Shown one piece after another: positions 1 through 64,000 of a stretch of DNA of 64,000 bases. The DNA comes from Candidatus Poribacteria bacterium. Lineage in GTDB: Bacteria; Poribacteria; WGA-4E; WGA-3G. Each line of letters starts with the position of its first letter. The first letter of the stretch is position 1. Where the stretch lies: positions 62,001 through 126,000 of the forward strand of contig JAJDTJ010000035.1 in NCBI GenBank assembly GCA_022827225.1, in the 5' to 3' direction. The translations under genes were made by a program, and so were the position numbers. Under the pieces are notes generated by a model. The model searched no databases. It was not told the DNA's origin and saw only the letters and a program-made list of their open reading frames with translations.

Positions 1-947
1 ATAGGGGTGAGGTTCCGCTCAAAGATCTCACCGTAGTTCCCTACAGCTATAATAACCTGCTTCGCCCAATCTTTAGGCAGACCGAGTATTTTACCCATTT
101 CACCTGATTCACCTAAAAATCGCTTGATCTCGGGATTTTCAGTTTCAAAGGATTTGACATTTTCCTGCGTAATTTTGTGTTCTTCGGCAAAAAATGTCGC
201 ATAAACGACCCAACTCACAGCATCATTCCATTTGTTGTCGCCGTGAATAGTGAGGGGTCCCAAAGGTTCTTTTGAGATAGTTACATCCAGAATAACATGA
301 TCGTCTGGGTTTTTTAGATTTTTCCGACGTGCCACAAGTTGGGATTTGTCACTTGTAACAGCATCCACTCGTCCTGCATCATAACCGTTGTAAAGGGTAT
401 CAATATCCGAGTAGGTAAGCGGTTTGAAGTCAATGCCTAAGGAACGCATGGTATCAGCGAGGTTTAATTCTGTTGTGCTGCCCCCAGTGACACCGATGGT
501 TGCTCCTGCTAACTCTTTAATAGATTTGATATTAAGAGATTTTGGGACCATAAAACCTTGTCCATCATAAAATGTGGGTGGCGCGAAGTCAGTGTTTAAA
601 TCTGCATCGCGGGTAAGTGTCCAGGTCGTGTTTCTGATGAGGACATCTATCTCACCTGTTTGAAGTGCTGTGAAACGTTCGGCAGCATTCAGGGGGACAA
701 ATTCAACTTTATCGGGGTCACCCAGAACTGCGGCAGCAATTGCGCGACCGAAATCTGCGTCAAAACCGCTCCATTTGCCATCTTCACCGAGGTAACCAAA
801 ACCGGGTAAACCACCGTGCACGCCACAGACTAATTTTCCCCTGTTTTTAACTTTGTCCAAAACACTCTCGTGATTGTCTGCAAGGAGTGGTGTCACTAAT
901 GAAATCGCTAAAACTAACGCGGAAACGCGAAACAAAAATTTACGCAC
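1..947 (-). CDS. Amino-acid ABC transporter periplasmic substrate-binding protein (partial, 3' end off window)
   Basis: Reading the minus strand from a GTG at 947 (preceded by AGAGAGGA about 8 nt upstream) gives an N-terminal signal peptide (VRKFLFRVSALVLAISL, mature from about residue 25) and then a classical family-3 solute-binding fold. Visible landmarks are the opening RGKLVCGV, the GFDADFGRAIAAAVLG segment, DVLIRNTTWTLTRD, and the hinge-side GATIGVTGGSTTELNLAD. This matches AapJ-like general L-amino-acid binding proteins of polar amino-acid ABC importers, which capture amino acids in the periplasm. The frame stays open to base 1, so about 315 codons are present and only a short C-terminus is missing. 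The permease and ATPase genes are not in the window and would lie to the left. Confidence 0.88.
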   Translation of the reverse strand, partial: MRKFLFRVSALVLAISLVTPLLADNHESVLDKVKNRGKLVCGVHGGLPGFGYLGEDGKWSGFDADFGRAIAAAVLGDPDKVEFVPLNAAERFTALQTGEIDVLIRNTTWTLTRDADLNTDFAPPTFYDGQGFMVPKSLNIKSIKELAGATIGVTGGSTTELNLADTMRSLGIDFKPLTYSDIDTLYNGYDAGRVDAVTSDKSQLVARRKNLKNPDDHVILDVTISKEPLGPLTIHGDNKWNDAVSWVVYATFFAEEHKITQENVKSFETENPEIKRFLGESGEMGKILGLPKDWAKQVIIAVGNYGEIFERNLTP

Positions 948-1086
948 TATAATCCTCTCTTTTGTAATGTGACCTCTATTGAAGAGATCGTTGAAATGTA
1001 GCGATTTGATGTAGTTCTGTTAGTATTAAACAGTCATATAAAAATCGCATTTATATCTTAAGAAAAACTATTGTCATCTTTTAAAG

Positions 1087-1115
1087 ATTGTATCAGACTA
1101 CCTTTATGTTGTCAA
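1087..1115 (-). promoter_or_regulatory. Sigma70-type promoter for the ABC binding protein
   Basis: On the minus strand TTGACA (1115-1110) is separated by exactly 17 bp from TACAAT (1092-1087). It lies about 140 bp upstream of the GTG start at 947, which leaves an AT-rich leader. No regulator site was recognised. Confidence 0.7.
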
Positions 1116-1206
1116 GGAATTAATAGAAACCAGCAGAATGATTAAGTGATCCTGTTGTTTCGATGTGTTTGTTAAGTGCTAATGACCGATAACTTCTCGT
1201 TACAAC

Positions 1207-1254
1207 TGCCCTATTTTGTGCAGCTGGATACTGGAGTATGCCCTATTTTGTGCA
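1207..1254 (+). repeat. Two 16-bp direct repeats
   Basis: TGCCCTATTTTGTGCA occurs at 1207-1222 and again, identical, at 1239-1254, a 32-bp start-to-start period (about three helical turns). Such spacing could suit a dimeric DNA-binding protein, or the pair could be a scar of a mobile element. It lies about 150-200 bp upstream of the promoter at 1404. Confidence 0.6.
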
Positions 1255-1403
1255 AGACTTTGCGGATGTTTATAAAGTTGCTATCCGTACGGTCTCATTC
1301 AGATTCGGCACGAAAATTGCTACATTGGATTCAGTTTTCCGGTAGATTAACAGTCCTTTTTTTGCCACCTGAAAATTAACCAATTCTCAGGCGTAAGCTG
1401 CGC

Positions 1404-1432
1404 TTGACATATTTTCAAAGTCTTGTTAATAT
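1404..1432 (+). promoter_or_regulatory. Sigma70-type promoter for the TPR protein
   Basis: TTGACA at 1404-1409, a 17-bp spacer, then TAATAT at 1427-1432. The predicted start of transcription is about 25-30 nt upstream of the ATG at 1466. Confidence 0.75.
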
Positions 1433-1465
1433 ATTCGGAACTAATACTTGGCAAGGAGAAAAAAA

Positions 1466-2704
1466 ATGAAGAAGTTCATAATTGCAGAAATCTGCGTTCT
1501 GCTGGCGCTTGCGGGCGGGTTTTGGCTGGGGCGTGTCACTGGCGGCAGCACGAGTTATGAAGACTACTACGACAACGCAGATAAGGCCTGGGCAGCGGCA
1601 AAGGCACTTGACGAACCACCGATAGAACTTGATAGTCCAGATACAGACCGTTTACGCAAGGTCCGAGCTGCATACCGCGAAGTTTTCGACAAATACCCCG
1701 ATAGCTTATGGGCAGATGATGCCATCTATCAACTCGCTTCACGCATCCCACGTACCGATGAAGAGGCGTTCGCACTGTTCCGGCGGCTCATCAACAATTA
1801 TCCTGACAGTGAGTGGGCAGACGATTCGATGTATGCCATCGCTTTCGCTTCTTATAAGATCGCTGAGGAATTAAAACAGACCGGGACACTTGAATCTGTC
1901 AATTCTTATTACGATCGCGCACTTGCACTTTACAACCAATTGATAGCGTTATACCCGGGAAGCGACTTGTCAGATCAAGCACAGTTTAATACGGCGATGT
2001 GCTACTACGGGAAAGACGAGTTAAACCTTGCACTTTCAACGTTAGACACACTGCGAGAACCGTTCCGATCCAGTCCGCTTCTCTATCAAATTTTATACGT
2101 TACTGGCGAAATCTACCTCAAGAAGCAGGAATACGAGAACGCGCGCGTCGAATTCACGAACGTCGTTGATTCCGGGGACCCTGATCTCGCTCCCTTGGCG
2201 AGCTTCGGTATTCCGCAGTCCTATCTTGCAGAAGGCAAGTATCAGGAAGCTCTTGAAGGCTACCAGAAAGTCATTGATCTTTATTCAGATACCAAAGCCG
2301 GTCAGGATGCATACTTCTACATGGGATGGGCTTATGAACGGCTTGAGAAGTACGACGAAGCCATCGCCCAACTTGAAAAGGGAATTCAACTGTATCCACG
2401 CAACGAAAATGCTGCCAACGCGCAGGTTTACATCGCACAAATCGCCCATAGGAATAAGGATATAACAACTGCTGTTGATGCCTTTCAAAAAGTGGCGGAT
2501 AATGCTATTTACGATTATGACACTCGACGAGCGGCGCAATATTCGATCGGTAAAATTTATGAGGACAACGGCGATACAGATTTAGCGATAGTAGCCTATG
2601 AGAAACTCCTCAAAAATTTCCCAGAACCGCATAAAAAGGCATCGCATCTGTCAAATAACATCACTGAAAACCATATCCAGAGTCTAAGAAGCACAGGTCT
2701 CTAA
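1466..2704 (+). CDS. Membrane-anchored TPR protein (YbgF/BamD-like repeats)
   Basis: The protein has 412 residues. The ATG at 1466 is chosen over an in-frame TTG at 1448 because AAGGAG (1453-1458) sits 7 nt before it. The N-terminus is a signal anchor (about residues 3-20) ending in a Gly-rich turn. The rest is tandem TPR units of the outer-membrane-assembly/TolA-binding type, with recurring patterns such as YPDSEWADDSMYAIA, FTNVVDSGDPDLAPLASFG and YFYMGWAYERLEKYDEAIAQLEKG. Proteins of this shape act as periplasmic or membrane scaffolds that bring partners together. The specific partner cannot be told from here. Its last 21 bases overlap the 3' end of the convergent PLP-enzyme gene. Confidence 0.8.
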   Translation: MKKFIIAEICVLLALAGGFWLGRVTGGSTSYEDYYDNADKAWAAAKALDEPPIELDSPDTDRLRKVRAAYREVFDKYPDSLWADDAIYQLASRIPRTDEEAFALFRRLINNYPDSEWADDSMYAIAFASYKIAEELKQTGTLESVNSYYDRALALYNQLIALYPGSDLSDQAQFNTAMCYYGKDELNLALSTLDTLREPFRSSPLLYQILYVTGEIYLKKQEYENARVEFTNVVDSGDPDLAPLASFGIPQSYLAEGKYQEALEGYQKVIDLYSDTKAGQDAYFYMGWAYERLEKYDEAIAQLEKGIQLYPRNENAANAQVYIAQIAHRNKDITTAVDAFQKVADNAIYDYDTRRAAQYSIGKIYEDNGDTDLAIVAYEKLLKNFPEPHKKASHLSNNITENHIQSLRSTGL

Positions 2705-3889
2705 CGCTTGTTTGAGATCGGCGAGAATATCTTCAATATCCTCCAAACCGACGGAGATTCTGACCAAGCCGTCTGTGATTCCGATCTGCTGGCGGATTTC
2801 TGCTGGGACGTGTGAGTGCGTCGTTGACGCGGGGTGACAAATGAGTGTCCGGACATCTCCGAGGCTGACAGCAAGCGCGCAGCGTTCGAGATGATCGACG
2901 AGGTGTTCCCCCGCGGTGCGGCCACCTTTGAGTTCCAGCGTTATCATGCCTCCGAACGCTTCCATCTGCTGTTGCGCCAGTTCGTGTTGCGGATGGCTCT
3001 GTAGACCCGGATAGCGAACCCACGCTACCGCCGGATGTGTTTCCAGAAACCCCGCAACTCGCACAGCATTCTCGCAGTGCCGCGCAAATCGGAGCGGTAA
3101 CGTCGTGATACCGTGTAGTGTTAGCCAAGCATTGAATGGGCTGATAACTGCACCGAAATTACGTAACGCTCCTTTTTTCGCGTGCGTAACGAATGCCTTG
3201 TCCGCCACAATGGCACCAGCGATGACTGCACCGGTACCGCTCAGATATTTTGTCATGCTATGGATGACGACATCAATACCGAGGTTAATCGGTTGCTGTC
3301 CGCACGGTGTCGCGAATGTGTTATCAATCATTGAAATGAGTCCGTGTGTCTTTGCAATCTCGGCGGCACCGCGCAAGTCTATCAGTTTTAGGAGTGGGTT
3401 TGTTGGGCTTTCGAGATAGAGCACTTTCGTATCCATCCGGATAGCGCGTTCAATGTGCGACAAGTCGGTGGCATCAACGAATGTTGTCTCGATTCCGAAC
3501 CGTCTAAGGTCTTCATTGAGAATTTGGAACGTAGCGGAATAGAGATTTGCCATAGCGACGACATGTCCACCGTCAGTTAAGGCAGTCAGCAGTGCCGTGC
3601 TGACGGCTCCCATTCCGGATGCAGTTGCGAGCGCAGCTTCGCCCGCCTCCAAGACAGCGAGTTTGTTCTCTAATACCTCCTGTGTCGGGTTCCCCCAACG
3701 GGTATACACATAACCGCTCTCTTCATCTCGGAACGCTTCCGCACATTCCGCGGCTGTTGTGAAACGGAAAGTACTGTTCTGATAGATAGGGGGTAGTAGA
3801 GGCATCCCGCTTTTTTCCGTAACGGATGTCCCTCTTTCGCCTGCATGAATAGCTTGTGTAGCTTTGCCTAATTTTCTTTCAACAGTCAT
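2684..3889 (-). CDS. Cys/Met-metabolism PLP enzyme (O-succinyl/acetylhomoserine sulfhydrylase or cystathionine gamma-synthase type)
   Basis: The protein has 401 residues, a normal length for the gamma-subfamily of fold-type I PLP enzymes. The PLP lysine is K214 in SMTKYLSG. Other signatures are YTRWGNPT (62-69, substrate/phosphate loop from the neighbouring subunit), SGMGAVST (91-98, phosphate binding), ESPTNP (160-165) and DNTFATP (189-195). The C-terminal SLGDVRTLICHPASTTHS segment is typical of homoserine sulfhydrylases and methionine gamma-lyases. The family makes homocysteine or cystathionine from activated homoserine, or degrades methionine; sequence alone does not separate these. No methionine-pathway partner is adjacent and there is no room for a riboswitch in the 53-bp gap upstream. 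Confidence 0.85.
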   Translation of the reverse strand: MTVERKLGKATQAIHAGERGTSVTEKSGMPLLPPIYQNSTFRFTTAAECAEAFRDEESGYVYTRWGNPTQEVLENKLAVLEAGEAALATASGMGAVSTALLTALTDGGHVVAMANLYSATFQILNEDLRRFGIETTFVDATDLSHIERAIRMDTKVLYLESPTNPLLKLIDLRGAAEIAKTHGLISMIDNTFATPCGQQPINLGIDVVIHSMTKYLSGTGAVIAGAIVADKAFVTHAKKGALRNFGAVISPFNAWLTLHGITTLPLRFARHCENAVRVAGFLETHPAVAWVRYPGLQSHPQHELAQQQMEAFGGMITLELKGGRTAGEHLVDHLERCALAVSLGDVRTLICHPASTTHSHVPAEIRQQIGITDGLVRISVGLEDIEDILADLKQALETCAS

Positions 3890-3942
3890 TTCAATAAAAC
3901 TCCCAAAAACCTGCTTTTGGTATTCGTGCGAAGTGGGTATCC

Positions 3943-4512
3943 TTACTTCAATTGTTTGATGTCCTGACCTTCAAGTGCTAACAATTGACGTTTCCGGTCT
4001 AACCCGCCGCCATAACCACCAAGTGCTCCATTACTTCTGATGACACGATGGCACGGAATGAGGATGGATACAGGGTTGGCACCAACTGCGTTTCCAATGG
4101 AACGCGCCGATTTCGGCCGCCCGATCCGGTCAGCGATCCATTGATACGACCGCACTTCTCCATAAGGAATTTGCTGAATTGCCTTCCAGACGTACTGCTG
4201 GAACTCCGTACCGTATGCTAATTGTACCGATATCTCAGCGAAATCAATCGGTCCTCCAGCAAAATAGATGTCCAACAATTTGATCGTTCTGGCAAGAACA
4301 GGGAGAGTTGGTGGGAAAGTGGGTTCAGGTGAAGGTGCTACTTCACTAAAGGAAGCACTCGAAATACAGCTTTCTTCAGCGATGATGTCTATCCATCCTA
4401 TAGGCGACTTATAGCAGAAACTGGGCATACCGACGGTATTTCTTAACTTTCTTAAACCGTCATCGCCACCTAATGCATTGGCGATAATTTCTAAGGGATT
4501 TGATTTGCTCAT
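3943..4512 (-). CDS. ogt: Methylated-DNA--[protein]-cysteine S-methyltransferase (O6-alkylguanine repair)
   Basis: The protein has 189 residues. The C-terminal half carries the MGMT active-site motif IPCHRV with acceptor cysteine C154, preceded by the helix-turn-helix region (IPYGEVRSYQWIADRIG, arginine finger in SARSIGNAVGANP) and followed by GGYGGGLDRKRQLLALEG. The family transfers the alkyl group from O6-alkylguanine irreversibly to the cysteine. The N-terminal part (1-80) is a variable ribonuclease-H-like domain without Ada zinc ligands, so this is Ogt-like rather than Ada. A TAGGAGTC ribosome site precedes the ATG. It is divergent from the SCP2-like gene and shares a short spacer holding an inverted repeat. 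Confidence 0.92.
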   Translation of the reverse strand: MSKSNPLEIIANALGGDDGLRKLRNTVGMPSFCYKSPIGWIDIIAEESCISSASFSEVAPSPEPTFPPTLPVLARTIKLLDIYFAGGPIDFAEISVQLAYGTEFQQYVWKAIQQIPYGEVRSYQWIADRIGRPKSARSIGNAVGANPVSILIPCHRVIRSNGALGGYGGGLDRKRQLLALEGQDIKQLK

Positions 4513-4537
4513 TTTACGACTCCTAAAATTTTGTTAA

Positions 4538-4575
4538 AAAGTCACTTGACTTTATTACGGGTATTACGATATGCT
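4538..4575 (+). promoter_or_regulatory. Promoter overlapped by a 7-bp inverted repeat
   Basis: TTGACT (4546-4551), an 18-bp spacer and TATGCT (4570-4575) form a promoter pointing right. The half-sites AAAGTCA (4538-4544) and TGACTTT (4547-4553) form a near-perfect dyad covering the -35 box, as an operator would. Transcription would begin at about 4582, only a few bases from the ATG at 4588, so the message may be leaderless or nearly so. Confidence 0.5.
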
Positions 4576-4587
4576 ATACCGCAAATT

Positions 4588-4983
4588 ATGGCTATATTTG
4601 AAACATCTGAACAACTCTATGGTTATATCAGTGAGTTGTTTGCAGAAATTGCGACCTTACCAGAAGCGCGTGAGACACTGAATACCTTGACACTGAGTGT
4701 CCAGTTTAACTATACCGCGCCTGATTGTACAATGACGCTAACGGCAGCGAATGGCGAGTATCACATTATCCGTGGTGCGTGTGATAACGCTACACCAGAT
4801 GTTGAACTCACTATGACAGGTGATGTCGCACACAGGTTTTGGACGGGTGAACTCAACGTCATGGGTGCCATTACGACCCGCGAAATCGGTGTCGTCGGTT
4901 CACTGGGTAAAGTGATGCGCCTCGCACCGCTCATTAAGACAGCCGTTCGTTATAACCGTGATCGACAAACCACTTGCGAATGA
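4588..4983 (+). CDS. SCP2 sterol-binding-like domain protein
   Basis: The protein has 131 residues, starting at MAIFETSEQLYGYI. The ATG at 4588 is preferred to a TTG 57 bases upstream because that TTG lies before the predicted promoter -10 box. No Shine-Dalgarno is visible, consistent with a leaderless transcript. The single domain has the SCP2 pattern: early amphipathic helix, central strand NGEYHIIRGACDNATPDVELTMTGD, then FWTGELNVMGAI and a C-terminal hydrophobic tail. SCP2 domains bind lipids or hydrophobic molecules; no enzyme activity is implied. The stop is 20 bases before the PhyH start, so the two probably form one transcript, which would fit a lipid-oxidation context. Confidence 0.7.
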   Translation: MAIFETSEQLYGYISELFAEIATLPEARETLNTLTLSVQFNYTAPDCTMTLTAANGEYHIIRGACDNATPDVELTMTGDVAHRFWTGELNVMGAITTREIGVVGSLGKVMRLAPLIKTAVRYNRDRQTTCE

Positions 4984-5003
4984 TAACATGCAAGGAGACT
5001 TCA

Positions 5004-5795
5004 ATGGAAGCCGACAACTTATTAGAAACAATTGAACCCTACGTTACGCAGTTGCAAGAAGAGGGTTGGTGCGTTATGGAGAACGTAATACCCGCCAGTG
5101 TCGTTGACGCGATTCGTGAAGAGGTCGAAACCTCAGAAGCGGACTATAACGCGTTCAGCAAAGAGCATGGCAGATGGGAGCGCAATGTTATCAGTTTCAT
5201 GCCGAAATTTGCTGAGCACCTCGCGAATGCGCGACTCCTGACGGCTATTCGTCAACTCTTAGGACCGCAGGTACGCATATCGCAAACCGAATATAAGATA
5301 CGTCCGCCGCATTACCAATTGGTGCGGGCATATCACTCTGATTTCCCTTACGATCTGAACCAGAAATGGCATATCCCACAGCCGTTTCCGGGTGCAGTCA
5401 TCGGCATCACTACCCTCTGGATGCTCACCGATTTTACAACCGAAAATGGTGGTACCTGGATTGTACCGAAGACGCATGTAGACCTACGGAATCCGAGAGG
5501 TAAAGAAGACGGTATCGGTGATCGAAACCCGCTTGACGGTGAGATGCAAGCTACTGGGGCTGCCGGGAGTGTCCTTATCATGGATAGCCGGATCTGGCAT
5601 TCCAACGCCGAAAATCCGAGTGCTGGCAAGCGGACGGCAGTTGTTGTCAGATACGCGCCGTGGTGGTTGAATTTAGAACTCTTCGGGGTCAACACTGCGA
5701 CGGTTCCGGGTGAGACGTTCGATAAATTCCCAGAGGATGTCAAGATACTCTACGAGCACCGCGCCGAAAACCGCGAACCGACTGTCTGGCTATGA
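5004..5795 (+). CDS. Phytanoyl-CoA dioxygenase (PhyH) family Fe(II)/2-oxoglutarate oxygenase
   Basis: The protein has 263 residues. The ATG at 5004 has AAGGAG at 4992-4997. The double-stranded beta-helix iron site is complete: H111 and D113 in AYHSDFPY, distal H199 in IWHSN, and the 2-oxoglutarate-binding arginine R210 in GKRTAVVVRY. The sequence LTDFTTENGGTWIVPKTH is the family's central signature. These enzymes hydroxylate a substrate with O2 and 2-oxoglutarate. PhyH paralogues are expanded in Poribacteria and planctomycete-like genomes and their substrates are mostly unknown, so phytanoyl-CoA should not be assumed. It is co-directional with the SCP2-like gene. Confidence 0.88.
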   Translation: MEADNLLETIEPYVTQLQEEGWCVMENVIPASVVDAIREEVETSEADYNAFSKEHGRWERNVISFMPKFAEHLANARLLTAIRQLLGPQVRISQTEYKIRPPHYQLVRAYHSDFPYDLNQKWHIPQPFPGAVIGITTLWMLTDFTTENGGTWIVPKTHVDLRNPRGKEDGIGDRNPLDGEMQATGAAGSVLIMDSRIWHSNAENPSAGKRTAVVVRYAPWWLNLELFGVNTATVPGETFDKFPEDVKILYEHRAENREPTVWL

Positions 5796-5842
5796 TTTTT
5801 AATTATTATGTTTCTGGTTTGCCTTCCACCTGCTCTTTTGTA

Positions 5843-5864
5843 GCACAAACTTTCCAGTTTGTGC
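5843..5864. repeat. Intergenic hairpin GCACAAACT-4-AGTTTGTGC
   Basis: A 9-bp perfect inverted repeat (5843-5851 with 5856-5864) lies in the gap between the PhyH and glyoxalase genes. No T-tract follows, so it resembles a dispersed palindromic repeat more than a terminator. Confidence 0.55.
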
Positions 5865-5963
5865 CACCAGAACGCTATGTTTTCTGAGAAATCTCATCTA
5901 ACAGAACAGGCTGCAGTCAAAATTGCGTCCGTCCTGTTAAAGAAAGAATTAAGGAGCCATTCT

Positions 5964-6392
5964 ATGTCAACAACACTTGTACACATCGGTGTCCGCACGA
6001 CCGATTTGGAGAAGAGTATCCGTTTCTGGCGCGATGCGCTCGGATTACGAGTCTTTTCAACGATGAACGGTTGCTACGATCTTACCGATGGTTATCACAA
6101 TTTCCGGGTGTTTCAGCACCGCGGCCCCGAACGTCCGAAACATGTTGGGGGAATGTTAGACTACCTCCATATCGGTGTCCGGGTCCCGAATTTGCGGGAA
6201 GCCGCACAGCGATGTGAGGAACTCGGTTTTGAAATCACTTGGGAAGGTTTAGACGGTAGCAAACCTTATGATCCCAATTCGGACGAACTGCCTTCGGAAG
6301 CCTTCAAAGTGGAAGACCCGGACGGCATCGTTGTCGATATTACCGAGCAGGATGATCAGTGGCCCGGGGTTGATATCCAAAACAAAGTTTAA
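5964..6392 (+). CDS. VOC-superfamily (glyoxalase/bleomycin resistance/dioxygenase fold) protein
   Basis: The protein has 142 residues. The ATG at 5964 has AAGGAG at 5951-5956. The two beta-alpha-beta-beta-beta units are evident: LVHIGVRTTDLEKSIRFWRDALGLRVF at the start and YLHIGVRVPNLREAAQRCEELGFEI in the middle, ending in FKVEDPDGIVVDITEQ. Candidate metal ligands are the histidine in LVHIGV, the histidine in YLHIGV and the glutamate in DITEQ. Family members include lactoylglutathione lyases, epimerases and ring-cleaving dioxygenases; the reaction cannot be assigned. A longer upstream reading frame is ignored because it lacks a ribosome site. Confidence 0.82.
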   Translation: MSTTLVHIGVRTTDLEKSIRFWRDALGLRVFSTMNGCYDLTDGYHNFRVFQHRGPERPKHVGGMLDYLHIGVRVPNLREAAQRCEELGFEITWEGLDGSKPYDPNSDELPSEAFKVEDPDGIVVDITEQDDQWPGVDIQNKV

Positions 6393-6409
6393 ACTTTTAG
6401 ACCGCCATA

Positions 6410-6430
6410 GGCGCGGTTCTGTACCGCGCC
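6410..6430. terminator. GC-rich hairpin between convergent genes
   Basis: GGCGCGGT (6410-6417) pairs with ACCGCGCC (6423-6430) around a 5-nt loop, 18 bp after the VOC stop and 15 bp before the stop of the convergent protease gene. There is no T-run, so it may be a dispersed repeat that serves as a shared barrier rather than a classical intrinsic terminator. Confidence 0.4.
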
Positions 6431-6445
6431 ATCCACCCAATAATT

Positions 6446-7144
6446 TTATTCATCACCACCGAACATGCCCAGCTGTATCAAATAATAAAGCAGTGTGAGG
6501 ACACTTGTCACTGCTGCAGCAAGATACGTCAGGAACGCCGCGTTGAGTACCTTACTCGCGTGTCGATTCTCTTCCGGGGACAGCATACCGGCTTCGTCCA
6601 TCGCAACTTTCGCACGTCTACTGGCATCCCATTCAACGGGAAGGGTTATCAACGAAAAAGCGACGACTACGCTAAATAAGCATACACCTATGAATATTAA
6701 ACCCTTCAGATGAAGAATGAACCCTGCTATTAGCGCGATATACGCAAAGGTTGAACCGAAGTTAGTCGGAGGCACAAGGGCAGTGCGTAGACTTAGCATC
6801 CCATAACCGTGTGCATCCTGAATTGCGTGTCCTGCTTCGTGGCAAGCGACCCCTATTGCAGAAAGTGATTGGCTGGAATAGACATCGTCAGACAATCGCA
6901 ATGCCTTTTTACTCGGATCGTAGTGGTCGCTTAACCATCCACCAAAGCGTTCAATCCGCACGCCGCTAACACCTTGCCGCTTTAGCATCTGCTCAGCAGC
7001 CTGCGCACCGGTCAACCCGCTACGCGATCCGACTTTTGAATATTTTGAGAAGGTCGATTTTGTGCGAAATGTCGCATATAGGGACAAGGCAAGTCCCGGT
7101 GCTATAATTATAATATACAGTGGGTCAATCAAACCCAAAAGCAT
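6446..7144 (-). CDS. Membrane neutral zinc metallopeptidase (YugP/Zn_peptidase_2 family)
   Basis: The protein has 232 residues. The ATG at 7144 is supported by GGAGGTG just upstream; an upstream TTG 23 codons earlier is not. It has an N-terminal membrane segment (about 8-25), the zinc motif HEAGH (102-106) with the likely third ligand E171 in LPVEWDASRRA, two central membrane helices (about 132-168) and a C-terminal one (about 205-228). These are the diagnostic features of the YugP family, integral-membrane proteases of unknown substrate. It is a single gene, convergent with the VOC gene. Confidence 0.9.
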   Translation of the reverse strand: MLLGLIDPLYIIIIAPGLALSLYATFRTKSTFSKYSKVGSRSGLTGAQAAEQMLKRQGVSGVRIERFGGWLSDHYDPSKKALRLSDDVYSSQSLSAIGVACHEAGHAIQDAHGYGMLSLRTALVPPTNFGSTFAYIALIAGFILHLKGLIFIGVCLFSVVVAFSLITLPVEWDASRRAKVAMDEAGMLSPEENRHASKVLNAAFLTYLAAAVTSVLTLLYYLIQLGMFGGDE

Positions 7145-7246
7145 GATAAACACCTCCGAATTTTGTTTCTGTTGCGTTAAGAGAATTATACGGGATATCT
7201 CCGTAAAATTCAACTCATTTTTTTACCATCTGAAACTCTCTATGAT

Positions 7247-7275
7247 TTGACGCTATTCCGATAACGTGTTATACT
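7247..7275 (+). promoter_or_regulatory. Strong sigma70-type promoter for the amidohydrolase
   Basis: TTGACG at 7247-7252, a 17-bp spacer, TATACT at 7270-7275. The ATG of the amidohydrolase follows 40 bp downstream. Confidence 0.75.
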
Positions 7276-7314
7276 ACAGAATGTGTCTAACCTATTGGAA
7301 ACGAGGAAGAACAG

Positions 7315-8154
7315 ATGCTTAAAATAATTGATACGCACCAACACCTCTGGGATACTGAAAATTTGGAATATCCATGGCTTGAGGGTTTTGACTTGTTAGA
7401 GAAACGGTATACCGCAGCGGATTATCGCGCGGCAATTGGTGATCTTAATGTCGTCAAGTCAGTTCATGTTGAGGGGGATCCTGCTGAAACGGATGTTGTC
7501 AAAGAGGTGGCGTGGCTGACAGAGATCGCTGAGACGGATCGGATGATAGGCGCAATCGCAGCGGCGGCACCCTTGGAAAAACGGAATGCCGAGGCTATCC
7601 TTTCCGAGCTTGTCGGATTCGGACTCGTTGTCGGCGTGCGCCGGATGGCGTGGCATCACCCCGATCCGCAGTTCTATGCGACACCGGAGTTGATTAACGG
7701 TGTGAAATTGCTGGCGAAGTTTGATCTGTCTTTTGAACTCTGTGCGAATCAGGCGCAGCTGCCAGCGGCGATTGCGCTGGTTAAGGCGACACCGGATATC
7801 CGACACGCGCTTAACCATTGCGGCGGACCGGATATAAAAGGGGGGCAGTTTGAACCGTGGGCAACGCATATCCGGGAACTTGCTGCTTTTGAGAACATCC
7901 ATTGCAAGGTATCGGGAATCGTGACGACCGCAAGCGAGAATTGGACACCTGAGGAGCTCAAACCGTATATCCGGCATCTGGTCGAGACGTTCGGTTATGA
8001 GCGGCTCATGTTCGGGAGCGATTGGCCCGTGTGTACGTTGGCAGCGACATATCGGGAGTGGGTAGATGCCCTCTTGTGGGCTGTCGAAGACGCTTCTGAT
8101 GCAGAGAGAAACAGACTCTTTTACGAGAACGCTTCGGAATTCTATTCGGTATAG
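7315..8154 (+). CDS. Amidohydrolase-2 family metal-dependent hydrolase (PDC/fuconolactonase-like)
   Basis: The protein has 279 residues. The first metal motif is at the N-terminus (DTHQHLWD, H8 and H10), and the (beta/alpha)8 barrel ends in FGSDWPVC with the conserved Asp. The HCGGP motif mid-chain carries the third histidine. This arrangement is shared by 2-pyrone-4,6-dicarboxylate lactonases and L-fuconolactonases, which hydrolyse lactones of sugar or aromatic acids. In this type of genome such genes often accompany sugar-acid catabolism, but no such neighbours are adjacent. The ATG follows CGAGGAAGA and a well-formed promoter. Confidence 0.87.
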   Translation: MLKIIDTHQHLWDTENLEYPWLEGFDLLEKRYTAADYRAAIGDLNVVKSVHVEGDPAETDVVKEVAWLTEIAETDRMIGAIAAAAPLEKRNAEAILSELVGFGLVVGVRRMAWHHPDPQFYATPELINGVKLLAKFDLSFELCANQAQLPAAIALVKATPDIRHALNHCGGPDIKGGQFEPWATHIRELAAFENIHCKVSGIVTTASENWTPEELKPYIRHLVETFGYERLMFGSDWPVCTLAATYREWVDALLWAVEDASDAERNRLFYENASEFYSV

Positions 8155-8194
8155 AGTGGTGTTCCGTAACCATTTAGATTTCTTTCCAAAATAG

Positions 8195-8428
8195 GAGCAT
8201 TTTGTAAAAAAAGAGATACTTTCTGGAAAACTTCCAAAACCCCGGTTGCGTGGTAAGAAGGTTGAGATGGCACCTCGTAGCCAAAAAAGACGCAGACCTA
8301 TACCGCGTCCGAATTATACAATAGAAGAACTTTTAGCGAAGGTGCCAGAACCCAAAGTTGAATCCCGAAAACCTTGCATTTCGGAAGAAATGGACACCGG
8401 ACCACCAATAGGCAAGAAGGTATGGTAA
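8195..8428 (+). pseudogene. C-terminal remnant of a MazE/AbrB-type antitoxin
   Basis: The open frame between a stop at 8192 and the stop at 8428 encodes a 3' portion reading YTIEELLAKV ... MDTGPPIGKKVW. This closely resembles the C-terminal toxin-binding tail of MazE-family antitoxins (LEELLAG, then GPPVGKEVW at the very end). The N-terminal AbrB swapped-hairpin DNA-binding domain is not recognisable. The only in-frame starts are a TTG at 8246 and an ATG at 8267, neither with a good ribosome site, and no MazF-like toxin follows. I read it as a decayed toxin-antitoxin locus at the edge of the defence island. A short functional protein cannot be excluded. Confidence 0.5.
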
Positions 8429-8914
8429 ATTTCAATATGTATATTTATTGCGTAAGTTCTACAATATAGTCTGGTGTATGTCAATCCTGTGGATGTTTCA
8501 AACTTATTCACCATAGGTGTCAATTTACGAAGAATAACAACCTCGGTTCCTAGGTCCGGTAGGCGCGGTTTGATGAAGTTTAAGAATTTAATTCGGTAAT
8601 GTATCAATAGCCTCTTGGTAGGAGCGAGCTGTGCTCGCGATCTTTAACGATTACCGAAATATTTATTTAATCTTCATGTAACCGCGTCGGGTCTCAGGCA
8701 CAAACCTTATGTACGCCAGAATCCTCTTTAGTCCTGTAGGGACGGCATGTTTATAGAAAGGCTCAAAAGGACGATTCAGTCCTGTAAGCGCGGCATGTTT
8801 ACGTTTTTATATTTGCTAAATCGCTGTCAAAAAAATCTGTAATTTGATAGTTATGATGCGGTTTCCTAACCGCACCGGATCCAAAACGATCGAAAATAAT
8901 CCTAAGGAAACATT
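8429..8914. other. Intergenic region with dispersed repeats (486 bp)
   Basis: No convincing gene is seen. It contains a hairpin GCGAGC-tgt-GCTCGC (8624-8638) and a tandem pair of the TTTAGTCCTGTAGGGACG-type repeat (8726-8801). The methylase start codon at 8915 follows CCTAAGGAAACATT, so AAGGAA is its ribosome site. Confidence 0.55.
8726..8801 (+). repeat. Dispersed repeat, tandem pair
   Basis: Unit 1 (8726-8759) contains GTCCTGTAGGGACGGCATG followed by TTTATAGAAA. Unit 2 (8775-8801) repeats GTCCTGTAAGCGCGGCATG. The same element in inverted orientation, again as a tandem pair, occurs at 18939-19012, so the two copies bracket the 10-kb defence island. It looks like a genome-wide intergenic palindromic repeat family. 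Confidence 0.6.
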
Positions 8915-11872
8915 ATGCCGAATCAACACGAAACGACAATTACAAATCACTTGGTCAACATCCTGCGAAACATGCGTCACGGATGGGAAGTTGAAACGGC
9001 AGTTCATGCTTTCATCAAAGGCAACAATGAACTTGATGCCATTGTTGTTGAACGCGGCAGAGAACCCATTGGGATTGAAGCAAAGTACGCTACCACCACC
9101 AACGCCAAAAATCTCATAGCACAAGCAGAGACAAGACTTATGCTTGAACTTGAAACCGAATACCACGTCGTTGGAAAAACCCTCAACAATGTCATGGCTA
9201 TCCTATATCCTGATCGTTTTAAGACGATGGCGGGAGCGGATATCAATCCAACACTCCGCACAGCAGACGACCTCCAATACAAACTTGTCAATACTGTCGG
9301 TGATACCGTTGCACACTTTCCAACAAACGGATGGGCAGTCGGCACCGTAGGAGACATCGCAAATGCGCTCCACATCGGGGCAATGCCGAACTCTCATCTT
9401 GAAAATGCTGCAGAGCAGATGGAGAAAAGTATCAACAAGGCAGCCTATCTGCTTGAAGATGCCATTGTTGAGCATCCTGCTATCGGCACAAAAATTGAGG
9501 CAATTTTGCACCAAGAGGTCTTATCTAAAGTGGAAGATAACACAGAAGGAAAACCGAACGGACAGACACTTCGCATGGCAGCATTGATTATCACCGATGC
9601 TTTTGTGTTTCAGAGTTCCCTTGCTGGTAAAACAGAAATGGAATCTGTTCGTTCGCTCCGTCAACTTCTGCCTACAATTGATTATGCTGATGTTATTGAG
9701 GACTGGAATACAATTCTCAAGGTTAATTACCGTCCAATCTTTGAAGATGCCCGTGACCTTGTTGAAGCACTTGCAACGGACGATAGACTGGTTAAACATA
9801 TCTTAAAACTCCTATGTGAGGCAGCCAAGGATCTCGTTGATACCGGCATCGCACAAATCCACGAACTCGCGGGTATAGTGTTTCAAAAGCTAATCACTGA
9901 TAGGAAATACGTCAAGGCGAACTACACACTGCCAGAGAGCGCGGTCCTGTTATCAACCCTCGTGATGCCTGAACTGCCTGAAAGTGAGCTTCCGAAAGTG
10001 GCGGATTTTGCTTGTGGAACTGGGGCACTGCTCAACGGAGTATACCAGCGCATACTGTCCTTGTATGAACAATCTGGTGGAAACGGCAAAGATATTCATC
10101 AACGAATGCTGGAGAAGAACATCGCAGGGGCAGATGTCATGCCGAATGCCACACATTTAACGGCTGCCGCTCTTGCCAGTACACATTCAGGAATCAAAAT
10201 CGGCGGGACTCAAATTGTTACCGCACCTTATGGCGTAATTGATGATGGAAGTTACGCTACAGGTTCATTGGAATTGCTTGATGACATAAAACTATTTGAT
10301 ACGAATGCTGAAAAAATCGGAGGCGAGGAAAACACTGTCGTTAAGCTCCAACAACAGTTCCAACATGGTGATATTGACATTGTTATACAGAATCCTCCAT
10401 TTACGAGACCCGGATCTGATAGTAATACTGATATTCCGAAGTCTACGTTCCAGGGTCATGATCGGCCCGAGGAAGACCAGAGGTTGATGCAGGCTGCATT
10501 GAAATCGAAAAACACACGAGTAACTGATGGGACAAACGGTTTTGTTTCTGCTTTCGTAGACCTCGCGGATAAGAAACTTAAAACCGGCGGCACCATGGCT
10601 TTTATCTTACCACTGACGGTGTTGAGATCTCCGACTACAGAAAAACTAAGGGAAATGTGGGCTACCGAATACCATAATGTAGTTATAATAACTATGGCAC
10701 ATGCGAAGGCAAAAGATAGCGCGTTTTCTGCTGACACAGGCATGGCAGAATGCATCATCCTCGCGATGAAAGGTGTAGGAGAGAACACAGGACGTGGTCA
10801 GTTTGTATGTCTGATTCAGAGGCCTCAAAGCGCACTTGAAGCTGTAGAAATTGCAAATCAGATTAATCGAAGTAACAGTATACGTAAACTTGAAGATGAA
10901 CCGAGTGGTGGTGAACCAATTAACATTGGGAATATGACCGTTGGGCAGATGTTAAACTGTCCAATAGATAGTAGTGTTGCGTGGATAGCAACACGCGCGA
11001 GATCAATGGCGTTGTTGCAGACTGCACATAGAATCGCAAGTGGTAAACTCCACCTTCCTATGTCAAGGGAGCGTGTTCCTATTCACATCTGCCAGGTACA
11101 AGACATAGCAAGGGTTGGTTCGGCAGATTCCTCTAGAGAAAAAGACGGTCCATTTATTATGATGAAAGGATGCAAACCGAATAGTGATGGCTTCAATGCA
11201 CTGTGGAAAGTTAATGCACCTTTGCAGCGAACTATGGTTGCAGAACCAGACTATACTGCAATCCCTCGTTCAAACGACAATGCTATGGTTAAGCGAGTCT
11301 TAGACTGCTTCAGCAAAACTCATTATCACCTCAATTTGACTTTTGGGGCAAACTCGGTGATATCTTCCTTTACTGAGGAACCCTCTATTGGGATAACATC
11401 AATGATAAATGTTTTGCTCAACGCCCCGCGACACGAGATTGCTTGGACTCTCTGGTGCAACTCAACGTTAGGATTATTCTGCCACTGGTCACACTGTAGT
11501 AAACAACAAATGGGACGTGGTAGACTGCGTCAGCAAACATTAAAAACGCTGCCAACGTTGGATGTGCGTGAACTTTCAGATGAAGCCTTAGCGAACGCAG
11601 ATGCTATCTTTGAACGTTTGAAGTATAAACGGATGCTGCCTGTCAACGAGTGCGCGCATGATTCCATACGGAAGGAATTAGATAGTTGTTTATTGACTGA
11701 GGTGTTAGGAATTACGAACAACAATGTGCTTAAATCAATGCAGACATTGCGTGAGATGCTCAGTGCTGAGCCAAGTATTCATGGAGGGAAGAAGTCCAAG
11801 TGCAATCTCGACTCAGAATTGGCGAGACTTAAACTGAAGGGTATCCCGTTTCCGAGTTGGTACCTTGACTAA
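8915..11872 (+). CDS. Single-chain N6-adenine DNA methylase with N-terminal nuclease-like domain (type IIG-like R-M enzyme)
   Basis: The protein has 985 residues. The N-terminal approximately 100 residues carry a PD-(D/E)XK-like pattern: NNELDAIVV (D41) then IGIEAKYA (E55, K57), followed by a Q/R helix. A helical linker leads to an N6_Mtase domain with SAM motif I DFACGTG (364-370) and catalytic motif IV NPPF (493-496). Residues about 690-985 have no family signature visible and probably form the target-recognition part. Type IIG enzymes join cleavage, methylation and specificity in this way. There is no separate HsdS or HsdR neighbour. Its 3' end overlaps that of the convergent XRE-ImmA gene by 4 bp. 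A solitary methylase with a degenerate nuclease is the alternative. Confidence 0.78.
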   Translation: MPNQHETTITNHLVNILRNMRHGWEVETAVHAFIKGNNELDAIVVERGREPIGIEAKYATTTNAKNLIAQAETRLMLELETEYHVVGKTLNNVMAILYPDRFKTMAGADINPTLRTADDLQYKLVNTVGDTVAHFPTNGWAVGTVGDIANALHIGAMPNSHLENAAEQMEKSINKAAYLLEDAIVEHPAIGTKIEAILHQEVLSKVEDNTEGKPNGQTLRMAALIITDAFVFQSSLAGKTEMESVRSLRQLLPTIDYADVIEDWNTILKVNYRPIFEDARDLVEALATDDRLVKHILKLLCEAAKDLVDTGIAQIHELAGIVFQKLITDRKYVKANYTLPESAVLLSTLVMPELPESELPKVADFACGTGALLNGVYQRILSLYEQSGGNGKDIHQRMLEKNIAGADVMPNATHLTAAALASTHSGIKIGGTQIVTAPYGVIDDGSYATGSLELLDDIKLFDTNAEKIGGEENTVVKLQQQFQHGDIDIVIQNPPFTRPGSDSNTDIPKSTFQGHDRPEEDQRLMQAALKSKNTRVTDGTNGFVSAFVDLADKKLKTGGTMAFILPLTVLRSPTTEKLREMWATEYHNVVIITMAHAKAKDSAFSADTGMAECIILAMKGVGENTGRGQFVCLIQRPQSALEAVEIANQINRSNSIRKLEDEPSGGEPINIGNMTVGQMLNCPIDSSVAWIATRARSMALLQTAHRIASGKLHLPMSRERVPIHICQVQDIARVGSADSSREKDGPFIMMKGCKPNSDGFNALWKVNAPLQRTMVAEPDYTAIPRSNDNAMVKRVLDCFSKTHYHLNLTFGANSVISSFTEEPSIGITSMINVLLNAPRHEIAWTLWCNSTLGLFCHWSHCSKQQMGRGRLRQQTLKTLPTLDVRELSDEALANADAIFERLKYKRMLPVNECAHDSIRKELDSCLLTEVLGITNNNVLKSMQTLREMLSAEPSIHGGKKSKCNLDSELARLKLKGIPFPSWYLD

Positions 11873-13074
11873 TCGGGAATAAGCATCAACTGGTCAAGAT
11901 TCGGTGGTGGGGTCAAATGGAATAACGTATAGATCCTGTCACCATCTGCCAATGCTTCACAGTAACAAGGCATCTTTTTCCCACTCCGAAAGGGGACATA
12001 ACTCTCTCCTTCAACCGGTTCGGTTTGCGAAAATGCTTGCTTGATCAGATGGTCCCCAGGAATTTCTGTGTATTTTGCTAACAAATATTTAGTTGACGGG
12101 GACGAGGCAGAATAGGTTATATGCAATTTTTGCTTGGTGGATTTATCCTTATCTATTAATGCACAAACAGCAGTAATGCACGAATTTGGTGCAATTTGAG
12201 CAAGTTGTAAAGTTGTCGCTATTGTCGAACTCCCAAAGTAACGCGCGGCATATGGTATCAGTTCAACATTAAACTCCCTTTCTTTATAGAGTCCCGCAAA
12301 TATCTTCCTAGGCATCAAAAACTCAGCCGCACCAATATTACAAAACTGTTCTAATTGCCTTTCATATCCATCATCCTGGTTCCAAGTAGTATCGTGAAGA
12401 TCAGAGATTAGATCTCCATCCTTCTCAATCAAATAATGTGTGACTTCATGAAATTGGGTAAATCGCTTACGCTCTTCATTCTGAATCCGGGAATTGATAA
12501 AAATTGTTCTTCCTCTATGCATTCCGTCTATCCCGTCTGGTAACGAGACTTCTTGTACATCTAATCCCAAGCCAGTGCATATTTCGCCAAAATTAGGCAC
12601 CTGGGTTGAACTATATTCTCTGACAGTATTCTGAACCAATTTGATAACATGCTTTTTCGGATCGTTCACCTTCTCCTCCTTGGGTGAAAGAATTCGTTTG
12701 AGAGAAAGATATAATTCAAGCCATTCCGTTTGAGAGGACGGTCGCCTACCGCGAAAGTTGATTTTCAGTAGTAATTCTTTCCAATCATCATTAATAGTTC
12801 CGTAACTGGACTCAAAGTCCATTAGGAATGATTCAAATCCTGTAGGGTAGGTATTGCGTGTTGGTTCTCCTAATTCCTCTACACCACTAAAAAGGTCTTT
12901 GACTGTCATATTATACGCTTTAGCAACTTTGTGCAAGGTTTCTACAGATGGATTAACAACACCGCGTTCCATCTCTGAAAGATATGGAACAGAGAGATCC
13001 GCGAGTTGGCTCAAATCCTTTAAGGTCAACTTTTTTTCTTTCCGAATGAGGCGAAGGCGTTCTCCTAATTTCAT
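11869..13074 (-). CDS. XRE-family HTH fused to ImmA/IrrE-type zinc metallopeptidase (candidate CBASS regulator, CapH-CapP-like fusion)
   Basis: The protein has 401 residues. An HTH_3 domain at 3-60 (LTLKDLSQLADLSVPYLSEMERG) is joined to a COG2856/ImmA-IrrE peptidase with HEVTH at 209-213 and a downstream glutamate region (LEQFCNIGAAEFLMP, about 241-255) for the third zinc ligand. The last 100 residues form an extra domain (CYCEALADGDRIYTLFHL). In phage and stress systems an ImmA-type protease cleaves an XRE repressor. CBASS operons are known to be controlled by the separate CapH (HTH) and CapP (peptidase) pair, transcribed next to them. Here both are one chain, divergent from the CBASS operon. 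AGGAGGGAG precedes the ATG. It could instead serve the R-M gene. Confidence 0.82.
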   Translation of the reverse strand: MKLGERLRLIRKEKKLTLKDLSQLADLSVPYLSEMERGVVNPSVETLHKVAKAYNMTVKDLFSGVEELGEPTRNTYPTGFESFLMDFESSYGTINDDWKELLLKINFRGRRPSSQTEWLELYLSLKRILSPKEEKVNDPKKHVIKLVQNTVREYSSTQVPNFGEICTGLGLDVQEVSLPDGIDGMHRGRTIFINSRIQNEERKRFTQFHEVTHYLIEKDGDLISDLHDTTWNQDDGYERQLEQFCNIGAAEFLMPRKIFAGLYKEREFNVELIPYAARYFGSSTIATTLQLAQIAPNSCITAVCALIDKDKSTKQKLHITYSASSPSTKYLLAKYTEIPGDHLIKQAFSQTEPVEGESYVPFRSGKKMPCYCEALADGDRIYTLFHLTPPPNLDQLMLIPD

Positions 13075-13114
13075 GGCAGTTGCTCCCTCCTAATGATAAT
13101 ACACAAACAAGTAC

Positions 13115-13143
13115 ATTATATCAGAAAATAAATTTTAAGTAAA
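13115..13143 (-). promoter_or_regulatory. Promoter of the XRE-ImmA gene
   Basis: On the minus strand TTTACT (13143-13138), 17-bp spacer, TATAAT (13120-13115), about 40 bp before the ATG at 13074. It is close enough to the gene for autoregulation by its own HTH domain. Confidence 0.65.
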
Positions 13144-13184
13144 GATTAAAAACATATTCGATTTTACGGAATTTTCCTAATTTT

Positions 13185-13213
13185 TTGACTTTTTGTTCAT
13201 CATCTGTTATAAT
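13185..13213 (+). promoter_or_regulatory. Distal CBASS promoter P1
   Basis: TTGACT at 13185-13190, 17-bp spacer, perfect TATAAT at 13208-13213. It is near consensus and lies about 180 bp upstream of the first ribosome site of the operon. Confidence 0.6.
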
Positions 13214-13316
13214 TAACGAATATATTTTAGTATATAGTTTAATTTTAGTTTTTTTATTAAAAATTTTAATAATTCAAAATACAAAATAAAAAACGTAAAA
13301 AATTCCCTTGACTCCC

Positions 13317-13345
13317 TTGACATATAGGTTTTTTAATGGTATTAT
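13317..13345 (+). promoter_or_regulatory. Proximal CBASS promoter P2
   Basis: TTGACA at 13317-13322, 17-bp spacer, TATTAT at 13340-13345. It lies 50 bp before the leader ORF start. Two near-consensus promoters in tandem imply that the operon needs repression, which fits the adjacent HTH-peptidase protein. Confidence 0.65.
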
Positions 13346-13394
13346 ATATGGTATGTTATTTATCCGATACTTGTACATATAGGAAGGTTTAGCA

Positions 13395-13490
13395 ATGAGT
13401 AGGCAAAATGAGAACCAATCCACCTATGATAATCGGGTTCGTACTCTCGCGAACCAACCTAAAAATGAAGGAGAATTTTTCCATGTATAA
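13395..13490 (+). CDS. 31-residue leader peptide overlapping the CD-NTase start
   Basis: An ATG at 13395 follows the strong site AGGAAGG (13381-13387). The frame begins MSRQNENQSTYDN and runs 31 codons to the TAA at 13488-13490. The CD-NTase ATG (13483) lies inside its last codons, so the two frames overlap by 8 bases. The peptide is hydrophilic, with no membrane segment and no recognised family. The arrangement suggests translational coupling of the cyclase to the leader, or a small regulatory component. Its coding status rests only on the ribosome site and the overlap. Confidence 0.45.
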   Translation: MSRQNENQSTYDNRVRTLANQPKNEGEFFHV

Positions 13491-14649
13491 TGTCACCTCA
13501 CTACTTGAGGCTATATCTGAAGCGTTGGATATCCCTGAAAGTTACTACAAACAAGCGGTAAAACGCTATAAATCAATCGGTACGTGGTTAGAACGGGACG
13601 AATCTATAGTTACCTGCTATAACCCTGAAATTTATCCACAAGGTTCTTTTTTAATTGGCACGGTTACGAAACCCATTTCTGGTGCTGAGGAGTACGACAT
13701 CGACCTTGTCAGTGAGTTGAGCCTTCAAAAAACTGAAGTCAGCCAAGAAAGACTAAAGTATTTAGTCGGCCATGAAATTGAGTCTTATGTCCGTGCTAAC
13801 ACCATGAACTCTCGACCGGAAGAGAGTAGACGTTGTTGGACCCTAAATTATGCAGATGGTGCTCAGTTTCATGCGGATATCTTGCCTGCAATCCCGGATG
13901 CTGAACCGTTTAAACAGTTCCTTGAATCAAGAGGCTACACACCTTCTAATTGGTCGGACTGCGCGATTGCAATTACGGACAATACTCTCCCTAATTATTC
14001 ACTGATTAGTCCTGACTGGCCCAATAGCAACCCAAAAGGTTATGCTGCTTGGTTCAGACATCGTATGGAAACCCAATTCAATGCGATCCGAAAATCCCTC
14101 GCTGAATCGATTCAACGGCAGGTTGAGGACGTGCCAGAGTATAAAGTGAAAACTCCACTCCAGCGATCAATTCAGATTTTAAAGCGGCACCGCGACATCT
14201 GGTTTGACAAGAATCAATCTGTCTATGGCAAAAAGGCGAAACCGATCTCTATCATCATTACTACGCTCGCAGCTCATGCCTACAACAACGAAGCCGATCT
14301 TCAACAAGCTTTACTGAAAATTGTAAAGGAAATGCCTTGCCATATTGAGTATTATAACAACGGTGCGGCACTCATACGTAATCCGGTAAATCCGCTTGAG
14401 AATTTCGCAGATAAGTGGCAAGAGTATCCGATTCGAAAAACGTGTTTCATGGATTGGCTTAGGCAGGCACAGTATGATCTGACCCAAGCTTTAGGATTGA
14501 GTGATATTCAGAGTGTTGGCAAATCACTAAAGCCTTGCTTGGGTGAGCAAGTTACCAGTGACGGACTACGAAACGTTTCCAACGGGAGAAGTCGTCCTGC
14601 CTCTACCCTGTCAGCAACAGTAATCCCTAAAAAATCCTATGCACGGTAA
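13483..14649 (+). CDS. CBASS CD-NTase (cGAS/DncV-like nucleotidyltransferase)
   Basis: The protein has 388 residues. The start at 13483 (MYNVTSLLEAISEALDI) has AAGGAG at 13468-13473, and the N-terminus matches the family's usual opening. An in-frame ATG at 13465 and an earlier in-frame start are less likely. Catalytic features are complete: the GS loop G54-S55 in YPQGSFLIGT, the metal-binding D72 and D74 in YDIDLV, and the third acid D132 in FHADILP. CD-NTases make cyclic di- or tri-nucleotide alarms upon phage infection. It is the first main gene of a three-gene operon, with the E2-like gene 8 bases downstream and the SAVED effector after that. The product nucleotide and clade cannot be told from sequence alone. 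Confidence 0.93.
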   Translation: MYNVTSLLEAISEALDIPESYYKQAVKRYKSIGTWLERDESIVTCYNPEIYPQGSFLIGTVTKPISGAEEYDIDLVSELSLQKTEVSQERLKYLVGHEIESYVRANTMNSRPEESRRCWTLNYADGAQFHADILPAIPDAEPFKQFLESRGYTPSNWSDCAIAITDNTLPNYSLISPDWPNSNPKGYAAWFRHRMETQFNAIRKSLAESIQRQVEDVPEYKVKTPLQRSIQILKRHRDIWFDKNQSVYGKKAKPISIIITTLAAHAYNNEADLQQALLKIVKEMPCHIEYYNNGAALIRNPVNPLENFADKWQEYPIRKTCFMDWLRQAQYDLTQALGLSDIQSVGKSLKPCLGEQVTSDGLRNVSNGRSRPASTLSATVIPKKSYAR

Positions 14650-14657
14650 TTTCAGCC

Positions 14658-15317
14658 ATGAAACTAACCACCAATGAAATTGAATGGCTAGAGTCACATC
14701 TCCCGGGTTTACAATACGAGTCAAGTTCCTCAAAAATCATAGGGGAACTTGACTTTCATGCCGCGTATAATAGCAAATCAGGAGAGTTGATAATCGGTGA
14801 TCATGCAAGAAAAATGGCGCGATTTATTTATGATGTTTTTGAGATTGAGATCCACTTGGCTAATTTGGACGAGAACGGATGGCCAAAAGTATATGAGGTT
14901 GGCGGTAGGTACCATCATATCTCTCAAAAATGCGGCATCAACATCAAAGATTTACACATTAATCCTGATAGCACGTGTTGCTTAGGTCTTAAATATGGTG
15001 GTAACAGGAATTTTCTCATCAAAGAGTTCCTTCCGGAAGTGGTAATTCCATTTTTTTATCAACTCTCTTATACAGAGAAATTCGGGATTGACGCTACTCG
15101 TGAGGATCTCTGGGGCGAATATTCCCATGGGGAAAAAGGGCGTGCAGAATATGAAGTTGAAATGTTAAATTTAGCAAAACACCAACCTAATAGAAACGAT
15201 TTATGTCCTTGTGGAAGCGACAAAAAGTATAAAAAATGCCACATGGATCAAGTTGAATCTGTAGAACGGCGTATAATGGAAACAACATCGGATGCGAAAA
15301 CTCGCTGGAGTCCTTAG
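14658..15317 (+). CDS. CBASS E2-like (ubiquitin-conjugating-fold) protein with C-terminal SEC-C zinc motif
   Basis: The protein has 219 residues. The middle segment LHINPDSTCCLG (99-110) has the layout of prokaryotic E2 active sites (H-x-x-P-x-x-x-C-L), giving C107 or C108 as the thiol. The C-terminus carries a SEC-C knuckle (C183, C185, C194, H195 in DLCPCGSDKKYKKCH), the zinc motif otherwise seen at the end of SecA. In type II CBASS an E2 domain conjugates or processes the CD-NTase C-terminus; the short type has E2 without an E1 or JAB protein, as here. The SEC-C tail may bind the cyclase or another partner. The E2 assignment rests on position and this motif, so a distant family is possible. 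Confidence 0.72.
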   Translation: MKLTTNEIEWLESHLPGLQYESSSSKIIGELDFHAAYNSKSGELIIGDHARKMARFIYDVFEIEIHLANLDENGWPKVYEVGGRYHHISQKCGINIKDLHINPDSTCCLGLKYGGNRNFLIKEFLPEVVIPFFYQLSYTEKFGIDATREDLWGEYSHGEKGRAEYEVEMLNLAKHQPNRNDLCPCGSDKKYKKCHMDQVESVERRIMETTSDAKTRWSP

Positions 15318-15429
15318 AGGCAAGGCTGTTAGGTCCGCTTGTTATTCAAATCACAAGTATTATCATTGGGCAATGAATAGATAGCTAGAATCTAGCCCTA
15401 CCACAATATGAAATAAGGAGATTAAACCT

Positions 15430-16599
15430 ATGTCTAGAAGAAAAAAATCAAGGTCGAAGATTACCCGTGATTCTATTCCAGATCGTACTCGCCTGAAATT
15501 ATGGGTTAAGTCGGCGGGCCGGTGCGAATTTAGCGGATGTAACAAACCCCTTTGGCGCAATGATCTAACTTTAAGTGACGGAAACTTTGGGGAAATGGTT
15601 CATATTATCGGAGCGAGCAGAGAAGGCCCAAGAGGCAATGAAGAATCTGCGAATCTACAAATTGAGTTTTCTAACCTTATGCTGATGTGTCACCAATGTC
15701 ATAAGGAAATCGACGCTAATCCCAAGGATTATCCGCCAGAGAAACTTTGCGAGTGGAAAAGCAGGCATGAAGATAGAATCGAGATCCAAACGAGTTATTC
15801 AGAAGATATTTATAAATCTACAGTTCTATTGTTCTCCGTGAATATAAGCGAAAGGATTGTTCCAATTAACCGCCAGGCTTATCTTAACGCAATGCGTCCA
15901 AAATTCCCGAGTGACGAAAAGGGGATTAAGATTGCGAAGGCCAATTTTGGAGGACACCGAGATGAAAAACACTGGAAAGTTTTAGCAGAGGAAATCCAAG
16001 AAGAAATCAAAACAAGTTTTAAAGAAGGAATAAACGAAGAAAGGATTAAACACCTTTCTGTGTTCGCTCTTGGACCTATGCCATTGCTAATGTTTTTGGG
16101 AAAGTGTATCGGCGATACCATTCCAACAGATTTGTACCAGAGCCACAGAAATATTACCGATACAAATCATACCTGGTCCTGGCCGCAGGAGGAACAGAAT
16201 ACAGAAACGTGTTATATTGTGAAACCTCTCCAAATTAAAAAAGACAGTAAAAACGTTGCTATTGTGTTGTCTCTAAGTGCGAAAATCCCGGCGAAACGCT
16301 ATGCAAAACTAGTTTCGGAAGGCTTTAGTATTTATGAGATAACCATTGAAAATCCATCTCTGTATTTCTTAAAGTCCCTTAAACAAATAGAGGGCTTCAG
16401 TCGTGAATACAGAAAGTTGCTAAACGAAATTCAATCTACCCATGGAGATTCCTGTGAGATTTCTATTATACCAGCAGTTCCAGCACCGATTGCAGTTGAG
16501 TGCGGCCGAGTTCTTCTGCCAAAATCAGACCCTGAAATTTTTGCGTATGAATATGATAACAGTCAGGATAGATTCAGAAGGGTACTTAAAATCAATTGA
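15430..16599 (+). CDS. CBASS effector: HNH endonuclease-SAVED fusion (Cap5-like)
   Basis: The protein has 389 residues. AAGGAG lies before the ATG. The N-terminal HNH domain shows RCEFSGCNKPL (C32, C37), MVHIIGAS (H58) and LMCHQCHKEID (C87, C90, H91), the pattern of zinc-stabilised HNH nucleases. From about residue 125 the chain has SAVED character (HLSVFALGPMPLLMFLGK, then AIVLSLSAKIPAKRY and a late ECGRVLLP). In Cap5 proteins the SAVED domain binds the cyclic nucleotide, oligomerises and switches on HNH cleavage of DNA, causing abortive infection. It is co-directional with the cyclase and E2-like genes, after a 112-bp gap. No separate promoter was identified in that gap. Confidence 0.9.
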   Translation: MSRRKKSRSKITRDSIPDRTRLKLWVKSAGRCEFSGCNKPLWRNDLTLSDGNFGEMVHIIGASREGPRGNEESANLQIEFSNLMLMCHQCHKEIDANPKDYPPEKLCEWKSRHEDRIEIQTSYSEDIYKSTVLLFSVNISERIVPINRQAYLNAMRPKFPSDEKGIKIAKANFGGHRDEKHWKVLAEEIQEEIKTSFKEGINEERIKHLSVFALGPMPLLMFLGKCIGDTIPTDLYQSHRNITDTNHTWSWPQEEQNTETCYIVKPLQIKKDSKNVAIVLSLSAKIPAKRYAKLVSEGFSIYEITIENPSLYFLKSLKQIEGFSREYRKLLNEIQSTHGDSCEISIIPAVPAPIAVECGRVLLPKSDPEIFAYEYDNSQDRFRRVLKIN

Positions 16600-17067
16600 T
16601 ACTTTGGAACCTAAGAGGGGTTCCCTTCTTCATCCTTTATTGCGAAAATAAAAGTAATAAGCTTCACCAACAAGAAAGTGGTATTGGTGTAAGACCCGGT
16701 GAGGCTCCAAACTACACCTACCGAGTTGGAGGCGATGGCGATGAGGTTGAAAACTAGTAGTCTGTCCATCTTTAAATTGCAGATACATTAGTTCGTAGTA
16801 GTGCGATTTATCGCACTACTACAATCAGAAACGGGCAATGAATTGCCCTACTACGAGCGGGATTACCCCAACTTCAGATTGGACAGACTACTATAAACGT
16901 GTTTCGGTGATAAGAAATTGGGCGATAGCGAAAAGCAGCTCGTCATTCCATCATTAAACCTTGGAATAGCAAAGTTAATATATTCAAAACAGTTCATTAT
17001 CCACGATTAGAAACAGACTACAAGGAGAAATTGTACTGCCTACAAACAACCGTGAGGTAAAATAGTT
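16600..17067. other. Intergenic region with a MITE (468 bp)
   Basis: It begins with a possible weak hairpin GGAACC-loop-GGTTCC soon after the effector stop. It contains the 139-bp inverted-repeat element at 16755-16893 and ends with the GTGAGG ribosome site of the next gene. No coding sequence is seen. Confidence 0.55.
16755..16893. mobile_element. MITE-like element with 14-bp terminal inverted repeats
   Basis: TAGTAGTCTGTCCA (16755-16768) is repeated exactly inverted as TGGACAGACTACTA (16880-16893). The interior consists of further hairpins: a GTAGTAGTGCGAT / ATCGCACTACTAC arm pair, then GGGCAAT-GA-ATTGCCC. There is no ORF. A fragment of the internal GGGCAATGAA motif also occurs in the gap at about 15367. 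The element is non-autonomous and its parent transposase is not in the window. Confidence 0.7.
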
Positions 17068-17868
17068 ATGAGCAGAGCGTCTGAAAGAATTCGTCTCCAC
17101 CGTGAGGCAAAAAAACAATTAACCAACATTAGTTCTGATCGCAAGAATGTTGTTGTCATCCATTATTCATGTGAAAGTTTTTATGACCTTCCTGATGGAG
17201 CGTCGTCACGAATCACCTCAATTGCTGTCCAAAATTTGGCAACTGGTCAAACCGAGTCTTTCTCAATCCATCAAATCGCCGAGCGCGGCAAAAAATGCTC
17301 AATCAAAGAAATTGATGACCACTACGATGAATTGGAAAAGAAGATGCTTGAAGAGTTCTATGATTACGCGAAGAGTCATCAAAGTCATATTTGGATGCAT
17401 TGGAACATGCGGAATATCAACTATGGTTTTGCAGCACTGGAACATCGCTATAAAGTGCTTGGAGGTAAACCATTTGAGATTCATGAATTGCGCAGATGTG
17501 ATTTAGCAAGGTTGTTAGTTGGATTGTATGGTGCTAATTACATTGATCATCCGCGTTTGACAAGCCTTGTCAGAATGAATTGTATCAGCGATCTTAACTT
17601 TCTCAAAGGCGCTGATGAGGCCAAAGCGTTTGAGGAGCGGGAATATGTAAAAATGCATCAATCGACCCTTCGCAAAGTTGATATCCTTTCAGCTATCGCG
17701 GGAAAGGCAGCTGACAGCACACTAAAAACTAACACAAAATCAACGAAAATCTACGGCAGTTATTTCGCTTTTGCGATAGAGGAGTTGAGAGAACATTGGT
17801 TGTCGATTTTGTTTAGTTTTATTGCCGCAATCGCTAGTGTTATTTCACTGTGTTTGTCAATTTTTTAA
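17068..17868 (+). CDS. Unrecognised protein with C-terminal membrane helix, next to CBASS
   Basis: The protein has 266 residues. The ATG follows GTGAGG. No family is recognised with confidence. A soluble region of about 240 residues contains three spaced blocks: VVVIHYSCESF (28-38), HIWMHWNMRNINYGF (107-121) and YVKMHQSTLRKVDIL (193-207). Their order faintly recalls the three exonuclease blocks of RNase-H-fold DEDD nucleases, but the expected acids are not all present, so this is speculation. The last 25 residues are one membrane segment (about 244-266). The gene sits between the MITE and another unknown gene, inside the defence island. A membrane-tethered defence effector is possible. Confidence 0.6.
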   Translation: MSRASERIRLHREAKKQLTNISSDRKNVVVIHYSCESFYDLPDGASSRITSIAVQNLATGQTESFSIHQIAERGKKCSIKEIDDHYDELEKKMLEEFYDYAKSHQSHIWMHWNMRNINYGFAALEHRYKVLGGKPFEIHELRRCDLARLLVGLYGANYIDHPRLTSLVRMNCISDLNFLKGADEAKAFEEREYVKMHQSTLRKVDILSAIAGKAADSTLKTNTKSTKIYGSYFAFAIEELREHWLSILFSFIAAIASVISLCLSIF

Positions 17869-18042
17869 AATGTTACTAACGGCGACCCTTGGGATCTTCG
17901 TGCTCCAACGGAGTGAGGCATCTGTGATCTATGTAGACATCAAATTCCACTTTGCTACACCTGATTCAAAAGATAGCAATTTATATTTTATTTCCTTAGG
18001 AAACCATGGAAAATTTGAAAATACTAGGCAGGAGATTTGAGC

Positions 18043-18918
18043 ATGGCTGAGAATTTTGAAAACGATTCTGAAAAGAACGAAGGGATCCTACAACTTATTA
18101 ATAGTTCTAGCGAGATTGCTGGTGGTACTATTGCTAGCTTGGCAGTCGGCTTGCTGACGGGAGATATGATCACAGCAGCTGTTTCTGGTGTTGGTGGTAA
18201 GGCACTTGAAATTGGGGTTAGAATGATTGGAGATGAAATTTCAGAGCGAATGATTGGACCACGCGAGAAGATCCGAGCAGGTGCCGCCGTTGCTTTTGCC
18301 CTAGCCGGTATTCGCCAACGTTTAGAAAATGGCGAGAGCCTTCGTGAAGATGGTTTTTTTAATAAAGGTGATACAAGGAGATCAGAGTCTGACGAGATAT
18401 TGGAAAATATGGTATTGAAGATTCAGAGGGAACCTGAGGAAAAGAAAGCTTTCTATATAGCAAAGATTTATGAGAATAGTGTTTTTGAACCTGAAGTTAG
18501 TGCTGATTTAGGTCATAAAATGATGAAGTCTGCTGAACAACTTACCTACCAGCAACTTTGTATTTTGAGTATGGTGGGTAGGAGAGAAAACGACGAAGAT
18601 GCACTTAGAGATTTACAACTTAATCCTCAACCTGATCACCCATTAGAACTGTCGAAATTACTGCACGATTGTTTTGAACTTGTTACAAATGGATATATTC
18701 AGGGTGGACTTACATTAACTTTCAGTGGACGATTACCACAGCCCGAATTTCTTAACCCGAGAAGTATGTCCCTTGGAAATGTCGGGAGAATTATCTTTGA
18801 ATTAATGAACCTTCAAAATATACCTGATGACGATATAATCCCTATAGCCAAATTATTGCATTGGGAGAAGAGCATCTCGCCTGAGAGCGGAGAGGTGTCG
18901 TGGAATCCTAAAATCTAA
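18043..18918 (+). CDS. Unrecognised protein with glycine-rich hydrophobic N-terminal segment
   Basis: The protein has 291 residues. The ATG at 18043 has GGCAGGAGA upstream and is preferred to a TTG two codons earlier. Residues about 25-62 form a Gly/Ala-rich hydrophobic stretch (EIAGGTIASLAVGLLTGD) with glycine-zipper spacing, able to insert into or line a membrane. The remainder is helical and charged with no family match I know. It lies 174 bases downstream of the previous unknown gene on the same strand. The two may act together, one with a C-terminal anchor and one with a pore-like N-terminus, but this is only inferred from position and hydrophobicity. Confidence 0.6.
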   Translation: MAENFENDSEKNEGILQLINSSSEIAGGTIASLAVGLLTGDMITAAVSGVGGKALEIGVRMIGDEISERMIGPREKIRAGAAVAFALAGIRQRLENGESLREDGFFNKGDTRRSESDEILENMVLKIQREPEEKKAFYIAKIYENSVFEPEVSADLGHKMMKSAEQLTYQQLCILSMVGRRENDEDALRDLQLNPQPDHPLELSKLLHDCFELVTNGYIQGGLTLTFSGRLPQPEFLNPRSMSLGNVGRIIFELMNLQNIPDDDIIPIAKLLHWEKSISPESGEVSWNPKI

Positions 18919-18938
18919 TTTCGTTGGGGTATTATGCA

Positions 18939-19012
18939 CATGCCGCCCCTACGGGGCTAAAGAAGGAAAGAGAACATTTTTCTATAAACATAGCGTCCCT
19001 ACGGGACTAAAG
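18939..19012 (-). repeat. Dispersed repeat, tandem pair (minus orientation)
   Basis: Units at 18939-18962 and 18979-19012 are, on the minus strand, the same sequence as the pair at 8726-8801 (TTTAGTCCCGTAGGGACG, then ATGTTTATAGAAA). The opposite orientation at the other end of the defence region is notable. Confidence 0.6.
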
Positions 19013-19039
19013 AACCATCAGTACAAGGCTCACTTCTTC

Positions 19040-19079
19040 AATCCGCGCAATCCACGTAATCTGTGATAATCCGCGATTT
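19040..19079 (+). repeat. AATCCGCG-type dispersed repeat
   Basis: This stretch is a run of degenerate AATCCGCG/AATCTGTG units ending CGCGATTT. A second copy lies at 27792-27831. Confidence 0.45.
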
Positions 19080-19147
19080 GCGGCGTACTTGCCCAAATGC
19101 GACGTGCATTCAGACAAAAGAAATCGTGCCTATTATTGTTGTGGAAA

Positions 19148-19168
19148 GGCGAGGTTGGAAACCTCGCC
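19148..19168. repeat. Palindromic repeat GGCGAGGTT / ACCTCGCC
   Basis: A perfect 8-bp stem around a short loop. A near-identical palindrome lies at 45756-45776, so it belongs to a dispersed hairpin family rather than being a gene-specific terminator. Confidence 0.5.
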
Positions 19169-19242
19169 AGCGTGGAAGAGGAGTGGTTTGAGACCAAGAG
19201 CGGAATCCAGATACCCGATACCCGACAGTCATTTGCTGGCAA

Positions 19243-21243
19243 CTATTGCAGCGTAATCAATATCGGTTCAACGCCTTGTGTCTCTTCGATGTGTTGCTTG
19301 AGGTCTCCCGCCTCAGCCCGTTCATTAAACTCTCCAATCGTTACCCGGTGCCTCGTTTGTCCTTCAACAACAGCCGTATATATCGCCACCTTTTCGTTCG
19401 GATTCATACGCTGCAAATTCGCAGCCATCATTTCAGCGTTGTAGGGTTCGATAAAAGAACCGACCATCAACGTCAGTTTTGCTGTCGGTGCGTCTGGTGT
19501 TATCGTTGGTGCGTCTGGTGTTGTCGGTTGACTCTCTGTACCGAGTATTAGCTGCGTTTCTTGTATGCTCTGGTTGCCAGCGATGTCCTGAACGTGCAAC
19601 TTGCCAATATAAGTGGCGGCGGGTTGCGATGGAACTCTGGTTAAAGTGATCTCGTCTGGTGGGGCACCGTCGCCCTCTATCTGTTCAACAAGCCTGTTCT
19701 CGGTATCGAAAAGTTCAAGTTTCCAGTGTGCGAGTGGACTCATGTCCCGCGTTTTCATACCGACCGTTGTCGGTGTTTTCCTAAAGAGTTCTAAGGTTGT
19801 TGGTATAAGGTCTATTGTGAGTTTCTGGCTATCTTTTAAGTGCAATTTCCCTTGGGCATCAAGAACGTACAGTTGTACATCGTAATTACCATCAGGAACT
19901 AAGTTACCGGTATCCGCAATGCCATTCCAGACGATACCTTCTACGGGGAGACCTGTCCCCGATTTTTCCCAGACACTCTCGGTGTATTCGTCGCGGATAT
20001 TTAATTCCCACTTTAAGGTGTCACTTACCGTTCCTTGCGAGTTTGCTGTTTCCGCGAGCCGCAAGTGGAGGGTCGTGTCGTCTGCAACACCGTCATTATT
20101 CGGTGAGATCACTTGGTCTGAAAGCTCCAATTCCAATACGGTTGTTTCAGCGGTTACACGAGGTGTAAGGGTTGCAGGCATTAGAATCGGTGCAGGTTCT
20201 TCTGGCACTTCTTCGACTTTCGGTGCTTTTGGGGGTGCGTCTGCCAATACCGGTTCCGTGGCACCCCGACCCCAACGTAAGGTCGCTGATATCCAGTGGA
20301 TGCCGTCTTCAAGTTCGCTACCGCTAACGTAAGCGTAATCAAGTTGTCCTGTGGAGTTTCGGAAGCTGACCCCTCGTGCCAATTCGCCCTCCAGGAATTT
20401 TTCGGAATTTGTTAAGGTCGTATAACCGAGGCGTAGTCCCAAGTGTCCGTTGATGAGCCAGTGCTCCGCGCCGATATGGAGTCGAAACCGTTCTGCCCAA
20501 TCTATGCTGTTCTCGCCTCGAACAGCAAAGTCGGCGGAAAAGAGCGTGTTGCTGCGGAATTCGTAGGTTGTCCCGAAGCGTGCTGCCAAGGGAGCACTCT
20601 CAAGTAGAATCCCGTTTTCGCGAATGCCGTTGCTCAGTTCGGAGAAGTTGACACCGACCTTCACCGTATCGCCCCATTTTTCCAATGGGTAGGCAAACTG
20701 CATCCCTAAATCTACACTCCATAAGAAACTCGTTCTGATAGTGTTGTTGTTTTGATAGTAGCGTAAGTTGGCACCTGCCGAGGCGTTTTGTCCAAAGGCG
20801 AGGCCGTATCCTAAAAGCACGATCTGTGTGGATTCAGTCGTATTGTTTCGCCAACCGTCAAGCCATGTTGCGAAAGATAAGTTGCCTAACTCTCTATCTG
20901 TTATACCGAAGGATTTCGGGTTCGCGGCCACGGAGAATGCTTGTTCGTTGCTTGAGGTGCTACCTGGAAACGGCATCCCGCCCATGCTCACTTCTACGCC
21001 GTCCATAAATCCTAATGAAGACGGATTCCAGAGGAAACCGTTAGTCGCTGAGGGACCCGCAGTGAATGCACTCCCCATACCGACAGCCCGGGCACTTGCC
21101 CCGACAAAAATATCGCGGTGCGCTATACTGGAAGCATCTACCGGAACGTATACGGCTGCCAAGATGATCACAACCAAACCGATCATTTGTGTCATTTGCA
21201 GTAATATATTTTGTCTGTTACGCCTAATAAAATTAAATTGCAT
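19243..21243 (-). CDS. PorV/UPF0164-like outer-membrane beta-barrel fused to FlgD-like and SPOR domains
   Basis: The protein has 666 residues. After an N-terminal hydrophobic export signal (about 17-37), VGASARAVGMGSAF and NPSSLGFMDG are the hallmarks of PorV/PorQ/UPF0164 barrels; the barrel runs to about 325. A proline/alanine-rich linker leads to an Ig-like FlgD/gliding-type segment with SPNNDGVADD (about 375-560). The C-terminus (about 590-666, LMVGSFIEPYNAEMMAANL onward) is a SPOR-like peptidoglycan-binding repeat. PorV proteins serve type IX secretion in Bacteroidetes, but no T9SS gene is nearby, so a generic surface or structural role is safer. The combination would link the outer membrane to the cell wall. 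Confidence 0.75.
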   Translation of the reverse strand: MQFNFIRRNRQNILLQMTQMIGLVVIILAAVYVPVDASSIAHRDIFVGASARAVGMGSAFTAGPSATNGFLWNPSSLGFMDGVEVSMGGMPFPGSTSSNEQAFSVAANPKSFGITDRELGNLSFATWLDGWRNNTTESTQIVLLGYGLAFGQNASAGANLRYYQNNNTIRTSFLWSVDLGMQFAYPLEKWGDTVKVGVNFSELSNGIRENGILLESAPLAARFGTTYEFRSNTLFSADFAVRGENSIDWAERFRLHIGAEHWLINGHLGLRLGYTTLTNSEKFLEGELARGVSFRNSTGQLDYAYVSGSELEDGIHWISATLRWGRGATEPVLADAPPKAPKVEEVPEEPAPILMPATLTPRVTAETTVLELELSDQVISPNNDGVADDTTLHLRLAETANSQGTVSDTLKWELNIRDEYTESVWEKSGTGLPVEGIVWNGIADTGNLVPDGNYDVQLYVLDAQGKLHLKDSQKLTIDLIPTTLELFRKTPTTVGMKTRDMSPLAHWKLELFDTENRLVEQIEGDGAPPDEITLTRVPSQPAATYIGKLHVQDIAGNQSIQETQLILGTESQPTTPDAPTITPDAPTAKLTLMVGSFIEPYNAEMMAANLQRMNPNEKVAIYTAVVEGQTRHRVTIGEFNERAEAGDLKQHIEETQGVEPILITLQ

Positions 21244-21458
21244 CGGATATACCCCGCTACTGTTCTCAAACTGAATACTGAATAATGTGTCTAATCCACT
21301 ATCTAACGCTGAATGTTTTCAGTGCTAATGATATATGTATCTAAGAGTTTAACGATGCATTTATGGAAATGGATACAGACGGGCATCTGAATCTTCTATG
21401 GTAAGGAAATTTGATAGAATTCGAGGAAATCACCGATTCAAACGGTTCTGGGCATACG

Positions 21459-23243
21459 CTATTCCTCTCGTTCGGTGGCGTATCTGAGAACACCCTCCGC
21501 GTCCGTGAATCGTAGATAGAGCCCCCAGGACCATCCGTTATCGATTTTCTGGCACAAAACCGTGTTCCATCCCGCTTTTAGGTGACACGGAACCACATCT
21601 GTATCTGCTGTTACGCCAGCGTTGATATTCCGCCGGTGAATCTCCGTTCCGTTTAACCAAACAGCGATCTCGTCATCACTCCCGAGCAACATTACAGAAT
21701 CCGTTGCTTTCGGTGCGTGGACGGACACCAACGTATATCCGACGGTCCCTGGGTTAGCATCGAGGTCTTTCCGTAAGTCAAGGAAACCATCTGCTGTGGT
21801 GGCTGCTTCCTGCCAGTGGACGGCTTTGCCATCAATGCCTGTATAGGTCTTTTTCAAGTCCAATTGACCGTCAGCAGGCAGTAATTCCTTAATCGTCCCA
21901 ACATCTGTCTTCGGGAACGGTCCCAAAATCATGTAACGCTTGACATAAGGTGAAGCGCTTGAGACCTGATAGGCATCAATACCGATTTTATACCCTGTGG
22001 CTTCAGATGCCTTTCCAACGACACTGAACGTTATCTGGTTTTCACCGGCATTCAAAGGAGCAGTTCCAAATGAGACCAATCTACCGGCTATCGGTTCAGG
22101 AGAATAGCAATCGTAAGGTGTTCCGACTGTGGTGCCGTTGACGGATAATTGAACCTGCGCATACGCTTGCCCGCATGTTAAAACGGCACGAATTTCGTAA
22201 ATATCGGTATAAGGTGCCGCAATTGGAGTGGTTAAGGAGCCGCTCTTTCCGGCAGCTTCCGGCGTGAAAGCGACATGGCTTCCGCCTATATCGATGCCCT
22301 CGGTGCGGTAGTTTTCTACCTGAACCGTTACGCCGTTTGCTGTTGTTTTGGGTAACAGATCAATTGCCGATTGCGTGTCTTTTGACGGTAATGTCCACTC
22401 TTTCTCATACCAGAACTGCGGCACCGCATAGATGTCGCGTGCCTCGTTTGTCAAGACGAGGTCGTCGCCATCAAAGCAGACGGCTTCCCCCTGAAAGCTG
22501 TGTCGTAAGGCCCAGGGTGTACCTTGAATCATTTTCGCTAAATTACCTGACGTGTCATGATATACCCAGAGCGCGTTGTAGGTACAAACGGCAAGCCGTG
22601 TCCCGTCCTCTGACACTCCGGCGCCTGTGACCAACCTCGCTTCAGCGAATTCGCCAACCCTTTCTAATGTCTGTTTTGTATCGGCTTGCAGGGTTGGGAA
22701 CCGATAAAGCACTGCACGTTCCCTCTCTTTAGAGATGATATAAGGAATGCCTTCAACAATAAAGAGCCCTTCTGCATCCACATTTACGTTTGGATACCGG
22801 TACGGATAACTCGCGATGACCGCTGCCTCTGTTTGGGTGAAAGGGTCCGGTTCTGCGACGACAACGACTTTCAGATCGAATCGCAATCTGCTGTTGTTGC
22901 CGATCTCACCGATCCAGAGTCGGTTTTTATCGTCGATACCGAGTGCCTCCCAGTCGAAGTTTCTGGAGCCTTTTACTGCTATTTCTCGGATGAGTTCGCC
23001 GTTGCGTTTTGTGGCGTAAAGTGTAGCAGGGTTGCCGGAGTCGTTGAGCGTCCAATAGACACCTTCAAACTGCTGACTTGCAACGATACCGGAACTTTCT
23101 CGGATGTCGGGATGTGTATATTTTCCTACGGGCTGCCATGGGGGTGTGTCGATAGCGTCTGGAGGTGCTGCTGCAGTAATGTAAAGTCCGATACTGATTG
23201 CGAAAACGAGTAGAAATAATAGCAATTTCATTTGGTTTTTCAT
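21459..23243 (-). CDS. Secreted beta-propeller protein with carbohydrate-binding-like C-terminal domains
   Basis: The protein has 594 residues. The ATG at 23243 (MKNQMKLLLFLLVFAISIG) starts a signal peptide; a TTG 18 codons upstream would bury it. The first 300 residues read as a beta-propeller (SSGIVASQQFEGVYWTLND, DWEALGIDDKNRLWIGEIG, DAEGLFIVEG), a form seen in secreted planctomycete and Poribacteria proteins. Residues about 310-440 resemble a jelly-roll carbohydrate-binding module. The C-terminal 140 residues resemble a beta-sandwich with LLGSDDEIAVWLNGTEIHRR and AGWNTVLCQKIDNGWSWGL. The role is probably extracellular binding; no catalytic residues are evident. Confidence 0.7.
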   Translation of the reverse strand: MKNQMKLLLFLLVFAISIGLYITAAAPPDAIDTPPWQPVGKYTHPDIRESSGIVASQQFEGVYWTLNDSGNPATLYATKRNGELIREIAVKGSRNFDWEALGIDDKNRLWIGEIGNNSRLRFDLKVVVVAEPDPFTQTEAAVIASYPYRYPNVNVDAEGLFIVEGIPYIISKERERAVLYRFPTLQADTKQTLERVGEFAEARLVTGAGVSEDGTRLAVCTYNALWVYHDTSGNLAKMIQGTPWALRHSFQGEAVCFDGDDLVLTNEARDIYAVPQFWYEKEWTLPSKDTQSAIDLLPKTTANGVTVQVENYRTEGIDIGGSHVAFTPEAAGKSGSLTTPIAAPYTDIYEIRAVLTCGQAYAQVQLSVNGTTVGTPYDCYSPEPIAGRLVSFGTAPLNAGENQITFSVVGKASEATGYKIGIDAYQVSSASPYVKRYMILGPFPKTDVGTIKELLPADGQLDLKKTYTGIDGKAVHWQEAATTADGFLDLRKDLDANPGTVGYTLVSVHAPKATDSVMLLGSDDEIAVWLNGTEIHRRNINAGVTADTDVVPCHLKAGWNTVLCQKIDNGWSWGLYLRFTDAEGVLRYATEREE

Positions 23244-23343
23244 AAGGCAAATACCACCGCTTTGAAAATGCCTGATGCGGGCGAGCGTTGCTTCCAATTT
23301 TTGAGTATTCTAAGTCGTTGTGAATGACCTGAACGGCTTAGAC

Positions 23344-24786
23344 CTATGCTAATGCGTTTTTCAGCTGCTCCACTGCGTCAATAGCCTCCTCAAGTTCTTT
23401 TTTATAGATGTTCACGAAGGTGTCATGACTGAGTTCATTTAGGATAAATTTTCGTGCCAATTCAATTTTGTCAACAACTCTTAGATCTAAAAGGAGGTGT
23501 CCGGCTTCGTCCGTTTCCATTTTTATCGGTCCCCAGAAATCTTCGCTTCTCAAGTCTTTCGGATTTTCGCGATACTTAATAGCGAGATCCTTTTTCTCAC
23601 AATACTGCTTGATTGCCGCTTCAAAAGCCGTGCGAACATAGATTGCACAGGCTTTGTAGTCATTGGCATCAAGATATTCCCGTGCCTTTTCAAGATACGC
23701 CTTATCTTCTGCATAGACCGGAATTTCATACTCATCGGTTTGTGAGAAATAGAATTCAACAGCTTTCCATTTCCCACCACGCGATGTGCGCTGTTTGACG
23801 ATCTCATACCACGCCTTATCGTAAGTTGTCAAAAAGATTTGGTAATCTGAGAAATACTCGTCAAGGATATCAAGTATCGGCAGACGGTTTGACATGTCCA
23901 AACCTATCAGCACGTCGTCAAGTGCAAGGATTTTCATGCCCCCTTTTGGTTCTGGCAAGCACAAGATTGACGAAAGATAGATAGCAATCGCAATCGCTGA
24001 TAACTTTGCCTCGTTCAGTAAGCGATGATGTGAAGGTATGTCCGTATCAAAAAATTCAACTTTTAAGAGAATCTCTCGGTTATCAAGCGTTTTCTCACCT
24101 TGGTTGTACGTAACGCCTTGAAAATCAAAGTCAAGCGCGACTTTGTATCCAAACTTGTTGAGAATTTCGGACACCTTCGGACTTAATTCTGTTAACCTGT
24201 TTGTTAATTCTCTGTTGAAGTTAACTATCTGTCTTTCCAGATCCGCAATTTGATGTTTTGCACCTCTGCGGGGAAACGGAGGCTGAATGGCGTTCCAGTC
24301 CGCTGTGAGGGGTCTATCAGTCCTCGGGTTGACGGTGTTTGCCAACAGCACTTCAACCAACAGATCAAACAAATTTACAATATCGTTTTCACGATGAAGG
24401 TAGTGTGTTTCCAATAGTACCTTGTAGTCAAGAAAACCTTTCGCTTTTGACGTTTCACTAATCAGTTCGTCAGTTATTTCTTTAACATCTCTTGACCATT
24501 CGTAGGTGTTTTTCTCTCGTTGAGGCTCTGAAAAGAAACGAAGTTTGATATGACCAGGATCCTCGGTAAAGATGTTCTGATGGGTTTCAAACGCCCGGTT
24601 CCTGTTATCCTCGCTATTTTCGGGCACACTGGATTCAAGAAAATACTTTAGGGCGAGATATAGTGACGATTTTCCACTCCCGTTTTCTCCATAAACAAGT
24701 AAGTTCTTCCCCGTATCATGAAGATTGATGTGATAGGTTTGCGGAAAAGCTCTGAAATTTTTAATCTCAATATTGGTTATTTTCAC
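23344..24786 (-). CDS. RecF/SMC-like AAA ATPase coupled to the TIR-TPR protein
   Basis: The protein has 480 residues. Walker A is GENGSGKSS (33-41) straight after the strand MKITNIEIKNFRAF, the standard start of RecF/SMC/OLD-type ATPases. A signature-like helix NEAKLSAIAIAIYLSSIL (258-275) precedes Walker B ILALDDVLIGLD (286-297), with D290/D291. There is no TOPRIM domain, so it is not OLD. The C-terminal 120 residues are all-helical (YKACAIYVRTAFEAAIKQY), possibly HEPN-like. Its ATG overlaps the stop of the TIR gene (ATGA), so it is translated with it. In other two-gene defence systems such ATPases sense phage DNA or drive assembly of the effector. It is not a transporter ATPase. Confidence 0.85.
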   Translation of the reverse strand: MKITNIEIKNFRAFPQTYHINLHDTGKNLLVYGENGSGKSSLYLALKYFLESSVPENSEDNRNRAFETHQNIFTEDPGHIKLRFFSEPQREKNTYEWSRDVKEITDELISETSKAKGFLDYKVLLETHYLHRENDIVNLFDLLVEVLLANTVNPRTDRPLTADWNAIQPPFPRRGAKHQIADLERQIVNFNRELTNRLTELSPKVSEILNKFGYKVALDFDFQGVTYNQGEKTLDNREILLKVEFFDTDIPSHHRLLNEAKLSAIAIAIYLSSILCLPEPKGGMKILALDDVLIGLDMSNRLPILDILDEYFSDYQIFLTTYDKAWYEIVKQRTSRGGKWKAVEFYFSQTDEYEIPVYAEDKAYLEKAREYLDANDYKACAIYVRTAFEAAIKQYCEKKDLAIKYRENPKDLRSEDFWGPIKMETDEAGHLLLDLRVVDKIELARKFILNELSHDTFVNIYKKELEEAIDAVEQLKNALA

Positions 24787-27665
24787 AGTTTCCCCTGAAT
24801 AACGCGGATCGGTTTTATAACATCCAGATAATAAAGGTGACGTCGGACAAGATGCATCCTGTCATATAACAGCTCAAAGATGTCCCGGAAAGCGGACATT
24901 TTATCACCCTGAATCTCTTCAATTGACGGTAACCCTTCATCCAATAACGGTTGCAAGAAAACTTTATCGCTCTTATGAAGTTCCTCAGGGAGGTATGCCT
25001 CATAAATCAGTCCATCAATAACGCGCTCAAAGTATCCGAGCATCACATGATCGCGGGCATACTTCAAATCCTCGCTGTTTATCTCCGGTTGCTGCTGTAG
25101 AGAGATCAGATAGTCAACGATTTTAGCAATAAGTGCTTTGTGGACTGGCGTGATGTCGGGTATCGGAATCTGTTGGATATATCCACTGCGTGCCCGGAGC
25201 GGATCAATCGTCAATTGGTTCGACACCTGCGAATAAAACCACTCCACAGTCCGGGAATTGAGAAGACCGCAAAGCCACTTTTCTTGGGTTGGGATAAGAT
25301 AGGACGTATTGCCATAATAAAAACCTTCGGTATCAACCGCAAAAGTGTGATGGTTATAGGTGTTTGGACAGACCAGTTTCGGTTGTGCAAAACGTTCTTC
25401 ATGGTCAAGAGACGCAGGTAACTCATACCATGCCTGTTTACCTTTTCTTTTCTGTAGGTTTTCTTTCTGCTTTTCCAAATACTTCAGAATTGCTGGATAG
25501 TCGTCTATCGCTATACCGCGGTGGGTAAAGATTAACCATTGCTGCGGTGTCTCAACGTGCCAACGTCTGATATCCTGTCCGTACAGAAATGGCTTCAAAA
25601 TATTAGCAGATGCGGGATGTGCCGCAAGGAGTTCATCCCGTGTCGCTTTGTCCACCACAAACACCTCAGTGGGCATCGTATTGATACCGAAGGTGGACTT
25701 TGCATTGATGTAGTCGCTTAGCCGTGGACCAGCGTTGCGCAGCTGCTCGCGTAAGTTCACTACGTCCGGCGATTCAAGCGGATTACCATCAGCATCCAAC
25801 ACTTTTTGCAGCTTCGGGTAGCGATCTCGCCTGCGTTGCGTCAGCAGAAGCGCGAGGTCTTCCGGCAATTTAACACCGTGTCGCTTTTCATAAGTTTCAG
25901 TATCTTTGTAGGAATTATGAAACGAGGCAATGATGTCCACACCCCTACGTTTTGCAGTTATCAGATCGGTTTTGGCTTTTTCCCACTCTTTCAAGTATAA
26001 TAATGCCGCGCCCCGATGGTAATAGGCTATAGGGTCCTTTGGATTTAGTTCCATTGCCTTAGCGTAGTCTTCAATAGCAAGGTTAACTTTGCCCTTGATA
26101 AAATAAACCACACCGCGATTGATATGGGCAGCAACTGTTTTCGGATCTAATTCTATTGCTTTGGTATAGGCAGCGATTGCCTCATCGTATTCACCTTTGT
26201 TAGCATGGGCGGAACCCTGATTATTGTAAGTACCAGCATGATCTGGATCAAATTCTAAGGCTTTGTTAAAGTCTCGAATGGCAAGGTCAACTTCGCCTTT
26301 GTCACCATAGGCAGCTCCGCGATTATTGTATATCTCAGGAAAACATGGATCTCGTTTTATTACCTCATTATAGTTATCAATTGCTCGATCGGGTTCACCA
26401 TTCAGGTTGTAAGCCAACCCACGATTGTTGTAGCCTAAGGCATCATCTGGGTTCAGTGCTATTGCTTTGTTATAGTTTTCAATTGCTCGCCCATACTGAC
26501 CTTTGTGATGGTAAGCCACACCGCTATTGATATAGGCATTGGCAAAATCTGGGTTCAGTGCTATTGCTTTGTTATAATCCTTGATTGCCCGATCAAAATC
26601 AAGTTTGTTCGCATAAACAAGTCCGCGATTGTTGTAGGTGCCAGGATCGCGTGGACTTAATTCAATTGATGTTGTGAAATCTTTGATAGCTTTCGTATGT
26701 TCACCGTTACTGCCGTAGGTAGCACCACGATTGTTATATATGCCAGCATGGTGTGGATTCAGAACAGCTGCTTTATTATAATTTTCTATAGCCGTTTCAA
26801 ACTCATTTTGGAGATAGTATGCAGTCCCACGGTTGCAATAGGCTTCAACATAAACTGGATGCAATTCTATAGCTTTGTTAAAATCTGCGATGGCAAGATC
26901 GTATGCTCTCTTTTTAGCATAAATGATTCCACGGTTATTGTAAGCGGACGATGATTTAGGGACGAGGACTATCACATTGTCATAGTCTTCAATTGCCTTC
27001 TCATAATTTCCTGTTCTCTCATAAGCAATCCCACGATTATTATAGGCATCAGTGTAACGCGAGTTCAGTTCAATAGCACGCGAGTACGCCACAATAGCTT
27101 GGTCTATTTGCCTTAGTGTTAGCAAGAAATTGCCTTGTTTGAACGCGAGTTCCGCCATGGTTTGCAACTGTATTTTGTGGATGACTTCTCGGATGCCTTC
27201 CACTACACTTTGCCAACCTTTACTTCTGGGGTTCCATTCGTTAAGAGGTCTCCCTTCGGCAGGTAAAGCTTGAAAGTCGCTAAGTTTTTGAGATTCCCAC
27301 TCACTAAGGAATGAGCTTTCAGTAGACAAAGCTTGGACATTGCTCAATTTATAATTTTTCCAATCGCAATCTTCAAGAATAATCAAGATGGGGGTTATGT
27401 TTTTTTCTAAGACTAATGCCAATTCTTCATTACAAGTTTTAGAGGCAAGGCTCTCAGAGGAAACGAGGTAAAGCCATATATCTGAATCGGGTAGGTTAGT
27501 AGAAAAAATTTCTTCACGCCATTTGTCACCTGGAATGATCTCATTGTCGTGCCAAGGGTCTATTAGACCCTCGCGCTTCATTGGTTCAAGGCATGTGAGC
27601 AGTTTATTCTTTGCTTTCTTATTTTTATGTGAATATGTAATGAATCCTTTTAGAGGCTTGCTCAC
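24783..27665 (-). CDS. TIR domain - 12 TPR repeats - TaqI-C-like DNA specificity domain fusion
   Basis: The protein has 960 residues. A GTG at 27665 is chosen because GAGGAGAG precedes it and it starts directly at the TIR strand (SKPLKGFITYSHK); an upstream TTG is possible. TIR spans about 5-100, with DPWHDNEIIPGDKW (the BB-loop region) and SSESLASKTCNEEL, where the CNEEL glutamates (about 80-81) match the NADase catalytic position. Residues about 169-576 are twelve TPRs of the AYNNRGIAY type. From about 580, PRLSDYINAKSTFGI, PFLYGQDIRRWHV and SYLIPTQEKWLCGLLNS match the TaqI-C specificity region of Eco57I/TaqI-type methylases, without any methylase motif. The likely role is TIR NAD cleavage triggered through DNA recognition; the trigger is inferred. 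Confidence 0.82.
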   Translation of the reverse strand: MSKPLKGFITYSHKNKKAKNKLLTCLEPMKREGLIDPWHDNEIIPGDKWREEIFSTNLPDSDIWLYLVSSESLASKTCNEELALVLEKNITPILIILEDCDWKNYKLSNVQALSTESSFLSEWESQKLSDFQALPAEGRPLNEWNPRSKGWQSVVEGIREVIHKIQLQTMAELAFKQGNFLLTLRQIDQAIVAYSRAIELNSRYTDAYNNRGIAYERTGNYEKAIEDYDNVIVLVPKSSSAYNNRGIIYAKKRAYDLAIADFNKAIELHPVYVEAYCNRGTAYYLQNEFETAIENYNKAAVLNPHHAGIYNNRGATYGSNGEHTKAIKDFTTSIELSPRDPGTYNNRGLVYANKLDFDRAIKDYNKAIALNPDFANAYINSGVAYHHKGQYGRAIENYNKAIALNPDDALGYNNRGLAYNLNGEPDRAIDNYNEVIKRDPCFPEIYNNRGAAYGDKGEVDLAIRDFNKALEFDPDHAGTYNNQGSAHANKGEYDEAIAAYTKAIELDPKTVAAHINRGVVYFIKGKVNLAIEDYAKAMELNPKDPIAYYHRGAALLYLKEWEKAKTDLITAKRRGVDIIASFHNSYKDTETYEKRHGVKLPEDLALLLTQRRRDRYPKLQKVLDADGNPLESPDVVNLREQLRNAGPRLSDYINAKSTFGINTMPTEVFVVDKATRDELLAAHPASANILKPFLYGQDIRRWHVETPQQWLIFTHRGIAIDDYPAILKYLEKQKENLQKRKGKQAWYELPASLDHEERFAQPKLVCPNTYNHHTFAVDTEGFYYGNTSYLIPTQEKWLCGLLNSRTVEWFYSQVSNQLTIDPLRARSGYIQQIPIPDITPVHKALIAKIVDYLISLQQQPEINSEDLKYARDHVMLGYFERVIDGLIYEAYLPEELHKSDKVFLQPLLDEGLPSIEEIQGDKMSAFRDIFELLYDRMHLVRRHLYYLDVIKPIRVIQGKL

Positions 27666-27702
27666 GACTTCTCTCCTCAGCAATGCGATTTACTTGACGG
27701 TA

Positions 27703-27732
27703 ATGATAACATACAAAGTGGACAGATGTCAA
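27703..27732 (-). promoter_or_regulatory. Promoter of the TIR-TPR / ATPase operon
   Basis: On the minus strand TTGACA (27732-27727), 18-bp spacer, TATCAT (27708-27703), about 40 bp upstream of the GTG at 27665. Confidence 0.55.
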
Positions 27733-27791
27733 CTGAATTTGGAAGTTTGAAACCCTATTAATTTCAAGGCACATACCGCTCCGCTGGAGCG

Positions 27792-27831
27792 TAATCCGCG
27801 AAATCTGCGTAATCCGCGACAATCCGAGATT
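27792..27831 (+). repeat. AATCCGCG-type dispersed repeat
   Basis: A run of degenerate AATCCGCG units related to 19040-19079. It lies between the TIR operon promoter and the methylase remnant, 8 bases from the remnant's stop codon. Confidence 0.45.
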
Positions 27832-27839
27832 CTGACAAC

Positions 27840-28393
27840 CTATGATTTCCCCTTCAAACTCCGCGCCTTCCGTAGCCGAGATTCCACCAGATTCACAACA
27901 GCCTCATACACCCCATCCCGCTCACCTTGTGTGAGGTTGAGGGCATCAAACATGATTGCGTCAAGGACGAGACGATCGTCTGAGGGCTCAAGCATTTCCC
28001 ATGCAGTTGATGTGAATATTGCTTCGTCTTCAAATGCGAAGATTTTTGGATATAAACACAGCAATTCCGAAACCTCGTAGGTCTGAATTTTCAGCAGACC
28101 GCCGCCGAAATTAGAGCGTCCCGCCATATTCACCATCAGTTGAAACAGTGACGAATTCAAGGAAGCACACAAAGGCAATATCAAACTGGAATCTGCGTGG
28201 ACCTCTTAGAAGTTGTCGCTTGCATAGCAACCTTCTTGTGCATACAGGGTTCTGGCAGTTGAAGAAATAGTGTGCGTTGACTCTGGTAGCCTAACACCTT
28301 GAGGAGATGAGTGGCGTTTTCGGTGAGTTCGTCCTTCGTGAAGTTGTTAAGTACGCGTTGGATGTCGGTTCTGAGATGTGTTTGATGCATCAC
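27840..28393 (-). pseudogene. Internally deleted remnant of a class I DNA methylase (type IIG-like R-M)
   Basis: Two frames on the minus strand make up the remnant. The first (28393 to 28181, MMHQTHLRTDIQRVLNNF) resembles the N-terminal helical segment of Eco57I-type R-M proteins (ATHLLKVLGYQSQRTL). The second (in frame from a stop at 28208 to 27840) resumes in their extreme C-terminus (LILPLCASLNSSLF, FGGGLLKIQTYEV). The large central part, including the methylase motifs, is missing, and the junction at about 28200-28260 is frameshifted. I read it as a gene that lost most of its length. The two frames could also be read as two small proteins, but the second has no proper start. Confidence 0.6.
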
Positions 28394-28477
28394 TGTTTCC
28401 TTGACGGTTATATCTGTTTAGTTTACCTGATTTTTTAGGGGGTGCAAGTTAATTATCTGAACCCACAAGTAAATCGT

Positions 28478-28506
28478 TTGACAAACAAATGTTATTCGCG
28501 TAAAAT
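28478..28506 (+). promoter_or_regulatory. Consensus sigma70-type promoter
   Basis: TTGACA at 28478-28483, 17-bp spacer, TAAAAT at 28501-28506, 30 bases before the ATG at 28536. Confidence 0.75.
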
Positions 28507-28535
28507 GGGACACAATATCTTGTTAAGGAATTAAT

Positions 28536-29489
28536 ATGTCCATGTCAAACCCAATCACTGAAGCCCAAACCTTAGAAACCGAAGGCAGGCTTGCCGAAGC
28601 CATCCAGGTCTATGATGATATTCTTAACACAACTGACGAACCGCTAACCCACGCGCTTGCCTATTTTCGACTCGGTACCATCTACCACGGATGGCGAGAA
28701 CTCTTCACAGCGCAACGGTTTTTCGCACAGGCGCATCAACTCGATCCAAGCAATACTGACATTCGAGATGCGGTTGCCGAACTCAATCTACATTTTTCGG
28801 AGAATCGGGAATCGGTTGCTGATGAGATGTCACGCAAAAACAGCGACCAGATCGTGTCGCTGTTCCGCATCGCTACAGGGATTAAACTGTTGACGATGGA
28901 GAAACCCGTGCAAGCCTATCCGTTGCTGCAGAGTCGGACCAAGATTTTTCTCAATGCTGCTATGGCGAAGCACCTACTTGCCGATATCCAGATCACAGAA
29001 GACGAGCGAAACTCAGCGATCAATTTCCTATTGGAACGGGATTGGCTTACGAACACCGGTGCATCGCTCTACACGATAACGGAAAAAGGGTTGTATAACT
29101 TCTATATTGAACTGGCGCAGCTGCACATCGCCAACGCCGCTTGGACAGAAGCGGTGATGTGTTATGAGCAAGCATCATGGCTATATCGAGAGCAACAGGC
29201 TCCGCGCTATTGGCTTGTTATCTGTCATACCGAAGTGGAGGCGTGGGACAAAGCCGTTGAGATTGCTGCCGACCTCCCTGTTGAGGTGCCTGAAGGTGTA
29301 GATGCTGTTGCCTATCATACCGCTGTGGCGCAGAGCTATCACCATATTTATGAAACTGCTGAAGACGATCGCGCCAAACAGCGCGTGATTGAAGCCTGTG
29401 AGACGGTATTGCGTTTGGATAAGAAGGCGAAGACGATTTCAAAACTCCTCGCTTTGTATCAACCGAAAAAAGCGTGGTGGCGTAGATAA
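28536..29489 (+). CDS. TPR-like helical repeat protein
   Basis: The protein has 317 residues. The ATG at 28536 follows AAGGAA and a strong promoter. It has no signal peptide. TPR-like helix pairs are visible at the start (AEAIQVYDDILN, ALAYFRLGTIYHGW, FTAQRFFAQAHQLDP), in the middle (AWTEAVMCYEQASWLY) and at the end (VIEACETVLRLDKKAKTISKLLALY). The central part (about 95-180) is less regular and may be a winged-helix-like insertion (LLERDWLTNTGASLYTITEKGL). It is cytoplasmic, probably a scaffold or regulator; the partner is unknown. The next gene has its own promoter, so the two are probably separate units. Confidence 0.65.
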   Translation: MSMSNPITEAQTLETEGRLAEAIQVYDDILNTTDEPLTHALAYFRLGTIYHGWRELFTAQRFFAQAHQLDPSNTDIRDAVAELNLHFSENRESVADEMSRKNSDQIVSLFRIATGIKLLTMEKPVQAYPLLQSRTKIFLNAAMAKHLLADIQITEDERNSAINFLLERDWLTNTGASLYTITEKGLYNFYIELAQLHIANAAWTEAVMCYEQASWLYREQQAPRYWLVICHTEVEAWDKAVEIAADLPVEVPEGVDAVAYHTAVAQSYHHIYETAEDDRAKQRVIEACETVLRLDKKAKTISKLLALYQPKKAWWRR

Positions 29490-29508
29490 TTGGAATAGAG
29501 GAACGCCA

Positions 29509-29537
29509 TTGACAAAAAGGAGGGTATCTGGTAAAGT
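29509..29537 (+). promoter_or_regulatory. Promoter of the DegT-family aminotransferase
   Basis: TTGACA at 29509-29514, 17-bp spacer, TAAAGT at 29532-29537, with the ATG at 29605 about 65 bp downstream. Confidence 0.7.
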
Positions 29538-29604
29538 ATCACCATATTTCGTGTCTTTTTCGTTAGGTTTCCGAAGTACGTTTTATAATTTTTGGAGGAG
29601 AAAG

Positions 29605-30864
29605 ATGGCAGCACGTTTAGCAATAGATGGTGGAACGCCTGTTATCGCCGAACCCATCCCCGGCGGGATGCACGGACCGAGTATGATAGATCAGCGTGAG
29701 ATTGATGCCGTGACTGAGGTCTTGCGCAGTGGTAAACTCTTTCGGTTCGTTGAGGATTCAAATGTAGGCAATTTTGAGAGCGAAGCAGCGGCGCACCTCG
29801 GTGCCAAACACGCCTTAATGGTGAACTCAGGTACCTCGGCAATTATCTGTGGGCTTACCGGTATCGGCATCGGACCGGGTGATGAAGTAATTTTACCGGG
29901 CTACACCTTCATTGCCACAGCTGCCGCTATTGTCGGTGTGGGGGCGATTCCGGTCATAGCAGAAATTGACGATTCACTCGGCTTAGATCTCGCCGATGTC
30001 GAGCGGAAGATTACACCGCATACCAAAGCCATTTTACCGGTACACATGCAGGGTGTACCCTGCCGACTTGAGGCGATTGTTGAACTCGCGCGGAAACACG
30101 ATCTCAAAGTTATTGAAGATTGTTGTCAGTGTGTCGGTGGTCAGTACAAAGGCAAGTATGCGGGGACGTGGGGCGATGCAGGTGCGTGGAGCCTTAACTA
30201 CTACAAGGTTATCTCTTGTGGCGAAGGAGGACTCGTCTTTACCGACGACTACGATATCTATGAACGCGCGGCGTTTGCGGCAGAACCCGGTCTACCGATG
30301 TGGATGAGCGATTCTGAATGGCAGAGCAAACCCTTCTCGCGGCAGTGTTACCGGACAAGCGAGATTTTGGGCGCAATTGCACGTGTACAACTCTCTAAAT
30401 TAGAGGATATTCTGGGACACACGCGCCGACTCAAGAAGGCGTTCACCGCAGAACTCGCCGACGATCCGAAGGGATATATCCGACAACATGTGGATGACCC
30501 GACGGGTGAGTGCGGGATTAGTGCCGCGATTATTGTGCACGATTTAGAACTCGCCAAGAAATATGCTGATGCACTCAGGGCGGAAGGGTTGAACGCCGGG
30601 ACTGCCTATAACGAAGGCTTCCCGGATCGACATATCTATACCTATTGGGATTCGATCCTCTTCAAGCATTCGCCGGACGCGTCGGGGTATCCGTGGGCGG
30701 ATCCACGCTACAAAGGGGATGTTGAATATTCACGGGATATGTGTCCGCAGACATTATCTATCTTGGGGCGTGCACTCCGGTTCGGCTTCAATGTGAATAT
30801 GCAGGAAGAGCACGCGCGATTAATGGCAGCAGCGATTAATAAAGTTGACGCTGCACTCGGATAG
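29605..30864 (+). CDS. DegT/DnrJ/EryC1/StrS family PLP aminotransferase
   Basis: The protein has 419 residues. The ATG at 29605 has GGAGGAG about 5 nt upstream; a long upstream extension of the frame is rejected because it runs back into the previous gene. The PLP lysine is K201 in NYYKVISCGEGG, with the family signatures NSGTSAI (74-80), LPGYTFIATAAAI and IEDCCQCVGGQYKGK (170-184). Family members aminate keto-sugars or inositols for cell-surface glycans and antibiotics. In this genome type, copies of this gene also occur outside sugar clusters, with unknown substrate. The neighbouring genes give no pathway. Confidence 0.87.
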   Translation: MAARLAIDGGTPVIAEPIPGGMHGPSMIDQREIDAVTEVLRSGKLFRFVEDSNVGNFESEAAAHLGAKHALMVNSGTSAIICGLTGIGIGPGDEVILPGYTFIATAAAIVGVGAIPVIAEIDDSLGLDLADVERKITPHTKAILPVHMQGVPCRLEAIVELARKHDLKVIEDCCQCVGGQYKGKYAGTWGDAGAWSLNYYKVISCGEGGLVFTDDYDIYERAAFAAEPGLPMWMSDSEWQSKPFSRQCYRTSEILGAIARVQLSKLEDILGHTRRLKKAFTAELADDPKGYIRQHVDDPTGECGISAAIIVHDLELAKKYADALRAEGLNAGTAYNEGFPDRHIYTYWDSILFKHSPDASGYPWADPRYKGDVEYSRDMCPQTLSILGRALRFGFNVNMQEEHARLMAAAINKVDAALG

Positions 30865-30871
30865 TGCGGAT

Positions 30872-31633
30872 TTATTTTTCTGAAACCGGGATGACATAAG
30901 TGCGGCGACTGACTTCAGTGAACCCCAATTTCTGCGCGACTCTGAGTGAAGCGATGTTGTCTTCGCCGCAGCTCCAGACGGGGACTTTACCTTTGGCTTG
31001 GATTGCTTCGGCGACGAGCGATGCCGCGGCGGTCGCGAACCCGTTTTTACGCCACGCTTCTACGGTAGAGACGCCGATATCGGCGTGCAGGTCCGTCTCC
31101 GCATAGGTGTGTGCGATAGCGACGAGGTTGCTGTCCACCACGGCACCAGCGGCGAGGCCTTCTGTGAGCATCGCTTCGTGTGTTTTGTAACCGTTGCCTT
31201 GGACTTCTATAGGCGCTTCCGACAGGTACTTGACATCTTCTGAGGTTAGAAGGCGAACCGCCGCGTTCGGGTAGCGGTGAACGGGTTCTAAAAGCGCGTG
31301 GTAGACATCGCCGTAATAACGGATGGATGTACCGGTGTCTGCTTCAATAAGGGCGCCGAGAGATGCAGCGCATGAGGTGTCAACGTTGATACAACTCCAA
31401 CCGTCAGTGGCTTTTAGCAGTCGCCACAGCGCGGCGGCATCGGTACCGAAACCGCACGGTTCGTCTGGGCAGTACGCGTCGAAGACCAGCGCAGCAGTGA
31501 CATCCGGTAGCGTGCCGGCGACATAAGCGTCACACATCCCGTGCTTTAGACGGGAACCAGAGATAACGGTCATCGGGGTATCACCGATGATAGCAGCCAG
31601 AGTCAGACATTCTTGAGGCGTGAGTTTAGTCAT
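30872..31633 (-). CDS. GNAT-family N-acetyltransferase
   Basis: The protein has 253 residues. The C-terminal half carries the GNAT core: the strand DLHADIGVSTVEAWRKNGFATAA with the acetyl-CoA pyrophosphate loop (R-x-x-G-x-A in RKNGFA) and the closing block NIASLRVAQKLGFTEVSRRTY. The N-terminal half is a partly degenerate GNAT-like region, as in two-domain members. The acceptor substrate is unknown. Its stop lies 8 bases beyond the stop of the convergent aminotransferase, and its start is 19 bases from the start of the divergent MBL gene. Confidence 0.75.
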   Translation of the reverse strand: MTKLTPQECLTLAAIIGDTPMTVISGSRLKHGMCDAYVAGTLPDVTAALVFDAYCPDEPCGFGTDAAALWRLLKATDGWSCINVDTSCAASLGALIEADTGTSIRYYGDVYHALLEPVHRYPNAAVRLLTSEDVKYLSEAPIEVQGNGYKTHEAMLTEGLAAGAVVDSNLVAIAHTYAETDLHADIGVSTVEAWRKNGFATAAASLVAEAIQAKGKVPVWSCGEDNIASLRVAQKLGFTEVSRRTYVIPVSEK

Positions 31634-31651
31634 TTAAAGGAAAATTAAAAA

Positions 31652-32452
31652 GTGAAGATTACGATTTTAGGTTCAGGTACCTCGACAGGCGTTCCTGAGT
31701 ATAAATGCGAATGTGAGACCTGCGAAGATGCACGCGATGTGAACTCAAAAAACTATCGGACCCGTTCATCAATCCATATTGAGAAAGACGGGAAGGGCCT
31801 GCAATTCGATCTGGGTCCCAATTTCATGGATCAGATTGTCCGGAATCGGATTGATCGGATAGATGCTGTTATCTTCACACATCCTCACGCCGATCATGTC
31901 AGTGGCACAAACGACATTGTGATGCCGTGTCGGAAACAGCAGATGGATATGCCGATCTACGGACCCGAAGGGACAATGAACATCTTGCAGCGCAACTTTG
32001 ACTATATGTTCACAAAGGAGACGTTCCAAGGTGGTGGTGTCGGTCATCTGCTACCGAACGTGATTGAGGAAAAAGAGCAATTGAAACTGCATGGCTTCGA
32101 TATTATGTCAATTCCGGTGGAACACGGGAATGTTGACACTTTCGGATATCGGATTGACAATTTCGGGTATCTGCCTGACGTGAAACGACTGCCGAAGGCA
32201 TCGCAGGACTTGCTAAACGGGATAGAGGTGCTCGTGATTGATGCGCTGAGTTTCAATCCGAGACATCCGACACATCTTTCCGTGGGTGAAGCCTTGGAGA
32301 TTAGCGATGCGCTAAAACCCCGAGAGACCTATTTCACACACATTATGCACCGACTGGATCACCGTTATTTCCCGGATCAGTGTAAAGAGATGGACATTGA
32401 ACTTCCAGACAGTGCCTACCTTGCTTATGACGGTCAGGTTATTCAGTTTTAA
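31652..32452 (+). CDS. PhnP-like metallo-beta-lactamase-fold hydrolase
   Basis: The protein has 266 residues and starts at a GTG (31652) with AAAGGA upstream. The MBL zinc motif THPHADH (76-82, ligands H77, H79, D81, H82) is preceded by the cysteine-rich insertion YKCECETC (17-24) found in PhnP and related phosphoribosyl cyclic phosphodiesterases. Later ligands are in VEHGN and the terminal FTHIMHRLDH. PhnP opens a cyclic phosphate in phosphonate degradation, but no phn genes are near and many PhnP-like proteins have other diester substrates. A call of MBL phosphodiesterase is as far as the sequence goes. Confidence 0.82.
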   Translation: MKITILGSGTSTGVPEYKCECETCEDARDVNSKNYRTRSSIHIEKDGKGLQFDLGPNFMDQIVRNRIDRIDAVIFTHPHADHVSGTNDIVMPCRKQQMDMPIYGPEGTMNILQRNFDYMFTKETFQGGGVGHLLPNVIEEKEQLKLHGFDIMSIPVEHGNVDTFGYRIDNFGYLPDVKRLPKASQDLLNGIEVLVIDALSFNPRHPTHLSVGEALEISDALKPRETYFTHIMHRLDHRYFPDQCKEMDIELPDSAYLAYDGQVIQF

Positions 32453-32520
32453 GAGTTGTCGGTTGTCAGTTAAAGAGAACTCTGGTTTATATTACCCCCT
32501 TGTAGGGGCTGCGTAACTTA

Positions 32521-32545
32521 TAGGGGCTGGGTTACCCAGCCCCTA
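32521..32545. terminator. 12-bp perfect hairpin between convergent genes
   Basis: TAGGGGCTGGGT (32521-32532) pairs with ACCCAGCCCCTA (32534-32545). It lies between the stops of the MBL gene and the adaptor gene and is preceded by a partial copy of the same sequence at about 32503. There is no long T-run; it may act as a bidirectional barrier, but its sequence resembles a dispersed repeat. Confidence 0.45.
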
Positions 32546-32570
32546 CGTGTAATGACTGCAACTCTTCCGT

Positions 32571-34454
32571 CTATCGTCCCCATCCGCCTTGGGCGGGTCT
32601 CCGTTGTTGCAGAATAACGCGTTCGCCTTCGGTTATGCCGCTTTTGATAACCACTTTCGTTTCGTTTTGCATACCGGTTTCAACAGGCGTTCTCTTGCCT
32701 GTTGGGCTGCCATCATCTAACATGACCTGTTTGCCACTTGAGATATTCACCTGGGCACGAACCCCGTCGGCTTCCTTTTTGCCTTTGACGAGGAGTGATA
32801 CCGTTGTGGGGCCCGGTGTAATCCCACGTTGACTGCTATCCAAGCTGAAGGTGACGCTGCCGTTTCCGACACTTTCAACCGTGCCATTGAAAGTTTTTTC
32901 ACTGATTGTCTGCATGGAAATCGGTTGATTTGCTTTGAATGGGGATGTGTTACCGACTTGTGCGTTGACAGTCACGCTCTTTTCACTGATGATAGCGTCG
33001 ATGGGTACCATCAGGACATTCGGTTCCTCGTAGGTGATGATGTCAACATCTGTACTCATGCCGGGTTTGAGTTCCTGCGGGGATCCGAGTACCTCTATCA
33101 TGACCTCGAAGGAGATGATATTGTCCTGTTGCTGACCGCTCGGCGAGATTTCATAGACTTTGCCTTCATATATTTTGTTTTGATAGGCATCGACTTTGAT
33201 TTCCGCTTTCTGTTCTTTATTCAGCCGCTCCATATCAACTTCATTGATGAACGTTTTAACGACCATCTTCGAGGGGTCAACGATTGTCATAAGCGGCGGA
33301 CTTTGCGAGAATGCTGAACGTCCGGATGTCACAATCTCGCCAACTTCAAGTTCGAGAAGTGTGACGATTCCTGACATGGGAGCCTTGATGGTCGTCCACT
33401 CCAGTCGTTCCGCTTGGTTCTTCAGGGTACTCTCACGTCGGAGTCGGTTGGCATCGGCACTGACTCTGGATTGCTCTGTCAACAATTTTTCATTCTCGAG
33501 CGTAAGCAATAGTTCATCCAACCTGGTTTTAGAATTTTCGACGCGAAGTCTGGCTTCTTCTTCAGCGTTTTTCCGCATTTTTTTCAGGTCTTCGAGGTTC
33601 TGCTTTTGGTTTTCGAGTGTTAGCTCGCGTGAGGCGATGGAGCTTTCACGGACCTTGATGGTTCTTTCCTGCGAAGCGATGGTCTGTTTCTGGGATTCCA
33701 CGCGTTTTTGAGCGTTTTCATATTGGACCTGAGCATTGACATGCTGTGCCTGGGCATCTTCCAACGCTTTTTTCGAGACCAATTCCTTTTCGTAAAGTTC
33801 AGTGTTTCGATCAAGTTCAGATTTCGCGTTATCCAACGAAATCTTGGCTGAGCTGAGTGATGTTTCCTGTTCAGACAGTGTAATTTTTGCCTGTTCAAGC
33901 GCGATCCGGGCTTGCTCTAAAGCGATGTTGTCTTGATCGAGTGAGTTTTTCGCAGTCTGAATGTCTGTTTCGGATTGGTTGATTTGTGTTATGGTTGTCG
34001 CTTGCGTGGTCTCATAATTTGCCTGAGAGATTTTGAAGTCTGATTCGGTCTGAACCAATTGGCTTTGGAGTCGCTCTTTTTTCAGTTCGATGTTGAGTTC
34101 AGCCTGCTTGACTTGCGCTTTAGCGGCTCGGACATCTGCTTCCGCCTGTTTTTTCTCTTCGACATAGAGTTCGGGATCAAGTTCCATAAGGACTTGCCCT
34201 TCAACCACAGGGTCGCCATTTTTGACGTGGAGTTTAACGATTTCACCTTCAACATTGGATTTGACTTCCACGTCAAAAAGTGGTTCCAGGTTCCCTGTGG
34301 CACTAATCCGCATTTGGAAATCGCCGCGTTCGGCGACCTCAACTTTCCGTGCCAGAGATGGGTCTGGACCGTTCCCGCCGCGTCCGAGCACAACCCAACC
34401 GATTGCGCCGATAAGGACTATAATAACGGCAACAGCAATAATAAGATTTTTCAA
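32571..34454 (-). CDS. MacA/HlyD-type periplasmic adaptor (membrane fusion protein)
   Basis: The protein has 627 residues, starting at a TTG (34454) with AGGAGAG upstream. After an N-terminal membrane anchor (3-22), the lipoyl-like half VEVKSNVEGEIVKLHVKNGD appears. A very long coiled-coil hairpin (about 95-365, rich in E, Q and K) follows, then the second lipoyl half WTTIKAPMSGIVTLLELEVGE and beta-barrel domains. MacA homologues bridge an inner-membrane ABC permease to an outer-membrane channel. It is the last gene after the permeases on the same strand, 52 bp from the nearest. The coiled coil is longer than usual, suggesting a wider periplasmic span. Confidence 0.87.
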   Translation of the reverse strand: MKNLIIAVAVIIVLIGAIGWVVLGRGGNGPDPSLARKVEVAERGDFQMRISATGNLEPLFDVEVKSNVEGEIVKLHVKNGDPVVEGQVLMELDPELYVEEKKQAEADVRAAKAQVKQAELNIELKKERLQSQLVQTESDFKISQANYETTQATTITQINQSETDIQTAKNSLDQDNIALEQARIALEQAKITLSEQETSLSSAKISLDNAKSELDRNTELYEKELVSKKALEDAQAQHVNAQVQYENAQKRVESQKQTIASQERTIKVRESSIASRELTLENQKQNLEDLKKMRKNAEEEARLRVENSKTRLDELLLTLENEKLLTEQSRVSADANRLRRESTLKNQAERLEWTTIKAPMSGIVTLLELEVGEIVTSGRSAFSQSPPLMTIVDPSKMVVKTFINEVDMERLNKEQKAEIKVDAYQNKIYEGKVYEISPSGQQQDNIISFEVMIEVLGSPQELKPGMSTDVDIITYEEPNVLMVPIDAIISEKSVTVNAQVGNTSPFKANQPISMQTISEKTFNGTVESVGNGSVTFSLDSSQRGITPGPTTVSLLVKGKKEADGVRAQVNISSGKQVMLDDGSPTGKRTPVETGMQNETKVVIKSGITEGERVILQQRRPAQGGWGR

Positions 34455-34506
34455 GGCTAATCTCTCCTATGTAGTGTGAAGACTGAAAACTATATTTCCA
34501 AATGGA

Positions 34507-35823
34507 CTAATCCGCCCGGAGTGCTTCAACGGGGGTGAGTTTCGCTGCTTTATTGGCAGGATATAACCCGAAGAAGATACCGATAGCGACAGAAACGAGT
34601 AGGGCGATCAGCATCGTGGTGAGCGAGATGACCGATGGCCAGTTGCTCCCTTCCCAGACGAACTTAGAGATGAGCGCAGCGGTGCCGCGTCCCATAAAGA
34701 TACCTAAGATTGCACCGAGGAGACCGCCTGCAAGTGTCAGCACGGCCGCTTCGATCAAGAATTGGGTTAAAATATCGTTCCGTGTTGCCCCGAGGGCTTT
34801 CCGTAATCCGATCTCCTGCGTCCGGTCGGTAACAGAGACGAGCATGATGTTCATCACACCGATGCCAGCCACCATGAGAGCGATACCGGCAATACCCCCC
34901 ATTAAGGCTTTCATGACCAAGCCGACCTTATTCGCCGTTGCTAATTCTTCTGTAGCTGTCCAATAGTTATATTCTTCACCTGTGTTGTTGTGTTGTCTCC
35001 CTAATACGGTTTTGGTATCCGCTATTGCTAGCGGGATGGTATCAACGTCAACGGCTTCAACGCGGATGCGTTCGACATCTTGCCGCCCTTTAAAACGCTG
35101 TTGGAGTGTTGTTATCGGAATGATAAACCGGTCGTCCCATCCGGAAGTATCCATCGCGTCGCCTTTTTCTTCCATGACACCGATGACTTTGAGGCGTACC
35201 TCATAGAGTCCACTCCTTCCGTACCGGTAGGACTGACGGGAGGCTTTAATCTCTTTTCCAACAGGGTCTTCATCAATGAAGACTTCTTCAGCAATTTTCG
35301 AGCCGATGACAGCGACGCTACTCGCGGCTTCTACCTCTTCAGCGCTAAAGAACCTTCCGCTTGAGGTGTACCAGTTATGGGACCGGTCATATCCAGCGGT
35401 GGATGCGACGATACGGGATTCCTTTGAGCGTCCTTTGTAATTCACGTTCCATCCCGACATATCGTCTTCAGCGACGACATCGACGACACCGCGGGCGTGC
35501 TTTAGAATCTCAAAAGCATCTTCGGTTTCCAAATCCTCAGCGCGATTCCTTTGCCAGCGGCCTCTGCCGCGTACGGCTTCGCCGGCTGCACGGCTCAGCG
35601 TCCCGGATTGTTTGTCCCAATCGTCTTTATAAACCTCAATAATTTTCGTGCCGCCGGTTCGTTCAATCTCACGCAGAACCATAGCACTTGATCCGTCTCC
35701 GACGGATACCATACTCACAACCGAGCCGACACCGACGATAATCCCTAAGATCGTCAAAGCGGATCGGAGCGGGTTACGCCGCAAACTGGAAATGCCTAAA
35801 ATGATACATTCAAGTATATTCAT
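34507..35823 (-). CDS. MacB/FtsX-type ABC permease 1 (no ATPase domain)
   Basis: The protein has 438 residues. An N-terminal membrane helix (SLRRNPLRSALTILGIIVG) is followed by a periplasmic MacB_PCD domain (about 45-280) and three C-terminal helices containing the FtsX signature DRTQEIGLRKALGATRNDI. There is no Walker motif, so an ATPase must come from elsewhere. GGAG precedes the ATG. It is the most divergent of the four permeases and lies between permease 2 (12 bp) and the adaptor (52 bp), probably in one operon. The likely role is lipid, peptide or drug export, or an FtsX/LolCE-like mechanical function. Confidence 0.87.
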   Translation of the reverse strand: MNILECIILGISSLRRNPLRSALTILGIIVGVGSVVSMVSVGDGSSAMVLREIERTGGTKIIEVYKDDWDKQSGTLSRAAGEAVRGRGRWQRNRAEDLETEDAFEILKHARGVVDVVAEDDMSGWNVNYKGRSKESRIVASTAGYDRSHNWYTSSGRFFSAEEVEAASSVAVIGSKIAEEVFIDEDPVGKEIKASRQSYRYGRSGLYEVRLKVIGVMEEKGDAMDTSGWDDRFIIPITTLQQRFKGRQDVERIRVEAVDVDTIPLAIADTKTVLGRQHNNTGEEYNYWTATEELATANKVGLVMKALMGGIAGIALMVAGIGVMNIMLVSVTDRTQEIGLRKALGATRNDILTQFLIEAAVLTLAGGLLGAILGIFMGRGTAALISKFVWEGSNWPSVISLTTMLIALLVSVAIGIFFGLYPANKAAKLTPVEALRAD

Positions 35824-35835
35824 TTCGTGTGTCTC

Positions 35836-37137
35836 CTAATCGGTACGTAGTGCCTCGATGGGTGAGAGTGCTGACGCTTTTATTGCAGGATACAGTCCGA
35901 AGCATATACCGATGATAGCTGAAAATGATACCGAAATCAGTATCCATTGGGTTGAGATGACCGAGGGCCATTCAGGGACAATTTGGACGATTTTAACAGC
36001 GAGGAGTGCCATCCCTTCGCCAGCGAGCATCCCTAAACCGATGCCGATCGCACCGCCAACGGCACACATGAAAACGGCTTCTATTAAGAACTGTATTAAG
36101 ATGTCCACACGTTTTGCACCGAGTGCTTTTCGGAGTCCGATCTCGCGGGTCCGCTCGGTTACAGCGACGAGCATCATATTCATAATCCCGATGCCGCCGA
36201 CGAGGAGCGAGAACCCTGCGATACTCCCGAGAGCGATTTTTATCACATTACCGATTCTCTCCAATTGCGCCATGCCTTCGCGCATGTCCCTGAGCATAAA
36301 GAAATCGTCTTGATTTTTATGCCGTTTCCGAATAACGGCTTTCACTTCCTCAATTGCTTGTGGTACGGCTTCGACCGTATTTGCGTGAACAGAAAGCATT
36401 ACAATTTGATCGTTGCCGGTGAACCGTTTCTGTGTTGTTGTGATCGGGAGGAAGACCATGTCATCTAAGTCCCATCCGAATCGTAGGCTTCGCCCGCGGG
36501 GTGCCATCGTTCCGACGACGGTGAACCGTTCGGTAATCCGTGTATGGTCTCTTCTGCCCCACCGATCCCGTCGATCGCCACCTCTACCGATCTTAATCTC
36601 TTTCCCTATCGGTGAAGTGTTGCCGAATAAGGTCGCAGCAACCACTGTACCTAACACACAGACTTTTGTTTCGTTTTCAATATCTCCTTCGGAAATGAAC
36701 CGTCCTTGTTCAATATCCCAATCCATCGCTTCGGCGAATGTGTAGTTTACACCGTTATAGCCTGTCCGTGCTTCGGACCCATCAGAGGCTTGGACGAGAA
36801 CGCCTCGCCATTCCGGGATTCGCGGCACAACAACTTTCACTGATGGACATTCTGCCTCGATTGCCAACACATCTTCAAATTCAAAGTATTCGTTACTACG
36901 ATTTGCGACCCATCGGTTGCCTACCCGTTTATGACCGGTTCGATACATCGTAAACTGGTTCACACCGCCCAATTTCTGGGCATCTTGTAGCACAATCGCT
37001 TTCGCACCGTCACCGATGGCGATCATCGCGAGGACCGCGGCCACACCGATAATAATACCGAGCATGGTGAGCAGCGAACGGAGTTTGTTGCTACGAATCG
37101 CAGAGATTCCAACAAATAACCCTTCAAATATACGCAT
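35836..37137 (-). CDS. MacB/FtsX-type ABC permease 2
   Basis: The protein has 433 residues with GGAGGCGTG before the ATG. Its structure is as in permease 1: an N-terminal helix, the MacB_PCD domain and FtsX helices with RTREIGLRKALGAKRVDIL. It aligns without gaps along its whole length to permeases 3 and 4, so the three arose by tandem duplication. The periplasmic part shows most differences (for example NRSNEYFEFED here and RSNEYLEYED in permease 3). The stop is only 12 bp from the ATG of permease 1. Confidence 0.87.
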   Translation of the reverse strand: MRIFEGLFVGISAIRSNKLRSLLTMLGIIIGVAAVLAMIAIGDGAKAIVLQDAQKLGGVNQFTMYRTGHKRVGNRWVANRSNEYFEFEDVLAIEAECPSVKVVVPRIPEWRGVLVQASDGSEARTGYNGVNYTFAEAMDWDIEQGRFISEGDIENETKVCVLGTVVAATLFGNTSPIGKEIKIGRGGDRRDRWGRRDHTRITERFTVVGTMAPRGRSLRFGWDLDDMVFLPITTTQKRFTGNDQIVMLSVHANTVEAVPQAIEEVKAVIRKRHKNQDDFFMLRDMREGMAQLERIGNVIKIALGSIAGFSLLVGGIGIMNMMLVAVTERTREIGLRKALGAKRVDILIQFLIEAVFMCAVGGAIGIGLGMLAGEGMALLAVKIVQIVPEWPSVISTQWILISVSFSAIIGICFGLYPAIKASALSPIEALRTD

Positions 37138-37330
37138 TTCACGCCTCCGAATTAAAATATATTTGTATGCTTAACTTTTAGACAGCGAAAGCGTAAATAA
37201 GTTCGCGTTTTTTCGCAATAGTTTTCTGATTAGAAACCGATTCTGCACCTCAATTCTGGTAAGGCTAACTATCCTTTTAGACGTAATTACGTTAAAAGGG
37301 TTTAGTATTTTCGGATCGTCCACGGATATG

Positions 37331-38632
37331 TTATTCTGTCCGAAGTGCCTCAATCGGCGAGAGTGCCGATGCTTTTACGGCGGGATATAATCCGAACAGG
37401 ATACCGATTATTGCTGAGAACGATACTGAAATGAGTACCCATTGGGTCGAGATGACGGCTGGCCATTCAGGGACAATTTTAGCGATTTTGACAGCGAGGA
37501 GTGCCATCCCTTCACCGGCGAACATACCTAAACCGATACCGATCGCACCGCCGACGCTGCATATAACGATGGCTTCCATGAGGAACTGCGCCATAATGTC
37601 TAACGGTTTCGCACCGAGTGCTTTTCGGAGTCCGATCTCGCGTGTCCGCTCACTCACGGCAACGAGCATCATATTCATAATCCCGATGCCACCAACGAGG
37701 AGCGAAAATCCGGCGATGCTCCCCAAGGCGATTTTGATCATTTTGCTGATTTTCTCTAACTGTGCCATCCCTGAACGCATCTCGAAGATTCCGACAAAGC
37801 TGTCATCGCCTTTATGGCGTTTTCGGATAACGGTTTTTACCTCCTCAATCGCTTTCGGGACATCCTCGACGGTATGGGCGTAGACGACAATATCCTGAAT
37901 CTGATCGTTGCCGGTGAAACGTTCTTGGACTGTAGAGATAGGGATAAAGACGAGGTTATCGTAACTCCAACCGAACCGGAGGCTTCGCCCGCGCGGTGTC
38001 AGCGTACCAACGACGGTGAACCGTTCTGTAGAGCGTTTATTGTCTCGGCGTCCCCAGCGATCGTAACGATCTCCACCTTTTCCTATTTTGATCTCCTGTC
38101 CTACCGGTGATTTGTTCCCGAACAGTTCAGTCACGACTTCTTGTCCGAGCACACAGATTTTTGTTGCATTTTGGACATCTTCGTCTGTAATGAAACGTCC
38201 CTCTTGAACGTCCCAATCCATTGCGACTGGATAGTTGGCATCTACGCCGTTGTACCCAGCGCGGGTTTCGGAACCGTCAGCAGCTTGGATTAACGACCCT
38301 CTCCATTCAGGGATTCGAGGCGTGACAGCACGTACCGATGGACATTCGGCTTCAATGGCGAGGACATCTTCGTATTCCAAATATTCGTTGCTACGGATAC
38401 GAGTCCACCGTCCGCCTTCACGTTTATACCTTGTGCGGTACATCGTGAACTGGTTTGCACCGCCTAATTTCTGTGCGTCTTGTAGGACGATGACCTTCGC
38501 ACCATCGCCGATTGCGATCATTGCAAGGACGGCAGCGACCCCGATGATAATCCCTAACATCGTCAGCAGCGATCGCATTTTATTTGCCCGAATTGCTGAG
38601 AGTCCGATTGATAACCCTTCAATTATACGCAT
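37331..38632 (-). CDS. MacB/FtsX-type ABC permease 3
   Basis: The protein has 433 residues and starts after AGGAGGAGAG. It is a paralogue of permeases 2 and 4 with nearly the same length. The FtsX signature SERTREIGLRKALGAKPLD is identical to permease 4 apart from its first residue, while the extracytoplasmic domain has diverged. A 193-bp gap separates it from permease 2, so a promoter may lie there. No ATPase gene is adjacent. Confidence 0.87.
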   Translation of the reverse strand: MRIIEGLSIGLSAIRANKMRSLLTMLGIIIGVAAVLAMIAIGDGAKVIVLQDAQKLGGANQFTMYRTRYKREGGRWTRIRSNEYLEYEDVLAIEAECPSVRAVTPRIPEWRGSLIQAADGSETRAGYNGVDANYPVAMDWDVQEGRFITDEDVQNATKICVLGQEVVTELFGNKSPVGQEIKIGKGGDRYDRWGRRDNKRSTERFTVVGTLTPRGRSLRFGWSYDNLVFIPISTVQERFTGNDQIQDIVVYAHTVEDVPKAIEEVKTVIRKRHKGDDSFVGIFEMRSGMAQLEKISKMIKIALGSIAGFSLLVGGIGIMNMMLVAVSERTREIGLRKALGAKPLDIMAQFLMEAIVICSVGGAIGIGLGMFAGEGMALLAVKIAKIVPEWPAVISTQWVLISVSFSAIIGILFGLYPAVKASALSPIEALRTE

Positions 38633-38729
38633 CTCTCCTCCTTAAATTTTCGGAAACTTCGCGGCTATTAAAAACCGTAATGTTAGACGTGATTTTTGAA
38701 AATAAGTTTATTGGTGGGTGCGGCTGTAA

Positions 38730-38758
38730 TAAGAAAAGGCGCGCTTTATCAGCGCGCC
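38730..38758 (-). terminator. Intrinsic terminator after permease 4
   Basis: On the minus strand GGCGCGC (38758-38752), a 7-nt loop, GCGCGCC (38744-38738), then TTTTCTT (38737-38731). It is 33 bases past the stop of permease 4, so permease 4 is probably a separate transcription unit from permease 3. Confidence 0.75.
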
Positions 38759-38790
38759 TATAGAAACGGATATTCCTTGAACGATTATAA

Positions 38791-40092
38791 TTACTCTGCA
38801 CGTAGTGCTTCCTTGGGCTGGAGCATAGAGGCTTTTATTGCAGGATACAGTCCAAACGAGATACCGATCGCCGCGGAGAAGGATACTGAGATCAATACCC
38901 ACTCCGTTGAAATAACCGCTGGCCATTCGGGAACAATTTTAGCGATTTTGACAGCGAGGAGTGCCATCCCTTCACCGGCAAGGGCACCTAAACCGACACC
39001 GATTGCGCCACCGACACCGCACATTGCGACTGCTTCTATGAGGAATTGGGCCATGATGTCTAACGGTTTCGCACCGAGTGCTTTCCGTAGACCGATCTCC
39101 CGGGTCCGTTCATTCACAGCGACGAGCATCATATTCATAATGCCGATACCACCGACAAGAAGTGAGAATCCGGCAATACTTCCCAATGCGATTTTAATCA
39201 TTTTACTAATCCGCTCTAATTGTGCCATGCCTGAACGCATCGCCCGGATTTTGATGAAGTCGTCTTGGTCATTGTGCCGTTTTCGGATAACTGTTCTTGC
39301 CTCCTGAATTGCTTTCGGGATGTCGTCAGTGGTATTTGCGAAAATCATAATATCCGAAACCCTATCGCCGCCGGTGAGACGCTCTTGGACAGTTGATATC
39401 GGGATAAAGGCAAGGTTATCGTAACTCATGCCGAAACGTAGACTTCTGCCTCTCGGTTGAAGTGTGCCGACAACCGTGAAGCGTTCAGTCAAACGCTCTC
39501 GTCGCCTTCTGCCCCACTGATCACGGTATCGGACATTGCGTGCAATTTTAATCTCTTGTCCTAACGGCGATTTATTGCCGAAAAGTTCAAAGGCGATTTC
39601 GTCGCCGAGTACGCAAATTTTTGTTGCGTTTTGGACATCTTCGTCTGTAATGAAGCGGCCCTCTCTAAGTTCCCACTTCATTGCGGTTTGATAGTTGGCA
39701 TCTACACCGTTATAGCCTGCCCGAATTTCAGAGCCACCTGGCCCCTGAATCAAAACGTCTCTCCAATCTGGAATTCTCGGAGCAACTGAACTTATGGATG
39801 GGCATTCAGCCTCAATTGCTTGGGCATCTTCATATTTCATGTATTCATTACTACGTACACGGACCCATCTATTATTTTCTCGTTTGTAGGATGTGTGATA
39901 AAGTGTAATGCGTGTCGCGCCGCCTAATTTTTCTACATCATTCATCACAATTTCTTTGGCACCGTCACCGATGGCAATCATTGCCAGGACTGCCGCGATA
40001 CCGATGATAATCCCTAACATCGTTAGTAGCGAGCGCATTTTGTTCGCTCGAATCGCGGCGAGTCCAATAGATATTCCTTCAATTAAACGCAT
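38791..40092 (-). CDS. MacB/FtsX-type ABC permease 4
   Basis: The protein has 433 residues with TAGGAGGAAAC before the ATG. It is a paralogue of permeases 2 and 3 with the same domain order and NERTREIGLRKALGAKPLD near the C-terminal helices. Its periplasmic domain is the most changed of the three (VMNDVEKLGGATRITLYH, SIGLAAIRANKMR). An intrinsic terminator follows, so it may be expressed apart from the others. An energising ATPase must lie outside this stretch. Confidence 0.87.
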   Translation of the reverse strand: MRLIEGISIGLAAIRANKMRSLLTMLGIIIGIAAVLAMIAIGDGAKEIVMNDVEKLGGATRITLYHTSYKRENNRWVRVRSNEYMKYEDAQAIEAECPSISSVAPRIPDWRDVLIQGPGGSEIRAGYNGVDANYQTAMKWELREGRFITDEDVQNATKICVLGDEIAFELFGNKSPLGQEIKIARNVRYRDQWGRRRRERLTERFTVVGTLQPRGRSLRFGMSYDNLAFIPISTVQERLTGGDRVSDIMIFANTTDDIPKAIQEARTVIRKRHNDQDDFIKIRAMRSGMAQLERISKMIKIALGSIAGFSLLVGGIGIMNMMLVAVNERTREIGLRKALGAKPLDIMAQFLIEAVAMCGVGGAIGVGLGALAGEGMALLAVKIAKIVPEWPAVISTEWVLISVSFSAAIGISFGLYPAIKASMLQPKEALRAE

Positions 40093-40368
40093 GTTTCCTC
40101 CTAAGCGTTTTAATCTCTCTATTGGTGTGTTTTTTTATTTATTTTCAAAGCATTTATAGTGGATTTTAAAAAATTAACAAACCATACACCGTCGATAGGC
40201 GCACTTGTAAAGAGCCAACCAATACGGATATATGTATTTCACAGCAGAAGTTTGACGCAATTAACGCTAATAGGTTTATGCAAGTTTCGTTTATGAGATG
40301 GCAAATGCCGGTTCTGGCTGATGTGAAGTTGAGTGGTAGTGAGGAAAAGCGGATAGTGGAAGGCGGAA

Positions 40369-41211
40369 TTACGGTATTAAATTCTTAGATTTCGTCCGAG
40401 CAATGGTTTTCTGGTATCGGGCCGCCATCTCGGGCCCTTGGGCTTGTAAGTATTCTTGCTCCGATTGGCGTGCCGCTTCGGTTGAAGGTGGGTGTGGAAT
40501 GTTAATATAGGCAGTGCTGATCTCGTCGTTGCCCCATTTGTATGCGACGATTTCGCCTTTGCTGATGATGAGGTTCATACCGACGTTCGCTTCTACAATC
40601 GGTACGCCGTTTTCACGCGCTCTGGCGAGAACAGTCTGATTTTGCGCTTTGCCTTTTGAGCCATAAGAAGGGATCAAAAGGAATTGTGCACCGTCTAAGA
40701 CCAGTGTCCGCGCAATCAACGGATTCCATCGGTCGTTGCAGATTAAGATGCCGGCGCGTCCGAAAGGCGTATCAAATGCCCGAATCGTCTCGCCGATGCA
40801 GTTGAAGTTCCACGACGGATGCGTTCCTTCGGCAAACTGGGTTTTATGATAGGTACCGCAAATCTCACCTTCATTATCAATAAACACAGCAGAATTATAA
40901 ACAGACGTACCGCGCCGTTCAGCGAATCCGAAGCAGAGACAGGTCTTGAGTCGTTTGGCAAGCCGACGGAAGCGGTGGATATACGGCCCGTCAATCGGCT
41001 CTGCGATGTCGAGCATCGCCTCTGGTGTGGTTCTGCTTTCGATGACATCCATGACGACGTAGCCTTCCAATACACCCTCAGTCGCCAAAATTAACTGTGG
41101 TGCATCTTTGGCAGCCTCGACGAATAAAGCCTCCAATTTTTCGGCGTTGGAGGCTTTATCCCATTTGATAGGTTTAAGTGAAATTGCGGAGACTTTGACC
41201 GACTGATACAA
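40369..41211 (-). CDS. Carbon-nitrogen hydrolase (nitrilase superfamily)
   Basis: The protein has 280 residues. No ATG is available at the natural N-terminus, so a TTG at 41211 with AAGGAAAA upstream is used. The catalytic triad is visible: E45 in ATEGVLEG, K123 in YHKTQFAEG and the nucleophile C158 in LICNDRWNP. Members hydrolyse amides or nitriles (N-carbamoyl compounds, omega-amides). The substrate is unknown, but the fold and active site are clear. It is an isolated gene, with 276 bp of empty sequence to permease 4. Confidence 0.86.
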   Translation of the reverse strand: MYQSVKVSAISLKPIKWDKASNAEKLEALFVEAAKDAPQLILATEGVLEGYVVMDVIESRTTPEAMLDIAEPIDGPYIHRFRRLAKRLKTCLCFGFAERRGTSVYNSAVFIDNEGEICGTYHKTQFAEGTHPSWNFNCIGETIRAFDTPFGRAGILICNDRWNPLIARTLVLDGAQFLLIPSYGSKGKAQNQTVLARARENGVPIVEANVGMNLIISKGEIVAYKWGNDEISTAYINIPHPPSTEAARQSEQEYLQAQGPEMAARYQKTIARTKSKNLIP

Positions 41212-41255
41212 TTTTTAAATTTTCCTTGCGGTTCGGTTAGGTGAGTCAGAAAAAC

Positions 41256-42371
41256 CTATTTCGGGTAAGCCGTATCAAGGGCGAGAACCACGTAAGCGGT
41301 TACGAGTCTCGGATCCGCTTCCATCCACCGACTTTGATCGTTCACCCAGAATCCATCGGGTTTCTGCAATTCGATCATTTTTTCTGCGAACTCTCGGTAC
41401 CAGTCGTGTGTGATACCCTTCGAGTCTACAAAGGTTGCATCGCCATACAGTCGCAACGCCTTTGCCATCGTGTGATAGTGATAATATAACCCCTGTGCCC
41501 CCATGCCATAGTTTTCTTCAAGTGTGAAATGCTCCTTTATCCACTTGAAAGCGGCTTGGACGCGTTCATCTTCCTTATCAACGTTTGCGTAGATGAAACT
41601 CAGCAATCCGGCGTAAGTCATGCTTGCATAAGAGCGCGGGCTCCCTGCGGAATCTGTTCCGGCTTTGCTTTCACCGTCAGGGGCATAAATAAAACCGCCA
41701 TCGTTGCCTGCCCAGGACTGATCGTTGCTTTCACTCCGATTCTGGGCGCGTTCGAGAAATTTGATCGCCTTGTTCCAGACTTCTTGGTCATCAGAACCGC
41801 TTTCCTTCAACGCTTGGATAGCAATGTTCAGATTGGACAAGTCTTTCACATCCTGACGGCTGCCGTAGCCGATCCCACCAAAATAAACGCTCTCCTCATC
41901 TGTGACCTGTAGTCCTTTCAAGAAACCTTGGGCTTTTTTAATAACTTCGTCATACTTCGGATTACCGGTTGAGGAGAGTGCCATTACAGAGATAGAGGTA
42001 TTGTAATTCGGCAGTGCGGGTTGCATCTCAGCATCGTAAATTGCCCCGTTTGGCTGTTGCATTGCCACCAGCCGCTGAAGTGCTTTTTGTATAAACGGAT
42101 GTTCCGATTCCGAGTATTTGTTTTCTGGATGTCGTAAAAAGGCGGTAACGGCAAGAGCCGTTATGCCCGGGTGATTGGCGAAGAGTCCATCCTCGGCTTG
42201 TTGCTCCTTTAGCCATTCCAATCCGCTGTCAATGCTTGCGAGGACCTGTTTGTTCAATTCGTGATATTCCGATGCACCCGTTTCGTGATGCGCGGTTATA
42301 CCGCTCTGGACAACAGAAACCAACATGAGGAATAACACCAAGATGAATCCATGCTGCGTTTTAATTTTCAT
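41256..42371 (-). CDS. Secreted prenyltransferase/squalene-cyclase-repeat protein
   Basis: The protein has 371 residues. The ATG at 42371 has GGAGTGGAAA upstream and starts a signal peptide (MKIKTQHGFILVLFLMLVSV); an upstream TTG is rejected. The body is alpha/alpha-barrel repeats of the terpene-cyclase/prenyltransferase type (SGLEWLKEQQAEDGLF, ALQRLVAMQQPNGAIYD, YASMTYAGLLSFIYANVD, KMIELQKPDGFWVND). The DxDD acid motif of true cyclases is not evident, so it is probably a non-catalytic or unknown secreted member, a group common in planctomycete-like genomes. Confidence 0.8.
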   Translation of the reverse strand: MKIKTQHGFILVLFLMLVSVVQSGITAHHETGASEYHELNKQVLASIDSGLEWLKEQQAEDGLFANHPGITALAVTAFLRHPENKYSESEHPFIQKALQRLVAMQQPNGAIYDAEMQPALPNYNTSISVMALSSTGNPKYDEVIKKAQGFLKGLQVTDEESVYFGGIGYGSRQDVKDLSNLNIAIQALKESGSDDQEVWNKAIKFLERAQNRSESNDQSWAGNDGGFIYAPDGESKAGTDSAGSPRSYASMTYAGLLSFIYANVDKEDERVQAAFKWIKEHFTLEENYGMGAQGLYYHYHTMAKALRLYGDATFVDSKGITHDWYREFAEKMIELQKPDGFWVNDQSRWMEADPRLVTAYVVLALDTAYPK

Positions 42372-42546
42372 TTTTCCACTCCGTTTCGACAAGTTGTGTG
42401 TGATACATAGCAAGTACGATGCCAGTTTAAAATGCCTATTATTACGCCAATTTCGGAATTCTAACGGATAATTCCGTCAATAACTGAACACTACTGTCTA
42501 TAATTTGAACGATTGGATAGCACAACCTAACAGGTTATGCTACAGG

Positions 42547-43584
42547 CTACGAGATTCGCACGGTTTCGCCTGTTTCTGAAGACAGCATCGCTGCATCGTA
42601 GACCTGCATCACTTTGCGGATTTCTTCAGGTTTGACAACCAATTTTTCACCTTTGTTTAATACGTCTGCAATGTTCTGGTAATAGGATTTCCATGTCGTC
42701 TGGACGCTTTCAACGACGCGTTCACGGTTCTCACCACCTGCCTCGGTCCAGACCTTGGCATAGTTTTCCGGGGCTTGTTCGGCGGCATCAATATTCCCTT
42801 CCCGCATCGGGCCTTCTTGTGGGTCGAGTCCGTATTTGATTAACCCGCCCAAATCGCCGACGATATACCAGCGCGGTTTCTCGGCTTTGGAGAGGTTACT
42901 GATCTCTATCTGATACCGGACATCGTTCTCGAACTTAATGATGAGGTTGCCATAGTTACCGATGTCCGTGTCCCATCGTGTGTTGTAGTGAATATCGCAG
43001 AAGACGTATTCAACGGGTGCCGTTACGAGCTGCAGTGCCTGATCAACGAAGTGTGCGGGCCAATCGTAAAGGATGCCACCGCTCTGGCTTTTGATCCCCC
43101 GCCAACCTCCCGGTGCCCCATAGCGCATAATCGCAACCTGATAAAGATAAGGCGTTCCGAGCAGACCGTCATCAATAATTTTTTTGACGGTATTATAGTC
43201 CCAATCCCATCTACGGTTGTGAAAGACACTGAGCAGGACATCGTTCCGTTTGCTGGCAGCGATCATCGCATCCGCTTCGTCGGTATTCATCGCCATGATT
43301 TTATCTGTGACGACATGTTTACCAGCGTCCATCGCTTTGATAGCGAGTTCGGCGTGGGTGTCGTGCGGTGTGGCTAACACAACGAGGTCAACAGCGTCAT
43401 CTGCAATCACTTCGTCGATGGTTTCATAACTTTTCGCATTTGGGTATGCTTGGCGTGCAGCCTCTCGGCGTTCAGTATCTCGTGTCGCAATGGCGTAAAG
43501 GTTTAACCCGTCTGCCAAACTGACGAGATAGGAGTGAAAGGCGCGTCCTGCGTATCCGTAGCCGATAACGGCGGTGTTTACCAT
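42547..43584 (-). CDS. Gfo/Idh/MocA-family NAD(P)-dependent oxidoreductase
   Basis: The protein has 345 residues. The N-terminal Rossmann fold shows AVIGYGYAGRAF. The cofactor-side lysine region reads GKHVVTDKIMA in place of the usual EKP motif. The C-terminal substrate domain contains the family's YDWPAHFVDQAL segment with the conserved His. Family members oxidise or reduce sugars, inositols and related polyols. Paralogues are very numerous in Poribacteria-type genomes, and the substrate cannot be predicted. No ribosome site is obvious before the ATG. Confidence 0.87.
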   Translation of the reverse strand: MVNTAVIGYGYAGRAFHSYLVSLADGLNLYAIATRDTERREAARQAYPNAKSYETIDEVIADDAVDLVVLATPHDTHAELAIKAMDAGKHVVTDKIMAMNTDEADAMIAASKRNDVLLSVFHNRRWDWDYNTVKKIIDDGLLGTPYLYQVAIMRYGAPGGWRGIKSQSGGILYDWPAHFVDQALQLVTAPVEYVFCDIHYNTRWDTDIGNYGNLIIKFENDVRYQIEISNLSKAEKPRWYIVGDLGGLIKYGLDPQEGPMREGNIDAAEQAPENYAKVWTEAGGENRERVVESVQTTWKSYYQNIADVLNKGEKLVVKPEEIRKVMQVYDAAMLSSETGETVRIS

Positions 43585-43688
43585 AATTAGTTTTCAGTTA
43601 TTGGTTGTCGGTTCTCAGTTTGATATTTGGTAACTTCCGAATCAATTGGCAACCTCAACCAATCCCTCCTTTGGTAGTGGTTTTCAGT

Positions 43689-44486
43689 TTAACGTCTGTC
43701 ATTTAGTGTCCAGTCGTAATCTAAGTATTGGAATTTAATGTCCGATGCTAACACAAAATCTGCATCTTCAGGTGGTAGGTAATCGGCGAGAAAATCCGCT
43801 ACACCGTCGTAACCTTCATAGAAATCAGTTTTATACCACTTAAAGATCTTTGAGAGGTAGACGCGGCGTTTGGCTCGGTCGAATTTGATGTTCTCTGGAT
43901 TCTGAATGAAGTTGAATGTAGCAGTTTCAAGGCGTTCCTCAATATCTTCAGCGGAAAATGCTCGGTTTTCGATAGGTGGGCAGCTGCTTGAGGCGCACAC
44001 AAGGATGAAATGCACGCGCGGATCCACAAATTCTGTGCGGATGGTGCCGTGTTCAATCTCATTGAGTGTGTAAGTTTTACCCGCAACTTGGAACTTCAGT
44101 CGATAGAAGAACCCGCCAAACCATTTGACTTTCCGGACGCTTGTTGTCGGATAATGGTCGATAACCCCTTTAATGACAAGTGCGTTGTAGGCGTTAACCC
44201 AGAATGCTAACTGCGCATTGTAGGATAGTTCTGTTGGATTCGCAACTGCTAACAGATCCAAGTATCTCTCCAGTTTTTCCGGGTTTGCCTTCAATTTGGT
44301 ATAGTTAACCCGTCCCTCTTTATCGACATGTTCTTGCAAAACCTGATCGAATAGATCGTGAGAGAAAGACGCTGCATCTACAGGCTCATGCACGCGTGGA
44401 TCGGCTTCGACGCGGAAATGATAAAGGAAAAGCACACTCAATACAGATAAGAGCAAGAGACATATAATTAGGATTCGGTTTTTCAT
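43689..44486 (-). CDS. DUF547-domain protein, membrane-anchored or secreted
   Basis: The protein has 265 residues. The ATG at 44486 has GGAGAGGAA directly upstream. It opens with a hydrophobic export signal (about 4-20). The DUF547 core is clear: QLAFWVNAYNALVIKGV, VHFILVCASSSCPPIENRAF and LSKIFKWYKTDF. DUF547 proteins are papain-like in fold, with the conserved Cys in SSCP and a His nearby (VHF), but no activity has been established to my knowledge. The gene stands alone between an oxidoreductase and the enolase-superfamily gene. Confidence 0.85.
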   Translation of the reverse strand: MKNRILIICLLLLSVLSVLFLYHFRVEADPRVHEPVDAASFSHDLFDQVLQEHVDKEGRVNYTKLKANPEKLERYLDLLAVANPTELSYNAQLAFWVNAYNALVIKGVIDHYPTTSVRKVKWFGGFFYRLKFQVAGKTYTLNEIEHGTIRTEFVDPRVHFILVCASSSCPPIENRAFSAEDIEERLETATFNFIQNPENIKFDRAKRRVYLSKIFKWYKTDFYEGYDGVADFLADYLPPEDADFVLASDIKFQYLDYDWTLNDRR

Positions 44487-44499
44487 ATTCCTCTCCAAG

Positions 44500-44527
44500 T
44501 CCCCCTGATAAGGGGATTTAGGGGGTT
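44500..44527. repeat. CCCCCTGATAAGGGG-type dispersed repeat
   Basis: CCCCCTGATAAGGGG followed by ATTTAGGGGG lies between the DUF547 gene and the enolase-superfamily gene. A related copy (CCTGATAAGGGGGGTGAGGG) is at about 60906-60925. Confidence 0.45.
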
Positions 44528-44535
44528 AAATGTCC

Positions 44536-45615
44536 TCACGCATACTGTTCCAAAACATTTCGGTCAATTTCGATGCCTAATCCGGGTGCTTGTGGAACGT
44601 CAACGTATCCATCAACAGCATTTATCGGTTCTTGCGCTAACGCCGTTCGGAGTCGGTTTTCGGTCATATCAAACTCCAAGAGCGAGGGGATCGGATTGAG
44701 TGCATCCGGCGCATCTGGGAGCGTGGCTTGCCAATGTAGCGTCGCTGCAAGGCGGATACTACTGCCCCACATGTGCGGTAGCACGCGAACATAGTTGGCA
44801 CTCGCCATTGCGGTAATTTTTCGGCATTCTGTGAAACCGCCTGCGATACTCACATCCGGTTGCACGATATCTAACCCACGCTTCTGCAATAAATCTCGGA
44901 ATGCCCAACGTCCCTGTAGCATCTCGCCACCAGCGACTCGGACCTTTAGCGCGTGTCGGATTTCCCGATAGCCTACTACATCGTCGGTGGTAATCGGTTC
45001 TTCGTACCAGAAGATATCGTTGCCCAAGATCTTTTGTCCAACGTCAATCGCTGTGCCGACATCGTAGCCACAATTTGCATCGACAGCGAAAAGCGTCCCA
45101 TCACCGATAGCGCGTCGAACTGCAGCGACGTTTTTCACGTCGTACGCCTCACCGAAACCGATCTTCATCTTGACAGCCGGAAACCCCGCATCCACATACC
45201 CTTTCGCCTCATCCATCAACGCTTGTGTGATGTCGGGTTTATCCTTTTTGAAAAGTCCGCTTGCGTAAGCCGGAATTTTCAACCGAAACGCGCCGCCGAG
45301 GAGTTGATAGATCGGCATATCAAGTGCTTTGCCGATGATGTCCCAAAGTGCGATATCTATGCCACTGAGTGCACCGATGTTTCCACGCATCGCTTCCCAG
45401 ATCCGCTCCGTTTCAAAAGGCGATTGTCCGATTAGGTGTGTCTGAATTGCGGAGGCGGATGGCGTGCTTATGCCCTCACCCCAACCGGTAATGCCAGCGT
45501 CTGTGGAAATTTCGACGACACTGGCGGTTCGCGTTTTCGTCCACCCCCGCGAGTTAGCGAACGGTTCAAGGAGTGGATAACGTAAATTGTAAGTTTTAAC
45601 GTCGGTAATTTTCAT
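44536..45615 (-). CDS. Enolase-superfamily (mandelate racemase/muconate lactonizing) enzyme
   Basis: The protein has 359 residues with a complete set of catalytic residues: the K-x-K pair K149/K151 in AVKMKIG, metal ligands D179 (AVDANCGY), E205 (WYEEPI) and E231 (AGGEM), and a histidine H281 in VLPHMWG. This places it in the mandelate-racemase subgroup, which dehydrates or racemises acid sugars after abstracting the alpha-proton. The exact sugar acid is not deducible. It could act downstream of amidohydrolases and oxidoreductases like those in this window, but they are not contiguous. Confidence 0.87.
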   Translation of the reverse strand: MKITDVKTYNLRYPLLEPFANSRGWTKTRTASVVEISTDAGITGWGEGISTPSASAIQTHLIGQSPFETERIWEAMRGNIGALSGIDIALWDIIGKALDMPIYQLLGGAFRLKIPAYASGLFKKDKPDITQALMDEAKGYVDAGFPAVKMKIGFGEAYDVKNVAAVRRAIGDGTLFAVDANCGYDVGTAIDVGQKILGNDIFWYEEPITTDDVVGYREIRHALKVRVAGGEMLQGRWAFRDLLQKRGLDIVQPDVSIAGGFTECRKITAMASANYVRVLPHMWGSSIRLAATLHWQATLPDAPDALNPIPSLLEFDMTENRLRTALAQEPINAVDGYVDVPQAPGLGIEIDRNVLEQYA

Positions 45616-45755
45616 GGTTTCGGGATTTGTATTCGATTTTTAAAGTATGTGCCTCGTTTCATGAGGACTCACGATTTATATCTATTCTATCACAACCGCC
45701 ACATTTTTTGCAGGAAAAACGGAATGTGAGCGCAGCCTGGCGTGAAAAAGAAAAA

Positions 45756-45776
45756 GGCAAGGTTAAAAACCTCGCC
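45756..45776. repeat. Palindromic repeat GGCAAGGTT / AACCTCGCC
   Basis: A near-perfect hairpin of the same family as 19148-19168, here with one mismatch in the stem. It lies in the 261-bp gap between the enolase-superfamily gene and the Kelch sigma-factor gene. Confidence 0.5.
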
Positions 45777-45876
45777 AATAGATTTGGAGACGCATCTGTA
45801 AAACGATATTGAAAATTCAATTACTACTTTTTTATCGTGCGCTTGGTTTCACAAATTTTTTTATTCCATTGGCACG

Positions 45877-47763
45877 TTAAGGAGCTGCTTTTGGGTCGTA
45901 AACTTGGACGCTCGTAACGGGTCCTCCGCCAAAAATATAGATTTGCCCATCGATCACCTCAGTTTTATGTCCCCATTTACCAATGGGCATATCTGGCTTT
46001 TGGATCCAATGGTCGGTTGCGGGATCGTAGATTTCAATCGTTGAAAGTTTTTTAAATTCCTCATTTTTCGTAAAGTAACCACCTATAACATAGATTTTTC
46101 CATCAATTACGCTTGCTGTGTGCAACGCTTTCGGAGCAGACATCTCTGTTCTTTCACGCCATTGATTCGTTTTTGGATTGAATACTTCAACATTGGAAAG
46201 GTACACATCTAACTGGCCCTCAATCTGTGACCAACCCAACCCGCCGATAGCATAGATTTCTCCGTTGACAACATCAATTGCTGCGGAACAACGCGCACGG
46301 TTCATACTTTGGACTTTTGTCCATGTGTCCGTTGCTGGATCATATACCACCACCGTTTCTAACTTCGGCTGTTGATTCGTATTTAACCACCCGCCAACGG
46401 CATAGATTTTTCTATCCACAACGCAGGTCATGGTCTTCCTCGGTGTGGGCATATCCGCTTTCTGGGTCCATGTATCGGTAACCGGATCATACATTTCTAC
46501 GGTTGCGAGTTCTTCACTCTCGGAACTGAAACCGTGAGGCATCTGAATTGTCTTTATTTTTGACCCACCAATAGCGTAGATTTTTCCATCAACAACTGAG
46601 ACAGATACATCAGACCTCGGTGTCGGCATATTCGTCTTTTGTTCCCATGTATCGGTTTTCGGGTCGTACATTTCTACTGTTGAAGTCGATATATCCCCAA
46701 ATTCGCCCCTTTTGAGTTGTATATTGCCGCCGATCACGAACACTTTTCCGTTCACGAGAGATGTCGCAAAACCTGTTCGAGCTGTCGGCATGTCGGTTTT
46801 CCGCGTCCACTGTAATGTAGCGGATACGAGAGAATTTCGCTGTGTATCGGACACAAGAGGCGTTTCAGTGGTCTGCAGTCCTACCCCGCCGTTTTTATCG
46901 GCGGAAAGTGATCGTCCGACCTGTCGCCGCAGATCGGGTTTTAAATCAATATCGAGAAGGATAGCGGTATCAACAATTTCGACCGTAGGTTCGGCGACTG
47001 CCTCGAAACTGTAGGGTTTCTGAAAGTGGACGAAGTATTGGTTGGTCGCACCTAACAGCATGGCAACCAGAAGGGTCGCCACACCAAGAGCACCCCACGG
47101 GAGCAGCGGCTTTGCCACCGGAGGCGGTGTCGGTTTCAGGTCAGCGACTTGCCGCATGATGTTCCCTGTTAGGTTGGTGGGGAATTGCACACCGCCGAGA
47201 ATTTCCTGAACTAAGAGTTCTTGGTCTTCCCGTAAACGCTTTCGCGCCCGCCAGAGGCGGTTTGTGATGGTGTTTACGGAAACCCCTAAGAATTTGCTTA
47301 TCTCCTTTGCTGTCATTTCACCGAGATAGTGGAGCGTCATGACCGTACGCTCACTCTCTGGCAGTTTCGACAGCAATTTTTCGGCGATTTCATGGCGATG
47401 CTCGGTCCGTTGTACTTCACGTTGTTCCGAGGTATAATGGGCATAAGAAGATTCTTCTATTTCTTCCACAGGTGTGTCCTCCAGCGATTGCATGGCAGGT
47501 TTGTGTCTTTGGAGCCAATTCAGGCAAAGTCGATTTGCGATGACATAGAGCCACCCTGCAAATTGATTGGGATTCTTGAGTGTTGAAAGTTTCTTGTATG
47601 CTTGAAGAAAGGTATCTTGTGTAATTTCTTCAGCATAGTGAAAATCGTTAACCTTCCGCCATGCAAGGGCGTGAACACCCTTTTGGTGCCTTTGAACTAA
47701 AGTATTGAAGGCATCATCGTCGCCTGACAAAATTCTGCGAATCAGTTGAGCATCGTTTTCCAC
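45877..47763 (-). CDS. ECF sigma factor fused by a membrane helix to a six-blade Kelch propeller
   Basis: The protein has 628 residues, starting at a GTG (47763) with GGGAG upstream. Sigma-2 occupies about 8-75 (DAFNTLVQRH, AEEITQDTFLQAYKKL) and sigma-4 about 125-180 (LPESERTVMTLHYLGEM, VSVNTITNRLWRARKRL). A single membrane helix follows (about 223-239). The extracytoplasmic part has six Kelch repeats (about 310-625) with the pattern YDPKTDTW ... MPTPR ... DGKIYAIGG. The domain order implies an inner-membrane sigma factor held by its own sensor. Release might need proteolysis; no anti-sigma gene is adjacent. It is a paralogue of 50597-53491. Confidence 0.87.
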   Translation of the reverse strand: MENDAQLIRRILSGDDDAFNTLVQRHQKGVHALAWRKVNDFHYAEEITQDTFLQAYKKLSTLKNPNQFAGWLYVIANRLCLNWLQRHKPAMQSLEDTPVEEIEESSYAHYTSEQREVQRTEHRHEIAEKLLSKLPESERTVMTLHYLGEMTAKEISKFLGVSVNTITNRLWRARKRLREDQELLVQEILGGVQFPTNLTGNIMRQVADLKPTPPPVAKPLLPWGALGVATLLVAMLLGATNQYFVHFQKPYSFEAVAEPTVEIVDTAILLDIDLKPDLRRQVGRSLSADKNGGVGLQTTETPLVSDTQRNSLVSATLQWTRKTDMPTARTGFATSLVNGKVFVIGGNIQLKRGEFGDISTSTVEMYDPKTDTWEQKTNMPTPRSDVSVSVVDGKIYAIGGSKIKTIQMPHGFSSESEELATVEMYDPVTDTWTQKADMPTPRKTMTCVVDRKIYAVGGWLNTNQQPKLETVVVYDPATDTWTKVQSMNRARCSAAIDVVNGEIYAIGGLGWSQIEGQLDVYLSNVEVFNPKTNQWRERTEMSAPKALHTASVIDGKIYVIGGYFTKNEEFKKLSTIEIYDPATDHWIQKPDMPIGKWGHKTEVIDGQIYIFGGGPVTSVQVYDPKAAP

Positions 47764-47886
47764 TGTTACAATCTCCCATAGTGCGCGAGCAGATTTAGTT
47801 GTACCTGCCTTGCCATGATGAAATCTGTTTGCATAAGCGAGGTAATGAGAACAACAACGCCAATAACGATAATTTTTTAAAAGATT

Positions 47887-48780
47887 TCACTGCTTAAGTC
47901 TTCCCCATGTTATTGCAAGTTTTCCTTCTGCTTCGACAGCAAGCGCGTTCCCAATCTTGGCACCATTTTTACCTACCAGATGATGTGCATTGCCCGATGC
48001 ATCTGAAAATTGCTGTGCCCCACCCGGTTCATCAAAATGCCATAAGGCAACCGTCTTTGCGTCATCTTTGAACTTGTCATCTGGCATAAAGCCTTTTTTG
48101 TTGACATCGTAACGCGCCTCCGTTGAGATGCGGACCTCATCAATATATCCAGTGAAGGAATCAAGAAACGCTTTGGTCGGCGGCCGACCAGGCATCACAA
48201 TTATCTTTCCAAACCCGCCGAGCACGAAGTCCTTTGGACGCAAACCACGAGGATCACGATCATGTCCGAGAGGGAACCCGTTTTGGTGTGTCCCTCCGAA
48301 ATCATTGACGATCGCCGTTACCTGATTCCCCTTTACCTGATGAACGATGTGGTACCACTGGTTCAACGCAACCGAGATCGGGAAAGCTAGCGTCCGACCG
48401 AACCCTCCATCAACATAGGAATTCATTTGCAAGACGAGGTCCCCCTTCGGCGGATCGGTATTTACGGCATTCGCCAGTTCATTGAATTGACCTTCATTGT
48501 TTACAATGACCATATCCACCTGTTGATGGAGTATCACCAATACCGTCGTGTCCTTTTTGTCGGGCGGTGCAGTCAGATATATCCACGCTTCAAAGGTGAA
48601 TTCCTCCGTGCCATCCGGTAAGAGATAACCAAAGGTTTCAAAATCTAAAACGGCGTAGTCATCGACCCCGTCGAGGACTAAATAGTTACCTCCCGCGGGG
48701 GATGGCGGTGGCAACGCTTTAGCACTCAACGGAATTAATGAAAGTAAAAAGAGGCATGTAAGGATTTGTCGGTGTCCCAT
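47887..48780 (-). CDS. Secreted LamG/concanavalin-like lectin-fold protein
   Basis: The protein has 297 residues with AAAGGAGAT before the ATG. It opens with a signal peptide (MGHRQILTCLFLLSLIPLSA) and continues with a LamG-like jelly roll: YLVLDGVDDYAVLDF, EEFTFEAWIYL, then WYHIVHQVKG, GYIDEVRIS and a final block ALWHFDEPGGAQQF. These are the standard landmarks of LamG/Laminin_G_3 modules that bind carbohydrates. No catalytic site is seen. It lies 123 bp upstream of, and on the same strand as, the Kelch sigma factor and may be a partner sensed at the surface. Confidence 0.8.
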   Translation of the reverse strand: MGHRQILTCLFLLSLIPLSAKALPPPSPAGGNYLVLDGVDDYAVLDFETFGYLLPDGTEEFTFEAWIYLTAPPDKKDTTVLVILHQQVDMVIVNNEGQFNELANAVNTDPPKGDLVLQMNSYVDGGFGRTLAFPISVALNQWYHIVHQVKGNQVTAIVNDFGGTHQNGFPLGHDRDPRGLRPKDFVLGGFGKIIVMPGRPPTKAFLDSFTGYIDEVRISTEARYDVNKKGFMPDDKFKDDAKTVALWHFDEPGGAQQFSDASGNAHHLVGKNGAKIGNALAVEAEGKLAITWGRLKQ

Positions 48781-48942
48781 TTTTTATCTCCTTTGTTATG
48801 CGTAGTGAAAATTTAATTACTGTCTTTAATCAAGGAACCTAACGTCCAACGTTTCTTCATGGTTTACGAGACTTCGGGCGTAAAGCCCAATGCTTTAGCT
48901 TTGGGATATAAGCCCGCTAAGGACGTTATATCCGAAATAAAT

Positions 48943-48971
48943 TTGATTTTTCGGTGAAATTGTGGTATAAT
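48943..48971 (+). promoter_or_regulatory. tnpB promoter
   Basis: TTGATT at 48943-48948, 17-bp spacer, perfect TATAAT at 48966-48971. The predicted start of transcription (about 48978) coincides with the first stem of the structured leader. Confidence 0.75.
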
Positions 48972-48976
48972 TAACG

Positions 48977-49064
48977 TATCAAGTTGGCAGACATGCTAAG
49001 CGTTGCCACACGGCAATGTGTCTGCCTACCCACTTAGCGGGGGTTAAAGACTTGATACTTGATA
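48977..49064 (+). ncRNA. Structured 5' leader of tnpB with a pseudoknot and two alternative closing helices
   Basis: Stem S1: TATCAAGT (48977-48984) can pair with ACTTGATA at 49050-49057 or with a second identical copy at 49057-49064, five bases from the ATG. Stem S2: GGCAGACA (48986-48993) with TGTCTGCC (49019-49026). Stem S3: CGTTGCC (49001-49007) with GGCAATG (49012-49018) and a 4-nt loop. Pseudoknot: GCTAAG (48995-49000) with CTTAGC (49033-49038). No Shine-Dalgarno is visible near the ATG. The exclusive choice of S1 partner could switch translation. I do not recognise it as a named riboswitch. Confidence 0.55.
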
Positions 49065-49068
49065 TACC

Positions 49069-50187
49069 ATGAAAACTTATAAATATCCTTTTTATGATCA
49101 GTCTAATTGTATCCGTATAGGTAACTTGCTTGACGATATGTGGCAAGTGCATGTATATTTCCATAAGTGGCAGCGTCAGCGTTACAAAGACGGTTTGCCT
49201 TATGCGAACTATGCTGGAATGTGTTCTCACTTGTCTGAGTTGAAACGGACGACACACCCGCATTGGCAAGCGTTGCCGAGTCAAGCTGTTCAACAAGAGC
49301 TTAGACGTATTGATAAAGCTTATGATCGTTTTTTCAAGAAACTCGGTGGTAGACCGAAGATTAAAAAGCGACATAAATTTAAATCTATCACTTACCCGGG
49401 TTCTGCAGGTTGGTCTCTGAAAAACAATCGGCTTACGATAACCTTTCGTAAATGGAATCCGAAAACACGCAAATGGCAGTTTGATAGGATACCGTACACC
49501 TTTCATAAGCACCGTCAATGGCATGGGACTCTTAGTCAAGTTACGATAAAGCGTGATAGTTGCGGGAACTATTGGCTTTGTCTTACAACAACCTATAAAG
49601 ATTTTAGACCGCTGCCGACAACAGGTAAAAGCGTTGGGGCAGATTTCGGCATGAAAGACGCATACTTGACACTTAGCACGGGTGAGAAGATACAACACCG
49701 CCAACCCTTGAAACAGTCCTTGAACAAACTTCGGTCTCTCAACAAAGCATTGAGTCGTAAAGTCAAAGGTTCTAACGGCTGGTGGCGTTGTGTCAGACAA
49801 ATCGCACGGCTGCACCGTAAGATTTCTAATCAACGCAAAGATTTTCACTGGCAACTGGCAAGCAAGCTTTGTAAGAAGTTTGATACGATTGTCGTTGAAA
49901 CGCTGAACCTTGACGGTATGAAACGACTGTGGGGGCGTAAAGTCTCCGACCTTGCATTCTACCAATTTGTTGAGATATTGAGGTATAAGTGTGGTAAACA
50001 TAAGCGTCTTCTCAAACAAATTAATCAATGGACTGCGACAACAAAACCTTGCAGTCATTGTGGTTTTCATAATAAAAACCTAACCTTGAAAGATAGGCAG
50101 TGGACATGTCCTGAATGTGGTTCTGACCATGATAGAGACATCAACGCTGCGATCAACATATTGCGGGCAGGGATAGCCGTTACGTAA
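49069..50187 (+). CDS. tnpB: TnpB (IS200/IS605 OrfB) RNA-guided nuclease
   Basis: The protein has 372 residues, a usual TnpB length. The RuvC-like triad is present: D192 in VGADFGMKDAY, E277 in IVVETLNLDG and D357 in HDRDINAAINI. The zinc ribbon is CSHC (328-331) with CPEC (347-350). The N-terminus and the K/R-rich segment at 95-105 bind the guide RNA. TnpB cuts DNA next to a transposon-associated motif, guided by RNA from the element's right end, and helps retain the element. No frameshift or lost catalytic residue is seen, so it appears active. A long ORF on the opposite strand is only a shadow. Confidence 0.92.
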   Translation: MKTYKYPFYDQSNCIRIGNLLDDMWQVHVYFHKWQRQRYKDGLPYANYAGMCSHLSELKRTTHPHWQALPSQAVQQELRRIDKAYDRFFKKLGGRPKIKKRHKFKSITYPGSAGWSLKNNRLTITFRKWNPKTRKWQFDRIPYTFHKHRQWHGTLSQVTIKRDSCGNYWLCLTTTYKDFRPLPTTGKSVGADFGMKDAYLTLSTGEKIQHRQPLKQSLNKLRSLNKALSRKVKGSNGWWRCVRQIARLHRKISNQRKDFHWQLASKLCKKFDTIVVETLNLDGMKRLWGRKVSDLAFYQFVEILRYKCGKHKRLLKQINQWTATTKPCSHCGFHNKNLTLKDRQWTCPECGSDHDRDINAAINILRAGIAVT

Positions 50188-50310
50188 CGATATGCCTGTA
50201 GAACACTACAGGGAAACGCCCGCTGGTGGAGCGAAAATAAGACGGTGGACTCTTTGAGAAAACCGCAGTCGCTATGAAACCGAAGCCCACGCCTTTAGGC
50301 GTTGGGTGCT
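50090..50310 (+). ncRNA. Putative omega RNA (reRNA) scaffold of TnpB
   Basis: The 3' end of tnpB and the following 120 bases contain ordered hairpins: CTGTAG-aaca-CTACAG at about 50200 and the right-end stem CCCACGCC / GGCGTTGGG at 50286-50306. In studied TnpB elements the scaffold overlaps the 3' end of the gene and the guide is the flanking DNA just past the right end. Boundaries here are approximate. Confidence 0.45.
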
Positions 50311-50596
50311 ATCACCTCGATTTAACACTTGAGGATTCATTCCATAGGTTAGACTTTCGATATGTATTATATCCTTTATAATTAAAGACACAATTTTTGG
50401 GGAAAAATTGTGCATAGTTTGAAAAAAAATGATAGTGGATCTTAAAAATTAATGAGGGAAACCGAACCTACCGACCCTGGGGCTGAGACGGTTATTATTT
50501 TAAAAATTGACACCTATGGTTCAGTTGGAATGCAGGTTGCATTTGGACAAGTACGCCGCAAAACTTCACCAGCAAAATTCTTTTCGGAGAGATGCT
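50188..50596. other. Right end of the IS element and flank (409 bp)
   Basis: It holds the TnpB guide scaffold and right-end hairpin, then flanking sequence. An open frame at 50452-50670 is not convincing because it overlaps the 3' end of the sigma-propeller gene and lacks a ribosome site. No further gene is seen. Confidence 0.55.
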
Positions 50597-53491
50597 TTAC
50601 GGCTGTGCTTCAAGTGAGATGTGGAATATACCGCTGCGTTGCGTGGCGATATATAATTTTTGATTATTGACTGCAAGATCGCCGATTTTACCTGGAACAC
50701 TGGGTGCGATTTGTTTCCATCTATCATCAGTATCTAAGCGGTAGATACCACCTGTATTGTTAGCACCATAAACTGTAGTACTACCATCTACGGCGAGGTT
50801 GTCTATCATGGTCTGTTTTCCGATTTTATCCGTTAGGACGCTCCAGTGTGCCCCGGTTTGTGAACTTAAGACACCTTTATCAGTTGCGACGTAAACCGTT
50901 TTTCCTGCGAAGATTATCTCCTTGAGATGGGTATAGTGAAGCGGCAGGATCGGTGTAATATTTTTCCAACTCTTTCCGCTGTCAAGCGACTGAAAAAGTG
51001 TGCCGTCTCGCTTACCGACGTAGACGACTTCACCTGAAGCTGCTAATTTGAAGTCGTTATTATGTAGTTCAGTTGTATCGATTAAACCGGTGTCTGTCCA
51101 TTCCGAGTCGCCGCGGTTCCACTTGAAAAGCTGCCGCTTGTATTCGGCGTAGAAGGTTTTTCCGCTGACTGCAAACCCACCGATTTCTTGTTCTGTCTCG
51201 GTAAAAGCGAATGTCGTTAACAAGTTATCGCTTTTTTCAGAATTATGCGGCAAACGTTCTTGTTTGAGGTCGTCGTTCCATGCGTCTAACTCAATGAACT
51301 GTACATCTCGTTTAAAAGTGGGTGCATCTTGCATGAGGACTGCCACATTGTCGCTTGCAGATAGCTGGGCAACGCAGAGGTCCTCCTTTTCACTCACAAT
51401 TCCATAAAGCACATCATCAGCAGTTGCTAACTGTGAGACAAGAAAAAAGTTAGAGAGCCTTGTTCCCGTACTTATTGCTTGGAATTTACGATCGCTGTCA
51501 TTCATTCTAACGGTTTCCCACGTCTCACCACCGTTAACGGATTGGCGGAGGTCCCTGCCAGTGTATGCGTAGAGGCAATTGTTGAGTGCTACCAGATCCT
51601 GTATTGCGGTCTCTATTATTCCATCCATAAATGGGTCCCACGATTTACCGCCATCAATTGTATGATGAATGCCAGACAAATTGGCTTTACAAAAAGTATT
51701 TTTGTCTACGGCTACAACCCCTTGTGGTAAGAGCAGTTCAAGAAACGTCTCATCCGTATGCGCCAGAATCATCATACCCAGTACTGTGTGCATAAAGTCG
51801 GATTTATTTTCCTGTGTTATCTCGGTCCACGACGCGCCGAGGTCGTTTGAATAGAAAAATCTGCTTAATCCTATCTTGCCACTAAAACCTATTTGTTCCA
51901 CAGACTTTTGCATTGACTTGATTGATCCCCATGGCAAGGGATCAGAACTCATTTCAACGTAAAGGTTGTTATCGAAGCCTGTTACGGTGTAGATAGCACC
52001 CGAGGGTCCTATTGACAGTTTTTGCCAAGTTCCTGAATTGTAGCGGTAGAGTCCTTCGGCGGTGCCAGCAAATAGGGTGTTTCCAACTGCGGCCACCGTA
52101 TAAATGATTTTATCTGCCAATCCATCCGCTAAGAGACTCCATTGTGTGCCAGCATCTGTAGATCGGAAGATCCCTTTATTTTGGAGTGCGAGATATAGGA
52201 CAGGGCGTGGAAGTGCGTTGTGAGCGTCTATTTCGTCTGTGATAACGAATCCGACAGGGTGTCCTTTGGGTCGAGGGCAGAATGTCTTCCACGTCTCGCC
52301 ATTATCGAGTGAACTCAGTATTTTATCAGCGGCAACGATATAGAGGGTATCGCCATGTTCTGCCATTGGCATTCGGAACCCACCGGTTGGTATATCGGTA
52401 TTGATGCGTGACCACGCGGTTGCATCTGGTTCGCGTCTATAGATGCCGGATTGTGCAGCAGCGTAGAGGGTTTTTTCAGATGTAACAAAAATATCGCGTA
52501 CAGCACCGCCATAGGGACCATTTGTTCGGTTCCATTGTGAATTAGAGAACTGAGCAAGATCGTCCTGTGTGTTGGATGTTGAGGCGATTTCAGCGCTTTG
52601 CAGACCGGTACTGCTGCTTTTACTGGGTTGAACGGCACGTCCGACCTGATGCTGCACAGCCGGTTTTGCGTCAATATCAACCACAATGAATGCGTCAACG
52701 ATTTCAATCGTCGGTTCGGATTGCGCCTCGAAACTATACGGCTGCTGAAACCGAACGAGGTATTGATTGCTCGCACCCAGCAGCAGTATAATCAAAACCG
52801 TGGCTGCCCCAAAAGCCGCCCACGGTAGCAACGGTTTCCCAACTGGCGGCGGTGTCGGTTTCAGGTCGGCGATTTGTCGTATAATTCGTTCGGTTAGGTT
52901 GGTCGGTAATTGGATACCCCCGAGCACCTCGTGAACCAAGAGCTCTTCTTTCTCCTGTAAGCGTTTTCTTGCGCGATGGAGCCGACTGTGAATCGTCTTC
53001 ACAGACACACCTAAGAATTTACCAATTTCCTTCGCTGACATTTCTCCAAGATAATAGAGCGTTACGACTGTGCGCTCACTCTCTGGCAGTCTGGCGAGAA
53101 GTTTTTTGACAATTTCAGACCGACGTTCAGAGGCTTCCATCTCGCGATACTCTGACATATAATGGATATAGGAGAATTTTTCTGTTTCTGCCGCAGATGT
53201 ACCCTCCAGCGATTGGATTGCAGGTTTTTTCTTCCGCAACCAATTCAGGCAAAGTCGATTTGCGATGACATAGAGCCATCCGGCAAACTGGTTCGGGTTC
53301 TTGAGTGTTGAGAGTTTCTTATATGCTTGAAGGAAAGTGTCTTGCGTAATTTCTTCAGCGTGGTGAAAGTCGCCTATCTTCCGCCATGCAAGTGCGTGGA
53401 CACTCTTTTGGTATTTTTGAACTAAAGTGCTGAATGCCTCTTCATTGCCTGACAAGGTGCTGTGAATCAGTTGAACATCATTTTTTTCCAT
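50597..53491 (-). CDS. ECF sigma factor fused by a membrane helix to a BNR/Ycf48-like propeller
   Basis: The protein has 964 residues with GGAGA before the ATG. The N-terminal 240 residues closely parallel those of the Kelch sigma factor at 45877-47763 (AEEITQDTFLQAYKKLSTL, then VSVKTIHSRLHRARKRL, then the membrane segment LLPWAAFGAATVLIILLLG). The extracytoplasmic part (about 330-960) instead contains repeated BNR/sortilin-type blades (SLDNGETWKTF, STDAGTQWSLLADGL, SLDSGKSWKNI). The same input domain position with a different propeller class suggests swapping of sensors on a common sigma core. The gene follows the tnpB element on its right side. Confidence 0.87.
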   Translation of the reverse strand: MEKNDVQLIHSTLSGNEEAFSTLVQKYQKSVHALAWRKIGDFHHAEEITQDTFLQAYKKLSTLKNPNQFAGWLYVIANRLCLNWLRKKKPAIQSLEGTSAAETEKFSYIHYMSEYREMEASERRSEIVKKLLARLPESERTVVTLYYLGEMSAKEIGKFLGVSVKTIHSRLHRARKRLQEKEELLVHEVLGGIQLPTNLTERIIRQIADLKPTPPPVGKPLLPWAAFGAATVLIILLLGASNQYLVRFQQPYSFEAQSEPTIEIVDAFIVVDIDAKPAVQHQVGRAVQPSKSSSTGLQSAEIASTSNTQDDLAQFSNSQWNRTNGPYGGAVRDIFVTSEKTLYAAAQSGIYRREPDATAWSRINTDIPTGGFRMPMAEHGDTLYIVAADKILSSLDNGETWKTFCPRPKGHPVGFVITDEIDAHNALPRPVLYLALQNKGIFRSTDAGTQWSLLADGLADKIIYTVAAVGNTLFAGTAEGLYRYNSGTWQKLSIGPSGAIYTVTGFDNNLYVEMSSDPLPWGSIKSMQKSVEQIGFSGKIGLSRFFYSNDLGASWTEITQENKSDFMHTVLGMMILAHTDETFLELLLPQGVVAVDKNTFCKANLSGIHHTIDGGKSWDPFMDGIIETAIQDLVALNNCLYAYTGRDLRQSVNGGETWETVRMNDSDRKFQAISTGTRLSNFFLVSQLATADDVLYGIVSEKEDLCVAQLSASDNVAVLMQDAPTFKRDVQFIELDAWNDDLKQERLPHNSEKSDNLLTTFAFTETEQEIGGFAVSGKTFYAEYKRQLFKWNRGDSEWTDTGLIDTTELHNNDFKLAASGEVVYVGKRDGTLFQSLDSGKSWKNITPILPLHYTHLKEIIFAGKTVYVATDKGVLSSQTGAHWSVLTDKIGKQTMIDNLAVDGSTTVYGANNTGGIYRLDTDDRWKQIAPSVPGKIGDLAVNNQKLYIATQRSGIFHISLEAQP

Positions 53492-53549
53492 CAGAGTTCT
53501 CCATGATTAAATGGGGTGAACGGTATTATACCATTTTGTCTGTTTCTGC

Positions 53550-55040
53550 TCAAATATCCATACGGAAGAATTTCAGAAATGCGACAGTTGTTAGCACGAT
53601 TGCAAAGAAACAGAGCAGCAGTAGATCAAAGGCGGCGTGTTGTAGCGTCTCTTCTAAGGTCAACTCCGTGAGCGGCGGTGGCGGCATCGGAGGTGCGATA
53701 TCTTCTTTATGGATATGGGACCCTGGGTCTTCTGACATCTTGCTGAATATTTCCGAGTCAAGTGTCTCATAGTAGCGGGTTCCTGTCTGGAAGTAGGTAT
53801 TTTTTTTCGTCTGACCGGTTTGCGTGGTGTCCGTTGCAAGAAAAATGAAGGAAGCCGTCGGTGTGATTCGGGAAAAATTTACGCCGATTGTATCTTGGCG
53901 TTTTCTCTCTTGCTGATAGCGCCTATCAAGTCGCGCCGCGAGGTCTCGGTATTTTAACCGAGCCGCCTCTTCAAGAGGTGCCATCTCCTCATTCACTTTA
54001 TCTATATGTGCCGAGTCGAATACCGCGATCGCCCCCGTTTTCGATCCCGGTGTGACGTTAGATTCCCGCATCATTTCAGAGAACACGTCACTCATCATTT
54101 TGCCTCTTTTCGCTGCGAGGGAGTCACGCAATTCTGCCCGCCTCGCTGTTTTTTCCCTGTAGACGCTCTCCGCTGTTGAAGTCGGCGCGACGATTTGTGC
54201 CGCCAGAAATCCGACACGCGGTAAGATGAGAACAGCGAACACCCAGACGGTAAACGCGACGATGAGTGCTGTTTTGGCACTGTCAAAATAGATAGAGATC
54301 ACCGCCCCCAGCGCAAAAAAGACCGCAATATAGAGCAGCGAGACGAAGATAAGGCAGAGGATACGTAAAAAGATGTCCGGCTCACCGAGTGGAAAGCCTT
54401 GCCAGACGAGCACGAGTAGACCGATGATTAACGAGATTAAAAACGGAAGGATGAATACGAGATACCCACCGATGAGCTTGCTCCACAAAAAGATATCGCG
54501 TGGCAGTGAATTGGCGAGCGTTATCCGAAGTGTTCCGGCTTCTCTTTCGCCTGCAACCGCATCAAACGTAAACAATAATGCCAATAAACTAAAGACGGTG
54601 CTGACGACAAATACGAAGTCGAGATGTCCCAAAAGAAAGGCGATTGGGGCGGTCGACAGTGACGCTTCTCCTCGCGTTATTCCGTTGCGTGTCATACCGA
54701 GATAACGCGGAAGCGCAGATTCTAAACCGGTCGCAAACACACTTAGAGGTGTCGGTTTAAGAATCAGCTTGGAAACTTCAAAATTCGGGTCTGTCGCCGT
54801 TTTTGCAGTAAAGCTAAATTTGTGTTTCGGACCTGCCGATTCCTTACTATTTTCGTCTTTGAGTGTGTCTTCGCCTTTAAGCGTTTCCTGTTCTTGATAG
54901 TCGATTTGGCGTTGGAGGTAATGATGGTAATTGATATGCAAGTTGAGCGGGATGAGCAATACACACATCAGCAGAAGCGCGGCGAACCGGGCACTCAAGA
55001 TGTGGTGCATCATCTCTTTCTGAATTAAGGTCATTAACAT
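53550..55040 (-). CDS. ABC-2-type permease with DUF3526-like architecture, copy A
   Basis: The protein has 496 residues with GAGGGTG before the ATG. An N-terminal helix (FAALLLMCVLLIPLNLHIN) precedes a long extracytoplasmic loop. A membrane block follows, with LLALLFTFDAVAGEREAGTLRITLAN and IFLWSKLIGGYLVFILPFLISL, the signature of this ABC-2 group. A helical insertion and a final C-terminal helix complete it. It is an export-type permease without an ATPase domain. It is paralogous to 55862-57301 with the same order of parts; the small membrane protein at 55192-55779 lies between the two. An ATP-binding gene is not nearby. Confidence 0.82.
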   Translation of the reverse strand: MLMTLIQKEMMHHILSARFAALLLMCVLLIPLNLHINYHHYLQRQIDYQEQETLKGEDTLKDENSKESAGPKHKFSFTAKTATDPNFEVSKLILKPTPLSVFATGLESALPRYLGMTRNGITRGEASLSTAPIAFLLGHLDFVFVVSTVFSLLALLFTFDAVAGEREAGTLRITLANSLPRDIFLWSKLIGGYLVFILPFLISLIIGLLVLVWQGFPLGEPDIFLRILCLIFVSLLYIAVFFALGAVISIYFDSAKTALIVAFTVWVFAVLILPRVGFLAAQIVAPTSTAESVYREKTARRAELRDSLAAKRGKMMSDVFSEMMRESNVTPGSKTGAIAVFDSAHIDKVNEEMAPLEEAARLKYRDLAARLDRRYQQERKRQDTIGVNFSRITPTASFIFLATDTTQTGQTKKNTYFQTGTRYYETLDSEIFSKMSEDPGSHIHKEDIAPPMPPPPLTELTLEETLQHAAFDLLLLCFFAIVLTTVAFLKFFRMDI

Positions 55041-55191
55041 GACTGCACCCTCATTTCATAGTAAAGTATCGTAAAATTTGAAACATAATGATCGCATAAC
55101 GTTGGTAAAGTGGTATAAGGTAGAACTTCGATTCTCTGTTCAATTATACACCACTGGCACTGAAAAGTTTCTAAACGGATTTAACAAGCAA

Positions 55192-55779
55192 CTATTCTGT
55201 GCGCTGAATGACCCCTGTTTTGTCTATGATAATGTAGTCGCCTTCACCGAGACCTTTGAGATCAATTATGTCGCCTAAGCCAAGGTCCCCTTCTATCTCT
55301 ATCCAACCGGAGGTCTGCGTAGCATCCAATCCGTCAACCTCAATAGTTATAAGACTTGAATCCTTTCCCAAAGAATTAGGGATCTGTTCCCGCAAAAAAT
55401 CCGCGAGAGCATCATCTGCAGCGTCTGTTATATCAGAGTTCTCAAGGCGTGCATCGAGTCTCTCGTCTCCAAATTCGTCAAAGGACTCCAGGAACGCGTC
55501 AAGTGATACTTCTTCGCCATCTATATCAGTTATTTCGGGTTCGGTTTCTTGTTGTTTCACAAACCCAAGTTCGTCATCGGTTTTGAATGTCACTGGTGTT
55601 CCGAAGGTTGTTTGTTCATTGCGGTTTTGGGTTGCCTCCATTTTTTCCGAAATAGGTGACGGAGGTTCGCCGAGGGATTCCTCAAAACGTTTGAGGTCCC
55701 ATCTTGCATAGAAATGAATCCCAACACAAAGTGCTGTCATCAAAATGGCTGTGGTACCGAGAAGTTTCCAATAATTCAT
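55192..55779 (-). CDS. Unrecognised bitopic membrane protein between two permeases
   Basis: The protein has 195 residues with AGAGGAAAC before the ATG. One N-terminal membrane helix (about 5-22) is followed by a highly acidic, glutamate/aspartate-rich region (ITDIDGEEVSLDAFLESFDEFG, shown in part) and a C-terminal beta-rich block (GWIEIEGDLGLGDIIDL). No family is recognised. Its position between two related permeases on the same strand suggests an accessory role in the same complex, but this is inference. Confidence 0.6.
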   Translation of the reverse strand: MNYWKLLGTTAILMTALCVGIHFYARWDLKRFEESLGEPPSPISEKMEATQNRNEQTTFGTPVTFKTDDELGFVKQQETEPEITDIDGEEVSLDAFLESFDEFGDERLDARLENSDITDAADDALADFLREQIPNSLGKDSSLITIEVDGLDATQTSGWIEIEGDLGLGDIIDLKGLGEGDYIIIDKTGVIQRTE

Positions 55780-55861
55780 AAGTTTCCTCTTTTTTCGGGT
55801 TGATAATTATCAAAGTTCCTTTAAGTCTACTAAAGTTTGGACAATTTTTTTAGGTTGACCA

Positions 55862-57301
55862 TCAAATATCCAAGCGTAAGAATTTCAGGAATGCCACCGT
55901 CGTCAAGATCACCACAAAGAAGCAAAGTAACAACAAATCGATAAAAGCGTGGTGGAATGTATCTGCTAAGGAAGTAGCTGTAGGAGCCGGGGGGAGGCGG
56001 AGTCTTTCCTCATCACCCAAGTTGAGAGAGGTAATCGTATTCCCTGTGAAATAATTTGTGAGATAATTTGACATTTTGCTGAAATATTCCGCATCCAGTT
56101 GAGAATAGTAATGCTCTGCCTCTTGAAAGTAGTTGTTTTTTTTCATATTGCCAGTCCGTGCTAAATTTGTGGCGAGATATATTAAGGAAGCTGTCGGTGT
56201 GACCCGGGAAAGGGTTTTGCCGATGAATTCTTGCCTTCTTTTTTCGCGTTGATATTTCCGATTAATCTTCCCAGATTCGTTTTGAAGTTTCAATCTATAT
56301 GTTTCTTCAATGGGTGACATGCGCTCAGTGAGTTCTTTTTGCGTCTCTCCCGTAAAAGTGATACTCCCTTGTCCGGTGGCTATGTCACGTAATGTTTCAA
56401 ACTTTTTATGTTCTAATTCTTTCGCGAGGTTCTTTCGCAGGACTGTTTTTTCCATATAGATGCTCTGTTCTGTTTGCATCGGCGCGATGACCTTGGCTGC
56501 AAGAAACCCGACGCGCGGTGCAATCAACACCACAAACACCCATAAGGTGAAAGTAACGATGAGAGAAGTTTTAGCTGTGTCTAAATAGGTAGAAATCATG
56601 AGACCTATCACAAAAAAGACGGCAATGTAAAGCAACGAGACAAAGGTGAGAACAAGCACCCTGCCTACTATTTCAGGTTCTCCAAGAGGATAGCCTTGCC
56701 AGACAAGCACCAGCAAGCCAAAGATAAAAGACACCAAAAACGGCGCGACGAATACAAGATACCCGCCAATCAACTTACTCCACAAGAAAATATCGCGTGG
56801 AAGGGCGTTTGCGAGGGTTATCCGAATTGTCCCTGTCTCTTTTTCTCCAGCAACCGCGTCAAATGTAAACAGCAGTGCCAGCAAACTGAAGACGTTACTA
56901 ATAAGAAAAAGAAAATCGAGTTGCCCTAAAATGTAGGAGAAGGTCGCAGAAGCGAGTGCCGGTGCCCCTTGTGTTATTCCATTGCGCGTCATTCCAAAGT
57001 AACTTGGTAGTACTTCCTCCATCCCGTTTACGAAAACACTCAACGGGGACGGTTTGAGAAAAAGTTTGGAAACCTCAACAGTCGGTTCAGGTGGTTCACC
57101 GGACAGCATCGATCTCACTAAGGGCGCTTCACTGCTTGCGAGTTTCAGGGATTCTTGATAGCTCACCTGTCGTTGGCGGTAGTTGCTATAGTTAATAGAG
57201 AATGTGAGCGGGATGAGTAACAGACACATTACGAGGAGCGCGACAAACCGGACACTTAGCACATGATGCATCATCTCTTTTTTAATCAATGTAACCAACA
57301 T
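55862..57301 (-). CDS. ABC-2-type permease with DUF3526-like architecture, copy B
   Basis: The protein has 479 residues with AGAGGAA before the ATG. The same landmarks as copy A are present in the same order: FVALLVMCLLLIPLTFSIN, a long loop, FTFDAVAGEKETGTIRITLAN, IFLWSKLIGGYLVF, VGFLAAKVIAPMQTEQS and a terminal helix. It is about 15 residues shorter, mainly in the first loop. The two copies arose by duplication around the small membrane gene. As with copy A, no ATPase gene is adjacent. Confidence 0.82.
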   Translation of the reverse strand: MLVTLIKKEMMHHVLSVRFVALLVMCLLLIPLTFSINYSNYRQRQVSYQESLKLASSEAPLVRSMLSGEPPEPTVEVSKLFLKPSPLSVFVNGMEEVLPSYFGMTRNGITQGAPALASATFSYILGQLDFLFLISNVFSLLALLFTFDAVAGEKETGTIRITLANALPRDIFLWSKLIGGYLVFVAPFLVSFIFGLLVLVWQGYPLGEPEIVGRVLVLTFVSLLYIAVFFVIGLMISTYLDTAKTSLIVTFTLWVFVVLIAPRVGFLAAKVIAPMQTEQSIYMEKTVLRKNLAKELEHKKFETLRDIATGQGSITFTGETQKELTERMSPIEETYRLKLQNESGKINRKYQREKRRQEFIGKTLSRVTPTASLIYLATNLARTGNMKKNNYFQEAEHYYSQLDAEYFSKMSNYLTNYFTGNTITSLNLGDEERLRLPPAPTATSLADTFHHAFIDLLLLCFFVVILTTVAFLKFLRLDI

Positions 57302-57400
57302 GATGATTCCTCTTTTCTATGGTGGCAATTTTGTAGGATATGCCCGGCATTGCGTATCCAAACCGGGCATATATTGTGCACAACCTGTTTTCCGGCCTTG

Positions 57401-59077
57401 CTATTCTTTTCCTTCGATTAACTCTGTAACCTTTTTTAACAGAGTCTCCATATCTGTAAATACGGCTTCAACAACCAACTCCGAATTTAAAAGAATCGTT
57501 ATGAGTTTTGTTTGAAGCTGTGCTGTGTCGTTGTTAAGGAACCTTAATATCTCGGATTTTTCATCAACCCATAAGGGTATTGATATCTGATATTTTTCTT
57601 TGAACTCCGTAATTGCCTTTACGGGATTGTCCGTGCTAATGCCGATCGCCTGCAATCGTGCGGCATCAATGTTTTTAAGATGCTTTTCCAAGCGTTGTAA
57701 ATCCGGTCCGCAGGAGATGCTGTCTGTTGAAAAGAGGTTCAGTAGCACAAATTTGCCTCGGAACTGTTTCAACTTAACAGGTTCACCTGAAAGGTTGCGG
57801 AAAGCGATATCTGGTATAAGGCTACCTATAAGTTTCTCTGCTTCAGTCTTCTTGAATGTGTGGGATTGCTTCGCGAAGTGTTTAAGCAACGCCTTTCCAT
57901 CTTCTGTCTCAAAATACGCATCGCCGAGATGCTCACGCAGGGCGTCCAAGTCCTCCGCGGAGCGGATATGAAACATTTTCTGCTGGGGTTCCCCTGCAAC
58001 TGACTTAACTGAAACTGCCTGCTTATTGACAGTGCTTGGTGCTTCTGAAGGGTTAGACGCAGAAGGCTGCTTCGCGAAGTGTTTAAGCAACGCCTTTCCA
58101 TCTTCTGTCTCAAAATACGCATCGCCGAGATGCTCACGCAGGGCGTCCAAGTCCTCCGCGGAGCGGATATGAAACATTTTCTGCTGGGGTTCCCCTGTAA
58201 TGTTCACATTTGAAACGCTATTATAGATGTCTCCTTTCGGTCCATTTCGATAGAGTTTTCCGCTGATACTCAGGTTAAGAGAATGATGTTGACAGCGGAC
58301 AATAGGTAGCATATTGCCTACTATTCCCAATAAAATTTCTTGGTTTCTCTTCTGTTCGGGACGAAATTCATAGAGATAACTACACGGCAGCGTCGGGTCT
58401 TCCGCTCCTTCAGTTAAGACACCAGGTTTACCTTGTGTCGCATCCGCAGGACAGAGGAGGGCTTTTTTCTCAAGGTGTTCTGGAGAAAGTTCAGAAAGCC
58501 ATTGTGGTTCTGTCCCTGCTTTAGCACGGTAGTTTTCGAGTGCAAGTTTTATCTGCCGTAAATTCTTTCTGCACGTCTCAATCCCTTTGGAGTCCTCAGA
58601 ACTTTGTTTTTCCGCAGGTGAAACTAACTCCTGTGGATATGCATCTGCTAAGAGGAAGCGGTTCAAACGAATTAAGTCTTCGCCGTTTTCGGGGTTTTGC
58701 GCAAGAAGTTTCTGAGTCTGTTCGCTGAGCGGAATATTCACGAAGTGTTGATCATGGTAGAGGGAACCCTCTTGGATCAGGCGATTCAGATCCGCAAGCA
58801 GTTCTTTCTGTAGTGCAGACGATGGAAAACTTGTCCCATTGTATTCTGTCAATAGCTGCTGCGTTTTGGCGGATAACTGCGATGTAAGAGATTTAGAGAG
58901 AGATACCCGTGTATCTTGGAGTTTTACCGCTAAACTCCCTGGATCCTTAAGAGAGTCCGAAGAAAATAAGATCGGGCTTCCATCTGCAAGCAACGCAGTT
59001 TTTAAACTGATCACCATCAATAAAGTCGCGATCAGAAACGTTGCGATTTTACTCGGGGTATGTACTGTTTTTAGCAT
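57401..59077 (-). CDS. Secreted thioredoxin-fold (AhpC/TSA-TlpA-like) protein with duplicated segment
   Basis: The protein has 558 residues. The ATG at 59077 has AAGGAG upstream and opens a signal sequence (MLKTVHTPSKIATFLIATLL). A helical region and a cysteine-containing region (about 165-290, ETCRKNLRQIKLALENYRAK) precede two identical 43-residue segments encoded by a perfect 130-bp repeat. The C-terminal 165 residues form a redoxin domain (LIPDIAFRNLSGEPVKLKQF, FSTDSISCGPDLQRLEKHL). Only one cysteine remains where TlpA has CxxC, so ordinary thiol-disulphide exchange is doubtful. The duplication is in frame and adds 67 residues. Confidence 0.75.
   Translation of the reverse strand: MLKTVHTPSKIATFLIATLLMVISLKTALLADGSPILFSSDSLKDPGSLAVKLQDTRVSLSKSLTSQLSAKTQQLLTEYNGTSFPSSALQKELLADLNRLIQEGSLYHDQHFVNIPLSEQTQKLLAQNPENGEDLIRLNRFLLADAYPQELVSPAEKQSSEDSKGIETCRKNLRQIKLALENYRAKAGTEPQWLSELSPEHLEKKALLCPADATQGKPGVLTEGAEDPTLPCSYLYEFRPEQKRNQEILLGIVGNMLPIVRCQHHSLNLSISGKLYRNGPKGDIYNSVSNVNITGEPQQKMFHIRSAEDLDALREHLGDAYFETEDGKALLKHFAKQPSASNPSEAPSTVNKQAVSVKSVAGEPQQKMFHIRSAEDLDALREHLGDAYFETEDGKALLKHFAKQSHTFKKTEAEKLIGSLIPDIAFRNLSGEPVKLKQFRGKFVLLNLFSTDSISCGPDLQRLEKHLKNIDAARLQAIGISTDNPVKAITEFKEKYQISIPLWVDEKSEILRFLNNDTAQLQTKLITILLNSELVVEAVFTDMETLLKKVTELIEGKE
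57867..58197. repeat. Perfect 130-bp direct repeat inside the thioredoxin-fold gene
   Basis: Bases 57867-57996 and 58068-58197 are identical over 130 bp at a 201-bp period (67 codons, in frame). The repeated protein segment includes MFHIRSAEDLDALREHLGD. The absence of any silent difference points to very recent duplication or ongoing gene conversion, or possibly an assembly artefact. Confidence 0.9.
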
Positions 59078-59411
59078 CTTTAAAATCTCCTTTTGCTTGG
59101 AAATTAGACGAATTCTGTACGTATCAGTTATTAAAGACACAATTTTTCGCGGAATGCTTGCATAATTTTGTAAAAAGATGAGATTTTTGTGTAAAAGCTG
59201 GTAAAATTGTTTAAAATTCTGTGGTTTAGACTGCTAAATGCGGTTCCTGAAAACTGCAAAAATTTGACAATTTTTTGGCTTTGATTTAGGATATGTGTAA
59301 CCTTAATAGCGGTTTCATCTAATTCTAATGGAACCGAAATGTGAAAATGGTATTCCATCGAAAGTTGCTAACGTGAGGTCCCTCCTCACAGTGAACGTAT
59401 CGGAGGTGAAC
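59078..59411. other. Divergent intergenic region (334 bp)
   Basis: It holds the promoter at 59264-59292 for the DUF1800 gene and AT-rich sequence upstream of the thioredoxin-fold gene. No further element was recognised. Confidence 0.5.
59264..59292 (+). promoter_or_regulatory. Promoter of the DUF1800 gene set
   Basis: TTGACA at 59264-59269, 17-bp spacer, TAGGAT at 59287-59292, about 120 bp before the ATG at 59412. Confidence 0.55.
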
Positions 59412-60797
59412 ATGTCACACAACGATGTTGCGTTAATGGCGCACCTCATGCGCCGCGCAGGGTTTGGCACAACCCGCACCGAACTGGAAACCTACGTCGA
59501 AAAAGGCTACGAGAACGTAGTTGACGACCTCGTCCATCCCGAACGCGGGACCCCCATCGATGAAGATATTTTACAACGCTACTTCGGTGGCGAGGGTGCT
59601 TATGTCGGTATCTGGATCTATCGGATGTTGAACAGTAGATGTCCACTTCAAGAGAAGATGGCACTCTTCTGGCACCATGTCTTCGCAACGGGACTCGGAA
59701 AGAATCAGCACATCCTTGCATCTACGAACCAGATTGATATGCTTCGACGCGTCGGTATGGGAAAAATGCGAGACATTCTGCTCGAACTCTCCAAGGATCC
59801 GGCGATGATCTTCTGGCTTGATAACAACGAAAATCGCAAAGGTGAACCCAACGAGAATTACGGTAGAGAACTCTTGGAACTCTTTTCGTTAGGTGTCGGT
59901 AACTATACCGAGGATGACATCAAGAACTGCGCCCTCGCCTTTACAGGTTGGACCTTCGGACAACCGATTCCGTTGTATCCGCACGGCTACTACACGCCAC
60001 CGTTCCTGTTTGTCGAAGAGGAACATGATAACAGCGAGAAAACTTTCTTGGGACATACCGGAAACCTCAACGGCGATGACATCATCAACATTATTGTTGA
60101 GCAACCCGCTTGCGCCAGATTCATCTCCAGACACCTCTACAATTTCTTTGTCGCAGATGAACCGCAAGTGCCGTCGTGGAACGTGACACCACCGCAGGAT
60201 CCGGACGCAATTGAAACACTCGCAGACGCATTCATGGGGTCCGATGGACATATATCTCACGTCCTGAGTGTTCTTTTCAATGCCGATTTCTTCAAGGAAG
60301 CTCGGTTTAAGAAAGTTAAAAGTCCGACGGAACTCGTCACGGGTATCTTGAAACTGGTAGGGACGTTCCAAGGACCGCAACCCGGGATGGGACCCTACGC
60401 CAGTGCTACCCAATTGATGGGACAGAAACTCCTCGACCCGCCGACTGTGGAAGGATGGCACACCGGTAAAGAATGGATTGATGGCGGTTTGCTTACCGCC
60501 CGCGTCAACTTCGCCGTTCGCGAAGTTAGCGATGCATCGAAACCCGGCATTCAGGATATTATTACACGATTGAAGGATAACGGAAATCCACTTTCACCGG
60601 AAGCATTTGTGGAGAGTTGCCTCGAATTTGCGGGTCCGCTGGTGGTAGGAGACACGACGCGTCAGTATTTAACCGAATTCGCGGAAACGAAGGGTGAGAT
60701 TGATTTCAGAGACGATGCTGCTGCAGCGGAGAACCAGGCACTGCTCATCAGTATGCTCCAGTTAATTGTGGCATCAAGAGAGTATCAACTTGGCTAA
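59412..60797 (+). CDS. DUF1800-domain protein
   Basis: The protein has 461 residues. The ATG at 59412 follows GGAGGTGAAC, a much better site than the ATG at 59328. The family opening is clear (AHLMRRAGFGTTRTELE), followed by MALFWHHVFATGLGKN, NYGRELLELFSLGVGNYTEDD and CALAFTGWTF. DUF1800 proteins nearly always sit beside a DUF1501 gene, as here, and are common in planctomycete-like bacteria. Their reaction is unknown. There is no clear signal peptide. The 240-bp gap to the next gene holds dispersed repeats but no terminator. Confidence 0.92.
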   Translation: MSHNDVALMAHLMRRAGFGTTRTELETYVEKGYENVVDDLVHPERGTPIDEDILQRYFGGEGAYVGIWIYRMLNSRCPLQEKMALFWHHVFATGLGKNQHILASTNQIDMLRRVGMGKMRDILLELSKDPAMIFWLDNNENRKGEPNENYGRELLELFSLGVGNYTEDDIKNCALAFTGWTFGQPIPLYPHGYYTPPFLFVEEEHDNSEKTFLGHTGNLNGDDIINIIVEQPACARFISRHLYNFFVADEPQVPSWNVTPPQDPDAIETLADAFMGSDGHISHVLSVLFNADFFKEARFKKVKSPTELVTGILKLVGTFQGPQPGMGPYASATQLMGQKLLDPPTVEGWHTGKEWIDGGLLTARVNFAVREVSDASKPGIQDIITRLKDNGNPLSPEAFVESCLEFAGPLVVGDTTRQYLTEFAETKGEIDFRDDAAAAENQALLISMLQLIVASREYQLG

Positions 60798-60901
60798 CCT
60801 TTTTGTATAGCCTTCGGTTTTCAACCGTCAGCGGTCAGCAACAAAAGGCAGTTTTTATTGCAAAGCCCGAAAATAGGTTGACATTTACCAAATCTCCAGA
60901 T

Positions 60902-60931
60902 TCCCTCCTGATAAGGGGGGTGAGGGGGGTT
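60902..60931. repeat. CCTGATAAGGGGGG-type dispersed repeat
   Basis: CCCTCCTGATAAGGGGGGTG and a following AGGGGGGTT match the repeat at 44500-44527. The sequence around 60980-61018 (GCTGATTGCTGATGGCTAAC) is another degenerate short repeat of the GCTGAT type. Confidence 0.4.
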
Positions 60932-61037
60932 CTACCGATTAAGGTGTCCAATTAATTATGGATTTCACTATAAACGAAAACCTCTTTGCTGATTGCTGAT
61001 GGCTAACGGCTGAAAGCAAATAAAAGGAGACCTTGAC

Positions 61038-62180
61038 ATGCGTACGACAAAGAAAGCGCCAGTCCTCGTCGTTGTGCAGCTGACAGGCGGCAACGACTTT
61101 ATGAATACGCTTATCCCGTACACGAGTGGGATTTATCACGATTCGCGTCCGGTTGTTGGCATCAAATCGGAAGATGTGCTACCGTTAGACGTGGACGATA
61201 CATTGGGTTGGAATCCGCATGCCGCACCGCTCAAAGAGATGTTTGATGCCGGCGATGTCGCCGTTGTACAGGGAATCGGCTATCCAGATTCAAACCGATC
61301 TCATTTCCGGGCGATGGATATCTGGCACACCTGTGAACCCCTGAAAATCGGCGATGAAGGGTGGGTCGGACGATTAGTCCGAGAACTTGACCCGACAAGC
61401 CAGAATGTTTTAACCTGTGTGAGTTTCGGACAAGGGTTGCCGCGTGCTTGTGCGCTTGCGGGTATCCCGGTTACTTCTGTCGGTGATTTGGATAACTACG
61501 GGTTGATGACCAGCATCGGTGATGAAGGACAGCGCACAAAAGCACTTGATGTATTCAAGAAGATGTATAGCAGCACGGTCGGCAGCGGGATCGTGATGGA
61601 CTACCTCAGCCAAACCGGGTTAGATGTGATTAAAGGCGCGGACGAACTGAAAAAAGCACCGGCGATGTATACGTCTGAAGTGGAATATCCGCAGAGCTCC
61701 ATCGCGAAAAGCCTGCGGGATGTCGCTCGTGTCCATCTCGCGGATCTCGGTACGCGCGTTTTTTATACGCAGCATGGTGGGTACGACAACCACGCCAACG
61801 AGGTTCCGGCGCACCCACGCCTCCTGAAGGATCTGACGGAAGCGATTCAAGCGTTCTTCACCGATTTACGCGCCCAAAACGCTTCCGAAGAAATCGTCAT
61901 GTACGTCTTCACAGAATTCGGCAGACGGATCCGAGACAACGCCAGCGGCACAGACCACGGCACCGGCGGCGGCGCCTTTATCATCGGGGATCATGTCAAA
62001 GGCGGACTCTATTCGGAGTACCCCTCCCTTGATCCGGCACGTTGGGTACACGGCGAAGACCTTGAGCATACCATTGACTTCCGCGGCATATATGCAACGC
62101 TTTTGGAACAGTGGATGGGCGTAGACCCGACCCATATCGTCGGTGGAAATTTTGAACAGATCCAGCCCTTTTCAGTGTAA
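61038..62180 (+). CDS. DUF1501-domain (sulfatase-like fold) protein
   Basis: The protein has 380 residues with AAAGGAGACC before the ATG. It shows the DUF1501 landmarks LTGGNDFMNTLIPY near the N-terminus, VVQGIGYPDSNRSHFRAMDIWH, YTQHGGYDNHANEVPAHPRLL and VMYVFTEFGRRIRDNASGTDHG. The family belongs to the alkaline-phosphatase-like fold and keeps several His/Asp metal ligands. Its activity is not established. It normally has a Tat-type signal; here the N-terminus is short and lacks a twin arginine. It is co-transcribed in all likelihood with the DUF1800 gene. Confidence 0.92.
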   Translation: MRTTKKAPVLVVVQLTGGNDFMNTLIPYTSGIYHDSRPVVGIKSEDVLPLDVDDTLGWNPHAAPLKEMFDAGDVAVVQGIGYPDSNRSHFRAMDIWHTCEPLKIGDEGWVGRLVRELDPTSQNVLTCVSFGQGLPRACALAGIPVTSVGDLDNYGLMTSIGDEGQRTKALDVFKKMYSSTVGSGIVMDYLSQTGLDVIKGADELKKAPAMYTSEVEYPQSSIAKSLRDVARVHLADLGTRVFYTQHGGYDNHANEVPAHPRLLKDLTEAIQAFFTDLRAQNASEEIVMYVFTEFGRRIRDNASGTDHGTGGGAFIIGDHVKGGLYSEYPSLDPARWVHGEDLEHTIDFRGIYATLLEQWMGVDPTHIVGGNFEQIQPFSV

Positions 62181-62235
62181 CTTGCAAACTGAAACTTGCT
62201 ATTAAATGACGTAGAACAACGGGAGGGTACATATC

Positions 62236-63249
62236 ATGGGCAGACCTTACGGCTTGCTGCGTGCTGGGTTTCCGTACCTCAAGTGCCTGAGCATGCGGCG
62301 GACGACAAACTTTCCGAGCGACATCGCAATCGGAAAAGAGGGACGTCTGTATATTTTATGCCGGAACGACGGCACGGCATCGATCCGAAAATATACTGTT
62401 GACGATGAAGACCGCGGCACAATGGGACGCTACGGACAAGGTGAAGGACAATTTACATGGCCCGTAACAATTATCGCTGATAACGAAGAGAACATCTACG
62501 TCTCCGATGAATACCTGCATAGGATCGTCGCCTTTAACAGCGATGGTGAACATATCGGCACCTGGGGTGAACACGGCACCGATCCCGGGCAAATCAACGG
62601 ACCCGCCGGTATCGCTTTCGATCCAGAGCAAAATCTTTATATAGTTGACAGCCTGAGCCATCGGGTACAGAAGTTCACAAAAGATGGCAAATTCCTTCTC
62701 GGATGGGGCAGTTATGGCGATGCTGAAGGGGAATTCAACATGCCGTGGGGGGTCGCTGTAGATGAACTCGGCGATGTCTATGTCGTTGATTGGCGAAATG
62801 ATAGGGTGCAAAAGTTCAATGCTGAGGGAGAATTTCTCTTTGCATTCGGTAAATCCGGCAGCGGCAACGGCGAATTCAACCGTCCCGCCGGGATTGACGT
62901 TGACCTGTACGGCGATATCTACGTCGCCGATCGGGGCAACGACCGGATTCAACTCTTTAACGCTGAAGGTCGATATGTGCAGAAATTCCTTGGCGATGCC
63001 ATGCTGTCAAAGGTGTCACTGGCTTACATGATGACGAACGCCAGCCCAAATCGGATGCGAGATATGGCGGATTTGGAGCCGCAAAAATACCTGCGTCAAC
63101 CGAAATCCGTTGCAGTCAGCGACGATGGGTTGATGTTCGTGCCGGACTTTGGATCCTACCGGGTACAGGTTTATCTCAGGCAGACGGTCCCGTTAACCGA
63201 GCAGGAATTTAGTCCACCCCGCAGGTCGGTTACATTGCATCAGGAATAG
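62236..63249 (+). CDS. NHL-repeat beta-propeller protein
   Basis: The protein has 337 residues with GGGAGGGT before the ATG. NHL blades recur along the chain (NIYVSDEYLHRIVAFNSDGE, NLYIVDSLSHRVQKF, DVYVVDWRNDRVQKFNAEG, DIYVADRGNDRIQLFNAEG). No signal peptide is seen at the chosen start. A weaker first blade begins at about residue 25. The propeller probably binds a partner or ligand; peptidyl-glycine lyase-type catalytic residues were not identified. It follows the DUF1501 stop by 55 bases and completes a three-gene set, closed by an intrinsic terminator. Confidence 0.87.
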   Translation: MGRPYGLLRAGFPYLKCLSMRRTTNFPSDIAIGKEGRLYILCRNDGTASIRKYTVDDEDRGTMGRYGQGEGQFTWPVTIIADNEENIYVSDEYLHRIVAFNSDGEHIGTWGEHGTDPGQINGPAGIAFDPEQNLYIVDSLSHRVQKFTKDGKFLLGWGSYGDAEGEFNMPWGVAVDELGDVYVVDWRNDRVQKFNAEGEFLFAFGKSGSGNGEFNRPAGIDVDLYGDIYVADRGNDRIQLFNAEGRYVQKFLGDAMLSKVSLAYMMTNASPNRMRDMADLEPQKYLRQPKSVAVSDDGLMFVPDFGSYRVQVYLRQTVPLTEQEFSPPRRSVTLHQE

Positions 63250-63276
63250 CATCTAAGGGCGGACGGAAATGTTAAG

Positions 63277-63312
63277 AGCCAAGCGTGCGTGCACCGCGTG
63301 CTTGGCTTTTTT
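63277..63312 (+). terminator. Rho-independent terminator
   Basis: AGCCAAGC (63277-63284) pairs with GCTTGGCT (63300-63307) and runs into T6 (63307-63312). It ends the DUF1800-DUF1501-NHL set. Confidence 0.8.
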
Positions 63313-63346
63313 GCAGATATATCTTGGAAGGACACAGGTTTCTAAA

Positions 63347-64000
63347 ATGAAAAAGATAGGATTGTTCTACATAGTTTTTTTCTTAGCTGTTGGGTTCTTA
63401 TCAAACAGTGTTGCTCAGGAATACACACAGTGGCACTTACCTGAAGGCGCGATAGCACGCCTCGGAAAAGGAAAGATAAAGGATGTAGAATTCTCACCTG
63501 AGGGGACTCGCTTGGCAGTAGCAACCGACATTGGGATTTGGATCTATAACGCGCACACTGGTGCCAAGATTGCACTTATTAAAAGGCAACCGCGCGGAAT
63601 TTCGGCTGTAAATATCATCGCCTTTGCTCCAGATGGTACAACCCTTGCTGTTGGGAGTGGACGTTTGGGTGGTGCAATTGGGGCAGTCGAGTTGTGGGAT
63701 ACCACGACTCGAGAACGTCTGACAGTCTTGGGCGAGGATATAGGTTCAGTTCAGGCATTGGAATTTTCAGTCGATGGTACAACACTCGCCAGTGTGAGTT
63801 GGTCAGGAACAATGAAGTACTATCTGTGGGAAGTTGCTACCGGTCGCGAAGTTCTAAGCTTTACAAAAGCGCAAGGTCGAATTCCACATAGCAAAAGTGC
63901 TTTAGTTCTTTCACAGGCTCCCCATTCTGTTGCGAGTACCGATGTTGATACCGTTAAAATATGGGATGTCGCCACGGAAGAGCTTCGGCATACCTTAGCA
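63347..64000 (+). CDS. Secreted WD40-repeat protein (partial, 3' end off window)
   Basis: The ATG at 63347 begins a signal peptide (MKKIGLFYIVFFLAVGFLS) and the frame stays open to the window edge (218 codons seen). WD40-type blades are visible: VEFSPEGTRLAVATDIGIWIYN, then IAFAPDGTTLAVGSG ... VELWDTTT, LEFSVDGTTLASVSWSG, and VKIWDVAT. Such exported WD40 proteins are numerous in this genome type and no partner is evident. The start of transcription probably lies just after the terminator at 63312. Confidence 0.8.
   Translation, partial: MKKIGLFYIVFFLAVGFLSNSVAQEYTQWHLPEGAIARLGKGKIKDVEFSPEGTRLAVATDIGIWIYNAHTGAKIALIKRQPRGISAVNIIAFAPDGTTLAVGSGRLGGAIGAVELWDTTTRERLTVLGEDIGSVQALEFSVDGTTLASVSWSGTMKYYLWEVATGREVLSFTKAQGRIPHSKSALVLSQAPHSVASTDVDTVKIWDVATEELRHTLA

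Follow-up and report, generated by a model that had tools for sequence, protein, structure and literature searches.

Architecture of the locus

The window analysed here, a 64,000-nucleotide stretch of a Candidatus Poribacteria genome, carries on its reverse strand a gene that encodes a TIR domain, twelve TPR repeats and a TaqI_C-type specificity domain in a single protein, overlapped by a gene for a RecF/Rad50/SMC-like ATPase. The features of this gene pair and of its upstream flank are as follows.

24783..27665, reverse strand: effector-sensor gene (TIR, 12 TPRs, TaqI_C-type specificity domain, C-terminal extension; GTG start, 960 aa)
27303..27644, reverse strand: TIR domain, residues 14–127 (Pfam TIR_2, E 3e-11; ThsB, E 8.5e-18; alignment of family TIRs)
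27423-27425, reverse strand: codon of the invariant Glu87 of the TIR domain (alignment of family TIRs)
25938..27119, reverse strand: 12 TPR repeats, residues 189–582 (Pfam TPR_1)
25161..25595, reverse strand: TaqI_C specificity-domain core, residues 697–841 (Pfam, E 6.5e-16; M.BseCI 7qw5, E 1.6e-16)
24786..25043, reverse strand: C-terminal extension, residues 881–966, putative ATPase-docking segment (profile coverage)
23344..24786, reverse strand: RecF/Rad50/SMC-like ATPase, 480 aa, 4-nt overlap with the effector gene (AAA_23, E 5.9e-12; RecF, E 7.6e-9)
27846..28390, reverse strand: type IIG restriction-methylase remnant upstream of the fusion gene (tblastn against intact type IIG genes of related loci)

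The reading frame of the fusion gene (27683..24783, reverse strand) is open for 966 codons, with its mechanical start at TTG 27683. The start is likely the GTG at 27665, which has GGAGAG upstream and gives a protein of 960 aa; residue numbers follow the 966-aa frame throughout.

A sequence-only reading of this stretch had described the product as a fusion of TIR, twelve TPRs and a TaqI-C region, with neither a SAM nor an NPPF motif. Pfam places TIR_2, twelve TPRs (TPR_1, E 9e-106) and TaqI_C along the protein in this order, with the TaqI_C model covered at full length. In PADLOC the N-terminus is best matched by a ThsB-type TIR and residues 636–858 match a type IIG REase-MTase (E 8.5e-25), while the best solved relative of the C-terminal-region profile is the methylase M.BseCI (PDB ID: 7qw5). 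A motif search of the protein found no SAM-binding or NPP[FYW] motif, and no methylase was present among the best 25 Pfam families listed. On these grounds the described architecture is confirmed, as is, at the level of profiles, the TaqI_C-like identity of the C-terminal region. Structure prediction did not add to this, since the AlphaFold2 model of the specificity region (residues 589–966) had a pLDDT of 52.7 and left the fold unconfirmed by structure. Of the glutamates that had been proposed as catalytic candidates in CNEEL, the one of the motif C-N-x-E-L is E87, which is invariant across all TIR versions aligned.

The ATPase retains intact Walker A (GENGSGKSS), signature (LNEAKLSA) and Walker B (LALDD) motifs. 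Its AlphaFold2 model (pLDDT 78.4) has a helical C-terminal domain and was matched by Foldseek to Rad50/SMC heads (E ~1e-11) and also to RecF heads. Besides the ATPase, the genes adjoining the fusion gene encode a phytase-like protein and a TPR protein.

Approximately 7–11 kb from the module, in the same window, lies a CBASS operon (13408-16599, forward strand), and a further restriction-type gene precedes it.

8915-11872, forward strand: 985-aa restriction-type protein (Eco57I-type methylase domain, E 7.2e-9)
13408-14649, forward strand: DncV-like nucleotidyltransferase of the CBASS operon
14658-15317, forward strand: 219-aa ORF of the CBASS operon
15430-16599, forward strand: SAVED endonuclease effector of the CBASS operon (SAVED, E 5.6e-42)

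The CBASS operon and the further Eco57I-type methylase gene support a defence island, and the defence setting suggested earlier holds up on this basis, together with the type IIG genes found upstream in related loci (below). The N-terminus of the 985-aa protein reads like a PD-(D/E)XK nuclease. Elsewhere in the window (34507-40092, reverse strand) there is an unusual array of four tandem paralogous MacB/FtsX-like permease genes (433–438 aa).

Distribution and selection

We examined 49 loci with the TPR-specificity architecture, from ~45 genomes, mostly Candidatus Poribacteria; the named carriers outside this group are two Latescibacterota genomes and one Gemmatimonadetes genome. A search of 98 genomes returned a homologue in genome G015 with 90% identity across the whole protein, along with dozens more TPR-specificity proteins. 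The window genome and the best-matching genomes belong to the same genus. Across 85 genomes of the phylum, a profile scan found the specificity domain at family-level scores in ~40, some with two or three copies, and the specificity domains of type IIG enzymes scored far below family level. Searches of phage and plasmid collections yielded methylases, other TaqI_C proteins and, on a single Nostoc plasmid, a stand-alone specificity domain with the ATPase, but nothing else.

Purifying selection acts on every part: dN/dS relative to the G015 homologue is ~0.05 (TIR domain), ~0.12 (specificity domain) and ~0.16 (ATPase). Given 90% identity in an independent genome and dN/dS of ~0.05–0.12, the fusion protein is neither chance nor chimera. 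An assembly chimera is ruled out because the 49 loci come from independent assemblies, some of them single-contig chromosomes, which disposes of the local assembly error that the sequence-only reading had held possible, and a decayed gene is ruled out by the open frames and dN/dS of 0.05–0.16.

The fusion and ATPase genes overlap by 4 or 7 nt in 44 of the 49 loci by automatic count. Adding a split copy (L040) and a pair cut by a contig end (L065) brings the loci that keep the pair to 46; in the remaining three the ATPase is truncated (one) or missing (two). The number of TPRs ranges from 6 to 33 among otherwise similar homologues (L034-L072 and others). The window's own genome has a second TPR-specificity gene (L071, contig C6), which has neither an ATPase nor a fused effector.

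A conserved putative sensor pair with an exchangeable effector

The specificity domain and the ATPase co-diverge, independently of the TIR domain. Across the TIR loci, specificity-domain distances correlate with ATPase distances (rho 0.72, Mantel p ≤ 0.0005); those of the TIR domain give rho of 0.05 with the specificity domain and 0.01 with the ATPase. In the nearest relative by sensor (G032), the sensor parts are 92% identical to those of the window and the TIR domain 63%.

The N-terminal effector is exchangeable. Most loci have a TIR ahead of the TPRs, that of L050 being of a second type; five have an FRG domain there and two have HNH_5, where the matches fall just under Pfam's own cut-off. 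In some loci no domain precedes the TPRs. Where no effector is fused, one may be supplied in trans: the adjoining upstream gene encodes an FRG-TPR protein in L068, a NERD-helicase in L063 and L104, and a helicase part in L106. The tree of specificity domain and ATPase (44 loci) requires at least 16 changes of effector class. One sensor is thus found with at least three different effectors, as in a modular platform. Exchange is also evident at a single chromosomal site beside a nitroreductase gene (189 aa), which is occupied by FRG, HNH, NERD-helicase or TIR versions depending on the genome (L048, L063, L064, L071, L072, L104-L107, L112 and L114) and is an apparent integration hotspot.

Conversely, genome G006 encodes a TIR-TPR protein whose N-terminal half is near-identical to that of the window protein, with neither specificity domain nor ATPase. 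Such a TIR-TPR gene, near-identical in the N-terminal half, is that at L038 (6891-9764, reverse strand), which has TPRs in place of the specificity domain and no ATPase gene, and adjoins an intact type IIG gene.

Related operons of type IIG methylases and ATPases

A homologous ATPase gene lies 3' of a type IIG methylase gene, with a 4-nt overlap, in three cyanobacterial genomes, in genome G535 (whose phylum group also includes the Latescibacterota and Gemmatimonadetes loci) and in three viral contigs. The C-termini of these methylases match the specificity domain of the fusion to its last residues, and a PLD-SNF2 helicase gene lies upstream where this was scanned. The G535 operon (L129, 513-10870) has four genes, encoding a PLD-SNF2 helicase, a type IIG methylase, the ATPase and a TIR protein. 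Its last two joints overlap by 4 nt, the terminal TIR gene being separate and overlapping the ATPase gene, and from its gene content it reads as a restriction system with a built-in TIR. Of the viral contigs (L130, L131 and L132), L131 and L132 carry an upstream gene of 1073–1107 aa.

The kinship extends to the end of the specificity domain. In all ATPase-coupled proteins the profile match reaches position 376–377 of 378; in type IIG enzymes without the ATPase it ends at 292–293, with ~20 residues left. The resulting 84-residue extension occurs only where the gene overlaps an ATPase gene, or did so formerly (a few decayed copies). Between G535 and the window protein, identity is 34% in the recognition core, 57% in the extension and 62% in the ATPase. 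We infer from this pattern that the extension docks the ATPase.

Because some lineages join the specificity domain and ATPase to a methylase and others join them to effectors, these two form the core of the system. The methylase form has the wider distribution, and for this reason would be ancestral to the effector form. Since type IIG and ATPase operons share the specificity domain and extension, one of them with a TIR, the module resembles a restriction system in which suicide effectors have taken the place of the enzymatic body.

Upstream type IIG genes

The type IIG gene upstream of the fusion in the window is not functional: an internal deletion has left its first 41 codons fused to its last ~143. 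A related gene lies upstream in ~13 loci, about a quarter of those related. Most bodies of these enzymes are 71–90% identical, and their specificity part is swapped between two unrelated types, with 27–30% identity to that of the fusion at best, or no similarity. The specificity domain of the fusion is conserved while theirs differ. Among the 85 genomes of the phylum that were scanned, none yielded a methylase carrying the extended specificity domain. A specificity common to the fusion and the upstream enzyme is unsupported, as is a match between the fusion and the neighbouring methylase: of that gene the window retains a mere remnant, most loci lack it, and its specificity domains differ and are swapped.

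Proposed mechanism and alternatives

From these computational results we favour, with confidence slightly above even, a two-gene abortive-infection module derived from a type IIG methylase that worked with a RecF/Rad50-like ATPase, sensing DNA and executing through its TIR domain. The sensor would be the specificity domain together with the ATPase, docked on the C-terminal extension of that domain. This pair would use ATP to engage invading DNA bearing a sequence or state that it recognises, and the TPR superhelix would relay the signal to the N-terminal effector and cluster it. Clustered TIR domains could then consume NAD+ or make an ADP-ribose signal, stopping the infected cell. The earlier reading as an immune effector is partly supported, by architecture, conservation and defence context, although it overlooked the ATPase partner, the exchange of effectors and the type IIG and ATPase ancestry.

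PARIS releases its effector on meeting Ocr, and a decoy or guard arrangement can be envisaged here too, with the specificity domain and ATPase imitating restriction machinery so that phage anti-restriction proteins (DNA mimics) bind and release the effector. We consider this unlikely. The module does persist where the methylase is a remnant or absent, it often adjoins an intact type IIG gene, and PARIS AriA is among the best PADLOC matches of the ATPase (E 4.2e-13); this match, however, covers only residues 1–116, the generic N-terminal part of the ATPase, there is no TOPRIM partner, and many loci have no type IIG enzyme to guard. It is rather doubtful, too, that the specificity domain is retained for docking and no longer reads DNA, with the TPRs or the ATPase sensing another phage product. 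Its conservation is even, with no hypervariable stretch, unlike the swapped domains of the neighbouring type IIG enzymes, yet the TaqI_C core is conserved and not decayed. Moreover, in one locus group the core has diverged to 45–48%, against values near 65% for the extension and the ATPase, the pattern to be expected if a recognition part is selected independently.

In a restriction-like logic, the specificity domain and a cellular methylase would share a target, and unmethylated invading DNA would trigger the effector. Related operons that encode complete methylases with the same domain, and the type IIG genes upstream in some loci, lean this way, but exchange of the upstream specificity domains, the decay of the window gene and the failure to find an extended-domain methylase in Poribacteria make it improbable. 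Candidatus Poribacteria, the main carriers, are sponge symbionts rich in TPR proteins, as would suit a regulatory or symbiosis-signalling protein with no part in immunity. That role is very improbable for a module with TIR, FRG, HNH and NERD-helicase exchange, restriction relatives and a CBASS neighbour, which are typical of defence.

The favoured reading, DNA sensing coupled to abortive infection, raises a testable question: if no methylase matches the sensor, how are foreign DNA and the cell's own told apart? Possible triggers are a DNA state (ends, replication forks), a sequence that the host lacks or protects, and an anti-restriction protein. If the reading is true, restriction systems evolve into sensor-effector immunity, keeping the part that reads sequence while the cutting part is replaced by cell-suicide domains.

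Comparison with known systems

The literature search, in which subscription papers were only partly covered so that absence is weak evidence, found no description of the module, and within that limit the earlier statement that no described system joins TIR to a methylase specificity domain stands. Judging from its sequence, we file the module as a variant of sensor-effector bacterial immunity, previously undescribed as far as we found and probably anti-viral. More tentatively, it may represent a new class of immunity, in which sensing is the sole task of a restriction recognition domain and a Rad50/RecF-like ATPase, which neither cut nor methylate and which trigger interchangeable TIR, FRG or HNH suicide effectors that are fused through TPRs or recruited in trans.

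The TIR domain most resembles ThsB of Thoeris, but is fused to TPRs and a specificity domain; no ThsA partner (SIR2/SLOG or similar) was found among the adjacent genes, the conserved neighbour being the ATPase. This ATPase is of the same broad RecF/Rad50/OLD-like kind as those of PARIS (AriA/AriB), Gabija, Septu, Lamassu and MADS mad3 (PADLOC, E 1e-8 to 1e-13), with the resemblance mostly limited to the ATPase head, and no TOPRIM, HNH or other partner of these systems lies beside it in the window. Pfam and PADLOC scans of the gene pair and its flanking genes found no AriB TOPRIM. They also found neither of the Gabija features, a TOPRIM within the ATPase gene and a partner helicase of the UvrD-like kind. 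Directly adjacent genes include no PglX or DrmM methylase with PglZ or DrmA/B, as in BREX and DISARM, and the likeness to DISARM is restricted to specificity-domain similarity to DrmMI (PADLOC). DndH is a defence protein that keeps specificity domains with a dead methylase; as described in PMC10853773, it differs in that the fold of the dead methylase is retained, together with a nuclease and a HerA/FtsK ATPase, and in having no TIR or TPR. Term searches of that paper and of PMC12839542 returned no TIR-TPR-specificity fusion.

Type IIG enzymes of the Eco57I/TaqI class, such as M.BseCI, share the C-terminal specificity domain (profile E 1.6e-16 to M.BseCI; 27–30% identity to type IIG domains); the module differs in having no methylase or nuclease part, and in its TPR array with an exchangeable effector, its 84-residue extension and its dedicated ATPase. 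We know of no name for the operons of PLD-SNF2 helicase, type IIG methylase and ATPase found in cyanobacteria, on the Latescibacterota side and in viral contigs. They have a homologous ATPase (31–62% identity), the extended specificity domain and the 4-nt overlap in common with the module, but encode a full methylase and a helicase, and their TIR, if any, is a separate gene.
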